A stretch of DNA of 64,000 nt. Origin: Turicimonas muris. Lineage in GTDB: Bacteria > Pseudomonadota > Gammaproteobacteria > Burkholderiales > Burkholderiaceae_F. Location: the NCBI RefSeq assembly GCF_002221595.1, contig NZ_NHMP01000010.1, positions 1-64,000 on the forward strand. Reading direction: 5' to 3'. Under the pieces are notes generated by a model. It had not been told where the DNA came from and did not search any database. It saw only the letters and a program-made list of their open reading frames with translations. Shown here in pieces: positions 1-64,000 of the stretch (positions are counted from its first letter, which is position 1; the number at the start of each line of letters is the position of its first letter). Position numbers and translations under genes: made by a program.

Positions 1-123
1 TTTTGCTATCTGCTTCTTTCAGCCTGTACATCACTGCACACACCTTGCAGATTCGCTAGCTCTTCCCACTAGCGGGCGAGCTCGGGACTTTCACCCTTTA
101 GATTGCACTCATGCCGAGCACAC
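1..123 (-). mobile_element. Group II intron, 5' end (partial)
   Basis: Read on the minus strand from 123 downward, the sequence begins GTGTG, the group II 5' boundary consensus (GUGYG). It continues with the domain I landmarks of bacterial group II introns: GTGCAATCT at about 110-102, AGGGTGAAAGTCCCGAG at about 98-82, GTGGGAAG.GCTAGC near 70-55, and GAATCTG further on. The rest of the ribozyme and any reverse transcriptase lie left of base 1, so intactness is unknown. The 5' end abuts a hairpin-plus-T-tract terminator (124-153), which is the insertion habit of class C introns. Class assignment is inference; the intron call rests on the run of conserved domain I motifs in order. Confidence 0.8.
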
Positions 124-153
124 AAAATCCCAGGCATTCGAACAATGTCTGGG
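124..153 (-). terminator. Rho-independent terminator of lrgAB
   Basis: On the minus strand CCCAG-A-CATT, a 5-nt loop and AATG-C-CTGGG form a stem with one mismatched or wobble position, followed by ATTTT. It lies 28 bp beyond the lrgB stop. The group II intron starts at the next base, so the terminator T-tract is the exon side of the insertion. Confidence 0.75.
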
Positions 154-181
154 ACGGATTAAGAAACGAATCTTGTTGTGT

Positions 182-910
182 TTACTCAAATGGCATTAGA
201 AGTACCGGTAAAAGAACCGGTGCAATAAGCGCCGTTACCAAGCCTGTTAACCCGATTGCCAAGCTTGCATAAGTGCCGGCTTCTTCACTGATTTGGAATG
301 CTCGAGAGGTTCCGATTCCGTGAGACGCAAGACCTAAAGAAAAGCCTCGGGCCGGAGCAGAATCAACTTTCAAGAGTTTAAAGATAGGGCCTGCGATTAC
401 ACCTCCCAGTACACCCGTTAAAACAACAAAGGATGCGGCAAGAGCAGGCATACCGCCCATTTTTTCAGCAACCGTCATTGCGATTGGAGTAGTTACACTC
501 TTCGGTGCCAAACTAATCATCGTTTCCGGACTCGCCCCTAGAGCGCCGGCGATAAGAACCGCTGAAACAATGGCCACAATAGAGCCGCTGAATAGTCCAA
601 GCACAATGGGAAGCCAATTTTTAGCCAATTGGACTCTTAAGTCATAAAGCGGGACGGCAAGTGCAACGGTCGTCGGACCGAGTAAAAAGTGGATGAACTG
701 TGCTCCGTCAAAATATGTTTTATATGAGGTTCCTGTAGCCGTAATAAGCAGAATCACAATCAAAATTGCGACGGCGACGGGGTTGGCTAAAGAATTCCAA
801 TTCGTGAATTTATAGAATCTTTGAGCTATTGCATACGCAGCCAGAGTCAGGGCTAGCCAGAAAAGGGACGAGGTCGACAGGAAGGTCCATATTTCATGAT
901 AATCAGTCAT
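182..910 (-). CDS. lrgB: LrgB family membrane protein
   Basis: A 242-residue hydrophobic protein of normal LrgB/YohK length with many predicted membrane segments. Family hallmarks are visible: the SLAPKSVTTPIAM stretch in the middle and the GLASHGIGTSRAFQ stretch toward the C-terminus. LrgB proteins work with LrgA/CidA partners as holin/antiholin-like or small-metabolite (pyruvate-type) transport systems in the inner membrane. Its start overlaps the end of lrgA by 8 bp, so the two are translationally coupled. The exact substrate cannot be read from sequence. Confidence 0.93.
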   Translation of the reverse strand: MTDYHEIWTFLSTSSLFWLALTLAAYAIAQRFYKFTNWNSLANPVAVAILIVILLITATGTSYKTYFDGAQFIHFLLGPTTVALAVPLYDLRVQLAKNWLPIVLGLFSGSIVAIVSAVLIAGALGASPETMISLAPKSVTTPIAMTVAEKMGGMPALAASFVVLTGVLGGVIAGPIFKLLKVDSAPARGFSLGLASHGIGTSRAFQISEEAGTYASLAIGLTGLVTALIAPVLLPVLLMPFE

Positions 911-1277
911 GAGTCAACTCCTTTTGTGCTTTTCTTTTGTTGAGCCAGATGGTTGAATACTTAATGACTAAGCTGCTGGTGATGATGGCTAATGCCGTGC
1001 TGGTAACCAAAGAAGCAGTGATGGCCAACCATTCTGTTTTGATTCTTTCAACGTGCAGCACAATGCCTACACCGGCCGGAACAAAGAGGACGGCTAAATA
1101 AGAAATTAATACCAGTGCAATTGGTCTCACATACTCCGCCAGACTATCAATAGAAATTAGACAGAGCAGTAAAAGAAACATTCCGACCACTGCTCCCGGG
1201 ACGGGCAGATGGAACATGAGTTCCAATACGTTTCCGATAATTTGGAAAACTAAAAGTAAGGTTAGACCTACGATCAT
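903..1277 (-). CDS. lrgA: CidA/LrgA family membrane protein
   Basis: A 124-residue protein with about four hydrophobic segments and the LrgA signature PVPGAVVGMFLL near residue 30, which matches the PxPGxxxGxxLL pattern. It is first gene of a two-gene minus-strand operon with lrgB. Members form small oligomeric membrane pores linked to cell lysis control or to pyruvate and overflow-metabolite transport. The tail is lysine-rich and probably cytoplasmic. No lytSR-type or LysR regulator lies next to the pair. Confidence 0.88.
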   Translation of the reverse strand: MIVGLTLLLVFQIIGNVLELMFHLPVPGAVVGMFLLLLCLISIDSLAEYVRPIALVLISYLAVLFVPAGVGIVLHVERIKTEWLAITASLVTSTALAIITSSLVIKYSTIWLNKRKAQKELTHD

Positions 1278-1297
1278 TTTGAATTACTGAAAATTAA

Positions 1298-1314
1298 AGG
1301 CGCTTAATGCGCCT
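1298..1314 (-). terminator. Terminator after threonine aldolase
   Basis: AGGCGC-ATTAA-GCGCCT is a perfect 6-bp stem that is followed on the minus strand by TTAATTTTC. It separates the pepA-aldolase operon from lrgAB. Confidence 0.7.
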
Positions 1315-1320
1315 GGAAGA

Positions 1321-2358
1321 TTAAAGTTTATTTATTTCGTCGATGAGCTTATCGACATCTTCATCTTTCGTTGCCCAACTTGTGCAGAAACGGGTAATCA
1401 GTTTCGGCTCGCCTGTATCGGGCCAGATGAGAAATGCGAACTTCTCTTTAAGCTTGTTGATGGCATCCTTAGGAAGGATTGGAAATTGCTGATTTGTAGG
1501 AGAATCGATCCAAAGCTTATATCCTTTAGAAAGGAAAGCTTTTTTGATTCTTTCCGCTTGTTCGACTGCTTTACGGGAAATGTCAAAGTAAAGATTATCC
1601 TTGAACAGCTCTTCGAACTGAATTCCTAAGATCCGGCCTTTTGCCAACATGGCGCCATTTTGCTTAATGAGGCTGCGGAAGTCTTGATCGAGTCCTTTAT
1701 CGCCGTTAAAGACGATAGCCTCTCCGAAGAGAGCGCCGACCTTAGTGCCTCCAATGTAGAAAATATCCGTGACACGGCTTAAATCAGCTAATGTCAAGTC
1801 ATTGTCTTTACTGGCAAAACCGTAGCCGAGGCGAGCACCGTCAAGATACAGCGGGATGTTGTATTCACGGCAGACATTATGAAGAGCGGATAGTTCGGCC
1901 TTTGTGTAAACAGTTCCAAGTTCAGTAGGGGAGGAGATATAAACCATCCCCGACTGAACAATATGTTCATGCGTATCATCAGCCCAATAATCAGCTAGAT
2001 AAGCTTTAAGGGTTTCAGCTTTTAATTTGCCGTTTTCAGGCTTAAGCGTAACCACTTTATGGCCGGAAGATTCAATGGCTCCCGCTTCATGATGGGCGAT
2101 ATGTCCGCCTTCAACGGACACAACCCCCTGATGAGGCCTTAGAACCTGAGCGATGACTACTTTATTGGCCTGCGTACCTCCGGAGACTAAATAAACTCTG
2201 GCGTCTTCGTTTTCGCAGGCTTTCTTTATCAATTCTTCAGCTTTCTTGGAATGAGGGTCTAACCCATATCCGCAAGTCTGTTCAAAATTGGTCTTCTGAA
2301 GGGCCTCCAAAATTTTTGGATGACAGCCTTCAGCGTAATCACATTCAAATCTAATCAT
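1321..2358 (-). CDS. ltaE: Low-specificity threonine aldolase (PLP-dependent)
   Basis: A 345-residue fold-type I PLP enzyme expected to split threonine or allo-threonine into glycine and acetaldehyde. The cofactor lysine is Lys206 in IGGTKVGAL, the aspartate binding the pyridine N is in LYLDGARLGYG near 172, and the N-terminal part has the substrate/PLP loop VSGGTQANKVV near 58-68. Length fits the family. It starts 2 bp after the pepA stop, so the two are almost surely one transcript. Together they suggest breakdown of peptides to amino acids and then glycine. A beta-eliminating lyase of related fold (phenylserine aldolase) is the main alternative. Confidence 0.9.
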   Translation of the reverse strand: MIRFECDYAEGCHPKILEALQKTNFEQTCGYGLDPHSKKAEELIKKACENEDARVYLVSGGTQANKVVIAQVLRPHQGVVSVEGGHIAHHEAGAIESSGHKVVTLKPENGKLKAETLKAYLADYWADDTHEHIVQSGMVYISSPTELGTVYTKAELSALHNVCREYNIPLYLDGARLGYGFASKDNDLTLADLSRVTDIFYIGGTKVGALFGEAIVFNGDKGLDQDFRSLIKQNGAMLAKGRILGIQFEELFKDNLYFDISRKAVEQAERIKKAFLSKGYKLWIDSPTNQQFPILPKDAINKLKEKFAFLIWPDTGEPKLITRFCTSWATKDEDVDKLIDEINKL

Positions 2359-2360
2359 TT

Positions 2361-3830
2361 TTATTGGGTGAGGTCTTTAAGGAAACTGATTAAGAGAGGA
2401 ACAGGACGGCCGGTAGAGCCTTTTTCTTCTCCGCTGCTCCAAGCTGTTCCAGCGATATCTAAGTGGGCCCAAGGAGTTTTACCGACAAATTCCTGAAGGA
2501 AAGCGGCAGCCGTACAAGCACCTGCTCCGGGGGCGCCGATGTTTGCTAAATCTGCGAAGCGGCTCTTTAATGCTTTAGTGTAAGCACGGCCTAAAGGAAG
2601 TCTCCAGCACTTATCTAAAGAATTTTCTCCGGCTTGAAGAAGTTCTAACGCCAGCTCTTCGTTATTGGAGAAGAGACCGGTATATTCGTGACCTAAGGCA
2701 ACAACGCAGGCGCCAGTCAAGGTAGCGGCGTCCACAACTAAAATCGGTTTAAATTTGTCGATAGTGTAGGAGAGAAGGTCGCAAAGGACTAAGCGGCCTT
2801 CGGCATCGGTATTGAGCACTTCAACGGTCTTGCCTGAATAGCTGCAGAGGATGTCTCCCGGTTTAACGGCTGAGCCGCTCGGAAGGTTTTCAGTACAGCC
2901 GATTACTCCGACAATATTAATAGGAAGCTTAAGAGAAGCGGCGGTAGCCATTGCTGCCACAATAGAAGCAGCACCGGACATGTCATACTTCATTTCGTCC
3001 ATGCCTTTTGCCGGTTTCAAAGAGATGCCGCCCGCATCGAACGTCAATCCTTTGCCTACTAAAGCAACAGGCGATTCTTTCTTTTGTCCGCCGTTGTATT
3101 CCATGACGATCATGTAAGCCGGCTGTTTGGATCCGGCGGCCACGCCTAAGAAGCAGCCCATCTTCAATTTATTAAGAGCTTTTTCTTCGAAAACGGTGAC
3201 GTCAAATTTCAAGGAAGAACCCAGTTTCATGCACTGTTCAGCCATATATTTAGGCGTGCAAAGATTGGCCGGAGCGTCTCCCAGTTCTTTGGCCAGCTTG
3301 ATGCCTTTTCCGATAACAGCACCTTCAGCAAAGGCTGTTGTTAATTCAGGAGTCTTCTCTTCTACGAATAAAGAAACGGATTTAGGCTGCTTCCATGCAG
3401 GACGGTCAGGGTTAGATTTGTAGTCGACGGACTTCTCTAAAACATCAATAGCAGTACAAGAAACTTGCTCAGCAATCCATTCAGGAGAAAGATCAAACCA
3501 GTCAGTGCAGGAGATAACAGCTGTTTTAACAAAGTAAACAGCTTTGAGAGCAGAAGAGAGAGCCTTCTGGAAATTTAAGACACCGTCTTCTTCTTTGCCG
3601 AGACCTACAACGACAAGTCTTTTAGCCGCAATTCCGGGAAAGTTCGGAAAGATGCCAACGGTTCCAAGACAACCGGTTGCGTCACCTTCTTTAATTAAGG
3701 CAGAAAGCGCATTCTTAGAAGCTTTGTCCACAGCTTCGGCAGATTTCGTTAATTTTCCTCGATAAATACCGACTATAAGAGCGTCTGTTTTCTGACTAAG
3801 GAGTTTTCCTGCAGCGAGTGTTAATTTCAT
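2361..3830 (-). CDS. pepA: Leucyl aminopeptidase (M17)
   Basis: A 489-residue M17 cytosolic aminopeptidase with the usual two-domain plan. The M17 signature NTDAEGRLV is present at about 342-350, and the metal-binding block GKGLTFDAGGISLKP lies near 260. The enzyme removes N-terminal residues from peptides using two divalent metals; relatives also bind DNA as Xer accessory factors, which cannot be judged here. It is first gene of a pair with threonine aldolase. About 150 bp separate its start from the exporter operon upstream, leaving room for its own promoter. Confidence 0.95.
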   Translation of the reverse strand: MKLTLAAGKLLSQKTDALIVGIYRGKLTKSAEAVDKASKNALSALIKEGDATGCLGTVGIFPNFPGIAAKRLVVVGLGKEEDGVLNFQKALSSALKAVYFVKTAVISCTDWFDLSPEWIAEQVSCTAIDVLEKSVDYKSNPDRPAWKQPKSVSLFVEEKTPELTTAFAEGAVIGKGIKLAKELGDAPANLCTPKYMAEQCMKLGSSLKFDVTVFEEKALNKLKMGCFLGVAAGSKQPAYMIVMEYNGGQKKESPVALVGKGLTFDAGGISLKPAKGMDEMKYDMSGAASIVAAMATAASLKLPINIVGVIGCTENLPSGSAVKPGDILCSYSGKTVEVLNTDAEGRLVLCDLLSYTIDKFKPILVVDAATLTGACVVALGHEYTGLFSNNEELALELLQAGENSLDKCWRLPLGRAYTKALKSRFADLANIGAPGAGACTAAAFLQEFVGKTPWAHLDIAGTAWSSGEEKGSTGRPVPLLISFLKDLTQ

Positions 3831-3980
3831 CTTTATCCTCGTGTTTACTTTCTTGTTGTCAAGGAATTATAGTCAGCCAACTTCGTTAAAACGTTTATCC
3901 AACAACGACCTGAGCTTTTTGATGCTTGATTTAGTATGCTGCTTGCAGCAGATGCAATCTTCTTTTCGAAAATCCTTTGT

Positions 3981-5096
3981 CTAAAGCTGTCTGCGGAAAG
4001 CCCAAGCCGCCAAAGGCATAGTGATGCCGGCGATAATCAGCATCGGAATGATTTCATTTTTAATATGTCCTATTCCGGCGTCTGCAAGGTATACGGAATG
4101 CACGACTTCCAGAGCATATCTCAGTGGATTCAGATAGGTGATGTATTGGAAGAAAGGAGGCATGTTTTCGACCGGCGAGACTAAGCCGGACAGGATCACC
4201 ATGGGAATAATAAATACGAAGCAGAACACGATGGCTTGCTGCATATTCTTCGACATGGAGGAGATAGCTAGCCCAATTCCGACGGAACTTGCCGTGAAGC
4301 ATAACAAGCCTAAGAACATGAGGAAAAAATTTCCTCTGAACGGGATGTTGAACCATAAGACGGCGATAATGCATACCAATATAGCTTGCAGTAAACCGAT
4401 GATAATTGGCGGAGTTGCTTTGGCAAGAAGGATCTGAGCGGGAGAGTAGGGAGTCACCAAAAGCTGGTCAAAGTTTCCTTGTTCTCGTTCTCGAGCAACG
4501 GAAAGACCGGAAAGCATTAGGACTTGAATAAAACTCAGAGTTCCGCATAGTGCTGTGACAAAGTTCCAGCGTGTTAAAAGATTGGGGTTGTACCAGGCTC
4601 TGTTTTCAAATTCCAGGGCGGGTTTAATTTGAAGATTCTCTTTGGCATATGAGCTGATGATTTGACTTAGCTCTGCGGCGGCAAGAGAAGCTGTTGTAGA
4701 GTTCCTTCCGTCCAAAATTACTTGTATTTTGGCCGGTGTGCCCTGTGCAATTTGAGAGGCGAAGTCACTTTGAAAATGGATCGCCATCATGGCTTTTCGA
4801 GGAGAAATTAACTCTTTAAGTTCTGCAGGATTATTTTCTTTGGCATAAAGAGTAAAGATATGGCTCGCTTCTATTTTTGCGACGATCTCTCGAGAATATT
4901 TGCTGTTGGATTCGTCAATCAGAACAAAAGGAACATACTTCAAATCAAATGTTGCAGCGTAGGCAAATAGAAAGACCTGAACAAACAACGGGACGATAAG
5001 AATAAATCTCGACTTTCTTTCCTTGAGAAGAACTGATGTTTCCTTCCAAAGCAGGAAACGCTGCCATCTTAACCAGTGAAGAAACTTTGTAATCAT
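3981..5096 (-). CDS. ABC-2 type transporter permease (YhhJ-like)
   Basis: A 371-residue ABC-2 permease: one membrane segment near residues 35-52, a long periplasmic domain, then five hydrophobic segments in the C-terminal half. The conserved block VAREREQGNFDQLLVTP precedes the second membrane segment; it is the coupling element of this family. It is the last gene of a four-gene exporter operon and its ATG overlaps the stop of the previous permease by one base. The pair of diverged permeases suggests a heterodimer. The substrate is unknown; relatives move drugs or cell-envelope compounds. Confidence 0.9.
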   Translation of the reverse strand: MITKFLHWLRWQRFLLWKETSVLLKERKSRFILIVPLFVQVFLFAYAATFDLKYVPFVLIDESNSKYSREIVAKIEASHIFTLYAKENNPAELKELISPRKAMMAIHFQSDFASQIAQGTPAKIQVILDGRNSTTASLAAAELSQIISSYAKENLQIKPALEFENRAWYNPNLLTRWNFVTALCGTLSFIQVLMLSGLSVAREREQGNFDQLLVTPYSPAQILLAKATPPIIIGLLQAILVCIIAVLWFNIPFRGNFFLMFLGLLCFTASSVGIGLAISSMSKNMQQAIVFCFVFIIPMVILSGLVSPVENMPPFFQYITYLNPLRYALEVVHSVYLADAGIGHIKNEIIPMLIIAGITMPLAAWAFRRQL

Positions 5097-6223
5097 TATT
5101 TTTTCTCCAGAGTTTTCTTAAGGGTTTTATTGGTTAAGTAAAAGAAAACAGTGAGGTAAAGAAACAGAATAACCCAGTCTTTCCAAATCACCGTCCAGTT
5201 ATCTCCTGAAAGGAATGCTCCTCGGAGCAGCTCAATAAAATATGTCGGAGGAAGGGTATAAGCAACCACAGCGATAAAGTCCGGCACATTTCTTAAGTCA
5301 AAGACGAAGCCGCTTAAAAGCACTGAAGGCAAAAAGCTTACAAGCAAAGCGATTTGGCAGGCTAGAAACTGAGCTTTTAATCCGCCGGAGATTAACAGCC
5401 CTATGCCCAGAGAGGTTAAGAGGTAAAGAATAGAAGACACCAAAATCACAAAGAAAGAGCCTTCCATTGGAACCTTGAACACCAGCAAAGCCGCTCCCAA
5501 AGTAATTATGAAGCCCCCAAGTCCTAATAGAAAGTAAGGAATGATCTTTGAAAGCAGGATTTCTGTTGTGGTAACCGGAGTTGAGAAAAGCATTTCCATC
5601 GTGCCTCTTTCCCATTCACGGGCAATGACCAAAGCAGTCAAGAAGGTTCCGACCAGTGTCAGAACAATAGCAATAATCCCCGGCACAAAATACCAAGTGG
5701 AAGAGTTGGCAGCGTTATACCAAAGTCTTTGCTCCATTACTATCGGAGTACTATTTTGCATCCCGAGTTTATTTAGGGAAATTAAAACCGATTGCTGTAC
5801 ATAATTTTGAAGGCTGTTAGCAGAGGTGGTGTCAACTCCATAAACAATAATTTGAATTTTGGCCTTTTGATTCATTAAGTCGGCCTGGAAGTTCTGAGGA
5901 AAGACCACAATCCCTCGGACTTTCCCATCATCAAAGAGCGTTTCTGCCTCCTTCATGGATTTAACGGGGAATGGCGTGATGTAAGACGACCCTCTGAATC
6001 CTTCAACGATAGCGTTAGTAACTTTTCCGGGAGATTGATTGAAAACGGCGACTTTTGCATCGGTTAAATCCAACGAAATGCCGTAGCCGAAAATAAAAAT
6101 GAGGAGCAGGGGAAGCAGAAGTCCCATGGCGATGGAGCTTTTATCCCGCATTAACTGCCGTGTTTCTTTAACTGTTAGAGAGGCAGTTCGTCTCCACGAG
6201 TTCTTTAAGGAAGTAAGGTTCAT
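5096..6223 (-). CDS. ABC-2 type transporter permease
   Basis: A 375-residue ABC-2 permease with the same plan as its downstream partner: N-terminal membrane segment, roughly 150-residue periplasmic domain, five C-terminal membrane segments. The family block AREWERGTMEMLFSTPV occurs near residue 205. The start overlaps the end of the ATPase gene by 4 bp (ATGA type), indicating tight translational coupling. It probably forms the channel together with the second permease, energised by the double ATPase. Confidence 0.9.
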   Translation of the reverse strand: MNLTSLKNSWRRTASLTVKETRQLMRDKSSIAMGLLLPLLLIFIFGYGISLDLTDAKVAVFNQSPGKVTNAIVEGFRGSSYITPFPVKSMKEAETLFDDGKVRGIVVFPQNFQADLMNQKAKIQIIVYGVDTTSANSLQNYVQQSVLISLNKLGMQNSTPIVMEQRLWYNAANSSTWYFVPGIIAIVLTLVGTFLTALVIAREWERGTMEMLFSTPVTTTEILLSKIIPYFLLGLGGFIITLGAALLVFKVPMEGSFFVILVSSILYLLTSLGIGLLISGGLKAQFLACQIALLVSFLPSVLLSGFVFDLRNVPDFIAVVAYTLPPTYFIELLRGAFLSGDNWTVIWKDWVILFLYLTVFFYLTNKTLKKTLEKK

Positions 6224-7980
6224 GATTTACTTCCTTTTCTATCGTTCTCTACGATTCTAAGGAAAGCTTCATCCATAGAATCGGTATTGTTTAGGCCCGC
6301 TATTTTCTTAATTTCGGCCGGAGAGCCAAGCGCGAGCATTCTTCCTGCAGCTTGAATTGCCATCTTGGTGCAATATTCCGCTTCTTCCATAAAGTGGGTC
6401 GTAATGATGATGGTTTTTCCAATATCTGCTAATTTATTGATGGTTTTCCAAAAGGCTCGTCTTGCCAAAGGGTCGATACTGCTGGTAGGTTCATCCAAGA
6501 AAAGAATTTCAGGGTCATGAATTAAGGCCGCAGCCATTGAGAGTCTTTTCTTAAATCCTTCATTGAGTTTGTTCGAATCCACGTTCATCATAGAAGAGAG
6601 TTCAAACTGCTCGGCTATTTCATTTACACGAGAATCCAGAAAAGATCCGTCCAGGCCGTAGGCTCCTCCGAAAAATGTCAGATTCTCTTTTATCGTGAAA
6701 GTTGGATAAAGCGAGAAGAATTGAGCCACATAACCGATATTTTTACGGGCTTCTGCTCGGGCGGTGCGAAGGTTATAGCCGGCAACACTGATTTTTCCGC
6801 TTGTTGCAGGAATTAATCCGCAAAGCATTTTGAACGTGGTTGTTTTTCCAGCTCCATTGGGGCCGAGTAATCCGAATATTTCACCTCGGGACACCTGGAA
6901 AGAAGTTTGGTCCACTGCAGTGAAATTTCCGAATTTCTTAACCAAATCTTCAACGCAAATAAGTATTTCGGAAGGATCCGGTTTAACGATAGTTAAATCT
7001 TTTAAATCAATTGTGCCGAAACTTTCATGGCCTGCGGTGTGCTCATTGGCCTTTTTAAGAGTAGCAATAAAAGCGTCTTCCAGCACGGGCGCGAGAGGTC
7101 TGATGTCTAGAATATTGAATTTCTCTTTAATATCTTGCTTTGACAACTCTTTTTTGAAGACGGCTTTAACGCCGTTTCCGCGCGGGATGGCATCAATAAC
7201 GTCAGGTGAGTCAGCGACTTTTTCAAGAAGCTTTCTTGTATCTTTTTCCGCACAAGGCAGATAGAAAACCTGGTTTTGATAAGGAGAAGTCAACTCCGAG
7301 AGAGTTCCTGTGCTTAGAACTTTTCCTTCGTTCAAAATGTAAATTCGATCACAACGTGCAGCTTCGTCCATGTAGCCTGTGCTGATTAATACACTCGTGT
7401 TCCTGACTTTCGCGACTTTGCTTAAAACGTCCCAAAGTTCTTTTCTTGATAAAGGGTCAACGCCTGCGGTCGGCTCATCCAGTATTAGAAGCTCCGGCTT
7501 ACTTACCAGGGAACAAGCAATTCCGAGTTTCTGTTTCATGCCCCCGGAGAGCTTTCCTGCGGGACGGTTTATAAAAGGAGCAAGAGCGGTCATCTGAAGA
7601 AGCTCGTCATAGACAGCTTTTCTTTCGTTCTTAGGGATTCCTTTCAGGTCTGCAAATAAATTCAGATTTTCAATAATGGTTAAATCTTCGTAAAGACCAA
7701 ATTTCTGGGGCATGTAGGCAATTTTGTCTTTAATTTCATCCGACTGATCTTTCAGATCTTTGTCGAAAAGCAAAATTTGTCCTGAGGTCGGATTTAGAAG
7801 TTTTTCTACTAAACGGAAGAAGGTGGTTTTACCTGCACCATCAGGTCCGATTAACGCGACCCTTTCTCCTTTTCTGACAGTTAGGTCAAGATCAATGAGT
7901 GCGTGCGCCGGCTCTCCTCTTTTTACTTCCGGAGGAAAATCTTTGCAGAGTTTTTGGGCCTGTAAGACAAGTTCTTCCAA
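6220..7980 (-). CDS. ABC exporter ATP-binding protein, two fused ATPase domains
   Basis: A 586-residue protein carrying two complete nucleotide-binding domains. The first has Walker A GPDGAGKTT, signature LSGGMKQK and Walker B LLILDEPTAGVD. The second has Walker A GPNGAGKTT, Walker B EILFLDEPTSSID and a degenerate signature (LNEGFKKRLS instead of LSGGQ). One composite ATP site is therefore probably weak. The gene lies between an HlyD-like adaptor and two permeases, the arrangement of YhiI/RbbA/YhhJ and YbhGFSR-type systems. Confidence 0.93.
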   Translation of the reverse strand: MEELVLQAQKLCKDFPPEVKRGEPAHALIDLDLTVRKGERVALIGPDGAGKTTFFRLVEKLLNPTSGQILLFDKDLKDQSDEIKDKIAYMPQKFGLYEDLTIIENLNLFADLKGIPKNERKAVYDELLQMTALAPFINRPAGKLSGGMKQKLGIACSLVSKPELLILDEPTAGVDPLSRKELWDVLSKVAKVRNTSVLISTGYMDEAARCDRIYILNEGKVLSTGTLSELTSPYQNQVFYLPCAEKDTRKLLEKVADSPDVIDAIPRGNGVKAVFKKELSKQDIKEKFNILDIRPLAPVLEDAFIATLKKANEHTAGHESFGTIDLKDLTIVKPDPSEILICVEDLVKKFGNFTAVDQTSFQVSRGEIFGLLGPNGAGKTTTFKMLCGLIPATSGKISVAGYNLRTARAEARKNIGYVAQFFSLYPTFTIKENLTFFGGAYGLDGSFLDSRVNEIAEQFELSSMMNVDSNKLNEGFKKRLSMAAALIHDPEILFLDEPTSSIDPLARRAFWKTINKLADIGKTIIITTHFMEEAEYCTKMAIQAAGRMLALGSPAEIKKIAGLNNTDSMDEAFLRIVENDRKGSKS

Positions 7981-7984
7981 TTGA

Positions 7985-8977
7985 CTACCTTTGGAAGGAA
8001 ACGGTTGCGGGCATGCCTAAGCGGAGGACGTTATCCTTATCATCCACGTTGACTCTGACTTCATAGACCAGATTTGTTCTTAAATCCGGTGTCTGGACCG
8101 TCTTGGGAGTGAATTCGGCAACAGAAGAAATAAAACCTACTTGGCCGGGGATTTTCTTATCGGGGAAGGAGTCAATGGTGACAAAAGCCTCTTGTCCGGG
8201 CTTAATTTTTCCTAGTTCTGATTCATTGACGTAGGCTCGAACCCATTTCGGTGAGTAGATAGCCAGAGAAAAAACCGGCTTAGAGGAAGCGGCCATATCT
8301 CCGGGCTGCAAATATCGGTTTCTAATAACCGCATCTAACGGGGCCGTCAATTCACTTTGCCGGAGTTTTAATTCCAGTAAGCTTAATTCAGCTTGGGAAG
8401 CCTGCCATTGTTCGTAAGCTTGCTGAATAGCTTCCTTACGCGGTCCAATCTTTACAAGTTCATAAGCTTTCTGAGCCGCAATTAATTGGCTTTTATCAAC
8501 GTTAAGCTGTGCTTCTGCTTGGTCTAAGTTTTGCTGGCTGATGCCCTGACCCTTCGTTGCACGAAAAATTTCTTTGACTCTTTCCAAATCCTTTTGAGAA
8601 AGGGCGAGTTTAGATTGAGCCGTATCGACATTAGCTTTCGCCTGAGCAATTTCTTCGGGACGAGAACCATTTTTTTGAATTAAATAAGTTTGGTAGCTGG
8701 CATTGACCGCTGCTTTCGCTTGTTGAATCTGAAGGAGAAGGGTATCAGTGTCTTGAGTTGCTAGAACTTGATTCTTTTTAACAACATCTCCTTCTTCAAC
8801 GAGTACTTCTTTAATTCTTTCCGGCCAAAGAAAGGCTAATTCCACTTGGCGTATATCGACATTTCCATATAACTTTAGTTCTCCCGATTGTTGATGGTTT
8901 TCGTAATACCAATATCCTCCGGCCCCTAGAGCTGCGGCGAGACCAAGGACGGCAAAAATTTTGAGTTTTGTCGACAT
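7985..8977 (-). CDS. HlyD/EmrA family periplasmic adaptor subunit
   Basis: A 330-residue membrane fusion protein. An N-terminal membrane anchor (about residues 5-24) leads into a lipoyl-like half (WPERIKEVLVEEGDVVKKNQVLATQD), a long Ala/Gln-rich coiled coil (about 75-205), the second lipoyl half (LTAPLDAVIRNRYLQPGDM) and a beta-barrel. It should link the inner-membrane ABC complex to an outer-membrane factor; no TolC-like gene is in the window. It is the first gene of the operon and lies 4 bp before the ATPase. The LysR gene at 9096 is upstream in the same direction. Confidence 0.92.
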   Translation of the reverse strand: MSTKLKIFAVLGLAAALGAGGYWYYENHQQSGELKLYGNVDIRQVELAFLWPERIKEVLVEEGDVVKKNQVLATQDTDTLLLQIQQAKAAVNASYQTYLIQKNGSRPEEIAQAKANVDTAQSKLALSQKDLERVKEIFRATKGQGISQQNLDQAEAQLNVDKSQLIAAQKAYELVKIGPRKEAIQQAYEQWQASQAELSLLELKLRQSELTAPLDAVIRNRYLQPGDMAASSKPVFSLAIYSPKWVRAYVNESELGKIKPGQEAFVTIDSFPDKKIPGQVGFISSVAEFTPKTVQTPDLRTNLVYEVRVNVDDKDNVLRLGMPATVSFQR

Positions 8978-9095
8978 AACATCCTCTTTTTCTATATATG
9001 AAAAAGGATAGACGAAACGGAAAATATTAGCGAGCGCAAATTAAGCGTTCTTAATTTTCTTTAAGTTTGGAGCTCTCTTGTCTATGAAAACAGGA

Positions 9096-9977
9096 TTAAT
9101 TTCCTTTTGCAAATTCGCTTTTAATGTACGTAATAAAACTTTTAGCCGCCCCAGAAGTGTTTCGCGAAGATGTAATTGCACTGACTTCTCTGCATATTCC
9201 AGTCCACTCAGGTAAAACCCGAATAAAATTTGGCTCACTGTCTCCCAAAGGAATTGGCAATAACGCAAAACCAAATCCTTCTCTAGCAGCTTTTAGTGCA
9301 GCTTGTGTTGTATCTGTTTGAAAGAACCAATTTTTTGAACGAACTTTGTATTCCTTCCCCTCCGAGCTAATAAGTTTCCAAGAAGAAGCGTTTCCGTGCT
9401 GAATAATTATCGGCTGATCATTTAATTGTTCCGGATACGAAACGGAAGAAGCAATTTTTAGGATTGACGGATTTGCATAGATGCCGCTTGTAAACGTACC
9501 TATCCTATAACGGACTCCGGATAATGGCATTTCATCATTTAATACTACGGAAATATCTGAACCTTCCTGAAGGATCTCTTTTGGTTCGTTTGAAGTTTTA
9601 AGAATAATTCGAACTGCAGGATGTTCTTTTAAAAATTTCGTTATCGGTCTCATGAGAAAATTGCTCCCAAATTCGACCGGAGCACTGATACGCAAGATTC
9701 CTTTTGGTTCTTCCTTACTTAGTTGTTTGATGTTTTCTAAAGTCTCTGAGAGAGATTCAAGCGAAGGTCCAACACTTTCGAGTAAAGCTTCACCCGCCGA
9801 GGTGAGAGTGACACATCTGGTAGTTCTATTAAAAAGAGAAACTTTCAGTTCTTTTTCAAGTCCTTGTATGAGATGAGTCACACGAGAGGCAGAAATGTTT
9901 TTTATTTTTGAAACCGCTGTAAAACTTCTGTGCTTTGCAGCAATTACAAAAACTTCTAAAGCTTCCAACCTGTCCAT
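9096..9977 (-). CDS. LysR family transcriptional regulator
   Basis: A LysR regulator of 293 residues when started at the ATG of MDRLEALEVF, which matches the usual N-terminus; an upstream in-frame start would only add 12 unlikely residues. A winged HTH fills residues 1-60 and a periplasmic-binding-like effector domain follows (ILRISAPVEFGSNFLMRP). It resembles the PecT/CrgA-type branch. It is divergent from the metallo-hydrolase gene, the classic layout for a LysR target, and is upstream of the exporter operon on the same strand. The inducer is unknown. Confidence 0.92.
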   Translation of the reverse strand: MDRLEALEVFVIAAKHRSFTAVSKIKNISASRVTHLIQGLEKELKVSLFNRTTRCVTLTSAGEALLESVGPSLESLSETLENIKQLSKEEPKGILRISAPVEFGSNFLMRPITKFLKEHPAVRIILKTSNEPKEILQEGSDISVVLNDEMPLSGVRYRIGTFTSGIYANPSILKIASSVSYPEQLNDQPIIIQHGNASSWKLISSEGKEYKVRSKNWFFQTDTTQAALKAAREGFGFALLPIPLGDSEPNFIRVLPEWTGICREVSAITSSRNTSGAAKSFITYIKSEFAKGN

Positions 9978-9997
9978 ATGATTATTGCAAAAATAAA

Positions 9998-10018
9998 AAT
10001 AATATTTTATCAATTATT
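9998..10018. promoter_or_regulatory. Candidate LysR box in divergent promoter
   Basis: AATAAT-N9-ATTATT is a perfect inverted repeat in the 100-bp gap between the LysR gene and the divergent metallo-hydrolase. Spacing and A/T character fit the T-N11-A rule for LysR sites. The region is very AT-rich, so a chance palindrome is possible. Confidence 0.35.
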
Positions 10019-10077
10019 CGGTTTATTTAAATTAACTAAAAAGATAGGATAGAAAAATAACCTGTTGGAGTTGAAGT

Positions 10078-11028
10078 ATGAAAAACATTAATCGAAGAAA
10101 CTTTTTTAAAGTCAGTATTGGTTCTGCCGCCGTTTTGTCAATGCCAAAAACTTTTGCGAATGAATCTGTACCTTATGCAGATTTGAAGTCTAAAGAGATT
10201 TCGGCAATGTTCGGAGAATTCGCGAAAACTAAGAAAATGCCTGCGAATTTGAATAAATGGTTAAATGATCCGGTCATTCAAAAAATTCCTCCGTACAAAG
10301 TTTTTGATAACGTTTGGTACATTGGTCTTCGCTGGGTTGCGGCCCATCTTATTAAAACAAGCGAAGGCTACATCCTTATTGACACTGTGCATCAGCCTTT
10401 CGTGGGCCACCTTATTGATAATTTGGCAGTTCTTGGTGTCGATCCGTCTGAAATTAAATATGTTCTGATGACTCATGGACATTTCGATCACGTCGGAGGC
10501 GCAACCACCTTGAAACCTTTATTCAAAAATGCGACGTTTGCAATGGGAGAAGAGGGATGGAGAGAGGCATTTAACTTCCAGGGCAAGAAAGCGGGGGCAA
10601 AAACAATGATTCAAAAGGAGAAGGTTCTAAAAGACAAAGAAAAAGTGACTTTAGGAGATACTTCTGTTGTAGCTCTGGCTACTCCCGGACATACCATGGG
10701 CACTTTTTCCTATCTTTACCCAGTTTATGTTGATGGTAAAAAATACACCGCCGTCACTATTGGCGGTTTAGGGTTGAATGCTATTGCCGACAAAAATCAG
10801 CTTCAGGCCTATATCAACTCTTTATCTAAACTGTCAGATGACCTGTTAGGTATTGAAGTTGACCTCACGGCTCATCCGTTCAGCACTGGTCAAACTGAAT
10901 TAATTGACTCCATTAAAAATAGAAAGGCCGGTGAACTTCATCCTCTTGTCAATCGAAAAGCTTTTATTGAACATCTTTCTAAATTGAGAAATGGAGCGGA
11001 GAAATACCTTGAAGAAGGACACGTTTGA
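10078..11028 (+). CDS. Subclass B3-like metallo-beta-lactamase fold hydrolase, Tat-exported
   Basis: A 316-residue MBL-fold protein. The N-terminus NRRNFFK plus a short hydrophobic stretch looks like a twin-arginine signal ending near TFA-NES. Zinc ligands follow the pattern H133-x-H135-x-D137-H138 (MTHGHFDHVGG), H205 (TPGHT) and H266 (TAHPF), the layout of subclass B3 beta-lactamases. Whether it hydrolyses beta-lactams is not shown; many B3-like proteins are lactonases or have unknown substrates. SD TTGGAG precedes the ATG. The divergent LysR regulator suggests induced expression. Confidence 0.85.
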   Translation: MKNINRRNFFKVSIGSAAVLSMPKTFANESVPYADLKSKEISAMFGEFAKTKKMPANLNKWLNDPVIQKIPPYKVFDNVWYIGLRWVAAHLIKTSEGYILIDTVHQPFVGHLIDNLAVLGVDPSEIKYVLMTHGHFDHVGGATTLKPLFKNATFAMGEEGWREAFNFQGKKAGAKTMIQKEKVLKDKEKVTLGDTSVVALATPGHTMGTFSYLYPVYVDGKKYTAVTIGGLGLNAIADKNQLQAYINSLSKLSDDLLGIEVDLTAHPFSTGQTELIDSIKNRKAGELHPLVNRKAFIEHLSKLRNGAEKYLEEGHV

Positions 11029-11076
11029 TAATTAGTTCATTCGCTAAAAAACTCCGTCCGAAAGGACGGAGAGGAA

Positions 11077-11976
11077 TCACCGTCCGCGATATTGTTTAAG
11101 GAAAGAAAGAGGAGTTTGTCCAAAAGTATTTTTGAAATTTTTAATAAAGTAACTGGTCGAATTAAAACCACAGCTTCTTCCAACTCCCTCAACAGTTCTA
11201 TTTGAAGAAAGAAGCATTTGAGCGGCTAAATCCATTCTTTTTTTCAGGATGTAAGACGAAATTGTGATGCCGAGGGCTTCTTTAAATAACCGACAGCACT
11301 CTTCCCGACTAAGGTTTACTGCGAGGGATATTTCTTTCAGAGAAATAGATTCGGTGATGTTGACTTCAAGAAATGTGATTATCTGTTGGCTGACTGCAAA
11401 AGCTCTATCGTTCCTGTCATTTTTAGAAGAAGTTTTTAAGAAGGGAAGGGTTTGATGCCATATCTCTAGAACCAGAGAAATCAATTTGATTTCATTTCCA
11501 ATCTTCTTTTCCTTTTGAATTTCTTCTATTGCTTCGATGTTTTTTAACAATTGATTGGATGAAGAGTTGTCGGTTTTTATTGAGAAGTATTTTGAGGCTG
11601 ATGCCGAGATAAAAGGATGTACCAGGCGTTGAGACAGTTCAGCTCCAACCGAAGAAACTAAAATTTTGGGTGAAAAGTTTAGACAGATATAAGAGTTAGA
11701 AGTTTGGGGAATAGTTGGCCTGGCCATGTGAAGAACCCTGGAGTTCACGAAAAATCCTTCGCCGGTTTTCAGACGAAGATAATTATCCTCAACCCTAAAA
11801 TCAATTTCTCCGCTGGTAACCAGACAGTATTGCAGTTCGTTATGCCAGTGCCATCCGACGTAACCGAGGACATTTCTTTCTAGATAAGTTCGGTAGATTG
11901 CTAAGGGTATACCTTCGGTTACGTGATGGGTAGTTTCTTGTAAATTACAATCGATTGGGATCTGAGTGACTTGCAT
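11077..11976 (-). CDS. AraC family transcriptional regulator
   Basis: A 299-residue protein with an N-terminal cupin sensor domain (HWHNELQYCLVTSGEIDFRVE near 42-62) and a C-terminal AraC DNA-binding domain with two HTH motifs (SLKEISLAVNLS and TVEGVGRSCGFNSTSYFIKNFK). It lies divergent from the ygeY-ygeX cluster with about 100 bp between the starts, so control of that catabolic operon is the simplest guess. The effector is unknown. It is convergent with the metallo-hydrolase gene. Confidence 0.92.
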   Translation of the reverse strand: MQVTQIPIDCNLQETTHHVTEGIPLAIYRTYLERNVLGYVGWHWHNELQYCLVTSGEIDFRVEDNYLRLKTGEGFFVNSRVLHMARPTIPQTSNSYICLNFSPKILVSSVGAELSQRLVHPFISASASKYFSIKTDNSSSNQLLKNIEAIEEIQKEKKIGNEIKLISLVLEIWHQTLPFLKTSSKNDRNDRAFAVSQQIITFLEVNITESISLKEISLAVNLSREECCRLFKEALGITISSYILKKRMDLAAQMLLSSNRTVEGVGRSCGFNSTSYFIKNFKNTFGQTPLSFLKQYRGR

Positions 11977-12080
11977 CTTCTCTACCTCAATATTTTTATA
12001 TTTTATCGGAGAAAAGTTCTATTTCAATTTATTTGCCTTTCTAAAATTTTCCCTAGGATTTAATTGACAAGGAGAATCCC

Positions 12081-13262
12081 ATGAAAGGAACACTTCCTCA
12101 AAAACGGCAGGAACAACTTCTGGAAACTTATAAAAAAGCAATTCAGACAAGAAGTTACTCAAATGAAGAAGAAAAGTTGGCTAAATTTCTTCAAACCGTC
12201 ATGTTGGATTTGGACTTCGATGAAGTTCATATTGATCGAGTCGGTAACGTGGTTGGAAGAGTAGGTAATGGTCCTGTGGTTATCCATTTCGATTCTCACA
12301 TGGATACAGTTGCAGTAAGTGATGCGGAAGAATGGACTGCTCCTCCGTTCGAGGCAAAGGAAGTTGACGGGATGATTTATGGCCGCGGTTCAGTCGATAT
12401 GAAGGGCGGTCTGACTGCATCTATTTTTGCAGCCGCAAATGCCAAGGAACAGGGCTGGTTGGAAGGCAAGACTGTTTACGTGACAGGATCTGTTTGTGAA
12501 GAATATTGCGATGGTGTTTGCCTTGAAAACTTCTATGCCGATCACAAATTGGTTCCGGATTATTGTGTAATCTGTGAACCATCCGATAATGTCATCACCT
12601 TAGGACACACCGGAAAAGTTCAGGCAAGAATAAAAACTTTCGGAATCTCTGCCCATGGTTCAGCTCCTGAGAAGGGAGTGAATGCTGTTTATGAAATGGC
12701 AGAAATTATTCAACGGGTTGAAAATCTCAACAAGACACTTCAATCAACCCCAGGGAAAGGTACGATCGTCTTATCCCAGATTAGCTCAGTTGCAGTTTCT
12801 TTGAATGCGGTTCCCGATCAATGCGAAATTTATCTCGATCGTCGACTTCGATTAGGAGAAACAGTAGACGACGTAAAAAAGGAATTGGATGAATTGGTAA
12901 AGGGTAAGAATGCCAAGTGGAAACCTGGAACTTTGGTAATGAATTCATGGACTGGAGAAAAGTTGGTGTATAAGCCCATTCACAATCCATGGAAAATTTC
13001 GATGGAAGATCCTCTCACTACGGCAAGTATTGAAGCCTATGAAAAAACTTTTGGGCATGAACCAAAGAAATTTGATTTTTGGGATTTCGGAACAAACGCT
13101 GTCGTGCCAGTTTCTCTTGGAGTCAAAACAATCGGTTTTGGTCCGGGTGAATATAAATTGGCTCACATGAGAGATGAAAGATGTGATCCGAACCAAGTAG
13201 TTCAAGCCTGTGAGTTCTATACTAATTTAATTAAAAATCTGCCTGAGGAAAAGCAAAAATAA
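12081..13262 (+). CDS. ygeY: YgeY-like M20 family amidohydrolase/peptidase
   Basis: A 393-residue M20 metallohydrolase close in length to E. coli YgeY. Metal-site motifs are HFDSHMDTV near 70-78 and YGRGSVDMKGG near 100-110, with the E-E pair in GSVCEEYCDG. SD AAGGAG is well spaced. The gene is followed with no gap by diaminopropionate ammonia-lyase, the same pair as ygeY-ygeX of E. coli. In that context it is expected to release an amino compound from an acylated or peptide precursor; the exact substrate is not established. The family has also been linked by co-occurrence to selenium-dependent metabolism. Confidence 0.88.
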   Translation: MKGTLPQKRQEQLLETYKKAIQTRSYSNEEEKLAKFLQTVMLDLDFDEVHIDRVGNVVGRVGNGPVVIHFDSHMDTVAVSDAEEWTAPPFEAKEVDGMIYGRGSVDMKGGLTASIFAAANAKEQGWLEGKTVYVTGSVCEEYCDGVCLENFYADHKLVPDYCVICEPSDNVITLGHTGKVQARIKTFGISAHGSAPEKGVNAVYEMAEIIQRVENLNKTLQSTPGKGTIVLSQISSVAVSLNAVPDQCEIYLDRRLRLGETVDDVKKELDELVKGKNAKWKPGTLVMNSWTGEKLVYKPIHNPWKISMEDPLTTASIEAYEKTFGHEPKKFDFWDFGTNAVVPVSLGVKTIGFGPGEYKLAHMRDERCDPNQVVQACEFYTNLIKNLPEEKQK

Positions 13263-14459
13263 ATGTCTTCTACTATCGAATGTCTTGTCCTTCCTCCCGA
13301 AGGAGAGTGCTCTGAAAATTTCGGAAAGGCTGCGGCTTTAAATTCTTTAGATTTTCATAAGAATGTTCCGGGATATGAGCCAACAAAATTATCCGTTCTA
13401 AAAGCTTTATCAAAGAAACTAGGTGTCGAGAACTTTTGGATTAAAGACGAATCCTCCAGATTTGGTCTGAATGCTTTTAAGGTGCTTGGAGGAAGTTTCT
13501 GCCTTTTCAAAGTAATTTGTGAATTACTGAGATTGGATTCCAACAGACACTTCTTTAAGGATCTTCAAGCGCCCGAGGTTGCCCAATCAATCTCCAAAAT
13601 GACATTCATCACAGCAACTGATGGAAATCATGGCAGGGGAATCGCTTGGAGTGCAAAAAAACTTGGAGCGAAATGTGTTGTTCTTATGCCCAGAGGAACT
13701 TCCTCAGAGCGTTTGGAGAATATCCAAAAGCTGGGGGCCGATGCTTGGATAACCGATGTCAATTATGATGCTACCGTTGCAATGGCAGCTGACATGGCAG
13801 AAAAGAATGGTTGGACGCTCGTTCAAGATACGTCTTGGGACGGTTACGAAGAAATACCAACCTACATTATGCAGGACTATTTGACGATGGCCAAAGAAGC
13901 TCAGGAACAGCTAGGAGAGGAAGTTCCAACTCATGTTTTCCTCCAAGCAGGTGTGGGCTCGATGGCAGGTGCAGTAGCTAGTTTCCTAAAGTCAGCTTAC
14001 GGGGATAGGGCTCCAAAAATTGTAGTTGTGGAGCCGTTTTCCGCGGATTGTATCTATAAAACAGCCGCAGCCGATGACGGTGAGTTGAAGGTCGTGGAAG
14101 GTGATTTAAAAACTATCATGGCTGGACTCGCTTGCGGAAAACCTTGTACTCTCGGTTGGAAAGAGCTCAGAGCCTGCGCATCAGCTTATCTAAGAATTCA
14201 AGAGTCGGTGGCAGCAACAGGTGTCCGAGTCCTTTCAAGTCCTTTGAAAGAAGATCCAAGAATTCTGGCAGGCGAGAGCGGGGCGGCTCCGATAGGAGCA
14301 GTTATCGCACTTCTGGCTGATCCTAATCTCTCTGAGATTAAGAATAAATTACAGTTGAATAAATCTTCAAAGATCTTGTGTTTTTTAACTGAAGGAGTGA
14401 CCGACAGAAAGAGCTTTTTAGAAATTGTTTGGGAAGGAAAATATCCTTCTGCGATTTAA
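13263..14459 (+). CDS. ygeX: Diaminopropionate ammonia-lyase
   Basis: A 398-residue fold-type II PLP enzyme. The cofactor lysine is Lys73 in FGLNAFKVLGG, preceded by the family stretch KDESSR; ATDGNHGRGIAW is the substrate/phosphate loop and LQAGVGSMAG the PLP phosphate cradle. The enzyme converts 2,3-diaminopropionate (and D-serine to a degree) to pyruvate and ammonia. Its ATG follows the ygeY stop directly (TAA-ATG), so translation is coupled. With asparaginase downstream it suggests use of amino compounds as carbon and nitrogen sources. Confidence 0.93.
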   Translation: MSSTIECLVLPPEGECSENFGKAAALNSLDFHKNVPGYEPTKLSVLKALSKKLGVENFWIKDESSRFGLNAFKVLGGSFCLFKVICELLRLDSNRHFFKDLQAPEVAQSISKMTFITATDGNHGRGIAWSAKKLGAKCVVLMPRGTSSERLENIQKLGADAWITDVNYDATVAMAADMAEKNGWTLVQDTSWDGYEEIPTYIMQDYLTMAKEAQEQLGEEVPTHVFLQAGVGSMAGAVASFLKSAYGDRAPKIVVVEPFSADCIYKTAAADDGELKVVEGDLKTIMAGLACGKPCTLGWKELRACASAYLRIQESVAATGVRVLSSPLKEDPRILAGESGAAPIGAVIALLADPNLSEIKNKLQLNKSSKILCFLTEGVTDRKSFLEIVWEGKYPSAI

Positions 14460-14460
14460 A

Positions 14461-14560
14461 AAATTAAGAGTGGGCGCCGGTCTTTAAAAGGCATGAAAGC
14501 CCGGACATACATAAGCGGTGTCGAAGTTGGCCGCGCGCCCATGGTTCGAATTCTAATTTC
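14461..14560 (+). ncRNA. Candidate structured RNA between ygeX and the FAD dehydrogenase
   Basis: This spacer is GC-rich compared with the AT-rich DNA after it and can fold into a closed structure. AAATTA (14461-14466) can pair with TAATTT (14554-14559). GTGGGCGC (14470-14477) pairs with GCGCCCAT (14535-14542). Inside, CCGG/CCGG enclose a GGC-GCC hairpin, and GCGG/CCGC form another stem. It does not match a tRNA, tmRNA or a riboswitch class I recognise. It could be a riboswitch-like leader, a terminator relic or chance. Confidence 0.3.
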
Positions 14561-14826
14561 TTGTTTATTAGAGGCTTTCAAAGCTCACCTCAATCTGAGT
14601 TTATTTTTATTTTTAAAACCAAATTTGAGGAGATGGAGTAAATAGAGAAATGAGCTTAGGAAAGGATGGCCTCTAAGATTTTCTGAAACTTCGAATTCAT
14701 AAAAAATACCTTTGATTTGTTCTGAGTAGTTTGAAGAAGGAGGAGTGCACTGAAAGAAAATTTTTTTCCTTCGTATTTAAGAAACTTGAAAAGCTAAAAT
14801 TTCAAGATCTTCATACGGGTGCGAAA
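14561..14826 (+). other. AT-rich leader region without a recognised gene
   Basis: This stretch lies between the foldable segment and the dehydrogenase start. An 8-bp inverted repeat, TTAGAGGC near 14569 and GCCTCTAA near 14671, is the only structure seen. A TTG at 14731 opens the same frame as the dehydrogenase, and the purine run AAGGAGGAG just inside it could be an SD. Confidence 0.3.
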
Positions 14827-16230
14827 ATGCCTCTTCCAAACGATTTAAAAGACAAATTCATAGAGATTGTTGAAGTAAATCACGTTCTAACGGATCCCTC
14901 CCTATACGGTCCGTACACCGATGACTTCACAGACCACTACAAATCACAGCCCTTGGTTATTCTTAGGCCTAACTCCACGGAACAAGTCAGCCAAATTATT
15001 AAACTTTGTGCTGAAAATCGCTTGGGAGTTGTTGTTCAAGGCGGCAATACGAATTTGACAGGATCAGCGTCTACCTCTACTCCAGATTCAGAAGTTCTTA
15101 TCTCGCTAACCAGAATGAAAAATTTAGTCTCCGTTGATACCAAAGGGGACTCCATGGTTGTTGAAGCGGGAATGACTCTTGCAGATGTTCACAAATGTGC
15201 GGAAGACAACGGTAAGTTTTTCCCGCTTTCCTTTGCGGCAGAGGGCAACGCTACTATTGGAGGTTGCTTAGCATGCAATGCAGGCGGGGTCGCAGTTTTG
15301 AGATACGGCACCACAAGAGAGTTGGTGCTGGGAATTGAAGTAGTTTTGCCTGATGGTCGTATTTGGAATGGCCTCCGTTCGTTGAGGAAAGACAATACCG
15401 GCTATGACTTAAAGAATTTATTCATGGGATCAGAAGGAACCTTAGGCGTAATTACAAAAGTTGTTCTGAAGTTATTCCCGATACCCAAAGAAAAAGAAAC
15501 CTCTTTAGTCTGCGTTGAATCTCCGGCAAAAGCTGTTGCTCTTTTGAATCGTGTTAAAGATTCTGCCGGTTCTTTGCTTACAGCTTTTGAATTAATTAGT
15601 GAAAAACCAATCAGCCGAGTCAAGAAAAATCTTCCTGATGTTGAAGTCCCGGAACTCTCGCCGTCTCCTTGGAAAGTATTGCTCGAATTGTCTTTATTTG
15701 AAAAAAAGGAAGAATCTGTCCTAGAAAGTATTCTTGAGCAAGCGTTTGAAGCAGAAGAAATAACAGATGCAATTATTGCTAACTCTTTGAAAGACAGCCA
15801 TAAATTCTGGCATGTCAGAGAATCTATTCCTCTGGCGGATAGAACCGAGGGAGGCAGCATCCACAGCGATATCAGCCTTCCGATTGCCAGCATCCCGGAA
15901 TTTCTAGAAGTTTCTTTGAAGAGATTAAAGGAAGAGTTCCCTTGGATTGAAGATTCTATTTTCGGACATCTTGGAGATGGAAATCTTCACTACAACTTTG
16001 TCAGCCCGGAGGATCCGACACTGACTTACAGATTCGAAGAAGAAATCAGAAGGAATTTATATACCACAGTGATTGAATATAACGGCTCAATATCAGCCGA
16101 GCATGGGATCGGGATGCTCAAAAAACATCATAATGATGAGTTTAAGGATCCCATCGAACTGGAACTAATGAAGAAGATTAAAAATGCCATCGATCCGGAG
16201 GGCATTATGAATCCAGGTAAATTAATCTGA
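14827..16230 (+). CDS. FAD-binding oxidoreductase, D-lactate/D-2-hydroxyacid dehydrogenase type (GlcD-like)
   Basis: A 467-residue flavoprotein when started at ATG 14827 (MPLPNDLKDKF), which fits family length; an in-frame TTG at 14731 would add 32 basic residues with no family match. The N-terminal half is a PCMH-type FAD domain (VVVQGGNTNLTGSAS, GGCLACNAGGVAVLRYGTTRE, NLFMGSEGTLGVIT). The C-terminal domain ends with HLGDGNLHYNF and SAEHGIGMLKK, typical of D-lactate, glycolate and D-2-hydroxyglutarate dehydrogenases. It probably passes electrons to quinone or an electron-transfer flavoprotein. It lies between ygeX and asparaginase; the substrate is not certain. Confidence 0.88.
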   Translation: MPLPNDLKDKFIEIVEVNHVLTDPSLYGPYTDDFTDHYKSQPLVILRPNSTEQVSQIIKLCAENRLGVVVQGGNTNLTGSASTSTPDSEVLISLTRMKNLVSVDTKGDSMVVEAGMTLADVHKCAEDNGKFFPLSFAAEGNATIGGCLACNAGGVAVLRYGTTRELVLGIEVVLPDGRIWNGLRSLRKDNTGYDLKNLFMGSEGTLGVITKVVLKLFPIPKEKETSLVCVESPAKAVALLNRVKDSAGSLLTAFELISEKPISRVKKNLPDVEVPELSPSPWKVLLELSLFEKKEESVLESILEQAFEAEEITDAIIANSLKDSHKFWHVRESIPLADRTEGGSIHSDISLPIASIPEFLEVSLKRLKEEFPWIEDSIFGHLGDGNLHYNFVSPEDPTLTYRFEEEIRRNLYTTVIEYNGSISAEHGIGMLKKHHNDEFKDPIELELMKKIKNAIDPEGIMNPGKLI

Positions 16231-16247
16231 CAGCCGAAGGTACGGAA

Positions 16248-17429
16248 ATGACAAAGTTAGGCACCGTAACAGAAAAGGAAACTATTTCGCAGCAAATCGA
16301 GCCGGAAGTTGATATCACTGAAGAAGTCCTAGATGACGGTTATTTGGATGTCATGGAAGATAAGACTGTAGTCATCTTTGCTGTGGGGGGCACCATTGCT
16401 ACCAAAAAAGACGGCGAGGGCTATCTTGTTCCGGCTGCTTCGGGTGAAGAACTCTGCAAAAAAGTCCCCGGCTTGGATGACTTGTGCAATATCGAAGTTG
16501 TCAATTTCTCCTGTGTTCAGTCCACGGCTGTGACGCCGGAGATGATGCTTGAGATTTCAAAGCAAGTTCAGGAAATTCTTAAACGTCCCGATGTCTCTGG
16601 AGTGGTGATAACTCACGGAACCGACACTTTGGAGGAGACCGCTTACTTTCTTAGCATCTCTTTATCCGATGAATTTCAGAATGAATATTTCAAACCCATA
16701 GTTCTCACCGGTTCCATGAGGGGAGCAGATGCGGTAGGAGCAGACGGGCCGGCAAATTTATTGGCTAGCGTTAAGGTCGCTTGCCATGACGTGAAGGAAG
16801 ATATCCCGAGAGTGGTGGTCTGTATGAATAACGAGATTCATGCAGCGTCCAGAGTACAGAAAGTTCATTCGGATAATATTGCCGCATTCAAATCTCCTTC
16901 TTGGGGACCTGTCGGTTATGTGGATGACGATCTGGTCTATTTCAGAGCAGGTGCTTTGGATTTAGACATGGGATTTAACTTTCCGACACCCGAAAAATTG
17001 ACGGCAAAGGTTGGCATAGTTAAAGCCGTGACAGGAGATAAAGGCGAACTTATCGATTATTTTACGTCTCAAAAAATAGACGCTTTAGTCATTGAAGGCT
17101 TCGGAAGAGGAAACCTCCCACCGGAAATGATGCCGTCGGTTAAAAAAGCGATAGATTCCGGAATTGAAGTGGTTATTACGAGCCGGACACCGGCAGGAAG
17201 AATTTTGGATTCTTATGGGACACCTGGCAGTGTGAAGGACTCTATTCAGCTTGGTGCAGTCATGGGCGGAGAATCAACCTCGGCTAAAGTACGTTTGCTC
17301 TTGTTGTATATCCTTTCACAACCAAAAGCTCAGGAACTTCGCCGTGAAGATCCCGAGCTTTTCAGAGCGTACTTGCAGGAATGTTTGGATCCTGTACTCA
17401 GCGAACGTCTGTTCTCGATTAAGTCCTGA
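16248..17429 (+). CDS. L-asparaginase (bacterial type I/II fold) with acidic N-terminal extension
   Basis: A 393-residue asparaginase. Catalytic motif 1 is AVGGTIATKKDG near residue 45 (nucleophile Thr in GGTIA) and motif 2 is ITHGTDTLEETAYF near 120. Residues 1-38 are an acidic, glutamate-rich extension with no hydrophobic core, so no Sec signal is visible and the enzyme is probably cytoplasmic. This is odd because the body resembles periplasmic type II enzymes. It starts 17 bp after the dehydrogenase and would yield aspartate and ammonia. Confidence 0.9.
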   Translation: MTKLGTVTEKETISQQIEPEVDITEEVLDDGYLDVMEDKTVVIFAVGGTIATKKDGEGYLVPAASGEELCKKVPGLDDLCNIEVVNFSCVQSTAVTPEMMLEISKQVQEILKRPDVSGVVITHGTDTLEETAYFLSISLSDEFQNEYFKPIVLTGSMRGADAVGADGPANLLASVKVACHDVKEDIPRVVVCMNNEIHAASRVQKVHSDNIAAFKSPSWGPVGYVDDDLVYFRAGALDLDMGFNFPTPEKLTAKVGIVKAVTGDKGELIDYFTSQKIDALVIEGFGRGNLPPEMMPSVKKAIDSGIEVVITSRTPAGRILDSYGTPGSVKDSIQLGAVMGGESTSAKVRLLLLYILSQPKAQELRREDPELFRAYLQECLDPVLSERLFSIKS

Positions 17430-17435
17430 AATCTC

Positions 17436-18755
17436 TTAATTCATAGGTATAGAGTAGATATTTTGACCGTTAATTGAGAGCAATAGATTGTCGTCATCAT
17501 GGGTGAGAAGGATGTTGGAGACAGCATCCTTTCCTTCCATCTTATAAGTACCTTTGGGTAGGAAGCCAACGTAAGGAGCAACGGATTTTCCTTCTGCCGG
17601 AGAAACTCTGAAAGAAAGTTCTCCAATCTTGTTAGAGTCTTTTGTAAATCTAAAGTTGCCATTAAAGGCAATTTTGATATTTTTAGCGTCCACATAAGAA
17701 GGAAGTACTTCTAAGCCGATTTTTCCGGTGGTGATGGCAGTCAGAAGCTGTTCCGAAGAGGCTCCTAGATTTCCGAAATAAGGAAGATTTTCTTGACAAG
17801 CAACAGGGTTGGCAGTGCAGAAGTCATCCCCGTACTGGTCATAGAAAAGAGCCGAGTAGGGAGAAGCAGATGCGTTCCAATCCATTTTTAATTTAATGTC
17901 TGCCTTTGGAATATTTACAGGAATGATGGACTTGTAATTTAAGTTATCTAAACCAACCTTGAAGTTTTGGATGAAGTTGGTCTTTTCTTTTGAAACTTCG
18001 GTATTGAAAGAGAAATTAGCGAATTTAATATCTCCGCTTAAGTCTTTCTGATTTAGGTCTACCTTTTCCAAGTCATAAGAAAACTTAACCGGAGTCAAAG
18101 AGTTCTTGTCTGAATAAGACTGGAAGGTCTGACTTCCAATAACTAATTCTCCGCCGTTACTGTTTCTTGTGTTTAATTGTTTAAGCTTAATTGTCCCGAT
18201 ATCAAATTTGGTCTGAAATTGAGAAAGGCTTTCCGAGGAAAAACCTTCTATCTTGCTTAAAAAAGTGGTTTTACCTGCTGTACGGTCAACAGAAATCTTG
18301 ACATCGTCAATGTTTGCAGAAAACGGCTGTGTTGTGAAAGTAGCTGTTTTTGGAGTGAACCGGTAATTAAAGTCAACCGCTAATGTAGGGTGCATCGACT
18401 TAAGAACAAGATTGTCTTTGTCAAATTCATCAACCTTAGTTAAATGAAGAACTGCTTTCGGAGAAAAGCCAAGATTGACAACACCTTCTGAGACAGCAAG
18501 TGGCTTAGTGGTTTCGGAGATGTCCTTTAAGTAAAGCATGAGTTGGACTTCTCTTGCAAAAAAAGATTTTTTTGTGATTTCTCCGCTGACTGTTACTTCA
18601 TCGGTGCCAAGGACTTTATTAATGTTTGCAATAGTTTCATCAACTTTTTGTCCCTGGTAGTAAATAAAACCTGTATAGCCGGCAATGCCTAAAAGAATAA
18701 TAACGGCTGCTGGTGTTAAAAATTTCTTCGAAGAAGAGCTCAATTTATTCTCCAT
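17436..18755 (-). CDS. DUF945 (YdgA-like) family protein
   Basis: A 439-residue protein with one N-terminal membrane segment (about residues 12-32), then a long soluble part rich in beta-strand-like alternation. The layout and the VTVSGEITKKSFFAREVQLML opening match DUF945/YdgA proteins, which sit in the inner membrane with a periplasmic domain and have no firm function. It is convergent with asparaginase with only 6 bp between the stops. It appears to be transcribed alone or behind rarD. Confidence 0.7.
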   Translation of the reverse strand: MENKLSSSSKKFLTPAAVIILLGIAGYTGFIYYQGQKVDETIANINKVLGTDEVTVSGEITKKSFFAREVQLMLYLKDISETTKPLAVSEGVVNLGFSPKAVLHLTKVDEFDKDNLVLKSMHPTLAVDFNYRFTPKTATFTTQPFSANIDDVKISVDRTAGKTTFLSKIEGFSSESLSQFQTKFDIGTIKLKQLNTRNSNGGELVIGSQTFQSYSDKNSLTPVKFSYDLEKVDLNQKDLSGDIKFANFSFNTEVSKEKTNFIQNFKVGLDNLNYKSIIPVNIPKADIKLKMDWNASASPYSALFYDQYGDDFCTANPVACQENLPYFGNLGASSEQLLTAITTGKIGLEVLPSYVDAKNIKIAFNGNFRFTKDSNKIGELSFRVSPAEGKSVAPYVGFLPKGTYKMEGKDAVSNILLTHDDDNLLLSINGQNIYSIPMN

Positions 18756-18789
18756 ATTTTTGTTGTCATCGGATCATTCTAATTTCTTT

Positions 18790-19695
18790 TTATCGGCGTG
18801 CAGCGAGAGTTCTAGATTCCGAAAACAGGAATAGGATGATAGAACTCCATATAAAAGAAAGCGGGAGCAGCTGTTTTGTATTAAAAGGCTCTTTGAAAAT
18901 AAATATTCCCACTAACAAAGTAAGTATCGGATTGATATACATGCAGAACCCGAGGACGTTCAACGGCAGATTTAAGGCTGCATAAGAAAAAGCAACCATA
19001 GGAATTGTTGTGATAACGCCGGTTGAAACTAGAACCCAGGTGAGATCTTCAGCCGGATTTCCGGAGAAGAAGTGACTTGTGCCGACATGGTTTAAAGTAA
19101 AGATATAGACCAAAGCCAATGGAAGCATCAGTCCGGATTCAATTGTGTTGCTGATCCAAGGATCTACTTTAATTTTTTTCTTTAAAGCGCCGTAAATTGC
19201 CCATGTAGAAGAAACTCCCACTGCAATCCATGGAATTCTTCCAAGCTGGAAGACCATGATAAGCAAACCCAAGAAGGCAAGGAGGATACTGGCCCACTTA
19301 AGCGGCGGAAGTTTCTCTTTGTAGAAAAGAACTCCAAGAAATACCGAAATTAAGGGAGTCAGAAACATGCCGATGCCAAGTTCTACGACTTGGTTGCTGT
19401 TAACTCCATAGATGTTTATCCACCAATTTACTCCTGCAAAAGCAGCAGCGAGTGTTAGACAAATCGCATATTGTTTTTGTTCAGCAAAATAATGGAAAGT
19501 TTCTTTGAACTTGTGGAACTTTTTGAAAATCACCAGTAGTAGGAGCATCACAAGCAATGACCAAACGACGCGATGGGCAACGACTTCCCAACCGCCGGCT
19601 TTGCCGAACATTTTCCAAAAAATCGGCAGGAATCCCCATACTAAATAGGCTGAGGTCGCGCCGATAAGTCCTAATTTTCTGTTCTCTCCAGACAT
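18790..19695 (-). CDS. rarD: RarD family EamA/DMT permease
   Basis: A 301-residue protein with about ten hydrophobic segments in two EamA repeats. The opening GLIGATSAYLVWGFLPIFWKM and the mid-protein GVNWWINIYGVNSNQVVELG are RarD hallmarks. RarD proteins are inner-membrane transporters of the drug/metabolite superfamily; substrates are poorly known, and chloramphenicol sensitivity has been linked to them. It lies downstream of the tct genes. A hairpin (19703-19722) ends eight bases before its ATG, and I see no clear SD. Confidence 0.9.
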   Translation of the reverse strand: MSGENRKLGLIGATSAYLVWGFLPIFWKMFGKAGGWEVVAHRVVWSLLVMLLLLVIFKKFHKFKETFHYFAEQKQYAICLTLAAAFAGVNWWINIYGVNSNQVVELGIGMFLTPLISVFLGVLFYKEKLPPLKWASILLAFLGLLIMVFQLGRIPWIAVGVSSTWAIYGALKKKIKVDPWISNTIESGLMLPLALVYIFTLNHVGTSHFFSGNPAEDLTWVLVSTGVITTIPMVAFSYAALNLPLNVLGFCMYINPILTLLVGIFIFKEPFNTKQLLPLSFIWSSIILFLFSESRTLAARR

Positions 19696-19702
19696 AACGA
19701 AA

Positions 19703-19722
19703 AGGCTCGGTGAGCCGAGCCT
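19703..19722 (-). terminator. Hairpin between tctC and rarD
   Basis: AGGCTCGG-CTCA-CCGAGCCT is a perfect 8-bp stem with a 4-nt loop, followed on the minus strand by TTTCGTT and then the rarD ATG. It can serve as a partial terminator for the tct operon and could also affect rarD translation. Confidence 0.65.
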
Positions 19723-19744
19723 ATTAACTAAATTTAGTTATAAC

Positions 19745-20686
19745 TTACTTATAGAGTTTGCTAATAACGTCTTTAGCGAAAACTTCCTGATCTTTCAATA
19801 ACTGACCAAGCTGTTTGTCATCCTTGAAGTCCATAGAAAGACCGGCTTTCTTGTGTGCTTCGATAGTCGCAGGATCCTGCATTGTCTTCTTGAAAGCATC
19901 AACGTAGAACTTGATGATTTCAGGAGATGTACCTTTAGGTGCAACGATAGCGCGTGCGGAACCGTACCATTCCGGATAAAGACCTTTTTCACCTAATGTC
20001 GGTACGTCTGGAAGTTCAGGAGCACGTGTCGGAGAGAAGACTGCTAAAACTCTCAATTCCGGTTTGTCTCCTTTAACGAGCTTAGCAACGTCAGCAACTT
20101 TAGCGCATGTGAAATCAACTTCACCTTGACGCAAAGCTAAGAGCTGGTCAGCTGTACCGCCGTAAGGAACTGCTTTGTAATCAAACTTGCCGCTTTGTGC
20201 GAGAAGCTGAGCAGCAGTGTGGTTGGAAGCCTTAACGCCGTTTGTCGAAGCCTTAAGCTGTTTCTGTTTTGCAGCGGCAACCAAGTCTTCGATTGTCTTG
20301 TAAGGAGAGTCAGCCTTAACAGCGACAACGCCGGATTCTGTCAAATGGTTGGCGATAGGAATAACGTCAGAAACAGAGAACGGAGCTCCTTTCTGAGCGG
20401 CTAATGTTGTGAAGGTCGGAAGGTTGATAAAACCGATTGTGTGACCGTCTGGTTTGGAATTAACTAAACGTGTCCAGCCAATTTTGCCGTCGCCGCCAGG
20501 AAGGTTCTGAATAACAAGAGTCTTGCCCACATATTTACCGGCTTCTGTGGAGAGAAGGCGAGCACCTGTATCTGTGCCGGAACCTGCCTTATAAGCAACG
20601 ATAACGTTAACGTCGCTTGTCGGAGCCCAAGCCATAGCTACAGGCATTGTCATTGCAACGGCAACGGCTAAAAGTACTTTTTTCAT
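19745..20686 (-). CDS. tctC: Tripartite tricarboxylate transporter receptor (TctC/Bug family)
   Basis: A 313-residue periplasmic binding protein with a clear Sec signal (MKKVLLAVAVAMTMPVAMAWA) and the Bug-family opening VNVIVAYKAGSGTDTGARLL, followed by VIQNLPGGDGKIGW. These receptors hand carboxylates (citrate, tartrate, aromatic acids, amino acids) to the TctA/TctB membrane pair. It is third in the operon after tctB and tctA. Such receptors are greatly expanded in betaproteobacteria. The ligand cannot be read from sequence. Confidence 0.93.
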   Translation of the reverse strand: MKKVLLAVAVAMTMPVAMAWAPTSDVNVIVAYKAGSGTDTGARLLSTEAGKYVGKTLVIQNLPGGDGKIGWTRLVNSKPDGHTIGFINLPTFTTLAAQKGAPFSVSDVIPIANHLTESGVVAVKADSPYKTIEDLVAAAKQKQLKASTNGVKASNHTAAQLLAQSGKFDYKAVPYGGTADQLLALRQGEVDFTCAKVADVAKLVKGDKPELRVLAVFSPTRAPELPDVPTLGEKGLYPEWYGSARAIVAPKGTSPEIIKFYVDAFKKTMQDPATIEAHKKAGLSMDFKDDKQLGQLLKDQEVFAKDVISKLYK

Positions 20687-20794
20687 TTGTCTAAATCCTC
20701 CTAGGGATAAGTTGGTTTGATTTGTCTAAAAATTTAAATATTTGTTTCCGAGTAATTCATATTCTACTCAGCTTTACCGTATGGAGTCCATTAC

Positions 20795-22303
20795 TTATTT
20801 GTTGGCTCTGTGCTCTACGTGCTTTTCCCACTTGGCCATGAGCCATGGAGAAAGCGTACCGAGAACGCAGAGAAGAATAAGCAGCCAGCAAAGCGGAGTG
20901 CTGAAGAGGATGGAAGGATCTCCATCGCTAAGGTATAGGGATCTTCTCAATCCGTTTTCGCCGATTGGACCAAGAATTAAACCTAAAACAATAGCTGCAG
21001 CATTCAAATCGAATTTTCTGACGAGATACCCGATGAAACCGAAGAGGAACATAAGAAGGACTTCATCGAAATTATTATGAATGGCAAAGGAACCTACAAC
21101 GCAAAGGAGGAAGATGGACGGAATCAAAATAGAATCAGACAATCTTGAAACTTGTGCAAAAATTCTGCAGCCCAACAATCCTACTGCCAACATCGCAAAC
21201 TGAACTAAAACGAAACCGGCAAAGAAGGTATATGTCATCGGGGCATAAGTAGAGAAGAGCTCCGGACCAGGTTGGAGACCGTGAATGATCAAACCGCCCA
21301 TTAAAACTGCAGTTACGGATTCGCCTGGGATGCCTAGGGTCAACGTCGGAATCAAAGATCCACCGGTAACCGCGTTGTTTGCAGCCTCTGAGCCGGCAAC
21401 GCCTTCAATGGAACCTTTTCCAAATTCATCTTTATGCTTTGAAAAACGGCGCGCTTCGTTATAGCCCATGAAGCAAGCAATCGTTGCTCCGGCGCCCGGC
21501 AAGATACCAAGGATGTTGCCAATCATCCAAGAGCGTGTAATGGTTGGCATCAAACGCTTAATTTCTTGTCTGGAGAGTAATAGGCTGCCGGAGAATTTTG
21601 CGGCTTTTGCTCTTTCCTTGATCTTCTTTTCGGCAAGAATAAGAACTTGAGACATAGAGAACAAGCCAATCAAGGCGCAGGTTACATTGACGCCGTTATA
21701 AAGGCTTGCTTGACCGAACATGAATCTTTCTACGCCTTCCATCGGGTCCATACCAACGGTGGAGATCAAGAGACCGAGAATGCCGGAGATGAAACCTTTA
21801 AGTAAAGATTTGGAGGAAACTCCGGCAATAATTGTCAAACCGAAAATAGAAAGCCAGAAGTATTCCGGGCTCTTGAACTGCATAGCAAGTTCAGCCAGGA
21901 ACGGAGAGAAGAAGTACAGGGAGATACAGCTTAACAAGCCCCCGCAGAATGAAGCGAAACATGCAACTGCTAAGGCCTTGGCTGCTTGGCCTTTCTTAGT
22001 TAATTCATATCCTTCGATAGCGGTAGCTGCAGAAGCAGGAGTGCCGGGTGTATGAATAAGAATGGCTGAAATTGAACCGCCGAAAATTGCGCCGCAATAA
22101 ATACCGCCCAATACGATAAGGCCGGTTGCCGGATTCATACCGAAAGTAACCGGAAGCAGAAGAGCCACACCCATGGCTGCAGATAGGCCGGGCAAACAAC
22201 CAATCGTAATACCCAAAGCCGTGGCGGCAACCATTAAGACGAGAGTCAAAGGATTTAAGGCATGAATAAAACCTTCGCCCATTAAAGTGATAGTTTCTAA
22301 CAT
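20795..22303 (-). CDS. tctA: Tripartite tricarboxylate transporter large permease TctA
   Basis: A 502-residue membrane protein with about 12 hydrophobic segments. The two TctA signatures are visible: [21 protein letters not shown] near residue 32-52 and [21 protein letters not shown] near 265-285. It forms the sodium- or proton-driven transport channel with TctB. Nine bases separate it from tctB upstream, and about 110 bp from tctC downstream. Confidence 0.95.
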
Positions 22304-22312
22304 GATCTCTCC

Positions 22313-22762
22313 TTATTCAAACAACACGCCTAAAGGAAGAGGTACCTTCAGGAACATAGAGAAGACCAAATAGGTCACACCCATTACGCAAACGCAGGAA
22401 ATAACCGCAGGAATAGGTTTGACCTTAAGAAAGAACTGAGCAAGTATCAAATAGAGAACACTAGAAATATAGTATCCGAGATAATTGACTAATGCTAAGT
22501 AAATAACGCATCCAATGACAACTCCAAAAAACTGAGAAGGGATGAATCCTTGGAAGATTTTTCTGAAGTCATTAATGAAAAGTTTATGACGTTTAAAATG
22601 CCAGATCTGTTGAAGAAGAAGCAGTGTATTGCAAACGTAAAGGGCTGAGATAAGGATTAGAGGATAAGATTGAGCGCCTTCGGGGAGCTGCAATGTCATC
22701 ACTAGAAACCAGGTTGCAATCGCATATATGACTACGATTACGCCGATGTCTGAGTCTTTCAT
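22313..22762 (-). CDS. tctB: Tripartite tricarboxylate transporter small subunit TctB
   Basis: A 149-residue protein with four hydrophobic segments, matching TctB in size and topology and in position directly ahead of tctA. It opens the operon. The ISNCY-like element ends about 130 bp upstream of its start, so any regulatory DNA farther upstream was displaced by the insertion, and transcription may now depend on the short remaining leader or on the element. Confidence 0.85.
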   Translation of the reverse strand: MKDSDIGVIVVIYAIATWFLVMTLQLPEGAQSYPLILISALYVCNTLLLLQQIWHFKRHKLFINDFRKIFQGFIPSQFFGVVIGCVIYLALVNYLGYYISSVLYLILAQFFLKVKPIPAVISCVCVMGVTYLVFSMFLKVPLPLGVLFE

Positions 22763-22875
22763 AATTTGGCTTTGGAATTAGGTTTTTTAAAATGAGGCAA
22801 GCTCTTTTTGTTCGTCGTCTAGGAAAAACCTAAACTGTAACAGAGTGTATTCTAGGAGGAAGTGGGGACTTTGAC

Positions 22876-22893
22876 AACAAGCGATTGTCTCAC
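22876..22893. repeat. 18-bp target site duplication, left copy
   Basis: aacaagcgattgtctcac immediately outside the left terminal repeat; it is identical to 24586-24603. Confidence 0.9.
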
Positions 22894-22904
22894 TGTTAAG
22901 CCAA

Positions 22905-22943
22905 GGCGATTTTGAGAGTCAGAAAACAACACGATTTTGAGAG
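22905..22943. repeat. Subterminal repeats at IS left end
   Basis: GGCGATTTTGAGAG (22905-22918) and ACGATTTTGAGAG (22931-22943), 25 bp apart, are inverted matches of the right-end repeats. Confidence 0.7.
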
Positions 22944-22986
22944 AGCCAATTTTTAAGTGAAAGTCTTGCAAATTCTGTGGCTTTTA

Positions 22987-23057
22987 ATTGCAATGAAAGG
23001 GGGTATTAACTCAGGTAAGCGTAGCGAACCTGAGTTAATACCCCCTTTCATCGCAAT
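22987..23057. other. 30-bp-arm hairpin downstream of the transposase gene
   Basis: Arms 22987-23016 and 23028-23057 are reverse complements at 29 of 30 positions around an 11-nt loop. The hairpin lies 4 bp past the transposase stop, inside the IS. No T-tract follows on the minus strand, so it is not a standard terminator; it may shield the element from read-through or act on the mRNA end. Confidence 0.85.
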
Positions 23058-23061
23058 GCGC

Positions 23062-24438
23062 TTAGTGCTTATCCTTTTCGCTGTCTTCCTTTATTATCTC
23101 TTCAGCAGCCTCGATCACTAGTTCTCTCATGTTTAGTACTTCTCTTACTTTGGCAGCTCGCTTATTAAGCCACAGTTGTCTTCGTTGATTTTCTTTCGCC
23201 ATGATTTCGTCGACACGAGCATCAATGGTTTTAGCCGTTTCTGTGTATTCTTCAAATTTAGGACAACCTACCTTAGGAATAATTTTTATGGGTATTACTC
23301 TCAATCCCCATAGCATCTCGATCTTTCCATCCGGGTACTCTACGATAGAAACCTCCTTTCCAATCAAGCCATGACGGTTCTCAACCCCAAGAGCCTGAAT
23401 GATTTGATTTTTGAAACTACAACTAAGATTTTTAGATAAATGTCGTTCGTGCCAGGTAGCACAGATCCTCTTTAACTCCTCTTCTGTTGCCAAGAGCGGT
23501 ACATGAGCATCTTCTTGGTAAAAAGGCTTAATTGCAAACTCTTCGTTGTACTCGTTGACAAACTCCTCTATGTGCAAATTAGCGGTGTTAATATCCTTTA
23601 TGCCTCGGAGCTTGAACTCTTTAGGCCAACGTCCTTGCAAAGTTTGATTTAGGCGTTCAATCCTTCCTTTTGCTTCGGGAGTTTTTGCATAGATGTACTC
23701 AATTCCAAGCATATTGCAGATGCGTTGGTACTGAGTTCCGTCTTGGTCTTCAGAGGTTAGTGGCCCCGAGGTCGTCGGTTTAAAAATGCTGTGTCTATCG
23801 CTATAGAAAGCCGCTGGTATGCCGTATTTAAAGACATGCCCCATAATGAGCTCTCGATAGGCCTCTCCTACTTCTGTAGGCCGCAGGCACGCCGCAGTAA
23901 TGGTTCCTGTTGCATCATCAATAAAGGCGTGAACGACACAAAAAGGCTCATCCTCTCCGAACCAACGATGTCGGGATCCATCAATTTGGATCAATTCTCC
24001 GAACCGGCTGCGACGTCGACGTAATGGATGGCCTTTACTCTCTGCTTTCTTTTCTCTGGGATAAAGTTCAAGAAGACGTTGCCGGATAAATTCTTCGGAT
24101 ACTTCAATTTGTTCGCAATTCTTCAGGTATTTCCTTGCCAAAGCAGCTTGGAAGCCAGCGTACTTGGTTTGGAGCAAGTTGTCTATTCTTTCTCTTAGGT
24201 CCTTGTCCAGTTTGTTTACAGGTGAACGCCCCCGATTACCATGTTCTAAGCCTTCGGCTCCTTGTAATGAAAACTTGTTTAACTTCCTGAAAAAGGTTGA
24301 CTCAGGCATTTTTAACTGAGTCAGTGCTTGCTTACAGGTGATCAGCCCGGCTCGGTACTCAGTAAATACAGCAACCAGTTCATTAATCGAGGGATGCTTA
24401 ACGTTCTTTTTTGACCATTTAAAACCTCTAAAAAGCAC
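23062..24438 (-). CDS. ISNCY family DDE transposase
   Basis: A 458-residue transposase with an N-terminal HTH region (AGLITCKQALTQLKMPESTFFRKLNKF) and an RNase H-like rve core. Catalytic residues fit D in LIQIDGSRHRW, D in FYSDRHSIF and E in KGRIERLNQTLQ. The C-terminal tail is basic and glutamate-rich. Length and layout match IS1202-like transposases. It is uninterrupted and fills the element from just inside the right-end repeats. Confidence 0.93.
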   Translation of the reverse strand: MLFRGFKWSKKNVKHPSINELVAVFTEYRAGLITCKQALTQLKMPESTFFRKLNKFSLQGAEGLEHGNRGRSPVNKLDKDLRERIDNLLQTKYAGFQAALARKYLKNCEQIEVSEEFIRQRLLELYPREKKAESKGHPLRRRRSRFGELIQIDGSRHRWFGEDEPFCVVHAFIDDATGTITAACLRPTEVGEAYRELIMGHVFKYGIPAAFYSDRHSIFKPTTSGPLTSEDQDGTQYQRICNMLGIEYIYAKTPEAKGRIERLNQTLQGRWPKEFKLRGIKDINTANLHIEEFVNEYNEEFAIKPFYQEDAHVPLLATEEELKRICATWHERHLSKNLSCSFKNQIIQALGVENRHGLIGKEVSIVEYPDGKIEMLWGLRVIPIKIIPKVGCPKFEEYTETAKTIDARVDEIMAKENQRRQLWLNKRAAKVREVLNMRELVIEAAEEIIKEDSEKDKH

Positions 24439-24465
24439 AAGAATAAGTCAATAAAGACCGCCTAA

Positions 24466-24573
24466 CTCCCATTTTCGCTTTGGTAAAACTCCCAATTTCG
24501 CCCTGGAATAAGCTCTCAGAATCGCCTAGGAAACTACTCTCAAAATCCCGTAGGAAGTTACTCTCAATTTCCC
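24466..24573. repeat. Five iterated subterminal repeats at IS right end
   Basis: CTCCCATTTTCGC at 24466, CTCCCAATTTCGCC at 24489, CTCTCAGAATCGCC at 24513, CTCTCAAAATCCCG at 24537 and CTCTCAATTTCCC at 24561 repeat with a 23-24-bp period. They lie between the terminal repeat and the transposase start, so they may serve both transposition and autoregulation. Confidence 0.85.
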
Positions 24574-24585
24574 TTTTGCTTAACA

Positions 24586-24603
24586 AACAAGCGATTGTCT
24601 CAC
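24586..24603. repeat. 18-bp target site duplication, right copy
   Basis: aacaagcgattgtctcac, identical to 22876-22893. Confidence 0.9.
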
Positions 24604-24623
24604 CATTCAGACTAGAAGGCGTG

Positions 24624-24713
24624 TTTAGCTTATTTGTCGAGAAACCTCAGTCCTTTCGAGTGAAGGTTTCTCGGCGAATGAGCTAAATAGAATTTTTCAA
24701 AAAAATTCTATTT
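24624..24713 (-). terminator. Long stem-loop plus AT hairpin downstream of queH
   Basis: Segments 24624-24647 and 24664-24687 can pair over 24 positions; three of these are G-U wobbles when read as plus-strand RNA. Next to it, ATAGAATTTTT-C-AAAAATTCTAT (about 24687-24711) is a second hairpin. The double structure follows the queH stop on the minus strand and is probably its terminator; the IS landed 20 bp beyond it. Confidence 0.55.
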
Positions 24714-24731
24714 TCTTGAACTCAGGCATCC

Positions 24732-25379
24732 TCAAGACTGCTCTGAGCAGGAACTCTTCTTGACTGCCAAGTGCCTCATCGAGAACTCGCAGCCACAGTA
24801 CTGTTGATTATAAAAATCGTATTGTTTCAGCAGAATATTTCTTCTTTCTTGAAGACCTCCTTTGCGCCAGTTCATTTGGAAGTATTGAACTTCGGATACT
24901 TTTTCAACGGCATAAGCAGCAGCTTCATCTATTTGATCTTGTCGTTTCCAACGAGAGCCCGCAAGAGTTGTTGTAAAAGCTTCAATATTATGCTCCCGAG
25001 CGCATAAAGCCGTCGCTGATAAACGATGTTTGAAGCATGCTAAACATCTCCGGCCTCTTTCAGGTTCGTCTTCTAAACCCTTGACAGCTTCTCTCCATCG
25101 AAGATGATCGTAGTCGCCTTCTATGTACGGAATATTTTCCTGCTGGCAAAAGCGAACTAATTCATCTTTTCTTTTGAGATACTCTTCATCCGGAAAAATA
25201 TTAGGGTTATAGAAAAAAACAGTGGTCGGTACCTTCTTCTCTCTGAGCCACTCTAAAATAGCCGACGAACAAGGTGCGCAGCAGCTGTGCAGCAAGAGGG
25301 ATTTCGGTAAAGTTAAACTTTTGTCGGATGGACTTAGCAGCATAAAAAAATAGACGATCAACGAGTGATCGTCTTTCAA
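24732..25379 (-). CDS. queH: Epoxyqueuosine reductase QueH (DUF208)
   Basis: A 215-residue QueH. The diagnostic cysteines are visible: HSCCAPCSSA near 32-40, RRCLACFKHRL near 105 and CGCEFS near the C-terminus. QueH carries out the last step of queuosine synthesis, reducing epoxyqueuosine on tRNA, and replaces the cobalamin-dependent QueG. The start used gives an N-terminus of about 12 hydrophobic residues before the conserved part; an internal Met at residue 13 is an alternative. Confidence 0.9.
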   Translation of the reverse strand: MKDDHSLIVYFFMLLSPSDKSLTLPKSLLLHSCCAPCSSAILEWLREKKVPTTVFFYNPNIFPDEEYLKRKDELVRFCQQENIPYIEGDYDHLRWREAVKGLEDEPERGRRCLACFKHRLSATALCAREHNIEAFTTTLAGSRWKRQDQIDEAAAYAVEKVSEVQYFQMNWRKGGLQERRNILLKQYDFYNQQYCGCEFSMRHLAVKKSSCSEQS

Positions 25380-25396
25380 GTGTTGAAAAGATCTGG

Positions 25397-25780
25397 TTAG
25401 TTAATCGTGGACTGAGCCTTGGCTTCCAATTCTTCTTTGTTTGCACGGTGAATCCATTGAAGAACTGTTGCTCGATTAACTTTCGTCAGTTGAGAAATCT
25501 GGTTATAGGATTTACCTTCTTCTCTTCTAAGACGAAGTACAGTGGCTTTTTGCTCTGCTGTATAAACTTGTTGTCTGGCGCCGCGTTCGGCTCTAAATGT
25601 GCCGATAAGGTAGCTACGGTGCCAATCACGAGCTGTATAAACAGGAATATTCAAAGTCTTTGCGCAATTTTTATAGCTGCCGCCATTCCTGAAAATTTCA
25701 AGTGCTTTTTGACGAGTCTCGAAAGAGTGACGAGGTAACTGTTTACGTACTGCCGGATCCTTTTTTTCAGTGTTTGCCAT
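25397..25780 (-). CDS. Small protein with two helix-turn-helix domains, transposase-OrfA-like
   Basis: A 127-residue basic protein with two HTH regions: FETRQKALEIFRNGGSYKNCAKTLNIPVYTARDW (about 20-53) and AEQKATVLRLRREEGKSYNQISQLTKVNRATVLQW (about 75-109). The folds resemble the OrfA/InsE-type domains of IS3-family transposases. No catalytic ORF, terminal repeat or target duplication is beside it, so it is either a domesticated regulator or a solo remnant. It lies 17 bp ahead of queH on the same strand. Confidence 0.65.
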   Translation of the reverse strand: MANTEKKDPAVRKQLPRHSFETRQKALEIFRNGGSYKNCAKTLNIPVYTARDWHRSYLIGTFRAERGARQQVYTAEQKATVLRLRREEGKSYNQISQLTKVNRATVLQWIHRANKEELEAKAQSTIN

Positions 25781-26106
25781 CTTGCTTAACCCTTTGTTCA
25801 GATGTCTTTCAAAACAATTATAATAGATAATATGCTAAATAATTACATTCGTTTTGAATAATAATAGCAAATAATCATGTGGCATTTAATTAGTGGTTAT
25901 AACCTCACTGCCCCATGAAAAGTCCCTAACAAGAGTGATCTTTATAGAAAAACATCTTATTCTTTAATAGGTTGCAAGAAAATAGAGTAGGGTATTTTGG
26001 TTAACTAGTTTGAGTAGCTAGATTTAAAACTTTTTCTAAAAAACCCCTTTTTTCATTTTTATTTTGTACGATCTGAACGTCTTTCTGATAAAAAAGGAGC
26101 CTTAAT
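25781..26106. other. Intergenic region without a recognised gene
   Basis: AT-rich divergent promoter region between the HTH gene (minus) and yggS (plus). I see no conserved RNA or repeat. AAAAAGGAGC shortly before 26107 is the yggS SD. Confidence 0.5.
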
Positions 26107-26829
26107 TTGTCTGAATTGAAACCTGGTCTTTGTTCTCGTTTTACAGAAATTAAGAACAAGTTGAAAGAAGCCGAAAAATCTGTCGACAGAAAAGAGGGTT
26201 CTGTTGAACTGCTTCCGGTCTCCAAAACCTTCGGGATAGAAGCTATTATCGAAGGGGTAAAGTGCGGAATGACTTCTTTCGGCGAGAATTATGTTCAAGA
26301 AGGCTGTTCTAAAATTGATCTTTGCCGAAATTTGTTTCCTAACAATAGTCTTACCTGGCACCTTATTGGGCCTCTTCAATCCAATAAGACGAGGCTCGTT
26401 GCAGAAAGATTTGATTGGGTTCAAACAATCGACCGTGTAAAAATTGCACAGAGATTATCAGATCAGCGTCCTGCCGAGATGCGTCCCTTAAATGTACTTA
26501 TCGAGGTCAATATTTCAAACCAGGAGAGCAAGAGCGGTGTGGCTCCTGAGCAAGTTAGAGCTTTGGCAGATGAACTCTTAAAGATGCCGAACTTGAAATT
26601 GAGAGGCTTGATGTGCATTCCGGAGCCGGGCGAAACTCCTGAAGAAAAGCTGATTCCTCTGAGAGCCATGAAAACTCTGTTCGACAGGCTCAAGGAAGAA
26701 GGCTACGAATTCGATACCCTGTCGATGGGCATGTCAGGAGACATGGCTGAAGCTGTTCAAGCCGGATCCACGATGGTTAGAGTAGGGACCGCGATTTTCG
26801 GTCCAAGACAATACACAACACAAGGTTAA
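26107..26829 (+). CDS. yggS: YggS family PLP homeostasis protein
   Basis: A 240-residue YggS/PLPBP protein. The PLP lysine is in LLPVSKTFG near residue 39; GENYVQEG and WHLIGPLQSNK are family signatures, and the C-terminus has the SMGMSGDMAEAVQAGSTMVRVGTAIFG phosphate-binding end. It starts at TTG with AAGGAGC at good spacing. The protein binds PLP without catalysis and influences vitamin B6 and amino-acid balance. The yggS-proC order is widely conserved. Confidence 0.93.
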   Translation: MSELKPGLCSRFTEIKNKLKEAEKSVDRKEGSVELLPVSKTFGIEAIIEGVKCGMTSFGENYVQEGCSKIDLCRNLFPNNSLTWHLIGPLQSNKTRLVAERFDWVQTIDRVKIAQRLSDQRPAEMRPLNVLIEVNISNQESKSGVAPEQVRALADELLKMPNLKLRGLMCIPEPGETPEEKLIPLRAMKTLFDRLKEEGYEFDTLSMGMSGDMAEAVQAGSTMVRVGTAIFGPRQYTTQG

Positions 26830-26832
26830 AAA

Positions 26833-27663
26833 ATGACAGGCAGAAAAGTTGCTTTTATTGGCGGAGGCAATATGGCTTCCGCCATTATTTCTCGCATGGT
26901 TTCCACTTGGGATAATCCCGCTTGCATTCATGTTGCGGATAAGAATTTCGAAAAGCTTGAAAATCTACATAAAGAGTTCAACGTTACAACACATCAGGAA
27001 ACCGGAGAATGGCTTTCTGAAATGGATTGTGTCGTTTTGGCGGTCAAGCCTCAGCAGCTTCCGGAGGTATTGATTCAAAACAAAGAGTTCTTGAAAGATA
27101 CGTTCGTCCTCTCCATAGCAGCCGGCGTTAAGACCAAAGATATTGAAAAGCTTTTGGGTCAGAACAGAATCTGCCGCGTGATGCCTAATACTCCTGTCAG
27201 GGAAGGATTGGGTGTATGCGGGATTTTTATGGTTTCCAAAGAGGAAAAGGATAAAGAAACCGTTGAGGCAATTCTTAAACCGACAGGTTTGTTAATTTGG
27301 TGCACCACAGAATCCATGATCGATTCTCTCACAGCGGTAAGCGGTTCAGGTCCTGCCTATGTTTTCCTTTTCTTAGCTGCATTGGAGAAAGCTGCATTGG
27401 AATTCGGTTTCACTGCGCAAGAAGCTCACGACATGGCGGTTTATACCATCCTTGGTTCTTCAACGTTAGCACTTAAGAGCGATGAAACTTTTACATCCCT
27501 CTGTAAGAAAGTTCAAAGCAAAGGCGGAACAACAATAGAAGCGACAAAGGTCATCGAAGGCAGCGGTTTTGCAGATATGATGCTGAGAGCTATGGAAGCT
27601 TGTCGTACCCGTGCTATTGAACTTGGCGATGAATTCAGTAAGAAAGTAGAAAAAGCTGAATAA
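26833..27663 (+). CDS. proC: Pyrroline-5-carboxylate reductase
   Basis: A 276-residue ProC with the N-terminal NADPH fold (VAFIGGGNMASAII), AVKPQQLPEVL, CRVMPNTPVREGLGV and the C-terminal substrate region LTAVSGSGPAYVFLFLAALE. It makes proline from pyrroline-5-carboxylate. It starts 3 bp after yggS in the same transcript and ends at a strong bidirectional terminator. Confidence 0.95.
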   Translation: MTGRKVAFIGGGNMASAIISRMVSTWDNPACIHVADKNFEKLENLHKEFNVTTHQETGEWLSEMDCVVLAVKPQQLPEVLIQNKEFLKDTFVLSIAAGVKTKDIEKLLGQNRICRVMPNTPVREGLGVCGIFMVSKEEKDKETVEAILKPTGLLIWCTTESMIDSLTAVSGSGPAYVFLFLAALEKAALEFGFTAQEAHDMAVYTILGSSTLALKSDETFTSLCKKVQSKGGTTIEATKVIEGSGFADMMLRAMEACRTRAIELGDEFSKKVEKAE

Positions 27664-27697
27664 GCTACAGAAGAGATTTTTCCTATTTTCAAAATAA

Positions 27698-27730
27698 AAG
27701 ACGCTGGGATTATCTTGATCTCAGCGTCTT
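27698..27730. terminator. Bidirectional terminator between proC and oxyR
   Basis: AAGACGCTG pairs with CAGCGTCTT, with GAT/ATC extending the stem. It lies between the convergent stops of proC and oxyR. Confidence 0.75.
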
Positions 27731-27751
27731 AATTATTACGTTGTTAATTTT

Positions 27752-28708
27752 CTAATAACCGTCTCGAGAAAGAGAATGTGGTTCAAAAGGAAGATGATGG
27801 ATGCCCTCGAGTTTGATATGAGAGCAAGTTTCTGCTATGCGCTGTACGGCTCTTACGCGAGGGAAGCTCTTTCTCCACAAGATAGCGACAAGTCGGGTAG
27901 GGACTGGCTTTTTAAATTCGACATATTTGGTTAGTTGATCACCTACGTCATAATTTTTAGCACTGGCAGGGAACACCGACACGCCTAGTCCGCTGGAGAC
28001 CATGTATCGAAGGGTAGACAGAGTTGAACCTTCCATAAAGTGGAGATGTGAATTCGGATTAGGCTCATTCTTTAAAGAATCCGGGCATACCTTAAGAACT
28101 TGATCTCGGAAGCAGTTCCCTTGGGCCAGAATCAGCATCTTTTCCTCAATTAATTCTTTGGATTCAATTTCTGTTTTTGCTGCTAATGGGTGCTTGGCCG
28201 GAACAAGAGCGACGAACTCTTCCTCGTAGAGATAACTGCATGACAAAGTTTCGTCATAAATTGGAAGAGCACAAATTACAACATCTAAAAGACCGCTCTT
28301 TAATTTCTGAATCAGATCGGTTGTGTAACCCTCATTGATGATCAACGGCATCTGAGGAGTTCTTTCAATGGATCTTTTAATGAGTTCAGGAAGAAGATAG
28401 GGGCTTACTGTGTAGATAACTCCCATGCGGATCGGGCCGTTTAAAGGATCGCTTTCTTCCAATGGAATCTGACGGATTTTCTTAGCTTCCTCCAAAACAA
28501 CCTTGGCTTGTTCAATTATTCTTTGACCAATAGGAGTCAAAGAAATTTCAGTATTTTTTCTCTCAAAAATTTGAACGCCAAGGTCTTGTTCCAGTTTTTT
28601 AATAGCAACCGAAAGAGAAGGCTGTGAAATCTGGCATTTCTCGGCTGCTTTGCCGAAGTGCCGAAGCTGAGCAACAGCAATGGCATATTTCAACTCATTT
28701 AAGGTCAA
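27752..28708 (-). CDS. oxyR: OxyR, hydrogen peroxide-sensing LysR regulator
   Basis: A 318-residue LysR protein with the HTH RHFGKAAEKCQISQPSLSVAIKKLE. In the effector domain GNCFRDQVLKVC puts cysteines at residues 199 and 208, the redox pair and the same numbers as E. coli OxyR. It is thus a likely peroxide sensor by disulfide formation. It lies 14 bp after recG on the same strand, a neighbour often seen in betaproteobacteria, and is probably cotranscribed with it. Confidence 0.93.
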   Translation of the reverse strand: MTLNELKYAIAVAQLRHFGKAAEKCQISQPSLSVAIKKLEQDLGVQIFERKNTEISLTPIGQRIIEQAKVVLEEAKKIRQIPLEESDPLNGPIRMGVIYTVSPYLLPELIKRSIERTPQMPLIINEGYTTDLIQKLKSGLLDVVICALPIYDETLSCSYLYEEEFVALVPAKHPLAAKTEIESKELIEEKMLILAQGNCFRDQVLKVCPDSLKNEPNPNSHLHFMEGSTLSTLRYMVSSGLGVSVFPASAKNYDVGDQLTKYVEFKKPVPTRLVAILWRKSFPRVRAVQRIAETCSHIKLEGIHHLPFEPHSLSRDGY

Positions 28709-28722
28709 TTATTTCTCCTTAC

Positions 28723-30882
28723 TCATGCTTCTAAATACTTTTCTTTGCTTTCAAACCATCGGGAGGCATGAGTTTCTGCTCTTGCATCATTGGACGAAAT
28801 CCATTTTATTGCAAGTTCTTTTGCTTTATCGACTAATTCGGAATCTTGGTCGAAGTTGGCAAATCTTAGAAGAGGGACGCCGGATTGTCTAGAACCAAGA
28901 AACTCACCGGGTCCGCGAAGTTCTAAGTCTTTTTTAGCGATAACAAAGCCATCCGTAGTTTCGCGAAAGATCTTTAACCGCTGTTTCCCTTCCTGAGAAA
29001 GTTTATCTCCGAAAAGTGCTATGCAATAACTGGCTTTGCTTCCTCGGCCGACTCGACCTCTGAGCTGGTGCAATTGAGAAAGCCCGAATCTTTCGCTATG
29101 TTCAATGACCATGATGGTTGCATTTGGAACATCGACACCAACTTCAATGACAGTTGTTGAAACTAACAGGGACGTTTTTCCGGATTTGAACCGCTCCATA
29201 ATCTCATTTTTTTCCTCTGAGGTCATTTTGCCATGCAGTAGTTCAACCTTAAATTCCGTGAGAGACTGTTTTAGTTCTTCAAAAGAAATTGTTGCTGCCG
29301 TGAGATCAAGCTTCTCGCTTTCTTCAATCAAGGGACAAACCCAATAAGCTTGTCTCCCGTTTCTTAATTCTTGACGGACACTCTCAATAATTTCTTGTTT
29401 TCTTTCTAATTTGAATGTCTTGGTATTGATAGGAGTTCGCCCCGGAGGAAGCTCATCAATGACCGAAATATCAATGTCCGAAAGATAACTCATGGCTAAT
29501 GTTCGGGGAATAGGAGTGGCCGACAGCATAAGAAGATGAGGCATTAAGCCCGATGCCCCCAGAGCTCTTAAAGCCAGCCGTTGTTCAACTCCAAATCTAT
29601 GCTGCTCGTCAACAATGGCCAAACCAAGATTTTTATACTGAACTGCATCCTGTATCAGCGCATGAGTGCCCACGACAATGTCTGCGTCGGACGCAATCCT
29701 CTCTAAAGCTTCTCTTTTTTCTTTTGCTTTGAGTTTGCCTGTTAGCCAGACCACTTTAACGTCAAAGGGCTTCAGCCACTCTAAAATCTTTTTGAAATGC
29801 TGTTCAGCCAAAATTTCTGTCGGTGCCATCAGAGCAGCCTGGTATCCGTTATCGATGGTTAGGGCTGCGCTCATGGCGGCGATAATTGTTTTACCGCTTC
29901 CAACATCCCCTTGAACAAGCCGGTTCATGGGAATAGGACCTTTCATTGACTTTACAATCTCTTTCCACACCTTTACTTGAGCTTTGGTGAGTTTAAAAGG
30001 CAATGAACGGTAAAGTTTTCCTGTCAATGATCTTTCTTTGTCCTCTGGCGGGACAATTTCCGGCGCTTTAAGAGCTTCTCGTCTTTTGCGGGAAAGGGTT
30101 AGCATGATTTGCTGAGCCAGCAGCTCATCAAATTTCAGTCTCTTCCAACCGGGTGACGTTTTCATCTGAAGTTCTTCTAAATTTGCATCCGGGGCTGGAT
30201 AGTGAATGGACTCGATGGCTTTACGCAGAGGAGGAAGATTCAATTCTCTTAGCTCTTCTGCATTTAAAAGATCAATAATATCTACGTTTAAAAGTGCTGT
30301 TTGAATTCTTTTTCTTAGCCAAGGCTGTGTGATTCCTTCTCCGGCCGGATATACGGGCGTTAAGGATTTATCCAATTCTCGAGTGGGTCTCGATATTTTA
30401 GATTTCGGATGGATTATTTCTAACCCGTCTCCTTTCCAGGCACTTTTTACCTTACCGAAAAGAAGAATTTTGTTTCCCGGTTTGAAGGTATCTTTGACAG
30501 AGGGGAAATATTTAAAAAATTTAACTTGAATTGAGCCGGTCTCGTCTTCAACGACGGCTTCAAATCGTTTAGCGAAGACTTGTTCGTGAGAATCTGTGAC
30601 TACACCTTCGATTAACACGGTCTGCTCAGGCTGTGCATCTGCAATAGAAGTAATTTGAGTTTTGTCTTCATAGCGTAGGGGCAGATGAAGAACAAAATCC
30701 CATTCACGAGATAAACCTATTTTCTCCAGACGTTCTTTTATAGGAGCGCGTTTTTTTCTAACAGGTTTTTCTACTTTTTCAGATTGGGAAGCTGGTGAAG
30801 ATGTGAGCACTTCAAAAATCTCTCTTTTTAGTGCCCACATTGTAGTGGAAGTCTGATTTTTACGGTAATGGTATTCAACCAA
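28723..30882 (-). CDS. recG: ATP-dependent DNA helicase RecG
   Basis: A 719-residue RecG. The wedge (OB) domain is near residues 60-170; helicase motifs include QGDVGSGKTIIA, DEQHRFGVEQR, LMLSATPIPRTL and QLRGRVGRGS; the C-terminus has the TRG region (LELRGPGEFLGSRQSG). It remodels stalled forks and branched DNA. The start at 30882 is TTG and overlaps the upstream GntR gene by 8 bp; an internal ATG (MWALKREIF, 30840) is a plausible alternative, since the first 14 residues are not conserved in character. Confidence 0.95.
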   Translation of the reverse strand: MVEYHYRKNQTSTTMWALKREIFEVLTSSPASQSEKVEKPVRKKRAPIKERLEKIGLSREWDFVLHLPLRYEDKTQITSIADAQPEQTVLIEGVVTDSHEQVFAKRFEAVVEDETGSIQVKFFKYFPSVKDTFKPGNKILLFGKVKSAWKGDGLEIIHPKSKISRPTRELDKSLTPVYPAGEGITQPWLRKRIQTALLNVDIIDLLNAEELRELNLPPLRKAIESIHYPAPDANLEELQMKTSPGWKRLKFDELLAQQIMLTLSRKRREALKAPEIVPPEDKERSLTGKLYRSLPFKLTKAQVKVWKEIVKSMKGPIPMNRLVQGDVGSGKTIIAAMSAALTIDNGYQAALMAPTEILAEQHFKKILEWLKPFDVKVVWLTGKLKAKEKREALERIASDADIVVGTHALIQDAVQYKNLGLAIVDEQHRFGVEQRLALRALGASGLMPHLLMLSATPIPRTLAMSYLSDIDISVIDELPPGRTPINTKTFKLERKQEIIESVRQELRNGRQAYWVCPLIEESEKLDLTAATISFEELKQSLTEFKVELLHGKMTSEEKNEIMERFKSGKTSLLVSTTVIEVGVDVPNATIMVIEHSERFGLSQLHQLRGRVGRGSKASYCIALFGDKLSQEGKQRLKIFRETTDGFVIAKKDLELRGPGEFLGSRQSGVPLLRFANFDQDSELVDKAKELAIKWISSNDARAETHASRWFESKEKYLEA

Positions 30883-31597
30883 AGTTGGACATACTTAGGG
30901 TTAGAGAGAAGCGATTTCCTGGATGGAAAGACTCAGTAATCTGCAGCAGTTTATTATCGCTAGATTTGTAGTGTCTCAAAATCCTAAGAGAGGGAAGGCC
31001 GGGCGTGACAAGCAAATGTCTGGCAGCTTCATCCGGCAAAGCAACCGCTGTCACTTTCTGTGTCATTTGAGAACATCTTTCCCCATATTCTTTTTCAATG
31101 AGAGCACTTAAAAGAGGAAGGGGCTGACGTTCGGCCATCTGAGGAAGGCGACTGTAAGCAGCATTTACATATACAGTGGTCCAGACAATTGGACGTTCTT
31201 TATCTTCCGGATCAGTTAATACATTGGAAAATCTCAATAGCTTGAGTTGCTCTTCACATTCCAGCTGCAAAGCCAATGTTCTATCTACGATGCATTCAGT
31301 TGTAAGGTGCACAATCCGCTTATGCGTTTCTGATACATGATGGAATTGTGTGAGAGAAGCGGAGGAGATTAGGGGCTTGCTGCCAAGGGAGATGACTTTT
31401 GATCCTAATCGAGGCCATCGTTTAATGTATCCTAACTTAGTAAGATTGTCCAGAGCCATTCTTACCGTATATCGGCTGACGTTATATTTAGCGCAGAGTT
31501 CCATTTCCGTTGGCAGGTAGGAATTTAACGGGAAAGTACCGTCGGAAATCTCAGCAGTAAGATCATCAGCTAGTTTTACCCAACGAGCATTTCTCAT
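30875..31597 (-). CDS. GntR family regulator with UTRA domain (HutC subfamily)
   Basis: A 240-residue regulator: a winged HTH at about 8-72 (LPTEMELCAKYNVSRYTVRMALDNL) and a UTRA ligand-binding domain after residue 90. HutC-type proteins usually repress catabolic operons and respond to small metabolites. It lies directly ahead of recG with overlapping ends, which is unusual because a metabolic regulator and a DNA repair helicase have no obvious link. A perfect palindrome 34 bp upstream of its ATG may be its own operator. Confidence 0.9.
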   Translation of the reverse strand: MRNARWVKLADDLTAEISDGTFPLNSYLPTEMELCAKYNVSRYTVRMALDNLTKLGYIKRWPRLGSKVISLGSKPLISSASLTQFHHVSETHKRIVHLTTECIVDRTLALQLECEEQLKLLRFSNVLTDPEDKERPIVWTTVYVNAAYSRLPQMAERQPLPLLSALIEKEYGERCSQMTQKVTAVALPDEAARHLLVTPGLPSLRILRHYKSSDNKLLQITESFHPGNRFSLTLSMSNFG

Positions 31598-32090
31598 ATA
31601 ATCGTCTTCAGATTTGATTGTAATAAGTTTTTGTGATCACAATTTAATGGTATTCCAGATATCTTATTTTCGCAATTAAGAAAACCCAATACACATGGTT
31701 AATTTGAGAGGTTTTTTAATCTTTTTATTTGTTACTTATATCTATTAATTAAAATATTTTCTTTTAAGTTATATGAAAAATATTTAGAAAATAACCTCCC
31801 GAAAAAAATAAATACCCACCTAAACTTTCCCCACCTAATAATCGTGGGGTGAGAGCCATTGTTTCAGCGGGGGAATAAATATATATATTTGAAGAGAAAA
31901 ACCTTTAGATAATCTAAAAATAAACTGGGAGAAATTGAAGAGACAAATATTTTGCAGTTGTAAAAATGAGACAAATGTATAGCGCTTTCAAGTCACACAT
32001 ATTTTGGTGAAAATGCTTAGAAAAAGAAGTACGTCTTTTTGCGGTTTAACGTCTCTCTTTTATTAATATGTCGGAAAAGGAGGAATTTGG
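31598..32090. other. Long AT-rich divergent intergenic region
   Basis: Lies between the GntR gene and the Sel1-repeat gene. Apart from the palindrome at 31631-31642 and the SD AAGGAGG before 32091, I see no gene. Only very short reading frames occur. Confidence 0.5.
31631..31642. promoter_or_regulatory. Perfect 12-bp palindrome, candidate GntR operator
   Basis: TTGTGATCACAA is self-complementary and lies 34 bp upstream of the GntR/UTRA start. Its position suits autoregulation. The GTGA..TCAC core also resembles a CRP half-site pair but without the usual 6-bp spacer. Confidence 0.4.
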
Positions 32091-33644
32091 ATGACTCTTA
32101 GTCGATTAACCCGTACTGCTTTACCGCTTGTTCTGACAGTATTGAATCTCTCTGTGGCGGCACAACAAGCCGACATGACCCCGGCTTCAGTGCTGGAAGA
32201 CAAAATTAAGGAAAACGTTGTTGCTGCAGCATCGGATGAGTCTTCATCTTCCCAGGTATCTCTGGAAAAAAAGGCTTCTGTTGAGTCCCGGTCTTCGGCT
32301 GAAGAGAACGGCTCTGCCACAGAGAGAGCTGAGACCCAGGAAGAGAAAGCACACGAGTTAACTGAAGCAGACCAGACTCATGACGAAAACGTAAAGAGCA
32401 CACTAGTCCAAATCTCCGAAGAAGAACAAAAGAAAATCAACGACCTAATTAGACAAGCTGAAGTGTATTTATACGGTGACGGCGTCCCGGTAAATCTGCA
32501 AAAAGCCGCTGAGTTATACAATGCGGCAGGAGATTTAGGCAGTCCTAAGGCAAAGCTTCGGTTGTCTACTATGTATCGTCAAGGCCAGGGTGTTCAAAAA
32601 GATCTTAACCATGCTTTTGAGTTGGTGATGGAAGCAGCCAATCAAGACTTTGCTCCGGCTCAATCGGCTCTGAGCAGCTATTTCAGAACCGGCATAGGCG
32701 TCAATAAAGATATTGAACAAGCTAATTATTGGCTGGAGAAAGCTGCCGAAAACGGCCATACCCGCTCAAAGGTTCTTTTTTCTACAATACTTGAAAGAGA
32801 TGTTTCCAATCCTGCTTCTTTAGAAAAAGCTAAACGTTTCATTGAAGAAGTTAAGAGTGAAGCTTCTCCCCAGGAAATTTATTCCATTGGTTATTCTTAC
32901 GCCAATGGGTTTGGCTTGCCTAAAGATTTGAAGAAAGCGATGGAATGGGCAAGGCTTGGAGCGGATAAAGGAGAAGTAAATTCTATTTATCTTTTGGGAG
33001 ATTGTTACTGGCGAGAAAAAAACATTGCTGAAGCATCCGTCTGGTTTGAGAAGGCTGCAGAAAAAGGTTTGAGAGCCGCTCAGCTTCAGACTGGAAGACT
33101 TTATCGCGATGGAGCACCGGGAGTCGAAAAGAATTTAGGGAAGGCCGTTAAGTGGTTGGAGATTGCTTATCCGTCCGGAGACAAAAATGACGTTTTTAGT
33201 CTTGTCGTAATGAGGACAACGGGGCCTAAGGCTGTTAGAAATCTGGCTAAGGGGCAAGAGTGGTTAGACAGGTATATTCCGGAAGCGACAGTTGAAGAAT
33301 TAAATGAGCAGGGAGAAAAGTTTTGGAACGGGGATGGCGTTCGCAGAAACTTTAATTTAGGCGGCGCATTGTGTTTAGCCGCTCTGAAGAAAGGAGACAG
33401 GACCAATCTTTGTGGTTTTGCTGAAAAATTGGGAACCAAAAATTGGAGGAAAGCTGATTTTGTTACTTCTTACTCGTTGTTGAATCAGTGCGTAATCGAC
33501 CATCCTGAGAACGAGCAATTGAAAAAGGCATTTGATGCATTACAAGAGAGGATGTCGGCGAAACAAGTTGAAGATGCTCAGGAGTTAGATCCGACGGATG
33601 CATTGAACGACTATTTGGCAAAAAATAATCCTCAGCTCAATTAA
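32091..33644 (+). CDS. Secreted Sel1-repeat (TPR-like) protein
   Basis: A 517-residue protein with a Sec signal (about residues 1-24), a Ser/Glu-rich low-complexity linker (about 30-110) and a long array of Sel1 repeats, e.g. AEVYLYGDGVPVNLQKAAELYNAAGDLG, LSTMYRQGQGVQKDLNHAFEL and YSYANGFGLPKDLKKAMEWARLGADKG. At least seven repeats can be counted, several degenerate toward the C-terminus. Such proteins are protein-interaction scaffolds in the periplasm; the partner is unknown. SD AAGGAGG is strong. The gene stands alone ahead of tRNA-Ala. Confidence 0.85.
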   Translation: MTLSRLTRTALPLVLTVLNLSVAAQQADMTPASVLEDKIKENVVAAASDESSSSQVSLEKKASVESRSSAEENGSATERAETQEEKAHELTEADQTHDENVKSTLVQISEEEQKKINDLIRQAEVYLYGDGVPVNLQKAAELYNAAGDLGSPKAKLRLSTMYRQGQGVQKDLNHAFELVMEAANQDFAPAQSALSSYFRTGIGVNKDIEQANYWLEKAAENGHTRSKVLFSTILERDVSNPASLEKAKRFIEEVKSEASPQEIYSIGYSYANGFGLPKDLKKAMEWARLGADKGEVNSIYLLGDCYWREKNIAEASVWFEKAAEKGLRAAQLQTGRLYRDGAPGVEKNLGKAVKWLEIAYPSGDKNDVFSLVVMRTTGPKAVRNLAKGQEWLDRYIPEATVEELNEQGEKFWNGDGVRRNFNLGGALCLAALKKGDRTNLCGFAEKLGTKNWRKADFVTSYSLLNQCVIDHPENEQLKKAFDALQERMSAKQVEDAQELDPTDALNDYLAKNNPQLN

Positions 33645-33699
33645 ATTTTGAAGAAAATTTGAAAAATTAAAAAAAATCGTTTACATTTAGAAAACTTGT

Positions 33700-33775
33700 G
33701 GGACAGTAGCTCAGTTGGGAGAGCGCAGCGTTCGCAATGCTGAGGTCGAGGGTTCGATCCCCTTCTGTTCCACCA
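33700..33775 (+). tRNA. alaT-like: tRNA-Ala(CGC)
   Basis: A 76-nt cloverleaf with encoded CCA. The acceptor stem GGGACAG/CTGTTCC contains the G3-U70 wobble that marks alanine tRNAs. The D-arm has AGCTCAGTTGGGAGAGC, the anticodon stem CAGCG/TGCTG closes the loop TTCGCAA with anticodon CGC (33733-33735), and the T-arm is GAGGGTTCGATCCCC. CGC reads GCG codons. Confidence 0.95.
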
Positions 33776-34020
33776 GTTCTCCTTAACCTACACGACAGTG
33801 TACAACCGCCAAAATCTTCTTAAACCACTGAATACCAAAGGATATAAGGAATGGTGCTTGTTTTCGAAGTGGACGCAAGAAGGCGTTAGAACCTGTCAAA
33901 TATCTAATCGACTTGGACAATTACGGAAATTTTTCGGATCAATTGTATATGTAACTAGGGCGAAGATAAGAATGGCGGACGTCGCAGCGTCGATAAGTAA
34001 GCTCATTAGTCAGTCTTAGA
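33776..34020 (+). other. Possible degenerate coding sequence after tRNA-Ala
   Basis: No intact gene is recognised. A 73-codon ATG frame exists (33798-34019) but reads poorly. A second frame, ending TAA near 33955, looks more protein-like (KKALEPVKYLIDLDNYGN near its end) but lacks a start and has an in-frame TGA upstream. This may be the remnant of an element that entered at the tRNA. I found no repeat of the tRNA 3' end. Confidence 0.3.
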
Positions 34021-34024
34021 AAAC

Positions 34025-34048
34025 GAAAGGCCCAATTAAGGGCCTTTC
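34025..34048 (+). terminator. Terminator
   Basis: GAAAGGCCC-AATTAA-GGGCCTTTC is a perfect 9-bp stem followed by a T-rich tail (TGTGCTTTTCTTT). It ends transcription from the tRNA-Ala side. Confidence 0.8.
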
Positions 34049-34395
34049 TGTGCTTTTCTTTCGCTTGCGCTAGTCAGCTTGAGGTTTACCACTCAACCCC
34101 TCCGGTGAAGCTCCCTGAGCCAACGCTTGCTGACACACTCTCTCAGTTCATCGCTTAATCTGCACACCCGTTGCAGATTTTTGCCCAGTCTAAATTTTTT
34201 GTTATTTGTCAATGCTTGAGAGTCTAGGTGGGCTACGATACAACGAAGCATCTTCTTGACTCCGGCAAAGTCTTTTGCTGTGCTTCCGATGAAAAGTTTA
34301 TCACCGATGAGAGAGTTGCTAAACCATGCTTGACCGAAGAGAAAAACCGCAGTGAACTTGATTAAAATTGAGAAAATTTTCAGATTAAGAAAGCC
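34049..34395. other. Region without a supported gene
   Basis: A minus-strand frame of 103 codons (34093-34404) has a hydrophobic start and a very basic end but no recognisable family and no clear SD. It also overlaps the start of the next plus-strand gene. I do not support it as a gene. Confidence 0.4.
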
Positions 34396-34923
34396 ATGGT
34401 TCAAGATTACTTCTCACTTTACTCAAAAGACAAAACCTTTTTGCTTTTGAGAATTCACCACAAAGTTGATTTCTCAGATGAAATAGCCTGGAGCCATTGC
34501 TGGGATTTAGCTAAAGAAGATTGTGTTGAGGAAATTACAGACAAAATTTTTGCCTATCTCACCCAAGGTTTTGACTGCATAGATAGTTGGCAGGGAGACC
34601 AAGTCGGCTGGCACGAAAGTATTAAGCATCTTGGTTTTGAACCTGTTGTGACAGAAATGGAGCTTTTGCCTGCTTTTATCGAGAATTCTGCCAATTCTTA
34701 TGTTGTGAATTTGAAAAGCCGACTCCAAACCCATCAAAACCAGATATCCTCTCTGCAGATTCCAACCTATGTCGGATCACTTTACGATGCTTTATGCTCT
34801 AAAGGAATTCAATGCAAGAAACCGAGAGTGCCTAACGCAGTTTGCTATATTAAGGTTGACTCAGTTCTCACAGAGAATTGGGTTGATATCGTGAAAAATT
34901 TGGATCAATACTCATTAGATTGA
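34396..34923 (+). CDS. Hypothetical protein, unknown family
   Basis: A 175-residue soluble acidic protein with no signal peptide or membrane segment. I do not recognise a family. Visible features are a Trp-rich first half (IAWSHCWDL, SWQGDQVGWHESIKHLGFEP) and a C-terminal block with cysteines (LCSKGIQCKKPRVPNAVCYIKV). The SD is weak (AAGAAAG). It overlaps the next frame by 4 bp, so it was probably in one operon with the now broken PNPOx-like gene. Confidence 0.5.
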   Translation: MVQDYFSLYSKDKTFLLLRIHHKVDFSDEIAWSHCWDLAKEDCVEEITDKIFAYLTQGFDCIDSWQGDQVGWHESIKHLGFEPVVTEMELLPAFIENSANSYVVNLKSRLQTHQNQISSLQIPTYVGSLYDALCSKGIQCKKPRVPNAVCYIKVDSVLTENWVDIVKNLDQYSLD

Positions 34924-35416
34924 AAAGAAAAATGAGAAGAAAAGACAGAGAACTCTCCCAAGAAGAAGCATTGGTAATCATTAAAAACACCAAAATGGCA
35001 GTCCTTTCTATGATTTCTCGTGAAGGACTTCCTTACGCCACTCCAATTTCACCTGCTTACATCGACGGGAAAATTTACTTTCATAGCTCTAGTTCGGAAG
35101 ACGGCGTCAAAAAATCTTCTCTTATTAATAATGGCAACGTCATACTCACATACGTCGGATATAACGAAAATGATTTGGAATATCTTCCGCAATTATCCGT
35201 TAACTATGTGTCGGCTATGGTGAAAGGAAAGGCCTCGCTGGTATCGGATGGAGGAAGACTTTGACAGTGAAGCTTTCCGAAACTCAATTTCCGATGGCAG
35301 AGAAAAAGAGCATTGAGGAAGTCTACGACTCCGCCCATAAATTCATAGATTTGTGGGAAATTGAAATTTCTGAAATTACCGGAAAAGGTAGAAATAAACA
35401 CCTCTACTTCAAATAA
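34920..35416 (+). pseudogene. Pyridoxamine 5'-phosphate oxidase-like (NimA-type) protein, frameshifted
   Basis: The first 114 codons encode a split-barrel flavin-binding start: NTKMAVLSMISREGLPYATPIS, GKIYFHSSS and ILTYVGYNEN. The frame stops at 35264 right after GKASLVSDGGRL. The rest of the family C-terminus (EEVYDSAHKFIDLWEIEISE, ITGKGRNKHLYF) continues at once in another frame from 35261 to 35416. Joined, the length of about 165 residues fits the family. One frameshift near 35245-35264 therefore breaks the gene, unless the reads are wrong. The start is TTG 34920 or ATG 34932. Confidence 0.75.
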
Positions 35417-35422
35417 AAGCTA

Positions 35423-35440
35423 ACGGGCCGAACGGCCCGT
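35423..35440 (-). terminator. Terminator of the DUF2156 gene
   Basis: ACGGGCCG/CGGCCCGT is a perfect stem with a minimal loop, followed on the minus strand by TTAGCTTTTATTT. It also lies just past the plus-strand PNPOx remnant. Confidence 0.7.
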
Positions 35441-35444
35441 GACT

Positions 35445-36374
35445 TCATGACTTGATATCAGGAATTGAATTATCTTTTTGAAGTTTTAAAACCGTTTTTC
35501 TGACGACTCCGCAGGGGAACCAGTCTTCTTTGGCTTTACGAAGGCCGGGAACACCTAAGTCTTCCTCACGGTTTAGTACTTCATATTTCTCAGGAAGCAT
35601 TTTTGCTAAAGCGACTGCCAATGCTGGATATGCCCCTACAATGTTGCGGTCTGCTTTTTCGATGTGAACGGCAAAGATATCTTCATAAACGCCTGAACCG
35701 TATGTAAATCCAAAGACGCTATCTCCTTCTTTCAAAATACCGCCGATGAGTTCGAAATCATCCCAGTGCTCAAAAGCTAGATTGATGGCATCTCTTTCTG
35801 CAATCAAGCCCTCGTCCATATCTCCTCTGCTTTCGTACCACTTCTCCAAGAAAGTTCTGGCCATAGGAATCGTTGACGGATTTAAGGGAATGAATTCAGC
35901 ATTCGGATAGGCTTTGTTAAAACGTTTGTTGAAGTTCCTTTTCCCGTTGAGCTGTCTGCCCTCTAAGGTCAGGAAACGCTCCTTAGCGTAAAGGTAATCC
36001 CACCAAGAATTCGAGGAAACGGTAATAAAGTTGCGGTAACGGAAAAGCCTTTGTACATGCTCTGTCATTTCCGTAAAGCGGCCGAAAAGAAGAAGAGGTT
36101 CTTTGCAGTTTTTACACTGGCATTCTAACTGCGGCAGTATGTTTGCGATCTTTGGACTGTTCCAGGGGACAACATAAGCAGCAGGACATTCAGGATAAGG
36201 CTGCCAATTTAAAACGATTTCGTCTTCAACTTCGGCGTATTGAATCTTGTATTCGGCGCTTCTTCCGATAATGGAGACCAGTGCCAAGTTACAGTCTCCG
36301 TCCTGTAAAGAGCCGATATGCTCTTTAAGCAAAGGAAGAGTATCTATAGTTACAGGTTTTAGTTCTATGCTCAT
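35445..36374 (-). CDS. DUF2156 (phosphatidylglycerol lysyltransferase C-terminal-like) protein
   Basis: A 309-residue soluble protein of two GNAT-like halves. Family marks are LEGRQLNGKRNFNKRFNKAYP near 165-185 and NREEDLGVPGLRKAKEDWFP near 275. In MprF the same domain transfers aminoacyl groups from tRNA to lipid; this stand-alone form has no membrane segments, so it may modify another acceptor. A CQCKNC cysteine cluster near residue 89 is an extra feature. It is followed by its own terminator. Confidence 0.85.
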   Translation of the reverse strand: MSIELKPVTIDTLPLLKEHIGSLQDGDCNLALVSIIGRSAEYKIQYAEVEDEIVLNWQPYPECPAAYVVPWNSPKIANILPQLECQCKNCKEPLLLFGRFTEMTEHVQRLFRYRNFITVSSNSWWDYLYAKERFLTLEGRQLNGKRNFNKRFNKAYPNAEFIPLNPSTIPMARTFLEKWYESRGDMDEGLIAERDAINLAFEHWDDFELIGGILKEGDSVFGFTYGSGVYEDIFAVHIEKADRNIVGAYPALAVALAKMLPEKYEVLNREEDLGVPGLRKAKEDWFPCGVVRKTVLKLQKDNSIPDIKS

Positions 36375-36544
36375 CTTCTTTAGATGTAACTAAGGTAGTT
36401 TCATCTTAATTATTTAGTACACATTGGATTTTAAAGCAAAGGTCTTTGCGAGAGGATGAAGATGCTTAACCTGAGGAATGGAAAAAGCTCTCAGTTTCCG
36501 ATACTGCTCTTATATAATGTGCGGGTAACTTTTGGAGATGACCA

Positions 36545-36874
36545 ATGGAAAACGTATTGAATGTTACTGAAGCAAATTACGAAGAAACCGTTGTAAAGTG
36601 CCCTAAAAAAGTTCTTTTGGCTATTGGTGCACCATGGTGTGTTGATTGCCAAAGAATCCAACCGATGTTTATGCAATTCGCAACAGAATATGCAGATCGC
36701 TTGCAGTTTGCTTATTGCGACTTCGACAAAGAAAGCGGATTGAACGCAAAATTCCGCGTTCGCCATATTCCAACTTTGTTAGTTTTGAAGAACGGTGAAG
36801 TATTGGATACATTGGTTGAGCCAAAGAATACAGAACTCTTCAAAGCTTTTGTTGAAAAAGCACTCACTCTCTAA
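36545..36874 (+). CDS. Thioredoxin-like protein with WCVDC active site
   Basis: A 109-residue thioredoxin fold without a signal peptide. The active site is APWCVDCQR with Cys32 and Cys35, replacing the WCGPC of classical thioredoxin. The cis-proline loop is RHIPTLLVLKNGE. Cys residues also occur at 19 and near 58. The changed dipeptide (Val-Asp) should alter redox potential; it may act on a special client. SD TTGGAG is well placed. Confidence 0.88.
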   Translation: MENVLNVTEANYEETVVKCPKKVLLAIGAPWCVDCQRIQPMFMQFATEYADRLQFAYCDFDKESGLNAKFRVRHIPTLLVLKNGEVLDTLVEPKNTELFKAFVEKALTL

Positions 36875-36885
36875 TTTTCTATTGA

Positions 36886-36922
36886 AGGCTCAAAAACTAT
36901 CTTTTATAGGGTTTTTGAGCCT
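36886..36922 (+). terminator. Terminator of thioredoxin-like gene
   Basis: AGGCTCAAAAAC pairs perfectly with GTTTTTGAGCCT around a 13-nt loop; only a short T-stretch follows. Confidence 0.6.
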
Positions 36923-36993
36923 TGTCCTATAGCTTCTTTAATCTTGCCCTGGTTTATATGCCGCTAGGCTCTGATGAAACAGAGTAAAAAACA

Positions 36994-37971
36994 TTAAAGC
37001 GGTTTATGCCAGCCGAACCTAGCCTCAGGCAAAATATCAGAGTTTTCATAGATAGCCTCTACGGCATCTTCATATTGCTGAACATCTTTGGCTTTAAAAA
37101 GCTTTTTCGCAAGCTTATCCTCAGTTGAAAGCAGGTTAAGCTGGAAAAACCAATATTCTTTCATGCGCATAACGGCATTCTTCGCACTTCCAAAAGCTTC
37201 CGTATAGCCGGTAAAAAGTTTTTCACTGAAATCTCGGATTTCTGCTTTAGAGGCTGCGGAGCCGCGGTTAAATTTTCTGAAAAGAGCAGGGTCGGCAACC
37301 AATCCTCGGCCAACCATCAGCATAGAAAGCGTCGGAAACCTGCCCAAGGTTTCATGAATATCCTTTGTGGAAACAATATCGCCGTTATAACCGACAGGAA
37401 AAGAAAACTTATTGAAATTGGCCTCAAAGATTTCTTTCCTGCAGTCTCCTTTGTATTGATCCGTTTTTAAACGCGGATGAATGATGAGCTTGGCGAGTGG
37501 ATATTGGCTGTAAAGGTTAGCTAAATCTTCAAACTCTTCAGGATTGCTCCATCCAAGCCTTGTTTTTATAGAAATTTTGATTTGATGTTCTTGAGAAAAA
37601 ATGCCGTCAAGTAATGGTCTGAGAACATCAAAATTTCTTAAAAGTCCCGAACCTTTGCATTTAGCCACAACGGTTCCGGCAGGACATCCAAGATTTAAAT
37701 TAACCTCTGAATAGCCCAGATCGTATAAAGCTTTTGCAGCCCATTCAAAATCTTGAGGCTTGTTGGTCAAGAGCTGAGGAATAACATTCAGTCCGGAATT
37801 GAGTGCCGGATTGAGTTCTCTCATTTGTCTTTCTGTAAATTTTGGCTCAGAAGTGGGCGTGACAAAAGGGATGTAGTAACTGTCGGCAGGTCCAAAGATT
37901 TCAGAATGGACTTTTCTAAAAACTCTAGTGGTCAGCCCCTCCATTGGGGCGACGGATAATTCAACGGACAT
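36994..37971 (-). CDS. tRNA-dihydrouridine synthase family protein
   Basis: A 325-residue TIM-barrel flavoenzyme when started at ATG 37971 (MSVELSVAPMEGLTTRVFR), the usual Dus opening; a TTG at 38007 would add 12 residues. Dus motifs are VNLNLGCPAGTV near 100, KTRLGW near 155, IHPRLKTDQYKG near 180 and MVGRGLVADPALFR near 240. It reduces uridines in the D-loop of tRNA with FMN and NADPH. It is closer in look to stand-alone DusC/Firmicute-type members than to DusB, and which uridine it modifies is not clear. Confidence 0.88.
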   Translation of the reverse strand: MSVELSVAPMEGLTTRVFRKVHSEIFGPADSYYIPFVTPTSEPKFTERQMRELNPALNSGLNVIPQLLTNKPQDFEWAAKALYDLGYSEVNLNLGCPAGTVVAKCKGSGLLRNFDVLRPLLDGIFSQEHQIKISIKTRLGWSNPEEFEDLANLYSQYPLAKLIIHPRLKTDQYKGDCRKEIFEANFNKFSFPVGYNGDIVSTKDIHETLGRFPTLSMLMVGRGLVADPALFRKFNRGSAASKAEIRDFSEKLFTGYTEAFGSAKNAVMRMKEYWFFQLNLLSTEDKLAKKLFKAKDVQQYEDAVEAIYENSDILPEARFGWHKPL

Positions 37972-38027
37972 TTGACAGCTAATGGATAGATCTAAACAAT
38001 CCAGCAAATTTAACAGAGAAACCTCAT

Positions 38028-39062
38028 TTACGGAGCGGCATGGGAAATAGAAATATCTACGTTTGGTTTATCTTGAAGAGTTAGATCAGACAAAGTCACA
38101 TTAGCATTTTCTGCCTGAAATACTTTAGAGGGCCGATCAAACATCGGAAGTTTTTTCTCAGTTGGCTGACCGTATAAACCGTTCAAAATCTTTGAATAAG
38201 TAGCATTGTTAGTCTCGGACGCATCTTCCGGCGTTATCCGAATGGACTTAAATTTTGATTTGTTCTTGTCGTCGACTTCAAAGTAAAAATGTAGCCTTCC
38301 GCAGCTATTCTTCAATTTGGTTCGGAGTGTCTGCCATTGAGGATCTGTTGTGTCGGCTCTTAAGCATCCATACTCCGTCCCGAATTTGTCAACATCGGCA
38401 AAAGAGCCTTTGCCATTCGGAAATGCTTTGATAAGAGCAGCAATCTCTTCAGAAACATTGTTAGTGAGATTTTTTGGATTTTCTCCGGGAGTCTGAAGAA
38501 TCACTTCAACCTTTAAAAATTCAGCGTAGGTGGACCAAGTCATAAAGGCAATCTTGTCTTTGTTCTGGAACCGCTGCTGGTTGGTAAAAAGCTGTTTGCT
38601 TTCAGAGCGGGCACCTAAACCTAAACTTTTCTTGATTTCGTTTTCAACTTCCGCTCTAACTTTGTCAAAGGCCTCACGGCTTTTGAAATCCCATTCCAGC
38701 GTAAAGCTGTCTGCGGTTTTGTTAGGGCCGAGTAAGGTAACGATAGGGGGTGTCAGTTCAATCGGTGATTTAAACGTCGGACTAAAAACTAGATACTCTC
38801 CGGCAAACAGTTGTTTAAGCTTTGCTCCATCGGCTGAAAATAATTGATCTAGGTCTTTTAGCGTTGATTTTCCAAGTTCCACCTTGGTTAAAAAGAACTT
38901 CAAAACATTACTTGGCGTTGCATCCTCTGCGCTTATTGGTTTCGGCTGCTCAGTAGTTTTATTTTCTGCTGAATTTACGGGAGCAGCGGGTGAAGCTCCT
39001 GCTGCCTGTAATTGAGTACAAAACAGTCCTGCAAGAAAAATGGAAAGTATTGTTTTTTTCAC
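38028..39062 (-). CDS. Secreted/periplasmic protein of unknown function
   Basis: I choose the GTG at 39062 because AAAGGTG lies 8 bp upstream and the product then opens with a clean Sec signal (VKKTILSIFLAGLFCTQLQA). The ATG at 39098 would put 12 residues ahead of it. The mature part of about 325 residues has a Ser/Pro/Glu-rich linker and then a mixed alpha/beta domain with two cysteines that could form a disulfide (YGCLRADT and KNSCGRLHF). I do not recognise a family. Confidence 0.7.
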   Translation of the reverse strand: MKKTILSIFLAGLFCTQLQAAGASPAAPVNSAENKTTEQPKPISAEDATPSNVLKFFLTKVELGKSTLKDLDQLFSADGAKLKQLFAGEYLVFSPTFKSPIELTPPIVTLLGPNKTADSFTLEWDFKSREAFDKVRAEVENEIKKSLGLGARSESKQLFTNQQRFQNKDKIAFMTWSTYAEFLKVEVILQTPGENPKNLTNNVSEEIAALIKAFPNGKGSFADVDKFGTEYGCLRADTTDPQWQTLRTKLKNSCGRLHFYFEVDDKNKSKFKSIRITPEDASETNNATYSKILNGLYGQPTEKKLPMFDRPSKVFQAENANVTLSDLTLQDKPNVDISISHAAP

Positions 39063-39287
39063 TTGGTTTTCACCTTTAAAAATCAACTGCCTTGGCACAA
39101 TCTAGAAGGGTAGGTAATTTTAGAAAGAAAAAATTTTTTCTCGATTAATTTTGGGCAATCGAAGGTCTGCAAGGTATTAAATCTAAGAGATTCCTGAGAA
39201 ACTCGAAGCATCAAGCCGGAAATTAAGCAGGAAAATCGAAAAGCTAAAAAGTTTTCAAAATGAGTAAAATTCGATTAAGAATTTTGG

Positions 39288-39779
39288 ATGCAAAAAATGG
39301 CAGAAGAACAAGACGATTTAAAAATATCCGAAAACATAAGAGCTGAACTTAGGAGAGGTGCTTCTGATTTTATCGGAGAAGGTCGAGCATATTACGTTTA
39401 CTTTATTTCTAAAGATAAATGCGTCGGTTCGGCAAAGATGACCGCCGAATTTGTCATTCCTGTACAAGTCTCCTCCAGAACCAAAAAAGAAGAAGCCAAC
39501 TACCAAAGAATTCTGGCTGTTATGGAGGAAGATCTTAAATGTCTTGCAGGTCTTCTGGATGAATCGGGTGAAAATCGCGGCGAAATCGAGCAGGACGTTT
39601 CGGATCTCTGGATTATCAAGAAGAGAGGCCGCCCTCTTGTAGCATCTAAGCCTTTAGCAAGGACTACGATTCTTTTAACGGAAGAAGATAAAGAAAAATT
39701 AAAAGAACTTGGTGGTTCGGCGTGGATAAGAGATCAAATTCGCAAGGCTTATACCGAATCAAAAGCATCAGAAGAATAA
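39288..39779 (+). CDS. Hypothetical protein with C-terminal GRP/LTEED DNA-binding-like module
   Basis: A 163-residue soluble protein. The N-terminal half (1-110) is of unknown family with a strand-rich GRAYYVYFISKDKCVGSAKM region. Residues 112-118 contain an AT-hook-like KRGRPL, followed by a helical module (124-153) with LTEEDKEKLKELGGSAWIRDQ. The same module occurs in the UmuD-like protein at 44637. I infer nucleic-acid binding from the basic GRP stretch. It ends 27 bp before the AlaX-like gene. An ATG at 39297 is a second possible start. Confidence 0.65.
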   Translation: MQKMAEEQDDLKISENIRAELRRGASDFIGEGRAYYVYFISKDKCVGSAKMTAEFVIPVQVSSRTKKEEANYQRILAVMEEDLKCLAGLLDESGENRGEIEQDVSDLWIIKKRGRPLVASKPLARTTILLTEEDKEKLKELGGSAWIRDQIRKAYTESKASEE

Positions 39780-39806
39780 CTTACAGGCACAATTGGTCTT
39801 ATAAAA

Positions 39807-40976
39807 ATGGAAGAATTAAACGAGTTGTTTTATCGGGATCCTTACTGCCAAGAATTTGAAGCAGAGGTCCTTTCTTGTACTGTTGGTAAAAAGGGTTTTG
39901 ATGTAGTTTTAAGCGATACGGCTTTTTATCCGGAAGGAGGCGGCCAACCCTCCGATCTGGGAAATTTAGGCGACGCTAAAGTCTTATTTGTAAAAAGACA
40001 AAATGGTCAAGTCGTCCATCAGACGGATAAAGATCTGAAAGTCGGAGAAACGGTCAAGGGAAAAATTGACTGGGCGCGTAGATATGACAACATGCAGAAT
40101 CACTCATGCGAACATATTTTTTCAGGCTTAGTCAATAGAAAATATGGTTTCAACAATGTCGGTTTCCATATGGGAGATGATGTCCTAACCGTTGATTTTG
40201 ACGGTTATCTCACCCCTGAGCAGTTGGCCGAAATGGAAGAATTGACCAATGCGGCTTTCAGAAAAGGACAAAACATTCATATCTTTTTCCCAAGTGAAGA
40301 AGAACTCAAAGCGTTGGATTTCAGAAGTAAGAAAGAACTCAAGGGAAAAGTTCGAATTGTTGAATTCCCGGAGGCTGATATCTGTGCCTGTTGCGGTACT
40401 CACGTAAAAAATACAGCGGAAATTGGGTCTTTTAAAATACTTTCTTCCTTTAAGCATAGAGGAGGGACAAGGGTTGAATTTGCCGCCGGTAAACGCCTGA
40501 TCAACTACATCAATATGCTCTTAAGAGAAAGCGCATCCTGTGTAGAACAGTTGTCAGCTAAACCTCAAGAAATTTCCGGTGCTTTAAAACAGCTTTATTC
40601 AGAAAAGAATCAGTTGGCAGAAAAACTTTCGAAGAAATCGGAAAGGATCATGAATTTGATTTCTGATTCTCTTCCTTCTGAAGGCAAGTTATTGTTCGTC
40701 TCTGAACCGGAATTAACTCCTTTTGAGATAAAGGTCTTTTGCAATCGTTTGGCCGAGAAAAAGAATTTCGAATCCATTCTTGTTCTATCAGAACAAGCAG
40801 AGAAGAAACTCTTTAATTACATACTTTTCTCTAAAGAGCCGAATTTGGCCGCTCTATCGAGAGAACTAAATAAGGAACTGAACGGCCGAGGAGGAGGCAA
40901 GCCTCCTTTTGTCCAAGGTTCTTTTGCTTCTTCCGAAGAGGAAATTAGAAAAGCCGTCGAAGCAAAATTAGGCTAA
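39807..40976 (+). CDS. Alanyl-tRNA editing protein, AlaX-like with DHHA1 domain
   Basis: A 389-residue protein. The N-terminal part has DTAFYPEGGGQPSDLG (alanyl-tRNA synthetase second-additional-like). The editing zinc site is NHSCEHIFSG near 100 plus CACCGTHV near 197, and the C-terminal DHHA1 region has RGGGKPPFVQGS. It resembles AlaRS lacking the catalytic half. It should hydrolyse Ser-tRNA(Ala) or Gly-tRNA(Ala) in trans. The usual HxxxH is present as HSCEH. Confidence 0.9.
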   Translation: MEELNELFYRDPYCQEFEAEVLSCTVGKKGFDVVLSDTAFYPEGGGQPSDLGNLGDAKVLFVKRQNGQVVHQTDKDLKVGETVKGKIDWARRYDNMQNHSCEHIFSGLVNRKYGFNNVGFHMGDDVLTVDFDGYLTPEQLAEMEELTNAAFRKGQNIHIFFPSEEELKALDFRSKKELKGKVRIVEFPEADICACCGTHVKNTAEIGSFKILSSFKHRGGTRVEFAAGKRLINYINMLLRESASCVEQLSAKPQEISGALKQLYSEKNQLAEKLSKKSERIMNLISDSLPSEGKLLFVSEPELTPFEIKVFCNRLAEKKNFESILVLSEQAEKKLFNYILFSKEPNLAALSRELNKELNGRGGGKPPFVQGSFASSEEEIRKAVEAKLG

Positions 40977-40994
40977 GTTCACTCGCAAAAAAAG

Positions 40995-41026
40995 AAAAAG
41001 CACTGCCGGAATTCGCAGTGCTTTTT
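40995..41026. terminator. Bidirectional terminator
   Basis: AAAAAGCACTGC/GCAGTGCTTTTT is a perfect 12-bp stem with an 8-nt loop between the convergent AlaX-like gene and the zinc ATPase. Confidence 0.9.
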
Positions 41027-41041
41027 CAGTTTGAAAGCGGA

Positions 41042-43873
41042 TTATTTCGACGGCTTCCAAGTTAAAAGCCTTAAACCATTTGCAACAACAATCAAGCAGG
41101 TGCCTGTGTCTGCAAATACCGCCATCCACATTGTGGCCATTCCTAAGAAGGTCAGAGCAAAGAAAATGGCTTTAATGGATAAAGCAATAATGATGTTCTG
41201 ACAAAGAATCTTGAAAGTTTCCTTAGACAGTTCTATAAATGCGGGAAGCTTTCTCAAATCATCGTCCATTAACGCGACATCGGCAGTTTCAATTGCGGTA
41301 TCTGTTCCTGCGGCACCCATGGCAAAGCCAATATCGGCTCGAGCAAGAGCAGGGGCGTCGTTAATGCCGTCACCGACCATACCAGTGACATCTTTCTTCG
41401 CATAGCGATCAACAAAATGCTGTTTTTCTTCAGGAAGAAGATTTCCCTTAGCCATTTGAACGCCAACTTCTTTACCGATTCTTTCAGCGGTTTTAGAGTT
41501 GTCTCCGCTTAAAAGGACGGTCTTTAAACCCAAAGAATTAAGCTTTTCGATAGCTTCTTTAGAGTGAGACTTAATGGAGTCAGCTACTCCGAAACAAGCC
41601 AGCACCTTCTTGGAACTGGCTAGAACCAACGGAGAGCAACCTTTTTCGGCCAAAGCAGAGAATTTATCTCGGATGGTTTGGCTCTGGAGCAGATAGCGAT
41701 CTAAACCTTTTAAATTGCCCAAATAATATTCCGTACCTTCAATTGTTCCTACTACGCCTTGGCCCGGGAGGGCGGTAAAGTCATTAACCTCGGCAAGCTT
41801 AGAACCTTGAAGTCCGTGAGCTGCGGCATGTTCGGAGACTGCTTTGCTTACCGGGTGAGAATTCCGGTCGGCCAAAGCGGCAGCCAGAGTTAATACGGTG
41901 TTCGGATCTACGTCAGTTAACATCTCAACTTCTTGAACCTGAGGCTTGCCTTCAGTAATAGTGCCGGTCTTGTCGAAAGCAATAAGCTGAAGTTTTCTCC
42001 CTTTTTCCAAGTAGATTCCGCCTTTAACTAATATTCCGCGTTTTGCTGCGTTAGCCAAGCCGGTGACTATAGTTACAGGAGTAGAAATTACCAAGGCACA
42101 GGGACACGCAATAACCAACAAAGTAAGGGCCTTGTAGATCCAGCCGTACCAATCTCCGTCGAGTGCGAGGGGAGGAATAACGGCCGTGGCTAAAGCAATT
42201 AAGAAAACCAGAGGTGTATAGACCTTAGCGAAACTGTCAACAAATCTCTGAGTAGGTGCACGAGAACTTTGAGCCGATTCAATGGCGCTGATAATTCTCG
42301 CTGGCATTGAGTTCTGAGCTGTTGAGGTTGCTTCGTAAATAAGCTCTGAATTTTCATTCAAAGAGCCCGCAAAAACAGCATCACCGGGTTTCTTGTCTAC
42401 CGGAAGACTTTCTCCGGTAATTGCACTTTGATTCAACGAAGAGTTTCCTGAGATGACTTTGCCGTCAACCGCTAGTCTTTCGCCGGGCTCTACACGAACG
42501 GTGTCGCCGACGCGGACATCATCGGCTTCAATCTCCTCCCATTTACCGTCTTTTTGTACCGTAGCTTTTTGGGGTGTCATGGAAAGAAGAGAGCGGATCG
42601 CGCCGCGTGCTTTATCCAAAGAAAGCTGCTCAATAGCCTCGGAAATTTCAAAAAGAACCATGACCATAGCAGCTTCTGCCCAGGAACCGATTAATACGGC
42701 ACCGGTCACGGCTACGGCCATTAGGGCATTCATGTTAAAGTTGAGGTTCTTAATGGCAATAAAGCCTTTTTTATAAGTCCCTACGCCAACAAAGAGGATG
42801 GCTGCCACGGCCAATGCTATTGAAACGTATTCATTTAAATTCAACAGCTCGCATGCTTCCGAACCAAGTGCAAGAATTAAGCAGAAAATATATCTCCACC
42901 AATTGATTTTGGTCGGTTTAAATTCCGAGAGACTGGTCTTCTGACCCTCAATCACTTCAGGATCGTATTCGAGAGATTTAATTGCAGCTAAGATAACCGG
43001 CAGTTGTCCCGGCAGATAAGACACAGTAAGAATTCGGTTCATCAAGTTAAATTGGAGTCCGCTAACACCTTCGATGCCGTTCAGTTTCTTGCGGATGAGA
43101 CCTTCTTCGGTCGGGCAATCCATTTGAGGGATTCTGATCTGGGAAGTTTGCTTTTTGTTATCGACAACACGCTTGAGTTTCAGATTGTTTTTTGAGAAGG
43201 CTTCTTCAATCGCCGGGAGGGACTCCGGAGTATGAATAATGCGCAGCCCTTCCGGGGTTAGATTAACATCATGAACGCCGACTAATGAACCGAGAGTTGC
43301 AAAAAGCAGTTTATATTGAGTGGGCTTAACCTCTGAGACATTCCAGTCCGTATCCATGCTGTTTTCGACGTGGGAATGGTCGTGGCCGCAGCAACAATGC
43401 TTATCATGAGAATGAACGTGTTCTGCACAGCAAGCGTGACTCTCATGATGCTCATGTTTTTCTTCATGATGATGTTCGCATCCGCATCCTGCATGTTCAT
43501 GTGAATGACACTCATGATGTTCATGATGGTTATGAGCTGAGCAGCACTCTTGATGTTCGTGCGAATGAGACTCGCAGCAATGAGTGCCATGCTCGTGAGA
43601 ACAGCATTCGGTTTCGGATTTGGAAGAGCTGCTTGTTTCTGAGGTTTCGTGATGATGACCGCAGCAGCGATGTTCTTGAGAATGGGCGTGAACAGAATTT
43701 GCTTTTAAGGCATCTTCCAAGCAACGACAAGGCTGTCCGGGATACTTTCCGCAGTTGCACATTTTAGTTTCAGAGTTCCCTTTGATATTCTCGGGAGAGT
43801 CGTGCGAAACAGCTTTTTGTGTCTGTGGCTGAAGACTTCCGTTTTCGGGCGCTTGTTTTATATCATCCTTCAT
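41042..43873 (-). CDS. zntA: Zn/Cd/Pb-exporting P1B-type ATPase with large His/Cys-rich head
   Basis: A 943-residue P-type ATPase. Residues 61-170 contain 34 His and 16 Cys, after a CNCGKYPGQPCRC cluster at 39-51. An HMA-like domain (IPQMDCPTEEGLI) follows near 250. The membrane part has the CPC metal site (ACPCALVISTP), phosphorylation site DKTGTITEGKP, HP motif (NSHPVSKA) and GDGINDAPALARADIGFAMG. The CPC type and MDCPTEE place it among zinc/cadmium/lead exporters (CadA/ZntA). It is about 200 residues longer than E. coli ZntA because of the head. It is divergent from a MerR regulator. Confidence 0.95.
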   Translation of the reverse strand: MKDDIKQAPENGSLQPQTQKAVSHDSPENIKGNSETKMCNCGKYPGQPCRCLEDALKANSVHAHSQEHRCCGHHHETSETSSSSKSETECCSHEHGTHCCESHSHEHQECCSAHNHHEHHECHSHEHAGCGCEHHHEEKHEHHESHACCAEHVHSHDKHCCCGHDHSHVENSMDTDWNVSEVKPTQYKLLFATLGSLVGVHDVNLTPEGLRIIHTPESLPAIEEAFSKNNLKLKRVVDNKKQTSQIRIPQMDCPTEEGLIRKKLNGIEGVSGLQFNLMNRILTVSYLPGQLPVILAAIKSLEYDPEVIEGQKTSLSEFKPTKINWWRYIFCLILALGSEACELLNLNEYVSIALAVAAILFVGVGTYKKGFIAIKNLNFNMNALMAVAVTGAVLIGSWAEAAMVMVLFEISEAIEQLSLDKARGAIRSLLSMTPQKATVQKDGKWEEIEADDVRVGDTVRVEPGERLAVDGKVISGNSSLNQSAITGESLPVDKKPGDAVFAGSLNENSELIYEATSTAQNSMPARIISAIESAQSSRAPTQRFVDSFAKVYTPLVFLIALATAVIPPLALDGDWYGWIYKALTLLVIACPCALVISTPVTIVTGLANAAKRGILVKGGIYLEKGRKLQLIAFDKTGTITEGKPQVQEVEMLTDVDPNTVLTLAAALADRNSHPVSKAVSEHAAAHGLQGSKLAEVNDFTALPGQGVVGTIEGTEYYLGNLKGLDRYLLQSQTIRDKFSALAEKGCSPLVLASSKKVLACFGVADSIKSHSKEAIEKLNSLGLKTVLLSGDNSKTAERIGKEVGVQMAKGNLLPEEKQHFVDRYAKKDVTGMVGDGINDAPALARADIGFAMGAAGTDTAIETADVALMDDDLRKLPAFIELSKETFKILCQNIIIALSIKAIFFALTFLGMATMWMAVFADTGTCLIVVANGLRLLTWKPSK

Positions 43874-43904
43874 CGTTATTTCCCAATATGTTGTTTATGG
43901 GATA

Positions 43905-43935
43905 ATTTAAAATCCTATAGTTACTTTAGAGTCAA
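43905..43935 (-). promoter_or_regulatory. MerR-type promoter/operator of zntA
   Basis: On the minus strand TTGACT (43935-43930) and TTAAAT (43910-43905) are separated by 19 bp, the stretched spacer of MerR-controlled promoters. The spacer overlaps an imperfect inverted repeat ATCCTATAGT-T-ACTTTAGAGT (43912-43932; 7 of 10 paired), resembling ZntR/CadR operators. It lies in the 83-bp gap shared with the divergent regulator gene. Confidence 0.75.
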
Positions 43936-43956
43936 GTTAATTTAGGGTAATTTCTG

Positions 43957-44355
43957 ATGAAGATAGGTGAATTAGCAAAAATAACAGGTTGTCAGGTTGG
44001 GACCATTCGTTTTTACGAGACCTCCGGCCTTCTTCCAGCTGCGCCAAGAACACAAGGAAACTACAGGGTTTACGGAGAAGAACACAAAAAAGCGCTGCAG
44101 TTTATCCTTCATTGCCGTGCGCTGGATTTATCGATTGATGAAGTAAAAGAATTAATCAATCTCAAGAGCGCTCAGGCTAGTGACGCCCGTAAGGCTCATT
44201 CAATCATCGAAAATCATATTCTCGAAATTAATAAAAAGATTACTCAGCTTGAATCATTAAAGTCTGAGCTAGAATTTTTAGCCCATAAATGCGGACACGA
44301 TCACCGAGAAGAGAAGGGCGAAACTTGCTGTCTTATTGAAGCGTTACACCAATAA
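43957..44355 (+). CDS. cadR: MerR family metal-responsive regulator (CadR/ZntR/PbrR type)
   Basis: A 132-residue MerR regulator: HTH at 1-70 (MKIGELAKITGCQVGTIRFYETSG), a dimerisation helix, and a C-terminal metal region with a CGHDH...CC pattern (residues about 112-128), plus Cys in HCRALDLSI near 75. Cysteines at these places mark the cadmium/lead/zinc branch. It is divergent from the P-type ATPase and should twist the 19-bp-spaced promoter when metal is bound. The tail repeats the His/Cys style of the ATPase head. Confidence 0.93.
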   Translation: MKIGELAKITGCQVGTIRFYETSGLLPAAPRTQGNYRVYGEEHKKALQFILHCRALDLSIDEVKELINLKSAQASDARKAHSIIENHILEINKKITQLESLKSELEFLAHKCGHDHREEKGETCCLIEALHQ

Positions 44356-44636
44356 AAAAGCGGGAGCTTCCGAGGGAACACGTACTCAAAAAGGCGAAAA
44401 AAGAGGATTCGAGCAAAGAGTAATTCCGGAGTTTTGATTATTTAAACTTATAATTTCTTTTCATTACATGAAAATGTTTTTCGCAAAATGATTATGATGT
44501 AAGAATTATTGTAGTTGCTTCATATTTTTGCGTTTTTTCAGTATCTTTATGCCTTATAAATTACCTATAATTAGGTAAATTACAAAGTTATAGAAAAAGA
44601 AAAATATATCTTTAAATAAAACAAAACAAGGGAAAA

Positions 44637-45194
44637 ATGACGAATTCTAGTCATAAGCGAGCTGCAAAATCCGGATGGGGAGGAAAAAGAGCCGGAGCAG
44701 GACGAAAACCAGGCCCCGACGCTTCCGTCAGTAAGGTCACAACTGTAGTTCTTACCGAAGATCTCATTGCAAAACTCCGTGAGCTCGGAGGTTCGAAATG
44801 GGTTCGTGAGCAAATACAGAAGAGCGGAACTGAAAAAATTTCCAATCCAGATTCTCAGCCGTCTTTTTCAGAAAATACCTCATTGGATTTAAATAGATTA
44901 TTAATCCATGATCCTCTCTCTTCTTTAATTTGTTCCGCACCGGACGATAGTGCTTTTTCTTCCGGCATCAAGCACGGGGACATGTTGATAGTTAACTCAA
45001 AAGTTCCTCCGAAAGAAAGTAATGTTGTTCTTGTTCGACACAATTCTTCTTACTCTTTAAGAAAATTTAGAATGGAAGGTAATGCAGTCACTCTCTCTAT
45101 GGATACTCCGACTGGAGAAGTCGTATACTCCTTAGCCGACAGTGAATGCTGCATTTTGGGTGTAATCCAATACGTTATCAAAAGTTTGCCCTAG
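44637..45194 (+). CDS. UmuD/LexA-like S24 domain protein with basic GRKPG N-terminus
   Basis: A 185-residue protein. Residues 11-28 are GWGGKRAGAGRKPG-rich, followed by a helical module (34-62: LTEDLIAKLRELGGSKW) shared with the protein at 39288. Residues 100-185 resemble UmuD: APDDSAFSSGIKHGDMLIVNS aligns with the GDSM serine block (Ser105), and the end LGVIQYVIKSLP matches the UmuD tail. The lysine of the Ser-Lys dyad appears as Arg142, with Lys143 next to it. Cleavage activity is doubtful. No umuC is adjacent. SOS-type or phage-repressor origins are both possible. Confidence 0.7.
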   Translation: MTNSSHKRAAKSGWGGKRAGAGRKPGPDASVSKVTTVVLTEDLIAKLRELGGSKWVREQIQKSGTEKISNPDSQPSFSENTSLDLNRLLIHDPLSSLICSAPDDSAFSSGIKHGDMLIVNSKVPPKESNVVLVRHNSSYSLRKFRMEGNAVTLSMDTPTGEVVYSLADSECCILGVIQYVIKSLP

Positions 45195-45247
45195 AGGATT
45201 TTTTGAGGCGGTCTAAAAATTCGTGAAATAATTACTGTTTTTACGGA

Positions 45248-45267
45248 TTACGCGCTTTTTTGCGTAA
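45248..45267 (+). other. Small hairpin ahead of fdhD
   Basis: TTACGC/GCGTAA with an 8-nt T-rich loop, about 25 bp before the fdhD start. It may be a weak terminator of the upstream gene or a leader element. Confidence 0.35.
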
Positions 45268-45292
45268 ATTTCCTGCCAAATAGGAGGGAGAA

Positions 45293-46108
45293 TTGCAGGA
45301 AGAAATTTTTTCTTTGCCGCCGGTCCAGTCTGAGATTGAGGTAATCAAACTTCCGTCTTGGAAGAAAAAGTCGGATTTTGTTGCGGAAGAAGTTCCTGTC
45401 GCATTGGTTTATAACGGCCTTTCTCATGTTGTAATGATGTGCTCGCCGCAGCATCTGAAAGAGTTTGCTGTTGGTTTCTCTATTTCTGAAGGAATCGTTC
45501 CTGATTATTCCCATATCTTCGATATAGAGATTAAACCGGGCTGTCACAATGGTCTTGTTGTAGAAATGGAGATATCTCCTCGCTGTTTCTGGAATCTCAA
45601 AGATCAAAGAAGGAGCATGGCAGGCCGCACCGGCTGCGGAATCTGTGGTACGGAAAATTTAGATAAGGTCTATAAAGAAGTTTCTCGTCTTCCTAACACC
45701 TATACTTTTGATTTGAAGCATTATCATTTCGGCCTCCAGAAAATCAGAGAGGCTCAGCAAATCGGAGCCGCGACCGGAAGTATGCATGCTGTTGCGGCTT
45801 TAGACAGTGAAGGCAATTTTTTAGGAGGCATTGAGGATATCGGCCGACACGTAGCTCTCGATAAAGTCTTGGGCTTAAAAGCGATAAATAATTGGAAGAA
45901 GGAAGTCTTATTTTTAAGTTCTCGGGCCTCTTTCGAAATGGTTCAGAAAGCTGCAGTTTCCGGCATTGAAATCGTCTTTGCTATTTCTGCTCCGACCAAT
46001 ACTGCTATTGAACTGGCGAGAAAGGCAAATATAACGTTAGCCGCATTTTGCAGAGAAAACTCAGCTAACGTTTACACAGCTCCTGAGAGATTCCTCGGAT
46101 CTTTCTGA
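45293..46108 (+). CDS. fdhD: Formate dehydrogenase accessory sulfurtransferase FdhD
   Basis: A 271-residue FdhD. The sulfur-carrying cysteine loop is RTGCGICGTENL near 115-125; other marks are EEVPVALVYNG, GFSISEGI, GSMHAVAAL and EDIGRHVALDKVLG. It passes sulfur from IscS to the molybdenum/bis-MGD cofactor of formate dehydrogenase. It starts at TTG with a strong SD (AGGAGGGAG). It is 11 kb from the formate dehydrogenase operon in the same window, which it should serve. Confidence 0.95.
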   Translation: MQEEIFSLPPVQSEIEVIKLPSWKKKSDFVAEEVPVALVYNGLSHVVMMCSPQHLKEFAVGFSISEGIVPDYSHIFDIEIKPGCHNGLVVEMEISPRCFWNLKDQRRSMAGRTGCGICGTENLDKVYKEVSRLPNTYTFDLKHYHFGLQKIREAQQIGAATGSMHAVAALDSEGNFLGGIEDIGRHVALDKVLGLKAINNWKKEVLFLSSRASFEMVQKAAVSGIEIVFAISAPTNTAIELARKANITLAAFCRENSANVYTAPERFLGSF

Positions 46109-46122
46109 TCCGGATGTTTTTC

Positions 46123-47073
46123 TTAACGCTCGGAAGACGTATCGTCTTTATTTTTGCTTTCCTCTACTTCTTCAGTGACATGGTGAACAAGGAGCAAGGG
46201 CAGGTGGCAGGCAGAGCCGATTCTCATCGCTGTCGACCCCATCATCATGGAAGTAAACGCCCCTCGCCTATGGGTGCCTAATATCAGCAGCGATAAGTTG
46301 TTCTCTACCGCATATTTAGCGATTTCTTCTGAGGGATCTCCTTTTAGGAGGACTACTTTTGCCTCAATATCTTTGTTTCTTAATTCTTCATAAATTGGCT
46401 CGACTTTCTCATCAAAAGGTATCCTTTGTTCTCTTTCGAACTCTTCCTTTGTCATGGCGGGAGCACCGAATGCTGAGACTTCAGGAATAATCAGTCCGCT
46501 ATGAGGCGTAATGACATTGATGAGATAAAAGATAGGATCTTTGCCGAATAACTGCATATGTTGCTGGGCATATTTAATTGCGGCATTGCTGTATTCAGAT
46601 CCGTCAATGCAAATTCCAACACGCATTCTGTCTTCAGCATACTGAGATTCCTTCCTTAAGACCAGCATCGGAGCTTTGGTAGAAGCGAGCACGGAGGAGG
46701 TTTTAGAGCCGAACAAAAGACCCTTAACAGGTGTTCTCCCGTGCGATCCCATAATAATCAAGTCAGGTTTAATTTCCTTGGAGACCTTAACGATATTTTC
46801 TGTTGCACGTCCGAAGCACACCTTGGTTTTTACCTTGTAACCGGCTTCTTCAAGTTTCTTTTTGGCCGGTTTCAATATAGCTCGGCTCTCAGCATTTTGG
46901 AGCTCTTCAACAACTCCGTTTTTGAGTTTGTTTTCAATAGATGAAGGAATTTTTTTCTGAACATTGACTAAGAAGACTGTATTAGTAAATTTTTTAATGT
47001 CTTCCAAATGAGAGAGGTAATTGATGGCTTTCTTGCTATAAACACTGCCGTCCAGAGGAAGAAGTATTTTCAT
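46123..47073 (-). CDS. Tandem universal stress protein (two USP domains)
   Basis: A 316-residue protein from the ATG of MKILLPLDGSVYSKKA, which has AAAGGA upstream; the frame opens 25 codons earlier without a family match. Domain 1 (1-150) ends with the ATP-binding pattern IIMGSHGRTPVKGLLFGSKTS. Domain 2 (160-300) begins RVGICIDGSEYSNAA and ends LGTHRRGAFTSMMMGSTA. Both keep the G-2x-G-9x-G(S/T)-type ATP motif. Such proteins support survival under starvation or oxidative stress. It is convergent with fdhD. Confidence 0.9.
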   Translation of the reverse strand: MKILLPLDGSVYSKKAINYLSHLEDIKKFTNTVFLVNVQKKIPSSIENKLKNGVVEELQNAESRAILKPAKKKLEEAGYKVKTKVCFGRATENIVKVSKEIKPDLIIMGSHGRTPVKGLLFGSKTSSVLASTKAPMLVLRKESQYAEDRMRVGICIDGSEYSNAAIKYAQQHMQLFGKDPIFYLINVITPHSGLIIPEVSAFGAPAMTKEEFEREQRIPFDEKVEPIYEELRNKDIEAKVVLLKGDPSEEIAKYAVENNLSLLILGTHRRGAFTSMMMGSTAMRIGSACHLPLLLVHHVTEEVEESKNKDDTSSER

Positions 47074-47488
47074 AAATGTCCTTTGTAGTTCTTTTGACTC
47101 CATTCTAATTTTTTCGGATGACAGAATCATTACTTTTTGAGAATGCAAAGAAGATTGAGAGTGTGAGTGACTGTTTTAGGAAGAACTATAGAAATGATAG
47201 GTAATTCCTAGAATAGTAGAAGTCCTTAGATTCGACGGTGCTTTGTGACTTCCTGTAACTAGCTATATTTCCACATTCCTTTGCGTGTTCTTCTAACGTG
47301 ATGATTTAATTGAGGAGGGAAGGAAGGAGTATTCTGACTGTAAATTTTGTTTACTTGTCAGCCCCAAAAGCTAAGAGTTTTCCCGTTTTTTTTATTTGTT
47401 AAATATGCTTAGAATTCTCGTGAGTTCGAGCAATATCGAACATAAAAATAACTAATCCTCGTTATCTTGATTGTTGTGGGAGTTTAAT
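47074..47488. other. Intergenic region, no gene recognised
   Basis: AT-rich region upstream of the stress protein and of the small candidate peptide gene. I see no repeat, tRNA or other RNA signature. Confidence 0.4.
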
Positions 47489-47590
47489 TTGACAAGTCCG
47501 ACACTCGTTCGATTAATTTCTTTGGTTGTATTGGTATTCATGGGTTTGACCATGTTTGCAACTTATTCTTTAGCAGTTCCGATGGCATAG
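47489..47590 (+). CDS. Candidate 33-residue single-span membrane peptide
   Basis: A short TTG-started frame with GTGGGAG seven bases upstream. It begins LTSPTLVRLISLVVLVFMG and contains one continuous hydrophobic span after a single arginine, the look of a bacterial small membrane protein. It stands alone in an otherwise gene-free region. I cannot assign a family. Chance is the main alternative, as hydrophobic short frames occur in AT-rich DNA. Confidence 0.35.
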   Translation: MTSPTLVRLISLVVLVFMGLTMFATYSLAVPMA

Positions 47591-47764
47591 CTTGTCATCG
47601 CTCAAAGTAAAAAACAAAACAACCCCCGGATAGAAATAACCTCTTGCAGTTAACTTTGTCATTTGGATAAGGTTTTCACCTAGGAATTGGAAGAAAAGCT
47701 TACCAATTTAAGTTGTTCTCCTATATAGTTTCCACTTTCTTAATAATATGAACGGCTTGAGAAA

Positions 47765-48424
47765 ATGGATATCACGGCTTTAAATGCTTTAATTCCTGTT
47801 TTCGACTTTGTAGGAATCGTTGCCTTCGCCTTATCCGGGGTTTTTGAAGGTATGAAAAGAAAAATTGACCCGGTGGGGGTCTTTATAGTGGCTTTCTCCA
47901 CGGCTTTTGGCGGTGGGATGCTGCGTGATTTGATTATTGATAGACGACCTTTCTATTGGATCGATCACGAGGCTTATGTTCTTGCTACCTTCCTCATTGT
48001 TGCAGTTGCGCCTTGGATAAATAACTTTTTTGAGAAAAGAAAAAATGCTCAGGATTGGTATATTTTCGCTGACGCTATCGGTTTAGGCATCTTCTGTATT
48101 TCCGGAACTTCTCTTTCTCTCGCAGCCAACGTTCCTTGGCTTTCTTCCGTCATTATTGGTTGTATTACCGGCGTATTCGGCGGTCTTATGCGTGATGTAT
48201 TCTTGAATAAGATGCCGGCTGTTGTTTCTGACCGCTCCCCTTATGCTTCTGTTGGCTTCTTAGGGGGATGGTTCTATATCATGCTTCTAGAGCTTGGACT
48301 TTCTTTAGAATGGTCTCTTTGGATCGGTATGATTTTTATCGTTGGTTTAAGAATGTCCTGTGTAATTTTCAACTGGAAGATCAAATACTTGGAGCCAAAA
48401 TCTTATACGGATCACGACCGTTAA
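47765..48424 (+). CDS. TRIC/YicG family membrane channel (UPF0126)
   Basis: A 219-residue protein with seven hydrophobic segments made of two repeats, each with a glycine-rich kink: AFGGGMLRDLI near residue 55 and VFGGLMRDVF near 141. These are the marks of bacterial TRIC (trimeric intracellular cation channel) homologues, also called UPF0126/YicG. They conduct monovalent cations; a physiological role in bacteria is unclear. Its downstream terminator region is occupied by the IS1182-family element. Confidence 0.9.
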   Translation: MDITALNALIPVFDFVGIVAFALSGVFEGMKRKIDPVGVFIVAFSTAFGGGMLRDLIIDRRPFYWIDHEAYVLATFLIVAVAPWINNFFEKRKNAQDWYIFADAIGLGIFCISGTSLSLAANVPWLSSVIIGCITGVFGGLMRDVFLNKMPAVVSDRSPYASVGFLGGWFYIMLLELGLSLEWSLWIGMIFIVGLRMSCVIFNWKIKYLEPKSYTDHDR

Positions 48425-48484
48425 TTTGGAATTCTTTCTTCAAAAACAACAAAGGGGATGTTGCAAAATTCGATGTTTTTCGAG

Positions 48485-50167
48485 TTAGTACTTCCCCTTT
48501 CTCCTATACCCCTTTTTAGCTATCTCGTTAGGTTGTAGTTTTCGCTTCTTTTCCATTCGGTTTTTTATTCTTTTTGCTGATGGAGTTTTGAAAGTTTCTG
48601 CCTTTAAATTTTCAGGAGCAACCCAATAAAACGGGAGCACGCCGGACATTGCAAACCTAAGATATTTTCTTATATTCATCCCTAGGCAAGTCAAGGCGAA
48701 CTCGACTGTTACCCTTCCCATCGAGCGTCGTCTGAACCTTTTGTAGTCCATATTCTGCTTAATTACTCCGAAGGCACCTTCAACCTGACAACTCCTATTA
48801 ACTCTGATTTCTATGCCTTCGGGAGACAGAAGTCTGTCTCTAGCTTGTTGCTTCAACTGGACCCAACGTGGTTGAATTTCAAAAATCCGGCTTCTTTTCG
48901 ATTTGCTTTTTAAGAAGCGTTTGCAATAGCCCTCAAAGTCACATTTAGCGCAGCTTTTGACCAGGAAGAAAGCATAGTCCGCCTTGGAATAATAGCCCTC
49001 GGGACACTGTATTCTTTCTCCCACGCGCCCTCCCAAACACCGGATAGTTTGCGTATCGATGTACTCATAAGTGGCAGGATTTCTTCCAGTCTTTTCACCG
49101 TTCCAGGCTGTGTATTTGATGAAGGCTTGGATTCCTTTCTGTTCACAATATTCATAATTGTTAACACTTCCATAGCCTGCGTCTGCGCAAACTCTTTTGG
49201 GATAAATTCCGTACCATTGGAAGAATTGGTCTAATGTCGGCGCAAGAGTACGCGCATCGGTTCTGTCTTGTGACACGTAGTACGTAACGATAAAACCGTT
49301 ACTCACTAAGATTTGGGTGTTATACGCAGCATGCATTTGGCTACCTAACCCACTGTAGTAATCTTCCTTCAGGCACATGGCAGTAGCATCGTGGTCGGTT
49401 TTGTAGTAAGAATTCCTAGATTCTCCGCAGATAGCTTTTTTCTCTTCGTACTCAATTGATTTTATTAGGTACTGAGAAAGCTGAGATTTCATTTTTAAAA
49501 GAGCCTTTTCACCACCACCTATGAGGGTTGAAGATATTTTTTCTGCATCTTCTATTTTTTTCATAATAGTTTTTGCCGGAATAACTCCTTCGTTGGGCAG
49601 ACCTTCCTCTAGATGCATTAATTTCAATAGGTTAGCCACTTTCTCACTTAGTCGAAGATGAAGAGTCGTGGGTTTCCAAACAAATTTGTACTTGTTAGCG
49701 TTGGCTTCAAATTTGCTTCCGTCCAAATAGAGCGTGTCCATATCTTTCCCGCATTCGGAAAAGATGCGCTTCATTATTGTCGCAAAAATAGCAGGCATAT
49801 TTGGAATTAAACTTGTGACGAACCGAGAGAAACTCGCTGCACTTGGCTGGACGTCCCCGATTAAGTAAATGATTCTTAGATCCGTGAAGCAGGCCGTCTC
49901 CATTTCTCGGAGAGAGGCTTTACCAAGGGCAAAGCAATATAGAACCGCAGCAAAGAGTCGGCACTGGTCGATTTTTGGTCTGCCAGGCTCAGAATCGAAG
50001 TTTATCTGCTTTAAGTATTTTCCAGCAGATGATTTCTCTAAAAGTAACAAATATGCGTCAAGTTTTTTACGCTCAGATAGCGGAAGGGGACAGGCATAAA
50101 AAAGCAAGTCCTCAGAAACGGTAAAATAGGCCATGGTAAGTGTCTTTGGTATAGAACACTTCACCAT
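48485..50167 (-). CDS. IS1182 family transposase
   Basis: A 560-residue transposase with an N-terminal DUF772-type domain (LDAYLLLLEKSSAGKYLKQINFDSEPGRP), a DDE core (TLYLDGSKFEANANKYKFVW; VCADAGYGSVNNYEYCEQKG) and a C-terminal DDE_Tnp_1 end with QVEGAFGVIKQNMDYKRFRRR. A zinc-ribbon-like cysteine set (CAKCDFEGYCKRF) lies between them. Length fits intact IS1182 members, and the frame is unbroken. Confidence 0.93.
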   Translation of the reverse strand: MVKCSIPKTLTMAYFTVSEDLLFYACPLPLSERKKLDAYLLLLEKSSAGKYLKQINFDSEPGRPKIDQCRLFAAVLYCFALGKASLREMETACFTDLRIIYLIGDVQPSAASFSRFVTSLIPNMPAIFATIMKRIFSECGKDMDTLYLDGSKFEANANKYKFVWKPTTLHLRLSEKVANLLKLMHLEEGLPNEGVIPAKTIMKKIEDAEKISSTLIGGGEKALLKMKSQLSQYLIKSIEYEEKKAICGESRNSYYKTDHDATAMCLKEDYYSGLGSQMHAAYNTQILVSNGFIVTYYVSQDRTDARTLAPTLDQFFQWYGIYPKRVCADAGYGSVNNYEYCEQKGIQAFIKYTAWNGEKTGRNPATYEYIDTQTIRCLGGRVGERIQCPEGYYSKADYAFFLVKSCAKCDFEGYCKRFLKSKSKRSRIFEIQPRWVQLKQQARDRLLSPEGIEIRVNRSCQVEGAFGVIKQNMDYKRFRRRSMGRVTVEFALTCLGMNIRKYLRFAMSGVLPFYWVAPENLKAETFKTPSAKRIKNRMEKKRKLQPNEIAKKGYRRKGKY

Positions 50168-50173
50168 AGCATG

Positions 50174-50196
50174 CAGGGGGTTCGATTCCCTCTGTT
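50174..50196 (+). other. T-arm-like hairpin inside the IS
   Basis: AGGGGGTTCGATTCCCTCT forms a 5-bp stem around TTCGATT, the exact loop style of a tRNA T-arm. It lies upstream of the transposase start within the element. There is no surrounding cloverleaf, so it is not a tRNA. Confidence 0.4.
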
Positions 50197-50320
50197 TGCT
50201 TTTAAATCAACGGGATAATTCTTATATAGAATACTTTTTGTCAATAGAAGAAGGGCTGTGAAAATCCCTCTTAGGAAGAGGGAATTTTGCAACAGCCTCT
50301 TTGTTGTTTTTGGCTTAGTG

Positions 50321-51775
50321 CTAAATCGTTACGCCGTAAAGTTCTTTGAAAACCTTTCTTGTCACGGAATCTAAAAGCTTCACAAATTCGGCTTTTCTTT
50401 GATCCGCATCGATCTTTTGATTTCTGAAGTCTTTGAAATCAAAATTTTCTTCTTTCACAATCTTTTCCACAAGGGACTTCCAAAAGGCAGGAGATTCGCT
50501 TTGTTCCCATTTGCCGCGGCCGCGGCCGAAATGTGCAACGGCTAAATAAAGCAATACTGTTTCTACCACGAAGCCTTCCATTGCGGATGGACTCCAGCTG
50601 ATAAGATTTTCCTTCGTACCTTTCTTTACGTTGTAAGCAGTAGCTGCTCCGACGCCTCCCAAAGCACCGGCAATAGCACCGCCAATGGTTCCGGCACCTA
50701 ACGTTAAACCTCCCGTAGCGATATCTGCAGCTAATCCGGTTACAGCACCGCCTGCCACAGCACCGAATAGCGTAGCGGCTGTTGTATCGATTTTTTCTTC
50801 CGTCACCCAGTCAGTACGCATTCTTCTCAGAATTTCTCCCTTAACGCCTTTTCCTTCAAGGCCGTTAATGGAAATCAGCTTCTGTGTTAAGTTGCAAAGC
50901 CAATCTGCAGCTCTTGTAGAAAGGGCTACTTGAGCGTCCTGAATTTCACCATGAAGATCTTTTTTGATGAAACCAAGAGTTCTGCCAATCGCTCTAAGTC
51001 TTTCAACCAAGGACTGTGCTGCAAGAATTTCTTTATCGTTGCTGAGTTTGACCAAATATCCGGCCATGGCATCCATAGAGCTGGAGTAAAGAGCCTGTTT
51101 TTGCCTTACCCAGGTGGCCTTCAAAGAAGTAAATGCCGCTTGCTGTTCAGGGGGCAGTGCTTTGCCGATTTCATCCCAAAGTTCATATTCTTGCGCCCAG
51201 CATCTTGCAAATGCATCCAGAGGGAGAACAGCAACAATGAATTTGTAATTGCTTAAAAAGTCTTTCCACAACTGAACTTCTTTGTTTTCTTCTTCCCGCG
51301 GAAGAATCTCTCCCATTTGGTTCAATAGGACGATGACCGGCTTATCAATCCAAGTAAGGATTTCCATTTCGGCCTTGACGTAAGGCACGGAGTCCGGGGA
51401 TTCGCTGGCATTAACCAAATACAAGATTACGTTAGAAATGTCCTTGATATGTTTCAGCGCTTGCTGATTCAGCCAGAGAGTCCTGTCGGTTAAGCGATCC
51501 CAAACTTCACTGGTAAACCACCCGATAGGATTGCTTCTTCCCGCAAGACGTTTAGCTAGGCGGACACTGTCTCCAAATCCCGGAGTATCCCAAAGAATCA
51601 GTTCGCTGTCATCAGGGGCACGAAGCAAAACATAGTCTTCAGGTTCGGTTGTGACGTGTGAGCGATCCTCCACCTCTCCGATATCTCTTCCTAGAAGAGT
51701 TCTGGCCAGAGTCGTTTTACCAACGTTGGTGTGGCTCACTAAAGATAAATTGATTTTCTGGGGATCTTGTTTCAT
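50321..51775 (-). CDS. DUF3482 domain GTPase
   Basis: A 484-residue protein with an N-terminal Era-like G domain: P-loop SHTNVGKTTLAR (Lys20), WDTPGFGD, and NQMG in place of NKxD. The long C-terminal region includes a glycine/alanine-rich hydrophobic hairpin (GLTLGAGTIGGAIAGALGG near 365) that may enter a membrane. DUF3482 GTPases regularly occur next to DUF2868 proteins, as here, with an 8-bp gap. The function of the pair is not established. Confidence 0.87.
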   Translation of the reverse strand: MKQDPQKINLSLVSHTNVGKTTLARTLLGRDIGEVEDRSHVTTEPEDYVLLRAPDDSELILWDTPGFGDSVRLAKRLAGRSNPIGWFTSEVWDRLTDRTLWLNQQALKHIKDISNVILYLVNASESPDSVPYVKAEMEILTWIDKPVIVLLNQMGEILPREEENKEVQLWKDFLSNYKFIVAVLPLDAFARCWAQEYELWDEIGKALPPEQQAAFTSLKATWVRQKQALYSSSMDAMAGYLVKLSNDKEILAAQSLVERLRAIGRTLGFIKKDLHGEIQDAQVALSTRAADWLCNLTQKLISINGLEGKGVKGEILRRMRTDWVTEEKIDTTAATLFGAVAGGAVTGLAADIATGGLTLGAGTIGGAIAGALGGVGAATAYNVKKGTKENLISWSPSAMEGFVVETVLLYLAVAHFGRGRGKWEQSESPAFWKSLVEKIVKEENFDFKDFRNQKIDADQRKAEFVKLLDSVTRKVFKELYGVTI

Positions 51776-51783
51776 GTCTAGAT

Positions 51784-53292
51784 CTAATGATGGTTAGATG
51801 TTTTATCAAATTCTTCCGAGATTTCTTTAACGTTTAAAGAATCTAAATTAGCAAAGGCATAGGGAACGGCTGTGCTGTCCAAGAATGTAGACCAATTCTT
51901 CTTTCTTTCTTCGATTCTCTTAGGAGTTCCGGAGAATCTTTCAATAAAGACGTCTGAATTAATAAGGACTTTGCATGATGCCTCATTTTTATTGCACAAA
52001 TCTCGGATATCTTTGGCGAATTGAATATGTACTTCTTTTTCCGGAGTGGCAGCCATCGAGAAAACAATCCAAAGCTCTTCAGCTTTACCGTTTTCGATTG
52101 TTGGAAGAGGAGTATCTTCATGCGCTGTCGGCTCGAAAATAAACTTGTTCCCGGACTGATTAATCGCTAAAGAAAGATCCTCAATATTGTTCTTTTCTTC
52201 CGTTGTAAGGTCTTTTCCGAAAGGTAGTACTCTGATTGTCATTGATTGTCCATGCCACTGTCGAATAATGTTTTGATAATAAGGTGTTTGAAGATTAATA
52301 GGAAAGTTGTTTTTAATGAAATTTGCTCTCACCTTGTTATAAAGGAATAAGAACAAGCGAGGGATGATAACGATAATTGCCGTTGCGGTAATTAATCGAA
52401 TCATCCAGTAAGTTGCGGGAACTCCGGCGGGAGTGACATCAAACCGCATATTTTTGACAACTTCAGTATTTAACGTCTGAAAGAGATTGTCGTTGCTTGG
52501 AAGGATGTTATAGACCAAATTAAGGAAGGCCAGAACTGCGTTCGGTTTCTCAGCAAGCCAGGTGCTCTCCCATCCGGCCGTATAGGCTGTTCCCCAGCCT
52601 CTAATGCCGATTGAAAAGATAAGACCCAACCCAAAACACATTGCCGACAAATGGAGAATACAGGCAACGATTCTGCGTAGGTAGGGAGCTTCAGCCGGTA
52701 TCCAAATTTTAAAGAATTGGGTAAGAGTAGGACTTTTCTTACTTGCAGTCGTCTGAATCTTGGTGAACGAAGAACTTAAAAGCTCTCTCAAAGGTCCTGC
52801 TCCGAAGGTCTTTTCTTTTCTTACGCAACGTACGATGAAGGAGACCATAAGCCATATATATATCAAGATGTTCCATAAGAACAAGCCGAGAAGAGGGGGA
52901 GACAGTAAGTTGATTTTGTTGCCGGTCGTTGCCAGTTCATCAGTAATGACGCCAAGCAGAAATGCAAGACAAACAAAAATAAGCCCGATAGTCCATACTC
53001 GTAAGTCTGAGGGTTCCGGCTGAAGAAGTTCCGGTGCTTTTTGCTTTAGAAGATCGAGAACTTTCGTCGCACGAGTCAGGAGGAAATCTTTTTGAGAACC
53101 GCTTTCTCCCACTTGCAAGGCTGCTTCTGAGGTGCATGTAGAGCTGTCTTCGGCAGTAAATTTTTTCTGTTCGAGCGCCGATAATTCAAGGATGCGGGTC
53201 CAAGTCAACTCTTTAACATCATCAATGCTTAATTTTTTGTTTTTATCTGCCTTTGATGAGGTGTTATTAGCTTTGCTTTTACTGTTAAACAT
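51784..53292 (-). CDS. DUF2868 domain membrane protein
   Basis: A 502-residue protein with an N-terminal Ser/Lys-rich soluble part, four or five hydrophobic segments (around residues 105-165, 210-235 and 300-325) and a soluble C-terminal domain of about 160 residues. Family recognition rests on the general layout and on the neighbouring DUF3482 GTPase. It is first gene of the pair. The GTPase may act on or with this membrane protein. Confidence 0.8.
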   Translation of the reverse strand: MFNSKSKANNTSSKADKNKKLSIDDVKELTWTRILELSALEQKKFTAEDSSTCTSEAALQVGESGSQKDFLLTRATKVLDLLKQKAPELLQPEPSDLRVWTIGLIFVCLAFLLGVITDELATTGNKINLLSPPLLGLFLWNILIYIWLMVSFIVRCVRKEKTFGAGPLRELLSSSFTKIQTTASKKSPTLTQFFKIWIPAEAPYLRRIVACILHLSAMCFGLGLIFSIGIRGWGTAYTAGWESTWLAEKPNAVLAFLNLVYNILPSNDNLFQTLNTEVVKNMRFDVTPAGVPATYWMIRLITATAIIVIIPRLFLFLYNKVRANFIKNNFPINLQTPYYQNIIRQWHGQSMTIRVLPFGKDLTTEEKNNIEDLSLAINQSGNKFIFEPTAHEDTPLPTIENGKAEELWIVFSMAATPEKEVHIQFAKDIRDLCNKNEASCKVLINSDVFIERFSGTPKRIEERKKNWSTFLDSTAVPYAFANLDSLNVKEISEEFDKTSNHH

Positions 53293-53445
53293 ATCACTGC
53301 ATTTTCAAAAGATACTGCATTATCCCGCAAGATAAATTGAAAATGCAGGGAGCCACACAAATTAAGGAATCAAGGTGTGTTTTCTTGTAGAGAAGTAAAT
53401 CCTGCTTCTATGAGGATAAAATTATCCAAAAAATTAGGATAAAAA

Positions 53446-54903
53446 ATGCAGGAAATATTAATCAATAGTTCGATTCATGAGGCAAGAGTAGCTGTACTGG
53501 AAGACGGCACTCTTCAAGAATTACGGATCGAAAGATTCGCAGAGGCTTCCCTGATTGGAAATATATATTTAGGTATTGTCGGAAAAGTTCTGCCTGGAAT
53601 GCAGTCGGCTTTTATAGAAATCGGCCTTCCTCGGGCTGGATTTCTTCATGTCGGAGATATGCGCCAAGCACAGCAAGAAAACGGAACTGCACCCATAGAA
53701 AAACTTCTTCATGAAGGACAAGTTGTTTTAGTTCAAGTAGCTAAAGATCCGATTGGGACAAAAGGAGCCAGGCTGACAACTGAAATCAGTTTAGCGGGCC
53801 GTCTCCTTGTATATCTGCCATTTGATTCTCATATCGGAGTTAGTCAAAAAATTGAAGACAGCGCTGAAAGGGAACGCTTAAAAGAAGCTGTTGAACTGAT
53901 AACCAAAACTGAAGGTCCGCAAAAAGGCGGCTTTATTGTTCGGACGAGCGGTGAGGATGCTCAGCCGGAGGACTTCGTAAATGACATGAAGTTCTTGGTT
54001 AAACAGTGGCAGGAAATTGAAAAGAAAACTCACGTCACACCTGCACCGGCACTTCTTTACTATGATGTTTCTATTGGGCAGAAAGTATTAAGAGACCTCG
54101 TAAACGAGAAAACATCCAAGATTCTTGTGGACAATCCTCACGTTTATGAAGAACTCAGATCTTTTGCAGAGAAGTTCGTTCCCGACTCACTTGGCTTGCT
54201 TTCTCTTTATCAAAGCGAAAGACCCTTGTTTGATCAGTACAATCTTGAAGCCGAGATTCAAGATTCTCTGAGCCGGCGCGTGAATTTGAAATCCGGAGGT
54301 TATTTGATTCTTGACCAAACCGAAGCTATGACGACGATTGACGTCAATACCGGAGGCTTTGTCGGAAGAAGGGACTTTGCAGATACAATCTACAAAACAA
54401 ATCTTGAAGCTACGCATGCGATTGCACGACAGTTGAGACTGAGAAATCTCGGAGGCATTATTATCGTGGACTTTATCGACATGAATAATCCCGAGCATCA
54501 GGCAGGCGTCCTGTCAGAGCTTAGAAATGCGGTGAAGAATGACAGAAACCGGATCTTCATTAGCGACTTTACAGAGCTTGGTTTGGTCCAGATTACGCGT
54601 AAAAGAACTCGAGAGTCTTTGGCCCATTTAATGTGCGAAACCTGTCCTACCTGTGGAGGGCGAGGCGAAATCAAAACTGCAAGGACAGTCTGCTATGAGA
54701 TCTTGCGTGCAGTTTTGCGTGAATATCATCAGTTCAAAGACGCTAAAGAATTCACTATTCTGGCTAACCAGAGCGTTATCGATATGTTTTTAGACGAAGA
54801 AAGCGAAGCTCTGGCTTTATTAGGCGACTCAATACAGAAGCCGATAAAACTTCAATTGGAAAGTGAATTCCTTCAAGAACAGTATGACGTTTTAGTTAAA
54901 TAA
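53446..54903 (+). CDS. rng: Ribonuclease G
   Basis: A 485-residue RNase E/G family enzyme. An S1 domain fills about 35-120 (GNIYLGIVGKVLPGMQSAFIEIG). The catalytic DNase I-like part has TTIDVNTGGFVG near 303 and GGIIIVDFIDM near 346 with the two metal aspartates. The zinc link CETCPTCGGRG lies near 405. It ends soon after, without the RNase E scaffold tail, so RNase G is preferred. It processes 16S rRNA 5' ends and some mRNAs. It heads a three-gene operon. Confidence 0.94.
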   Translation: MQEILINSSIHEARVAVLEDGTLQELRIERFAEASLIGNIYLGIVGKVLPGMQSAFIEIGLPRAGFLHVGDMRQAQQENGTAPIEKLLHEGQVVLVQVAKDPIGTKGARLTTEISLAGRLLVYLPFDSHIGVSQKIEDSAERERLKEAVELITKTEGPQKGGFIVRTSGEDAQPEDFVNDMKFLVKQWQEIEKKTHVTPAPALLYYDVSIGQKVLRDLVNEKTSKILVDNPHVYEELRSFAEKFVPDSLGLLSLYQSERPLFDQYNLEAEIQDSLSRRVNLKSGGYLILDQTEAMTTIDVNTGGFVGRRDFADTIYKTNLEATHAIARQLRLRNLGGIIIVDFIDMNNPEHQAGVLSELRNAVKNDRNRIFISDFTELGLVQITRKRTRESLAHLMCETCPTCGGRGEIKTARTVCYEILRAVLREYHQFKDAKEFTILANQSVIDMFLDEESEALALLGDSIQKPIKLQLESEFLQEQYDVLVK

Positions 54904-55560
54904 ATGGTTTCTTATAAAGATTTTGATTTTTTTGTATTTGACTGGGACGGAACTGTTCTCGACACCATAAGTTCAATCATCTGCAGCTATCAGTATGCCT
55001 GCAAAGAAATGGGATTTCCGGTGCCGGACGATGATGTGGTTCGTTCAACGATCGGTTTAAGTACGGAAAAGTGTCTGAGAATTTGCTGTCCGGATTGTCC
55101 TCCCGAACGGTTTTCGGAGTATTTTGGTTTTTATACAAGTCACTATCTGCCTCGAGAAGCAAATTTGCAGCTCATAGACGGCATGGAAACTCTTTTAAGA
55201 GATATGCATGCCGCAGGGCTTCGTTTAGGGATTGCTACCGGAAAGAGCAATAAAGGAATGAAGCGCGTTTTAACTAAATACGGTTTGGAGGAGTTGTTTG
55301 AAAGTGTTCAAACTGCTGACGATAATTTTTCCAAGCCAAATCCCTCCATGCTTTATTCGATCAGTGACGATTCCGGAGTCGAGTGCTCGAAAATGCTGGT
55401 AATCGGAGATTCTTGTTTAGATCTACAAATGGCTCAAAATGCCGGAGCATCTTCGGTTGCAGTGACTTACGGCGCGGCTAAAAAAGAAGATCTTCAGAAA
55501 ATGAATCCGCTATCTCTGTGCGGCTCAGCAGAAGAGTTAAGAAAGTTTTTAAGGTTGTAA
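54904..55560 (+). CDS. gph: HAD family phosphatase, phosphoglycolate phosphatase-like
   Basis: A 218-residue HAD hydrolase with motif I FDWDGTVLDT, motif II in GIATGKSNKG, the lysine in SKPNPSML and motif IV VIGDSCLDLQMAQNAG. An alpha-helical cap lies between motifs I and II. Size and motifs fit phosphoglycolate phosphatase and related pyrophosphatases; in this place after rng the same type is seen in many betaproteobacteria. Its ATG follows the rng stop directly (TAA-ATG). Confidence 0.85.
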   Translation: MVSYKDFDFFVFDWDGTVLDTISSIICSYQYACKEMGFPVPDDDVVRSTIGLSTEKCLRICCPDCPPERFSEYFGFYTSHYLPREANLQLIDGMETLLRDMHAAGLRLGIATGKSNKGMKRVLTKYGLEELFESVQTADDNFSKPNPSMLYSISDDSGVECSKMLVIGDSCLDLQMAQNAGASSVAVTYGAAKKEDLQKMNPLSLCGSAEELRKFLRL

Positions 55561-55562
55561 AG

Positions 55563-56027
55563 ATGGAAGAGAAAATAGCCAAAGATTTTTTGGCAGCAAG
55601 AAACTATGCAGACAAAATTCTTATAATGAAAGACTCGACGGCTACTGTGGATTTGGCTGCACAGGCACTTGGTTGTGAACCGGCGAGAATAGCGAAAACT
55701 TTGAGCTTTGATGTTAGAGAAAAAACCGTGATGCTTGTTTGTGCAGGTACTGCAAAAGTAGATAACAAAAAGTTCAAAGAGACTTTTTCAACCAAAGCAA
55801 AAATGCTTAGAGCTGAAGAGGTGGCCGACAGGACGGGGTTTCCTGTCGGCGGAGTGTGTCCTTTTACTGAACAAAATGACGGTTTGGAAATATATTTGGA
55901 CGATTCTTTGAAAGTCTTTGATTACGTTTATCCTGCTTGCGGAACACCGAATACCGCTATTAAATTAACTATTCAAGAACTGGAGGATTTAGTTGAGCCA
56001 AAGTCCTGGGTGGCAGTAACTAAGTGA
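55563..56027 (+). CDS. ybaK: YbaK/EbsC aminoacyl-tRNA deacylase
   Basis: A 154-residue protein when started at ATG 55563; the frame is open 15 codons earlier inside the HAD gene. The fold is YbaK/ProX: a lysine in ARIAKTLSFD, FPVGGVCPFTEQ and YPACGTPNTAIKL. These enzymes clear mischarged Cys-tRNA(Pro) or Ala-tRNA(Pro) in trans. The gene starts 2 bp after the phosphatase stop. Confidence 0.88.
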   Translation: MEEKIAKDFLAARNYADKILIMKDSTATVDLAAQALGCEPARIAKTLSFDVREKTVMLVCAGTAKVDNKKFKETFSTKAKMLRAEEVADRTGFPVGGVCPFTEQNDGLEIYLDDSLKVFDYVYPACGTPNTAIKLTIQELEDLVEPKSWVAVTK

Positions 56028-57185
56028 TTAATGAGGCCTTTTGTTTAGAAGTACTCCGCAGCCGACGGCAATGACAAGACAAGAGAAGATAGAGCAAATG
56101 AAGGGCATTGCCAGAGAGGTGTGCTGCACTATGTAGCCGAAAAGCGGTGGGACAAAAAGCATTCCTCCGTAATTGAAAAGCGCAATTGTGGAGCTTGCAA
56201 TGGCGGGGGAAACTCCCGGGACTTTTCCTCCGGCGCTGAATAGAATGGGCACGATAGGGGAGAGCCCGGCGCCTAACAGCGCAAAACCAATGAGAGTCAG
56301 AAGAGGAAAAGAAGGAGTAAGTACAACTAAAAGGCCTCCAAGACTGCTAAGAACTCCTCCGGCCGCAGCAATCGTTTTGTCTCCGTAATTATCTCTAAGC
56401 CTGTCACAGAATAATCTGCAGCCGGCTGTGGCTAAAGAAAAGAATCCGAAGGTAAGGGCTGCAATGGCTTGGGACACGCCGTCAAGTGATGCCATGTAAA
56501 GGCTGCCCCAATCGACAACGACACCTTCGGTTTCTGAGGCAAGAAGACAGAAGACTCCGCAAAAGATAATGAATAACGGGACAGATTTAACGGACTTTGT
56601 TCGTTCCGTTTTTTCTTCATCGCTTTCTTTATCATCAAAAAGTCTTTTTGAGGCGAGAGGAATGAAACAGGCGTAGGGCACACCCAAAATTAAAAAATTC
56701 AAATAGGGGTCAGCACCTAAAGAAGTCAGTAGGCCGCTTGCAAAGGAAGCAGCCGCGGCTGCAAGCGCAAAAACCGCATGGAGAAAAGATAATCGAGATT
56801 TATTTTCTGCTTTTTCCAGTAAAACGCCTTGTACATTCATTGTGACATCGACGAAGCCAAGAGAAAGACCCAGTGCGGCTACACAAACAAAGAAAACGTA
56901 GATGTTAGGAGAAAGGCCGCAAAGAATTACGAAGAGAGGACAAAGTAAAGCTGCGATAGTGATTAAGCGTTTGGAGCTGTATTTCGCTGTAAGTTTTGGT
57001 GTTAAGGCCATTGCACACAGGCTTGAGCATCCTAGACAAAACAAAATAAGTCCCACAATTGCAGGATCAATACCAAGTCTCTGAGATAAAGCAGGCATCC
57101 GAGATGTTAGTAAGCTGAACGAAAGTCCGGGAGCGGCAAAAAAGTATGCAACCGAGAGTAATTGAATAGAACTTTTGTTAAGCAT
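56028..57185 (-). CDS. MFS transporter (FucP/YbjJ-like 12-TM)
   Basis: A 385-residue major facilitator with 12 hydrophobic segments, started at the ATG of MLNKSSIQLL because GAAGGAA lies upstream; the frame opens 22 codons earlier without support. The first cytoplasmic loop LTPKLTAKYSSKRL fits the MFS loop 2-3 motif. The VDVTMNVQG stretch near residue 120 is shared with the YbjJ and fucose-permease type. The substrate is unknown. Its stop abuts the ybaK stop (convergent). Confidence 0.85.
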   Translation of the reverse strand: MLNKSSIQLLSVAYFFAAPGLSFSLLTSRMPALSQRLGIDPAIVGLILFCLGCSSLCAMALTPKLTAKYSSKRLITIAALLCPLFVILCGLSPNIYVFFVCVAALGLSLGFVDVTMNVQGVLLEKAENKSRLSFLHAVFALAAAAASFASGLLTSLGADPYLNFLILGVPYACFIPLASKRLFDDKESDEEKTERTKSVKSVPLFIIFCGVFCLLASETEGVVVDWGSLYMASLDGVSQAIAALTFGFFSLATAGCRLFCDRLRDNYGDKTIAAAGGVLSSLGGLLVVLTPSFPLLTLIGFALLGAGLSPIVPILFSAGGKVPGVSPAIASSTIALFNYGGMLFVPPLFGYIVQHTSLAMPFICSIFSCLVIAVGCGVLLNKRPH

Positions 57186-57323
57186 GTGATTCCTTCTCAA
57201 GAATATTTCGCCTTTGCCTTGAGAAAGAGTCCGATTGAAAAAGGTGCGCAAACCACTCGGAAGCCACCATTATAAGATAGAAGAAAGGAGATAAGTCAAA
57301 TAGAAATTTTTTCTATACCGACG

Positions 57324-57353
57324 AAAAAAATCCCGAAGGGTTAACTTCGGGAT
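57324..57353 (-). terminator. Terminator of the formate dehydrogenase operon
   Basis: ATCCCGAAG-TTAACC-CTTCGGGAT is a perfect 9-bp stem followed by seven T on the minus strand, 30 bp after the gamma subunit stop. Confidence 0.9.
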
Positions 57354-57382
57354 CTTTAGCAAATTAAAGATTTAACTTTTGA

Positions 57383-58153
57383 TTATCTGGCCTTTTTTAC
57401 ACCGGCCTGAGCTTCTTTGATCAGAACCGGATCAGGATCGTTCTTCTGTTCTTCAGAGACGCCTTCGCCAGTAGCGATCTTGACGTTGGCCCAGTATCCC
57501 CAGTGATAAGCTGCATCAGCTTCACTGACTTTACCGTCGCCGAACATCAAGCGGGCTGTACCACGGTACGGCTGGAAGATGCCGCCGCCAAGGTAAACGT
57601 GACCCAAGCCGAACACGATGAATACTAAGAAAGCGACGATGTGAACTGTCTTAGCAACAAACAATGTTGTCTGGGAGAAATGGATAGCCCATTCACCGCC
57701 AGGGAGCAGACCTGTGTTGAGCCACATGATCATGCCGCTGATGGCTGCGAAGATACCGGCGAACAACAAGGTGCCGTCAGCAACGCGCTGCATACTCTTA
57801 ACTTCTCTCTGAGGTGGCATGTGAACTTTGCCAGGAGCGAACAAGTATGGAAGGAACTTCTTAGCGAAGATGTAGTCGTCTTCATCCCACTTTCCAAAAA
57901 TGTTCTGGCAGAACAAATGCTTTGCTCCTTTCAAGGAGAAGAAGAAGGCATACAACGGCACGAGGATGAATGGAATAGCGGCCAAACGGTGCAGCCATCT
58001 CATCGCAATAGTGAACTCTGGACCGGCCCAAGCATTAGCAGCCGGGACGAAAACAAAGATTCCGCTGAAAATTAACAGAATACAGCAGATGGCTGCTGTT
58101 CCGTGGGTGAAACGAGCCAGAAAAGAATGTCTCTTGATATATTTTTCAACCAT
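57383..58153 (-). CDS. fdoI: Formate dehydrogenase gamma subunit (cytochrome b556)
   Basis: A 256-residue membrane protein with four hydrophobic segments. Haem-ligand histidines are expected in RFTHGTAAICC near 16, MRWLHRLAAIPF near 54, and HIVAFLVFIVFGLGHVYLG near 170-185. It accepts electrons from the beta subunit and reduces quinone. The C-terminus has a charged tail after the EADAAYHWGYW stretch typical of FdnI/FdoI. It is last of the three-gene operon. Confidence 0.94.
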   Translation of the reverse strand: MVEKYIKRHSFLARFTHGTAAICCILLIFSGIFVFVPAANAWAGPEFTIAMRWLHRLAAIPFILVPLYAFFFSLKGAKHLFCQNIFGKWDEDDYIFAKKFLPYLFAPGKVHMPPQREVKSMQRVADGTLLFAGIFAAISGMIMWLNTGLLPGGEWAIHFSQTTLFVAKTVHIVAFLVFIVFGLGHVYLGGGIFQPYRGTARLMFGDGKVSEADAAYHWGYWANVKIATGEGVSEEQKNDPDPVLIKEAQAGVKKAR

Positions 58154-58163
58154 GATTTACCTC

Positions 58164-59096
58164 TTATTTTGACCCTTGATCAGCTTGATCTTTTTTCATT
58201 TTGTCGAGTTCGTCAACAACAAGCTTGTCGCCTTCTGTACGTTGACGTGTTGTCCATGTCTTGCGTGCTTCTTCAACAGACAGTTTCTTGCGTCTGTAGC
58301 CGATAGCAGCAATCAAGGAGACTGCTAAGCCGCCAGCTGTTGCAATGGCAGCAAGTCCGGCAGCCGGTTTGGAGAGCTGAGACATGGAGACCATTGGAGA
58401 GAGCTTCGGATCTGCCGGAAGATCGGCAGCTTCGCGACCAAACTTGCAGACTTGAAGAATGTGCAAACCGCCCATTTCTTTTTCGCCGTAAAGTTCAGCT
58501 TTGTCATAGCCTCTGGACTTCATGAATTCAACACGTTCCTTACCAAGCTTGATCATCTCATCACGAGGACCAAAGTGGAGGGCGCCCGGTTGGCAAGTGG
58601 AAACACAAGCTGGTTTCATACCGTTTTCAAGACGATCCCAGCACATTGTGCACTTGTCGATCTTGGCTGTGTCATCGCCAACGCCGTAGTAACGTGGAAC
58701 ATCGAACGGGCAAGCCATCTGGCAGTACTGGCAGCCAATGCAGATATCTTTGTTAACGGAAACTACACCGTTAGGCTGAATCTTAAGAGCACCGGTCGGG
58801 CAGACCATGGCGCAGCCAGCTTCCGTGCAGTGGAAGCAGGAGCGTCTTCCGAAAGCCCATTCCACCGGTCTGACCTTGCTTTCAGTTCTTTTTTCTTTGA
58901 AAGTCATGATCAAACGGTTGCTTCCATTCAAGTCCATAGGAGCTTGGTAGCTTCCTGTGAACTTGTTTTCGTTCAAACCGAGTGGTGAGAACAAAACGTT
59001 CCACTGCTTACAAGCAATCTGACATCCTTTACATGCTGTGCACTTGGAGGAGTCAAAAAGCATTGCTACTTCTTGATTAATATATTTAGTAGTCAT
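58164..59096 (-). CDS. fdoH: Formate dehydrogenase beta subunit, 4x[4Fe-4S]
   Basis: A 310-residue ferredoxin-like subunit. Four cysteine clusters are visible: CTACKGCQIAC, CFHCTEAGCAMVCP, CIGCQYCQMACPF and CTMCWDRLENGMKPACVSTC. One membrane helix near residue 250 (AAGLAAIATAGGLAVSLIAA) anchors it, as in FdnH/FdoH. It carries electrons from the alpha subunit to cytochrome b. The C-terminal tail after the helix is longer and more charged than usual. Confidence 0.95.
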   Translation of the reverse strand: MTTKYINQEVAMLFDSSKCTACKGCQIACKQWNVLFSPLGLNENKFTGSYQAPMDLNGSNRLIMTFKEKRTESKVRPVEWAFGRRSCFHCTEAGCAMVCPTGALKIQPNGVVSVNKDICIGCQYCQMACPFDVPRYYGVGDDTAKIDKCTMCWDRLENGMKPACVSTCQPGALHFGPRDEMIKLGKERVEFMKSRGYDKAELYGEKEMGGLHILQVCKFGREAADLPADPKLSPMVSMSQLSKPAAGLAAIATAGGLAVSLIAAIGYRRKKLSVEEARKTWTTRQRTEGDKLVVDELDKMKKDQADQGSK

Positions 59097-59109
59097 TTAT
59101 TTTACCTCC

Positions 59110-62100
59110 TTAGGCTTTCTCAACATTAACGAGGAACGCCTTATATTCAGGAATATAAGAGTTTGGATCGCCTACGTTTGGTGTCAAATCATTCATTGTG
59201 TCACCGGTTGAGAAGGCAGATGCCCAGCTCCAGTGGTGAACAAGTCCGATTGTGTGAACTGGTTTATTGTTAACAGTCATTGGTCTGAGACGTACTGTTA
59301 CCATTGCCCAGGCTACGATAGAACCGCGTTTGTTAAAGACTCTGATTCTGTCGCCGTTTCTAATGCCTTTTTCTTTAGCCAATTCTTCGGAGATTTCAAC
59401 GAATGGCTGAGGTTGTACCTCAACAAGCCAAGGAATATTTCTTGTTTGTGTACCGCTCTGCCAGTGTTCTGTAATGGAGTAGCTTGTTGCAACAATCGGG
59501 AATTCTTCAGCGTTACCGCGTTGAACATTCTTCCACTGTGTGAACTGAACCATTGGGCTGTCATTTCTTCCGTTAAGAAGGTTCTTGACAGGAGATTCAT
59601 ACGGTTCATAGTGCTCTGGCATCGGACCATCTTTCATCGGGTAAGCAAACAATCTGGAGTGCTGTTCCCACGTCATAAAGAAGGCGTTGTCATTTGGTGG
59701 GACTTGAACAACTTTACCGTTTTCAACCTTAGAAGTTACGAAGTCACCAACGTCGTTGTTAACCCATTTTTCCCCGTTCCAAGAAACAAGCATCTTGTTT
59801 GGATTCCATGGTTTGCCCTGTGGGTCAGCAGAAGCTCTGTTGTAGAGAACTCTTCTGTTTGCCGGCCATGAGAAGGACCATTCGGAGTAGAGGCCTAAGC
59901 CGGATGGGTCATTTAAGGAACGGCGTGCACATGGCTGTTCCATCGGATCCCACTTAGCAACTTCATTGTTGTAGAAGCCGCCGAAAATCCAGTCGCCGCA
60001 GGCTGTTGAACCGTCGGCTGTCAATTGATGATAGCCGCCAAGGAGTTTGCCAGTCTTGGTGTTGTAACCATTGAGTGCGTGAGAAACGCTCTTAACGTCG
60101 AGGTGGCCCATTGGGTCTCTGTAGTTCCAGTTGACCTTAAGGATCTGTTCTGGGTTTACACCGCCTTCATTAGCATAGATCTGACGAATTCTAAGGAACA
60201 AACGAGAAAGGATTTCGAAGTCGCTCTTAGCCTGACCCTGCGGTTCAATGGCTTTCTGTCTCCATTGCATCCAGCGGCCAGAGTTATTAATGGATCCTTC
60301 TTTTTCATAAATCAAAGCTGCTGGCAACATATAGACGGTAGTATTGATTTTTGTCGGATCCATGTCCGGAGCTTTCCAGAAGGAAGCAGTTTCTGTTTCG
60401 AACCAGTCAGCAACGACAAGCCAGTCAAGCTTAGCCATAGCATGTCTTGTGAACTTGGCGTTAGAAGCAGAGTGAGCCGGATTCATACCCCAGACTAAGT
60501 AGCCTTTAACTTGTCCTTCGTTCATGTACTGGAAGGAAGGAATAGTACTATCGTTGTGCTTCAAGGAACGTTTCGGAAGAAGGTCATAGCAGTAATCGTT
60601 CTCAGCTGTAGCGTTTTCACCGAACCATTCTTTAAGCAAGGAAACCATGAATTTTGGTTTGTTCATGTAGTAACCGGCTGCGTATGTTTCAGCGGACAAG
60701 TAGGCATTTAATGTCGGATGCTTTTGGGAGATTGGCCATGCCAAGTATCCAGGCGTGAAGTCCATTGTTGCGCCAATGTCGGTTGAACCCTGAACGTTTG
60801 GTTCACCGCGCAATGCGTTGATGCCGCCGCCGGCAACGCCAACGTTTCCAAGGAGAAGCTGGACAACGCACATAATACGACAGTTCTGAGAACCGTAGGA
60901 GTGCTGAGTCTGTCCAAGGGCGTAAAGAATGTTGCCGCTCTTTTCTGGTGCTCCGGAAGCTGCATATGTCTTGTAAATGAGTTCAAGCAATTCCGGATCA
61001 ATGCCTGTAACTTCATAAACTTTTTCAAGGGTGTAACGGGAATAATGCTTAGCCATCAAGTTAAGTACGCAGTGTGGATCCTGTAAGGTCGGATCTTTCT
61101 TAGGTACTTTCAATGCAGGAGCATTAAATTTTGGAACGCCCGGGTTGTTAATCCATGCGCCGTTGGCACCTGGTTCAGAATCCCATGGAATGACTTCTTC
61201 TGTCTGATACATCCATGTTCTGTTGTCGTATGCGTGTTCTTTATCTTCCCACCCTGTGAATAAGCCGTCATCAACGTCAAAGTTGAAGTCTTTATTGATG
61301 AGGTATGTGGCGTTGGTATAGGCCTTGACATACTCTTTCTGATAAAGGTTGTTGGAGAGAATATAGTTGATCATACCGCCGAAGAAGGCAATATCTGTGC
61401 CCGGACGGATATGAGCAAAAATATCGGCTTGAGAAGCTGTTCTGTTGAATCTTGGGTCAACAACAATCCATTTAGCGCCTTTATCTACTGCTTTATGAAC
61501 CCAGCGGGAAGACAATGGATGGTTTTCTACGTTGTTGGCACCGATGGAAAGAATGACGTCTGAGTTTTGGAAGTCGCACCAGTGGCTGGTCATAGAACCA
61601 CGGCCAAAGGATGGGGCCAAGCCGGAAACTGTAGAAGAGTGGCAAACACGAGTCTGGTTATCGATCTGAACGACACCCAAAGAACGTGCAAATTTCTGAA
61701 CCAAGTAACCTTCTTCGTTATTGAGCTGAGCAGCGCCGAAGCTGGCAATACCTTCGCAGCGGTTTACTGTAACTCCGTTTTCAACAGCTGTGTAGGATTC
61801 GTCACGTGTCTTTTTGATTGCACGTGCGATTTCATCAATGATCTGGCTCCAAGAGATTGGTTCCCATTCCTTAGAACCCGGTCTTCTAACCAAAGGCTGT
61901 GTCAGACGATAAGGGTGATTAATGAGTTTCTGTTTCGGAGAAACGATGTCTCTAAGGCCTGTTAAAGCAGAACCTTTCGGGCAAAGGCCGCCCAAGTTGC
62001 AGGGGTTATCTGGGTCGCCTTCAATGTTAACTAATTGTCCGTCTCTGACAGAACAAATTGTGCCGCAGCCACCGGAGCAGTAGCAGCAAATATTTAAGAA

Positions 62101-62235
62101 CTCTTGAGTATCGTGCAGCTTCCAAGGTTTGACTTGTCCTGGAACAAATCTGCCGGCAGCTTTTGCGCTGAAGGCAGCAGAAGCAAGACTAAATGCTGCA
62201 GACGATTTTAGAAAATGTCTTCGTGTAGTTTGCAT
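59110..62235 (-). CDS. fdoG: Formate dehydrogenase alpha subunit, Mo/W-bis-MGD, cysteine type
   Basis: A 1041-residue catalytic subunit. A twin-arginine signal (TTRRHFLKSSAAF) directs it to the periplasmic side. The [4Fe-4S] ligands are Cys50, Cys53, Cys57 and Cys85. Cys198 in QTRVCHSSTV stands where E. coli FdnG/FdoG have selenocysteine, with a TGC codon and the following active-site His199. FGRGSMTSHW comes next. The whole length matches the membrane-bound formate dehydrogenase-N/O family. It heads the operon and needs FdhD (45293) for activity. Confidence 0.95.
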   Translation of the reverse strand: MQTTRRHFLKSSAAFSLASAAFSAKAAGRFVPGQVKPWKLHDTQEFLNICCYCSGGCGTICSVRDGQLVNIEGDPDNPCNLGGLCPKGSALTGLRDIVSPKQKLINHPYRLTQPLVRRPGSKEWEPISWSQIIDEIARAIKKTRDESYTAVENGVTVNRCEGIASFGAAQLNNEEGYLVQKFARSLGVVQIDNQTRVCHSSTVSGLAPSFGRGSMTSHWCDFQNSDVILSIGANNVENHPLSSRWVHKAVDKGAKWIVVDPRFNRTASQADIFAHIRPGTDIAFFGGMINYILSNNLYQKEYVKAYTNATYLINKDFNFDVDDGLFTGWEDKEHAYDNRTWMYQTEEVIPWDSEPGANGAWINNPGVPKFNAPALKVPKKDPTLQDPHCVLNLMAKHYSRYTLEKVYEVTGIDPELLELIYKTYAASGAPEKSGNILYALGQTQHSYGSQNCRIMCVVQLLLGNVGVAGGGINALRGEPNVQGSTDIGATMDFTPGYLAWPISQKHPTLNAYLSAETYAAGYYMNKPKFMVSLLKEWFGENATAENDYCYDLLPKRSLKHNDSTIPSFQYMNEGQVKGYLVWGMNPAHSASNAKFTRHAMAKLDWLVVADWFETETASFWKAPDMDPTKINTTVYMLPAALIYEKEGSINNSGRWMQWRQKAIEPQGQAKSDFEILSRLFLRIRQIYANEGGVNPEQILKVNWNYRDPMGHLDVKSVSHALNGYNTKTGKLLGGYHQLTADGSTACGDWIFGGFYNNEVAKWDPMEQPCARRSLNDPSGLGLYSEWSFSWPANRRVLYNRASADPQGKPWNPNKMLVSWNGEKWVNNDVGDFVTSKVENGKVVQVPPNDNAFFMTWEQHSRLFAYPMKDGPMPEHYEPYESPVKNLLNGRNDSPMVQFTQWKNVQRGNAEEFPIVATSYSITEHWQSGTQTRNIPWLVEVQPQPFVEISEELAKEKGIRNGDRIRVFNKRGSIVAWAMVTVRLRPMTVNNKPVHTIGLVHHWSWASAFSTGDTMNDLTPNVGDPNSYIPEYKAFLVNVEKA

Positions 62236-62755
62236 AATGCCTAGAATTCCTTTTCCGAGGTGCTTCCAAAAAAGGGGGTGGAATTTGCCTCAGACGATAG
62301 TAGTGTTGGGGGATCCAACTATTCCAAGGAACTATAAAAGTGAATATTCAAACAGACAATCATCCACTCGGCTTAATGGGCAATTATTAAGAGTTATAAA
62401 AATATATACATCATTAGTTATAGAATTTGTCTAGATTGATTGAACGCCAGGGAGTTTACAAAAATAGGAGGGTATTGCTGATCATTCAAGAACGGACGAT
62501 ATTCCTATCTAAACGGATGAATTGTGAAATCTAAACTTACAATTGATAATACAAATTAAAATATTTTTTCCTGTTCTTGCGTAAGAAATGTGGCTTTTAT
62601 ATTAAAGAAAACACTTAGCAGGTTATTCAAGAAAACCCTTATTTATACATTGATCTTGATAACTCTTTTTGGTTAATAAGTAAGAGATTTACGCCGGATC
62701 CTTCTTATTATTGAGTTACTAATGTGAAATTTTTTCACGGTTTTTGGAGATAAAG
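62236..62755. other. Divergent AT-rich intergenic region
   Basis: Lies between fdoG (minus) and the three-repeat protein (plus), and should hold both promoters. TTGATCTTGATAAC at 62650-62663 is half like an FNR site but the second half does not fit. I see no repeat or structured RNA. Confidence 0.45.
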
Positions 62756-63130
62756 ATGTCACTAGTTAAATGGGACGTTTCAGTGCCGGAAGAGTTAAAT
62801 GATGCCGCCATGAAATATCTAGCCGAAAGCGGACAAGGAGTCGAAGGACTTTCAAATTTGGTCGCAACAGCAGTAGGTAAATTCGTTCAGGATCCTAGAG
62901 CTCTGGATAAAGAAAGTGATGTGACCGAAGGCGAGCTGAATGACTTAATTGCTGCTTCTTTGGCTAAGTTCAAAGAAAAATACAGCGGAATAACTGAAGG
63001 AGAAATCCGGGACATGATTAATCAGGCGGTCCAAAAGACGAAAGAAAAGTATTCTGGAATCACCTTTGGTCAATTCAATGATATGGTCAATGAAGGAGTC
63101 AAAACTCTTAAAGATAAGCTAACCAAGTAA
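62756..63130 (+). CDS. Small helical protein with three approximate 23-residue repeats
   Basis: A 124-residue acidic protein started at ATG 62756, which has GGAG seven bases upstream; a TTG 12 bp earlier lies inside that SD. After an N-terminal part (VPEELNDAAMKYLAESG), three repeat units run in a row: VTEGELNDLIAASLAKF, then KEKYSGITEGEIRDMINQAV and KEKYSGITFGQFNDMVNEGV. Each looks like two short helices. I do not recognise a family. A strong terminator follows, so it is a single-gene unit. Confidence 0.7.
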   Translation: MSLVKWDVSVPEELNDAAMKYLAESGQGVEGLSNLVATAVGKFVQDPRALDKESDVTEGELNDLIAASLAKFKEKYSGITEGEIRDMINQAVQKTKEKYSGITFGQFNDMVNEGVKTLKDKLTK

Positions 63131-63146
63131 GAAACTCTCTTTTCAT

Positions 63147-63170
63147 AAAGGCTCCAAAGGAGCCTTTTTT
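63147..63170. terminator. Terminator
   Basis: AAAGGCTCC-AAAGG-AGCCTTT type hairpin with a six-T tail on the plus strand, overlapping the stop codon of the convergent deaminase gene. Confidence 0.85.
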
Positions 63171-63585
63171 AGAGTTGTTCGACTTTAATACCTGATTTTT
63201 TTAAGAATTCGAGTCCGTCTGAGCTCCGGTAAGTAGTGTGGTAGTACACTTCTTTTATCCCACACTTTTGAATAAGAAGAGAGCAGTGGAGGCAAGGGCT
63301 GTGAGTAATAAAAATTTTTGCGCCTTCGGATGAATAGCCATTCTGAGCCAGTTTGGCAATCGCATTTAGTTCAGCATGCTGGACTTCCGGCTTCGTGATA
63401 AGTTTTCCATCGACTTCATCCTCACAGCAATTATCGTAACCGGTAGGCATTCCGTTCCAACCGAAAGAAATAATGGAATGATTTTTCACTATCACGCATC
63501 CAACTTTGAGACGCTTCGCATAACTTCTTTTTGAAGTTAGAAGAGCAATCTCCATGTACATGGCGTTATCTTTTTTGATATCCAT
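63169..63585 (-). CDS. dCMP deaminase family protein (ComEB-like)
   Basis: A 138-residue cytidine/deoxycytidylate deaminase-fold protein from the ATG of MDIKKDNAMYMEIA; an in-frame start 20 codons upstream has no conserved character. The zinc site is HAELNAIAKLA and PCLHCSLLIQKCGI, and NGMPTGYDNCCED holds extra cysteines, as in dCMP deaminases. It would make dUMP from dCMP or deaminate a related base. SD is weak. Its end overlaps the terminator of the neighbouring gene. Confidence 0.88.
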   Translation of the reverse strand: MDIKKDNAMYMEIALLTSKRSYAKRLKVGCVIVKNHSIISFGWNGMPTGYDNCCEDEVDGKLITKPEVQHAELNAIAKLAQNGYSSEGAKIFITHSPCLHCSLLIQKCGIKEVYYHTTYRSSDGLEFLKKSGIKVEQL

Positions 63586-63703
63586 TTTTTTCTCTCTGAA
63601 AAGAAAACCAAAACGGATTTTAGCAATTTGAGCCGAAAGCCTCAAAAATACGGTTCAAAATGGATTTTGTGTAGCTTCCGGAAATAGTCAGTGTGCTAAC
63701 CTT

Positions 63704-64000
63704 ATGAAAATATTTCTTACAGGTCTAGCTATGAAAGTTTTACTTGCCTTAATCTGTTTTATCGGAATGCTTCTCCATTCATTATTTGGATATTTTCTGT
63801 ATGTGAAAGGAGAAAATATTTTTTATCCCGAACAAAAACAAATTCAAATTCTAAATAAAACAGCTACAGCTTTGCTTCAAAAGGTTCCGGATACTATTGA
63901 AGTTTCGCCGTCTAATAATACAGAAAATAAAGTTGAAGTACCAAAAGTAGAAATGCTTCAAAAATCTGCTTCAATTGAGGCAAAAAGTGAACCTTCATTA
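63704..64000 (+). CDS. Membrane-anchored protein, partial (cut by window end)
   Basis: An open frame of 99 codons without a stop before the window ends. It opens with a basic residue and a hydrophobic span (about residues 8-35, LLALICFIGMLLHSLFGYF-like), then a Lys/Gln/Glu/Pro-rich linker. A second in-frame ATG at 63731 with AGG upstream is the better start. A single N-terminal membrane anchor with a long flexible linker is typical of periplasmic or TonB/SPOR-type proteins, but no family can be named from this part. Confidence 0.6.
   Translation, partial: MKIFLTGLAMKVLLALICFIGMLLHSLFGYFLYVKGENIFYPEQKQIQILNKTATALLQKVPDTIEVSPSNNTENKVEVPKVEMLQKSASIEAKSEPSL

Follow-up and report, generated by a model that had tools for sequence, protein, structure and literature searches.

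A putative ribbon-helix-helix module shared by two otherwise unrelated proteins of Turicimonas muris, one of them an apparently decayed UmuD paralogue

Within a 64,000-nucleotide stretch of the Turicimonas muris genome (hereafter, the window), two genes encode proteins that carry the same short module at opposite ends. P1, of 163 amino acids (39288..39779, + strand), consists of an N-terminal domain of no recognized family, a basic arm, and a C-terminal module resembling a ribbon-helix-helix (RHH) domain; in P2, of 185 amino acids (44637..45194, +), an arm and module of this kind precede a UmuD-like S24 domain that lacks the self-cleavage site. We consider it likely, though well short of certain, that both proteins are DNA-binding regulators built on one RHH module and that P2 is a constitutive regulator derived from UmuD. 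According to this model, a glycine/arginine (GR)-rich arm and a compact RHH fold would form a DNA-binding end that is the regular UmuD N-terminus in these bacteria. P2 would have kept this end under strong constraint while losing the means of RecA-stimulated self-cleavage, its S24 fold probably serving dimerization only, and it would act as a constitutive transcription regulator that self-cleavage cannot switch off. P1, with the same end at its C-terminus behind an unrelated N-domain, is likely to be another regulator, possibly acting on its own operon.

Both reading frames, and the placement of the module at the C-terminus of P1 and the N-terminus of P2, are as a preliminary description of this DNA had given them, and its central claim, that two otherwise unrelated proteins share a module of about 30 residues, held up far above chance. 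A single BLASTP comparison of P1 with P2 returned one ungapped hit, aligning P1 residues 126–157 (TTILLTEEDKEKLKELGGSAWIRDQIRKAYTE; 39663..39758, +) with P2 residues 35–66 at 19 of 32 identical and 27 of 32 positive positions (E 1e-10), and no similarity outside the module. With P1 as query against the whole 2.89 Mb genome, the P2 module stretch was the only match besides P1 itself at E ≤ 1 (E 3.8e-6). The profile search that had been proposed agrees: a profile of 18 modules, run against the 1111 frames of the window, found the P1 and P2 places only (E 2.6e-18 and 1.3e-17, scores inflated because both window modules sit in the profile) and no third copy, the next best match being at E 0.74. 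The basic stretches said to precede the modules are present as well, as KKRGRP at P1 residues 111–116 (39618..39635, +) and GWGGKRAGAGRKPGP at P2 residues 13–27 (44673..44717, +); KRGRP is invariant in four of four P1 orthologues, that of the window included, and the P2 arm is conserved in its group. A chance or low-complexity match deserves practically no weight: the GR-rich arm by itself (GGxRPGAGR) is also found in unrelated proteins of phage contigs, but the E of 1e-10 falls on non-repetitive helices, the module is conserved in both orthologue groups, and the genome-wide, BLASTP, and profile searches together refute such an origin. Judged by these alignments, the two modules are one homologous domain.

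What fold this domain adopts is a matter of prediction. In P2 the module covers residues 34–66 (44736..44834, +) and comprises a proposed strand (34–40, TT[VI]xLT), helix A (41–49), a tight LGGS turn, and helix B (53–65) with W[IV]R.QI, both helices being present in the AlphaFold2 model of the P2 monomer. This layout looks like a compact RHH DNA-binding domain. A profile of 27 modules matched one of 26 RHH_1 (PF01402) sequences with an hhalign probability of 84 (P 7e-6), the strand and helix A aligning in register, and none of 200 column-shuffled RHH decoy profiles reached that score. Thirteen rows from outside the set of P2, P1, and close UmuDs (10 of phage, plasmid, or stand-alone type and three UmuDs of other genera) matched RHH_1 equally well (83%); the match of the other 14 rows was weak (41.5%, P 2.7e-4), as was a global alignment over the whole module (probability 13, P 5e-4). 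Helix A would fall short of that of a standard RHH by roughly one turn. Pfam scans of 16 module sequences gave no hit to an RHH family and nothing better than E 0.02, and a sequence search of the PDB with the module profile gave no credible match (one, E 0.13). The monomer models do not show the proposed strand, and confidence in the modeled P1 module is low (pLDDT block means 43–66). Indirect support comes from three plasmid proteins (P0001–P0003) whose sequences, as read, appear to contain the module twice, resembling an RHH dimer in one chain; the module profile recognizes the second copy clearly, and the first scores weakly in two of the proteins and goes undetected in the third.

An alternative we regard as rather unlikely is that the shared stretch is a homologous element of another kind, such as a two-helix protein-protein docking motif, beside a GR-rich arm that binds nucleic acid unspecifically. 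It would accommodate the restriction of the significant RHH match to strand and helix A, the dependence of the fold on prediction, with a low-confidence P1 module, and the failure to find an operator common to both genes, described below. Weighing against it are the RHH score unreached by decoys and its repetition with the 13 outside rows, together with the membership of a related N-terminus, that of Acinetobacter UmuDAb, in a DNA-binding repressor (PMC11332147). Of the two folds that the preliminary description had named, RHH and helix-turn-helix, the profile match and the two helices of the P2 model favor RHH.

The UmuD-like domain claimed for P2 is real. It spans residues 81–184 (44877..45188, +), placed by alignment and by the match to UmuD' of the PDB, and is supported by Pfam S24 above its cut-off (E 2.8e-6), by a sequence search against UmuD' chains of the PDB (best 1.1e-9), and by a fold match to UmuD' (TM-score 0.82 by target length). 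Of the Ser-Lys dyad, Ser105 is kept and the catalytic lysine position is occupied by Arg142; the AG-FPSPA (CG/AG-FPSPA) self-cleavage site is absent. Orthologues of P2 were found in five genomes (G001, G005, G006, G021, and G032), and in the alignment of all six proteins the lysine and the cleavage site are lost in every member and the serine in four. Because it lacks both the cleavage site and the catalytic lysine, P2 would not be expected to function as a RecA-controlled switch. Mean pairwise identity among the six is 71% in the module (range 62–86%, across three genera) versus 34% in the S24 domain, the least conserved part of the protein, where some orthologues share as little as 20%. Canonical Sutterellaceae UmuDs (e.g., L043) have the arm, module, and S24 family in common with P2 but possess the cleavage site, the lysine, and often umuC, all three of which P2 lacks, and in four of them the conservation is reversed (module 42%, S24 59%). 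No umuC partner gene lies beside P2. By these features, P2 is an apparently decayed, orphan UmuD paralogue.

Instead of regulating genes, such a paralogue might still be a pol V accessory, acting as a subunit fixed in a UmuD'-like state or as a decoy that pairs with UmuD. P2 keeps the UmuD' fold, three genomes (G001, G006, and G032) have it along with a canonical umuD beside umuC, and its own genome has a second protein with an IMS domain. We nonetheless think this role improbable: P2 is the only UmuD hit in that genome, in which no canonical UmuD was found; the weaker of its two IMS matches (1.6e-50 and 2.8e-26) falls short of those that UmuC-type proteins give in relatives (7e-30 to 2e-37); and the S24 domain is precisely the part of P2 that has been conserved least.

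The N-terminal domain of P1 (approximately residues 9–112; 39312..39623, +) is modeled by AlphaFold2 as strands and one long helix, with pLDDT block means of 85–96 over residues 11–110. Pfam, NCBIfam, and PHROG assigned P1 to no family at E 1, the PDB offered no credible match by sequence (best E 0.35), and plasmids, phages, and viral contigs gave none; its three orthologues gave weak and unlikely Pfam hits only, which we discarded. No convincing structural relative of the N-domain emerged either (best Z 4.2 in a second look at the PDB, best Foldseek E 0.017). An MHC class I-like sheet and other candidates (Z ≤ 4.2, Foldseek E ≥ 0.017) were rejected, as were BFVD matches (best E 0.008, low TM-scores); fold matches this weak we take as a common arrangement, not kinship. 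P1 orthologues occur in G001, G006, and G032 among 61 genomes searched, its own included, and the N-domain profile was found in two of 399 genomes of the order, the window's own and G001. Over the four orthologues, mean pairwise identity is 75% in the module versus 49% in the N-domain.

The surroundings of both genes are conserved. Directly downstream of P1, in the window and, by N-terminal sequence, in G001, lies a gene for an AlaX-like alanyl-tRNA editing protein (39807..40976, +; NCBIfam AlaXM 9.8e-49, below its cut-off). It is followed by a metal-transporting P-type ATPase with a His/Cys-rich N-terminus (41042..43873, −; Pfam), a CadR/PbrR-like MerR-family regulator upstream of P2 (43957..44355, +; Pfam over cut-off, NCBIfam CadR-PbrR 6.9e-35 below cut-off), and, downstream of P2, FdhD (45293..46108, +; Pfam 2.7e-67). 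P2 orthologues adjoin the same genes in five other genomes, and the neighbors' N-terminal sequences place an FdhD-like gene after P2 in these five loci. In the two Parasutterella genomes that contain both genes (L036 and L037), P1 and P2 are separated by 4–5 kb; in G001 they lie on different contigs. That the two genes are decaying remnants without function seems very improbable to us: P2 has lost catalytic residues and its S24 domain diverges widely, but the frames are open, the P2 module remains at 62–86% identity across genera, and the neighborhood persists.

The preliminary description had spoken of a mobile DNA-binding module. The module is indeed shared, accompanied by a basic arm, and probably DNA-binding, and its domain partners are several: it is joined to UmuD or to the P1 N-domain, stands alone in phages, and is apparently doubled in plasmid proteins. 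Of recent movement within the window, by contrast, there is no sign. Since the module is the usual UmuD N-terminus in the clade, the P2 copy was most simply inherited as part of UmuD, and a separate fusion event would, most simply, be needed for P1 only. Among phage proteins, PHROG 35980 was matched by seven of 16 module sequences (best E 3e-7) through a C-terminal stretch that resembles the module (profile positions 141–191 of 198 in the match shown), the likeness being known for that stretch alone. The P2 module sequence had no match in plasmids and phages at E 0.1; the phage-type module of L063 matched seven phage and 12 plasmid records, all weakly (best E 7e-3).

We searched upstream regions for candidate operators. 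A TTGA-N14-16-TCAA site lies upstream of the canonical umuD, beginning at −39 to −46, in G001, G006, G021, G032, G033, and G084, or six of 27 genomes (one of one in genus g1, three of three in g6, two of seven in g9), and at this distance in none of the umuD regions of g16 (0/7), g11 (0/4), and g2 (0/5). Fourteen of 20 such sites in umuD loci lie elsewhere, and only two of the six exceed shuffles as palindromes. The site is absent from 11 RecA-family loci (starts set at the first Met, apparently too far upstream in G002; paralogue L172 included) and from the 150 bp upstream of P2 in six genomes and of P1 in four. The best palindrome upstream of P2 in the window was reached by 22 of 60 shuffles, P2 orthologues share no clear upstream element except between G006 and G032, and no common operator of P1 and P2 was found in their upstream regions. 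A 13-bp element, ATATGGACAATAT, precedes P1 in G001, G006, and G032; it does not precede P1 in the window and, at ≤1 mismatch, has no other occurrence in 772 kb of overlapping loci.

We also surveyed UmuD and LexA, the master regulator of the response to DNA damage in bacteria, across the Sutterellaceae, the clade of Parasutterella and Turicimonas. Reading one canonical UmuD per genome, we found the module in 27 of 27 by a loose letter pattern (G019 and G068 being identical there), a cleavage-like site in 26, the lysine in 26, and umuC in at least 14 of the loci, the pattern missing some; a basic arm like that of P2 is present in most clade UmuD N-termini, by pattern in 20 of the 27. Among 61 family genomes, 22 have LexA only, 28 module-type UmuD only, five both (one genus, g2, has both), and six neither, a split that is no statistical test because the genera are related and in which four genomes counted as LexA-less (G021, G032, G035, and G083) have weak PF01726 hits below cut-off. 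Nor is the lack of LexA peculiar to the Sutterellaceae: of 41 genomes sampled from the order, 15 likewise have no LexA over cut-off. The window's genome has no match to the LexA winged-helix domain PF01726 at E 0.01, and P1 and P2 are thus both without it. The module, which close relatives carry on UmuD, may help replace a missing LexA.

A number of lineages lack LexA (PMC13148647), and how damage-induced mutagenesis is controlled in them is often an open question. The UmuD-based example that we found in the literature is Acinetobacter. Here, a gut clade without detectable LexA has UmuDs with a probable DNA-binding domain, and several of its umuD promoters carry Acinetobacter-like operator arms, which makes the question of control directly testable. 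The module provides a searchable signature for such regulators, and P2 would exemplify a self-cleaving damage sensor turned into an apparently fixed DNA-binding protein. A broader scenario is possible but doubtful: RHH-bearing UmuD would have replaced LexA in LexA-less Sutterellaceae, as UmuDAb did in Acinetobacter, and would act through an operator of a similar TTGA...TCAA kind; UmuDAb itself would have an RHH, not a helix-turn-helix, at its N-terminus; P2 and P1, as derivatives that cannot be cleaved, would bind the same sites as switchable UmuD, compete with it for them, or form mixed dimers with it; and the bacterium of the window, where the searches turned up neither LexA nor a canonical UmuD, would be left with unswitchable forms only.

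Among the closest known systems is UmuDAb, for which we took the Acinetobacter UmuD compared here. UmuDAb is reported to be a DNA-binding, self-cleaving repressor that substitutes for LexA in Acinetobacter, with an N-terminus described as helix-turn-helix-like (PMC4807011, PMC11332147). Like P2, it has an N-terminal GGARxxAGR arm and strand-helix element followed by an S24/UmuD domain, and Acinetobacter lacks LexA as do the LexA-less members of the clade. TTGA-N13-TCAA upstream of the Acinetobacter gene likewise recalls TTGA-N14-16-TCAA at the six canonical umuDs, whereas neither P1 nor P2 has such arms within 150 bp upstream. UmuDAb cleaves itself, while P2, from its sequence, should not; P1 differs in having no S24 domain; and the second helix is distinct, LGGxxWxR being present in the module and not in UmuDAb. 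By hhalign, arm plus terminus of UmuDAb matched arm plus module at 96.9% (a pair run without decoys and with a repetitive arm), and the terminus matched the module without the arm at 46%, a value reached by none of 100 decoys. By analogy, this related N-terminus, part of a published repressor, counts for DNA binding by the module, and the module in turn suggests a fold for the N-terminus of UmuDAb.

Two forward-strand open reading frames, P1 (39288–39779; 163 aa) and P2 (44637–45194; 185 aa), had been proposed in a preliminary description to share a helical module of about 30 residues, each copy preceded by a basic stretch rich in glycine, arginine and proline. This similarity was borne out by pairwise, genome-wide and profile searches. 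BLASTP of one protein against the other yielded a single match (19 of 32 residues identical, E 1e-10), and a search with P1 of G000, the genome that holds the window (2,887,709 bases in 20 contigs), returned at E ≤ 1 only P1 itself and the module stretch of P2 (E 3.8e-6). P1 and P2 were likewise the only convincing matches among the 1111 frames of the window to a profile of 18 modules, both window copies among them.

No curated Pfam family covers the module; of 16 module sequences, 7 have a match to PHROG 35980 (best E 3e-7), a family whose function is unknown. Comparison of a 27-module profile with 26 RHH_1 (ribbon-helix-helix, RHH) sequences from relatives gave an hhalign probability of 84 (P 7e-6); with the columns of the RHH profile shuffled, 0 of 200 decoys scored as high. 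The 13 rows outside the set comprising P2, P1 and close UmuDs (10 of phage, plasmid or stand-alone type plus three UmuDs of other genera) matched RHH at 83% and the other 14 at 41.5%, and the two subsets match each other at 98.4% by hhalign. The global module–RHH alignment is weak and implies that helix A is about one turn short; AlphaFold2 placed helices at residues 41–49 and 53–65 of P2 and modeled the P1 module with low confidence. We think that the module would bind DNA as an RHH dimer, for which homology gives good support.

The module also occurs in other contexts. Stand-alone copies come from phages or sequences resembling them (58 aa in L063, 66 aa in L085 and 45 aa in Pseudomonas phage Orisa03), the L063 protein recurring unchanged in viral contig L087. 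Hypothetical proteins of Stutzerimonas, Pseudomonas mendocina and P. aeruginosa plasmids (L101–L103) carry apparent tandem double modules after another N-terminal stretch; the second copy scores between 2e-7 and 3e-9 by profile, and the first is weak in two proteins and unscored in the third. At L065 1102–1662 (genome G151), the module precedes a different, unidentified C-terminal domain. Matches to arm plus module are rare in the order by a search that scored up to 17 candidates per genome: at E 0.01 at least 20 of 399 genomes have one, and in several the match is confined to the arm. A GGxRPGAGR arm by itself also appears in unrelated phage-contig proteins, and the arm alone is no evidence of kinship.

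In P2, the UmuD-like S24 domain spans residues 81–184. Alignment with canonical UmuDs showed that P2 lacks the AG-FPSPA cleavage site and has Arg142 at the position of the catalytic Lys, while Ser105 is kept. Its five orthologs, in G001, G005, G006, G021 and G032, all lack both the Lys and the cleavage site, and the Ser is replaced in four. They adjoin an FdhD-like gene, and where the contig extends far enough a MerR-like gene and the metal ATPase are also nearby; an exonuclease-like gene lies between MerR and P2 in G006, G021 and G032 and is absent from the window. These neighbors, the exonuclease-like gene included, were recognized from N-terminal sequences, Pfam having been run on the window's own neighbors only. 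The window's P-type ATPase (41042–43873) bears a long His/Cys-rich stretch ahead of its HMA domain. Among the six P2 proteins, mean pairwise identity is 71% (62–86) in the module versus 34% (20–60) in the S24 domain, or 66% versus 34% over slightly different columns; in four canonical UmuDs of genera g1 and g6 it is the S24 domain that is better conserved (module 42%, S24 59%), so the module is where selection acts in P2. Other UmuD-like proteins that stand alone, carrying the module and Arg at the catalytic Lys position, lie at L044 2865–3401 (G032) and L045 2487–3008 (G006); the surrounding 6 kb showed no umuC. Judged by sequence, they are a second decayed UmuD paralog group.

Orthologs of P1 were found in G001, G006 and G032 among 61 genomes searched, G000 included. 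The P1 N-terminal domain is modeled with good AlphaFold2 confidence; database scans gave no family and structure searches no convincing fold match for it, and in a draw of 399 genomes from the order its profile hit two (G000 and G001; G006 and G032 fell outside that draw). The module is the best-conserved part of P1 (75% versus 49% for the N-terminal domain). Upstream of the three orthologs, on the reverse strand, lies a 13-bp element with short inverted arms, ATATGGACAATAT (L023 1807, L024 1993 and L025 1998), kept across two genera; P1 in the window has no such element upstream, and no further site with up to one mismatch appeared in 772 kb of overlapping loci, which represent part of the genomes.

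Five loci turned up in a scan of named genomes, their sources being Parasutterella excrementihominis, P. muris, a Parasutterella MAG, a Turicimonas MAG and a Burkholderiales MAG; NCBI places both Parasutterella and Turicimonas in Sutterellaceae. Within this family, 27 of 61 genomes encode a LexA DNA-binding domain above cut-off (four more have a weak match below it), and 33 encode a UmuD of the module kind at E 1e-36 or better, the match in G000 being P2 itself. Five genomes, all of genus g2, have both, 22 LexA only, 28 UmuD only, and six neither, several of these six being incomplete. In the 22 LexA-only genomes, the weaker S24 matches (E 1e-15 to 1e-19) coincide with LexA. As the genera are related, one or two events may account for this split. 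Reading of 27 canonical UmuDs, one per genome and leaving out the G025, G071, G075 and G082 matches and the contig-cut G005 match, found the module in 27 by a loose pattern, a GG.R..[AG]GR arm in 20, and a cleavage-like site and the Lys in 26 each. G000 has no UmuD match besides P2, none to a canonical UmuD, and no LexA domain match at E 0.01; it has RecA and two IMS-domain matches, one (1.6e-50) like relatives' strongest and one (2.8e-26) weaker than their UmuC-type matches. In a draw of 41 genomes from the order, 15 likewise lack LexA above cut-off; two of these (G050 and G051) have, next to a umuC-like gene, a umuD with an arm and an RHH-like strand.

Candidate operators of the form TTGA-N14-16-TCAA start at −39 to −46 in 6 of the 27 canonical umuD upstream regions (G001, G006, G021, G032, G033 and G084), in three of six genera, against a background of 14 more sites elsewhere in the same 96 kb and 16 in 168 kb of other loci. 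The palindrome around the site was reached by 0 of 60 shuffles in G001 and G006 and by 5 to 26 of 60 in the other four. The site was found neither upstream of RecA-family genes at 11 loci nor among the 150 bp that precede P1 and P2. At L156 (G027), a perfect inverted repeat with 13-bp arms, TTGCATGCAAAAT...ATTTTGCATGCAA, lies 46–89 bp upstream of umuD, between divergent umuC and umuD, and is a candidate operator of another type; G036 has a similar, imperfect repeat.

A UmuD with a DNA-binding end is already known from Acinetobacter. Two reports describe UmuDAb as a UmuD that cleaves itself and, where LexA is absent, represses damage genes; they call its N terminus HTH-like (PMC4807011, PMC11332147). 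The UmuDAb operator has TTGA/TCAA arms flanking a GTnAC core. Locus L174 encodes a 203-aa UmuD divergent from a 78-aa frame, a length and layout that fit UmuDAb with ddrR adjoining; its N terminus combines the arm GGARENAGRK with the strand-helix EPTKVIRVPESQVNFIKNW, and TTGAAAATGTAACTTTTTCAA lies upstream of the gene. By hhalign, nine UmuDAb-type N termini with the arm removed matched RHH_1 at 78.7% and the module at 46% (0 of 100 decoys each), and seven with the arm matched the Sutterellaceae UmuD/P2 set at 96.9%, a score obtained without decoys. Our literature searches, whose coverage was the listed titles and abstracts with subscription journals mostly absent, found no paper linking UmuDAb to ribbon-helix-helix and, for UmuD with ribbon-helix-helix, only work that seems unrelated by title and abstract. 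They likewise showed nothing that addresses LexA in the Sutterellaceae or a UmuD of Parasutterella. Within that coverage we found no prior description of the compact RHH form with LGGxxWxR, present in all 27 UmuDs read, of the decayed orphan P2, or of the P1 fusion.

The RHH-UmuD of G021 (L042/L134) retains Ser and Lys, with no adjoining umuC seen and only one IMS-domain match in the genome; the UmuDAb case is similar. We infer that P2 would be a version that self-cleavage cannot switch off, and that P1 would be another protein that has the module as its reading head. By parallel with one known system, UmuDAb, we think that in some of these genera the canonical RHH-UmuD may act as a switchable repressor of at least its own operon.
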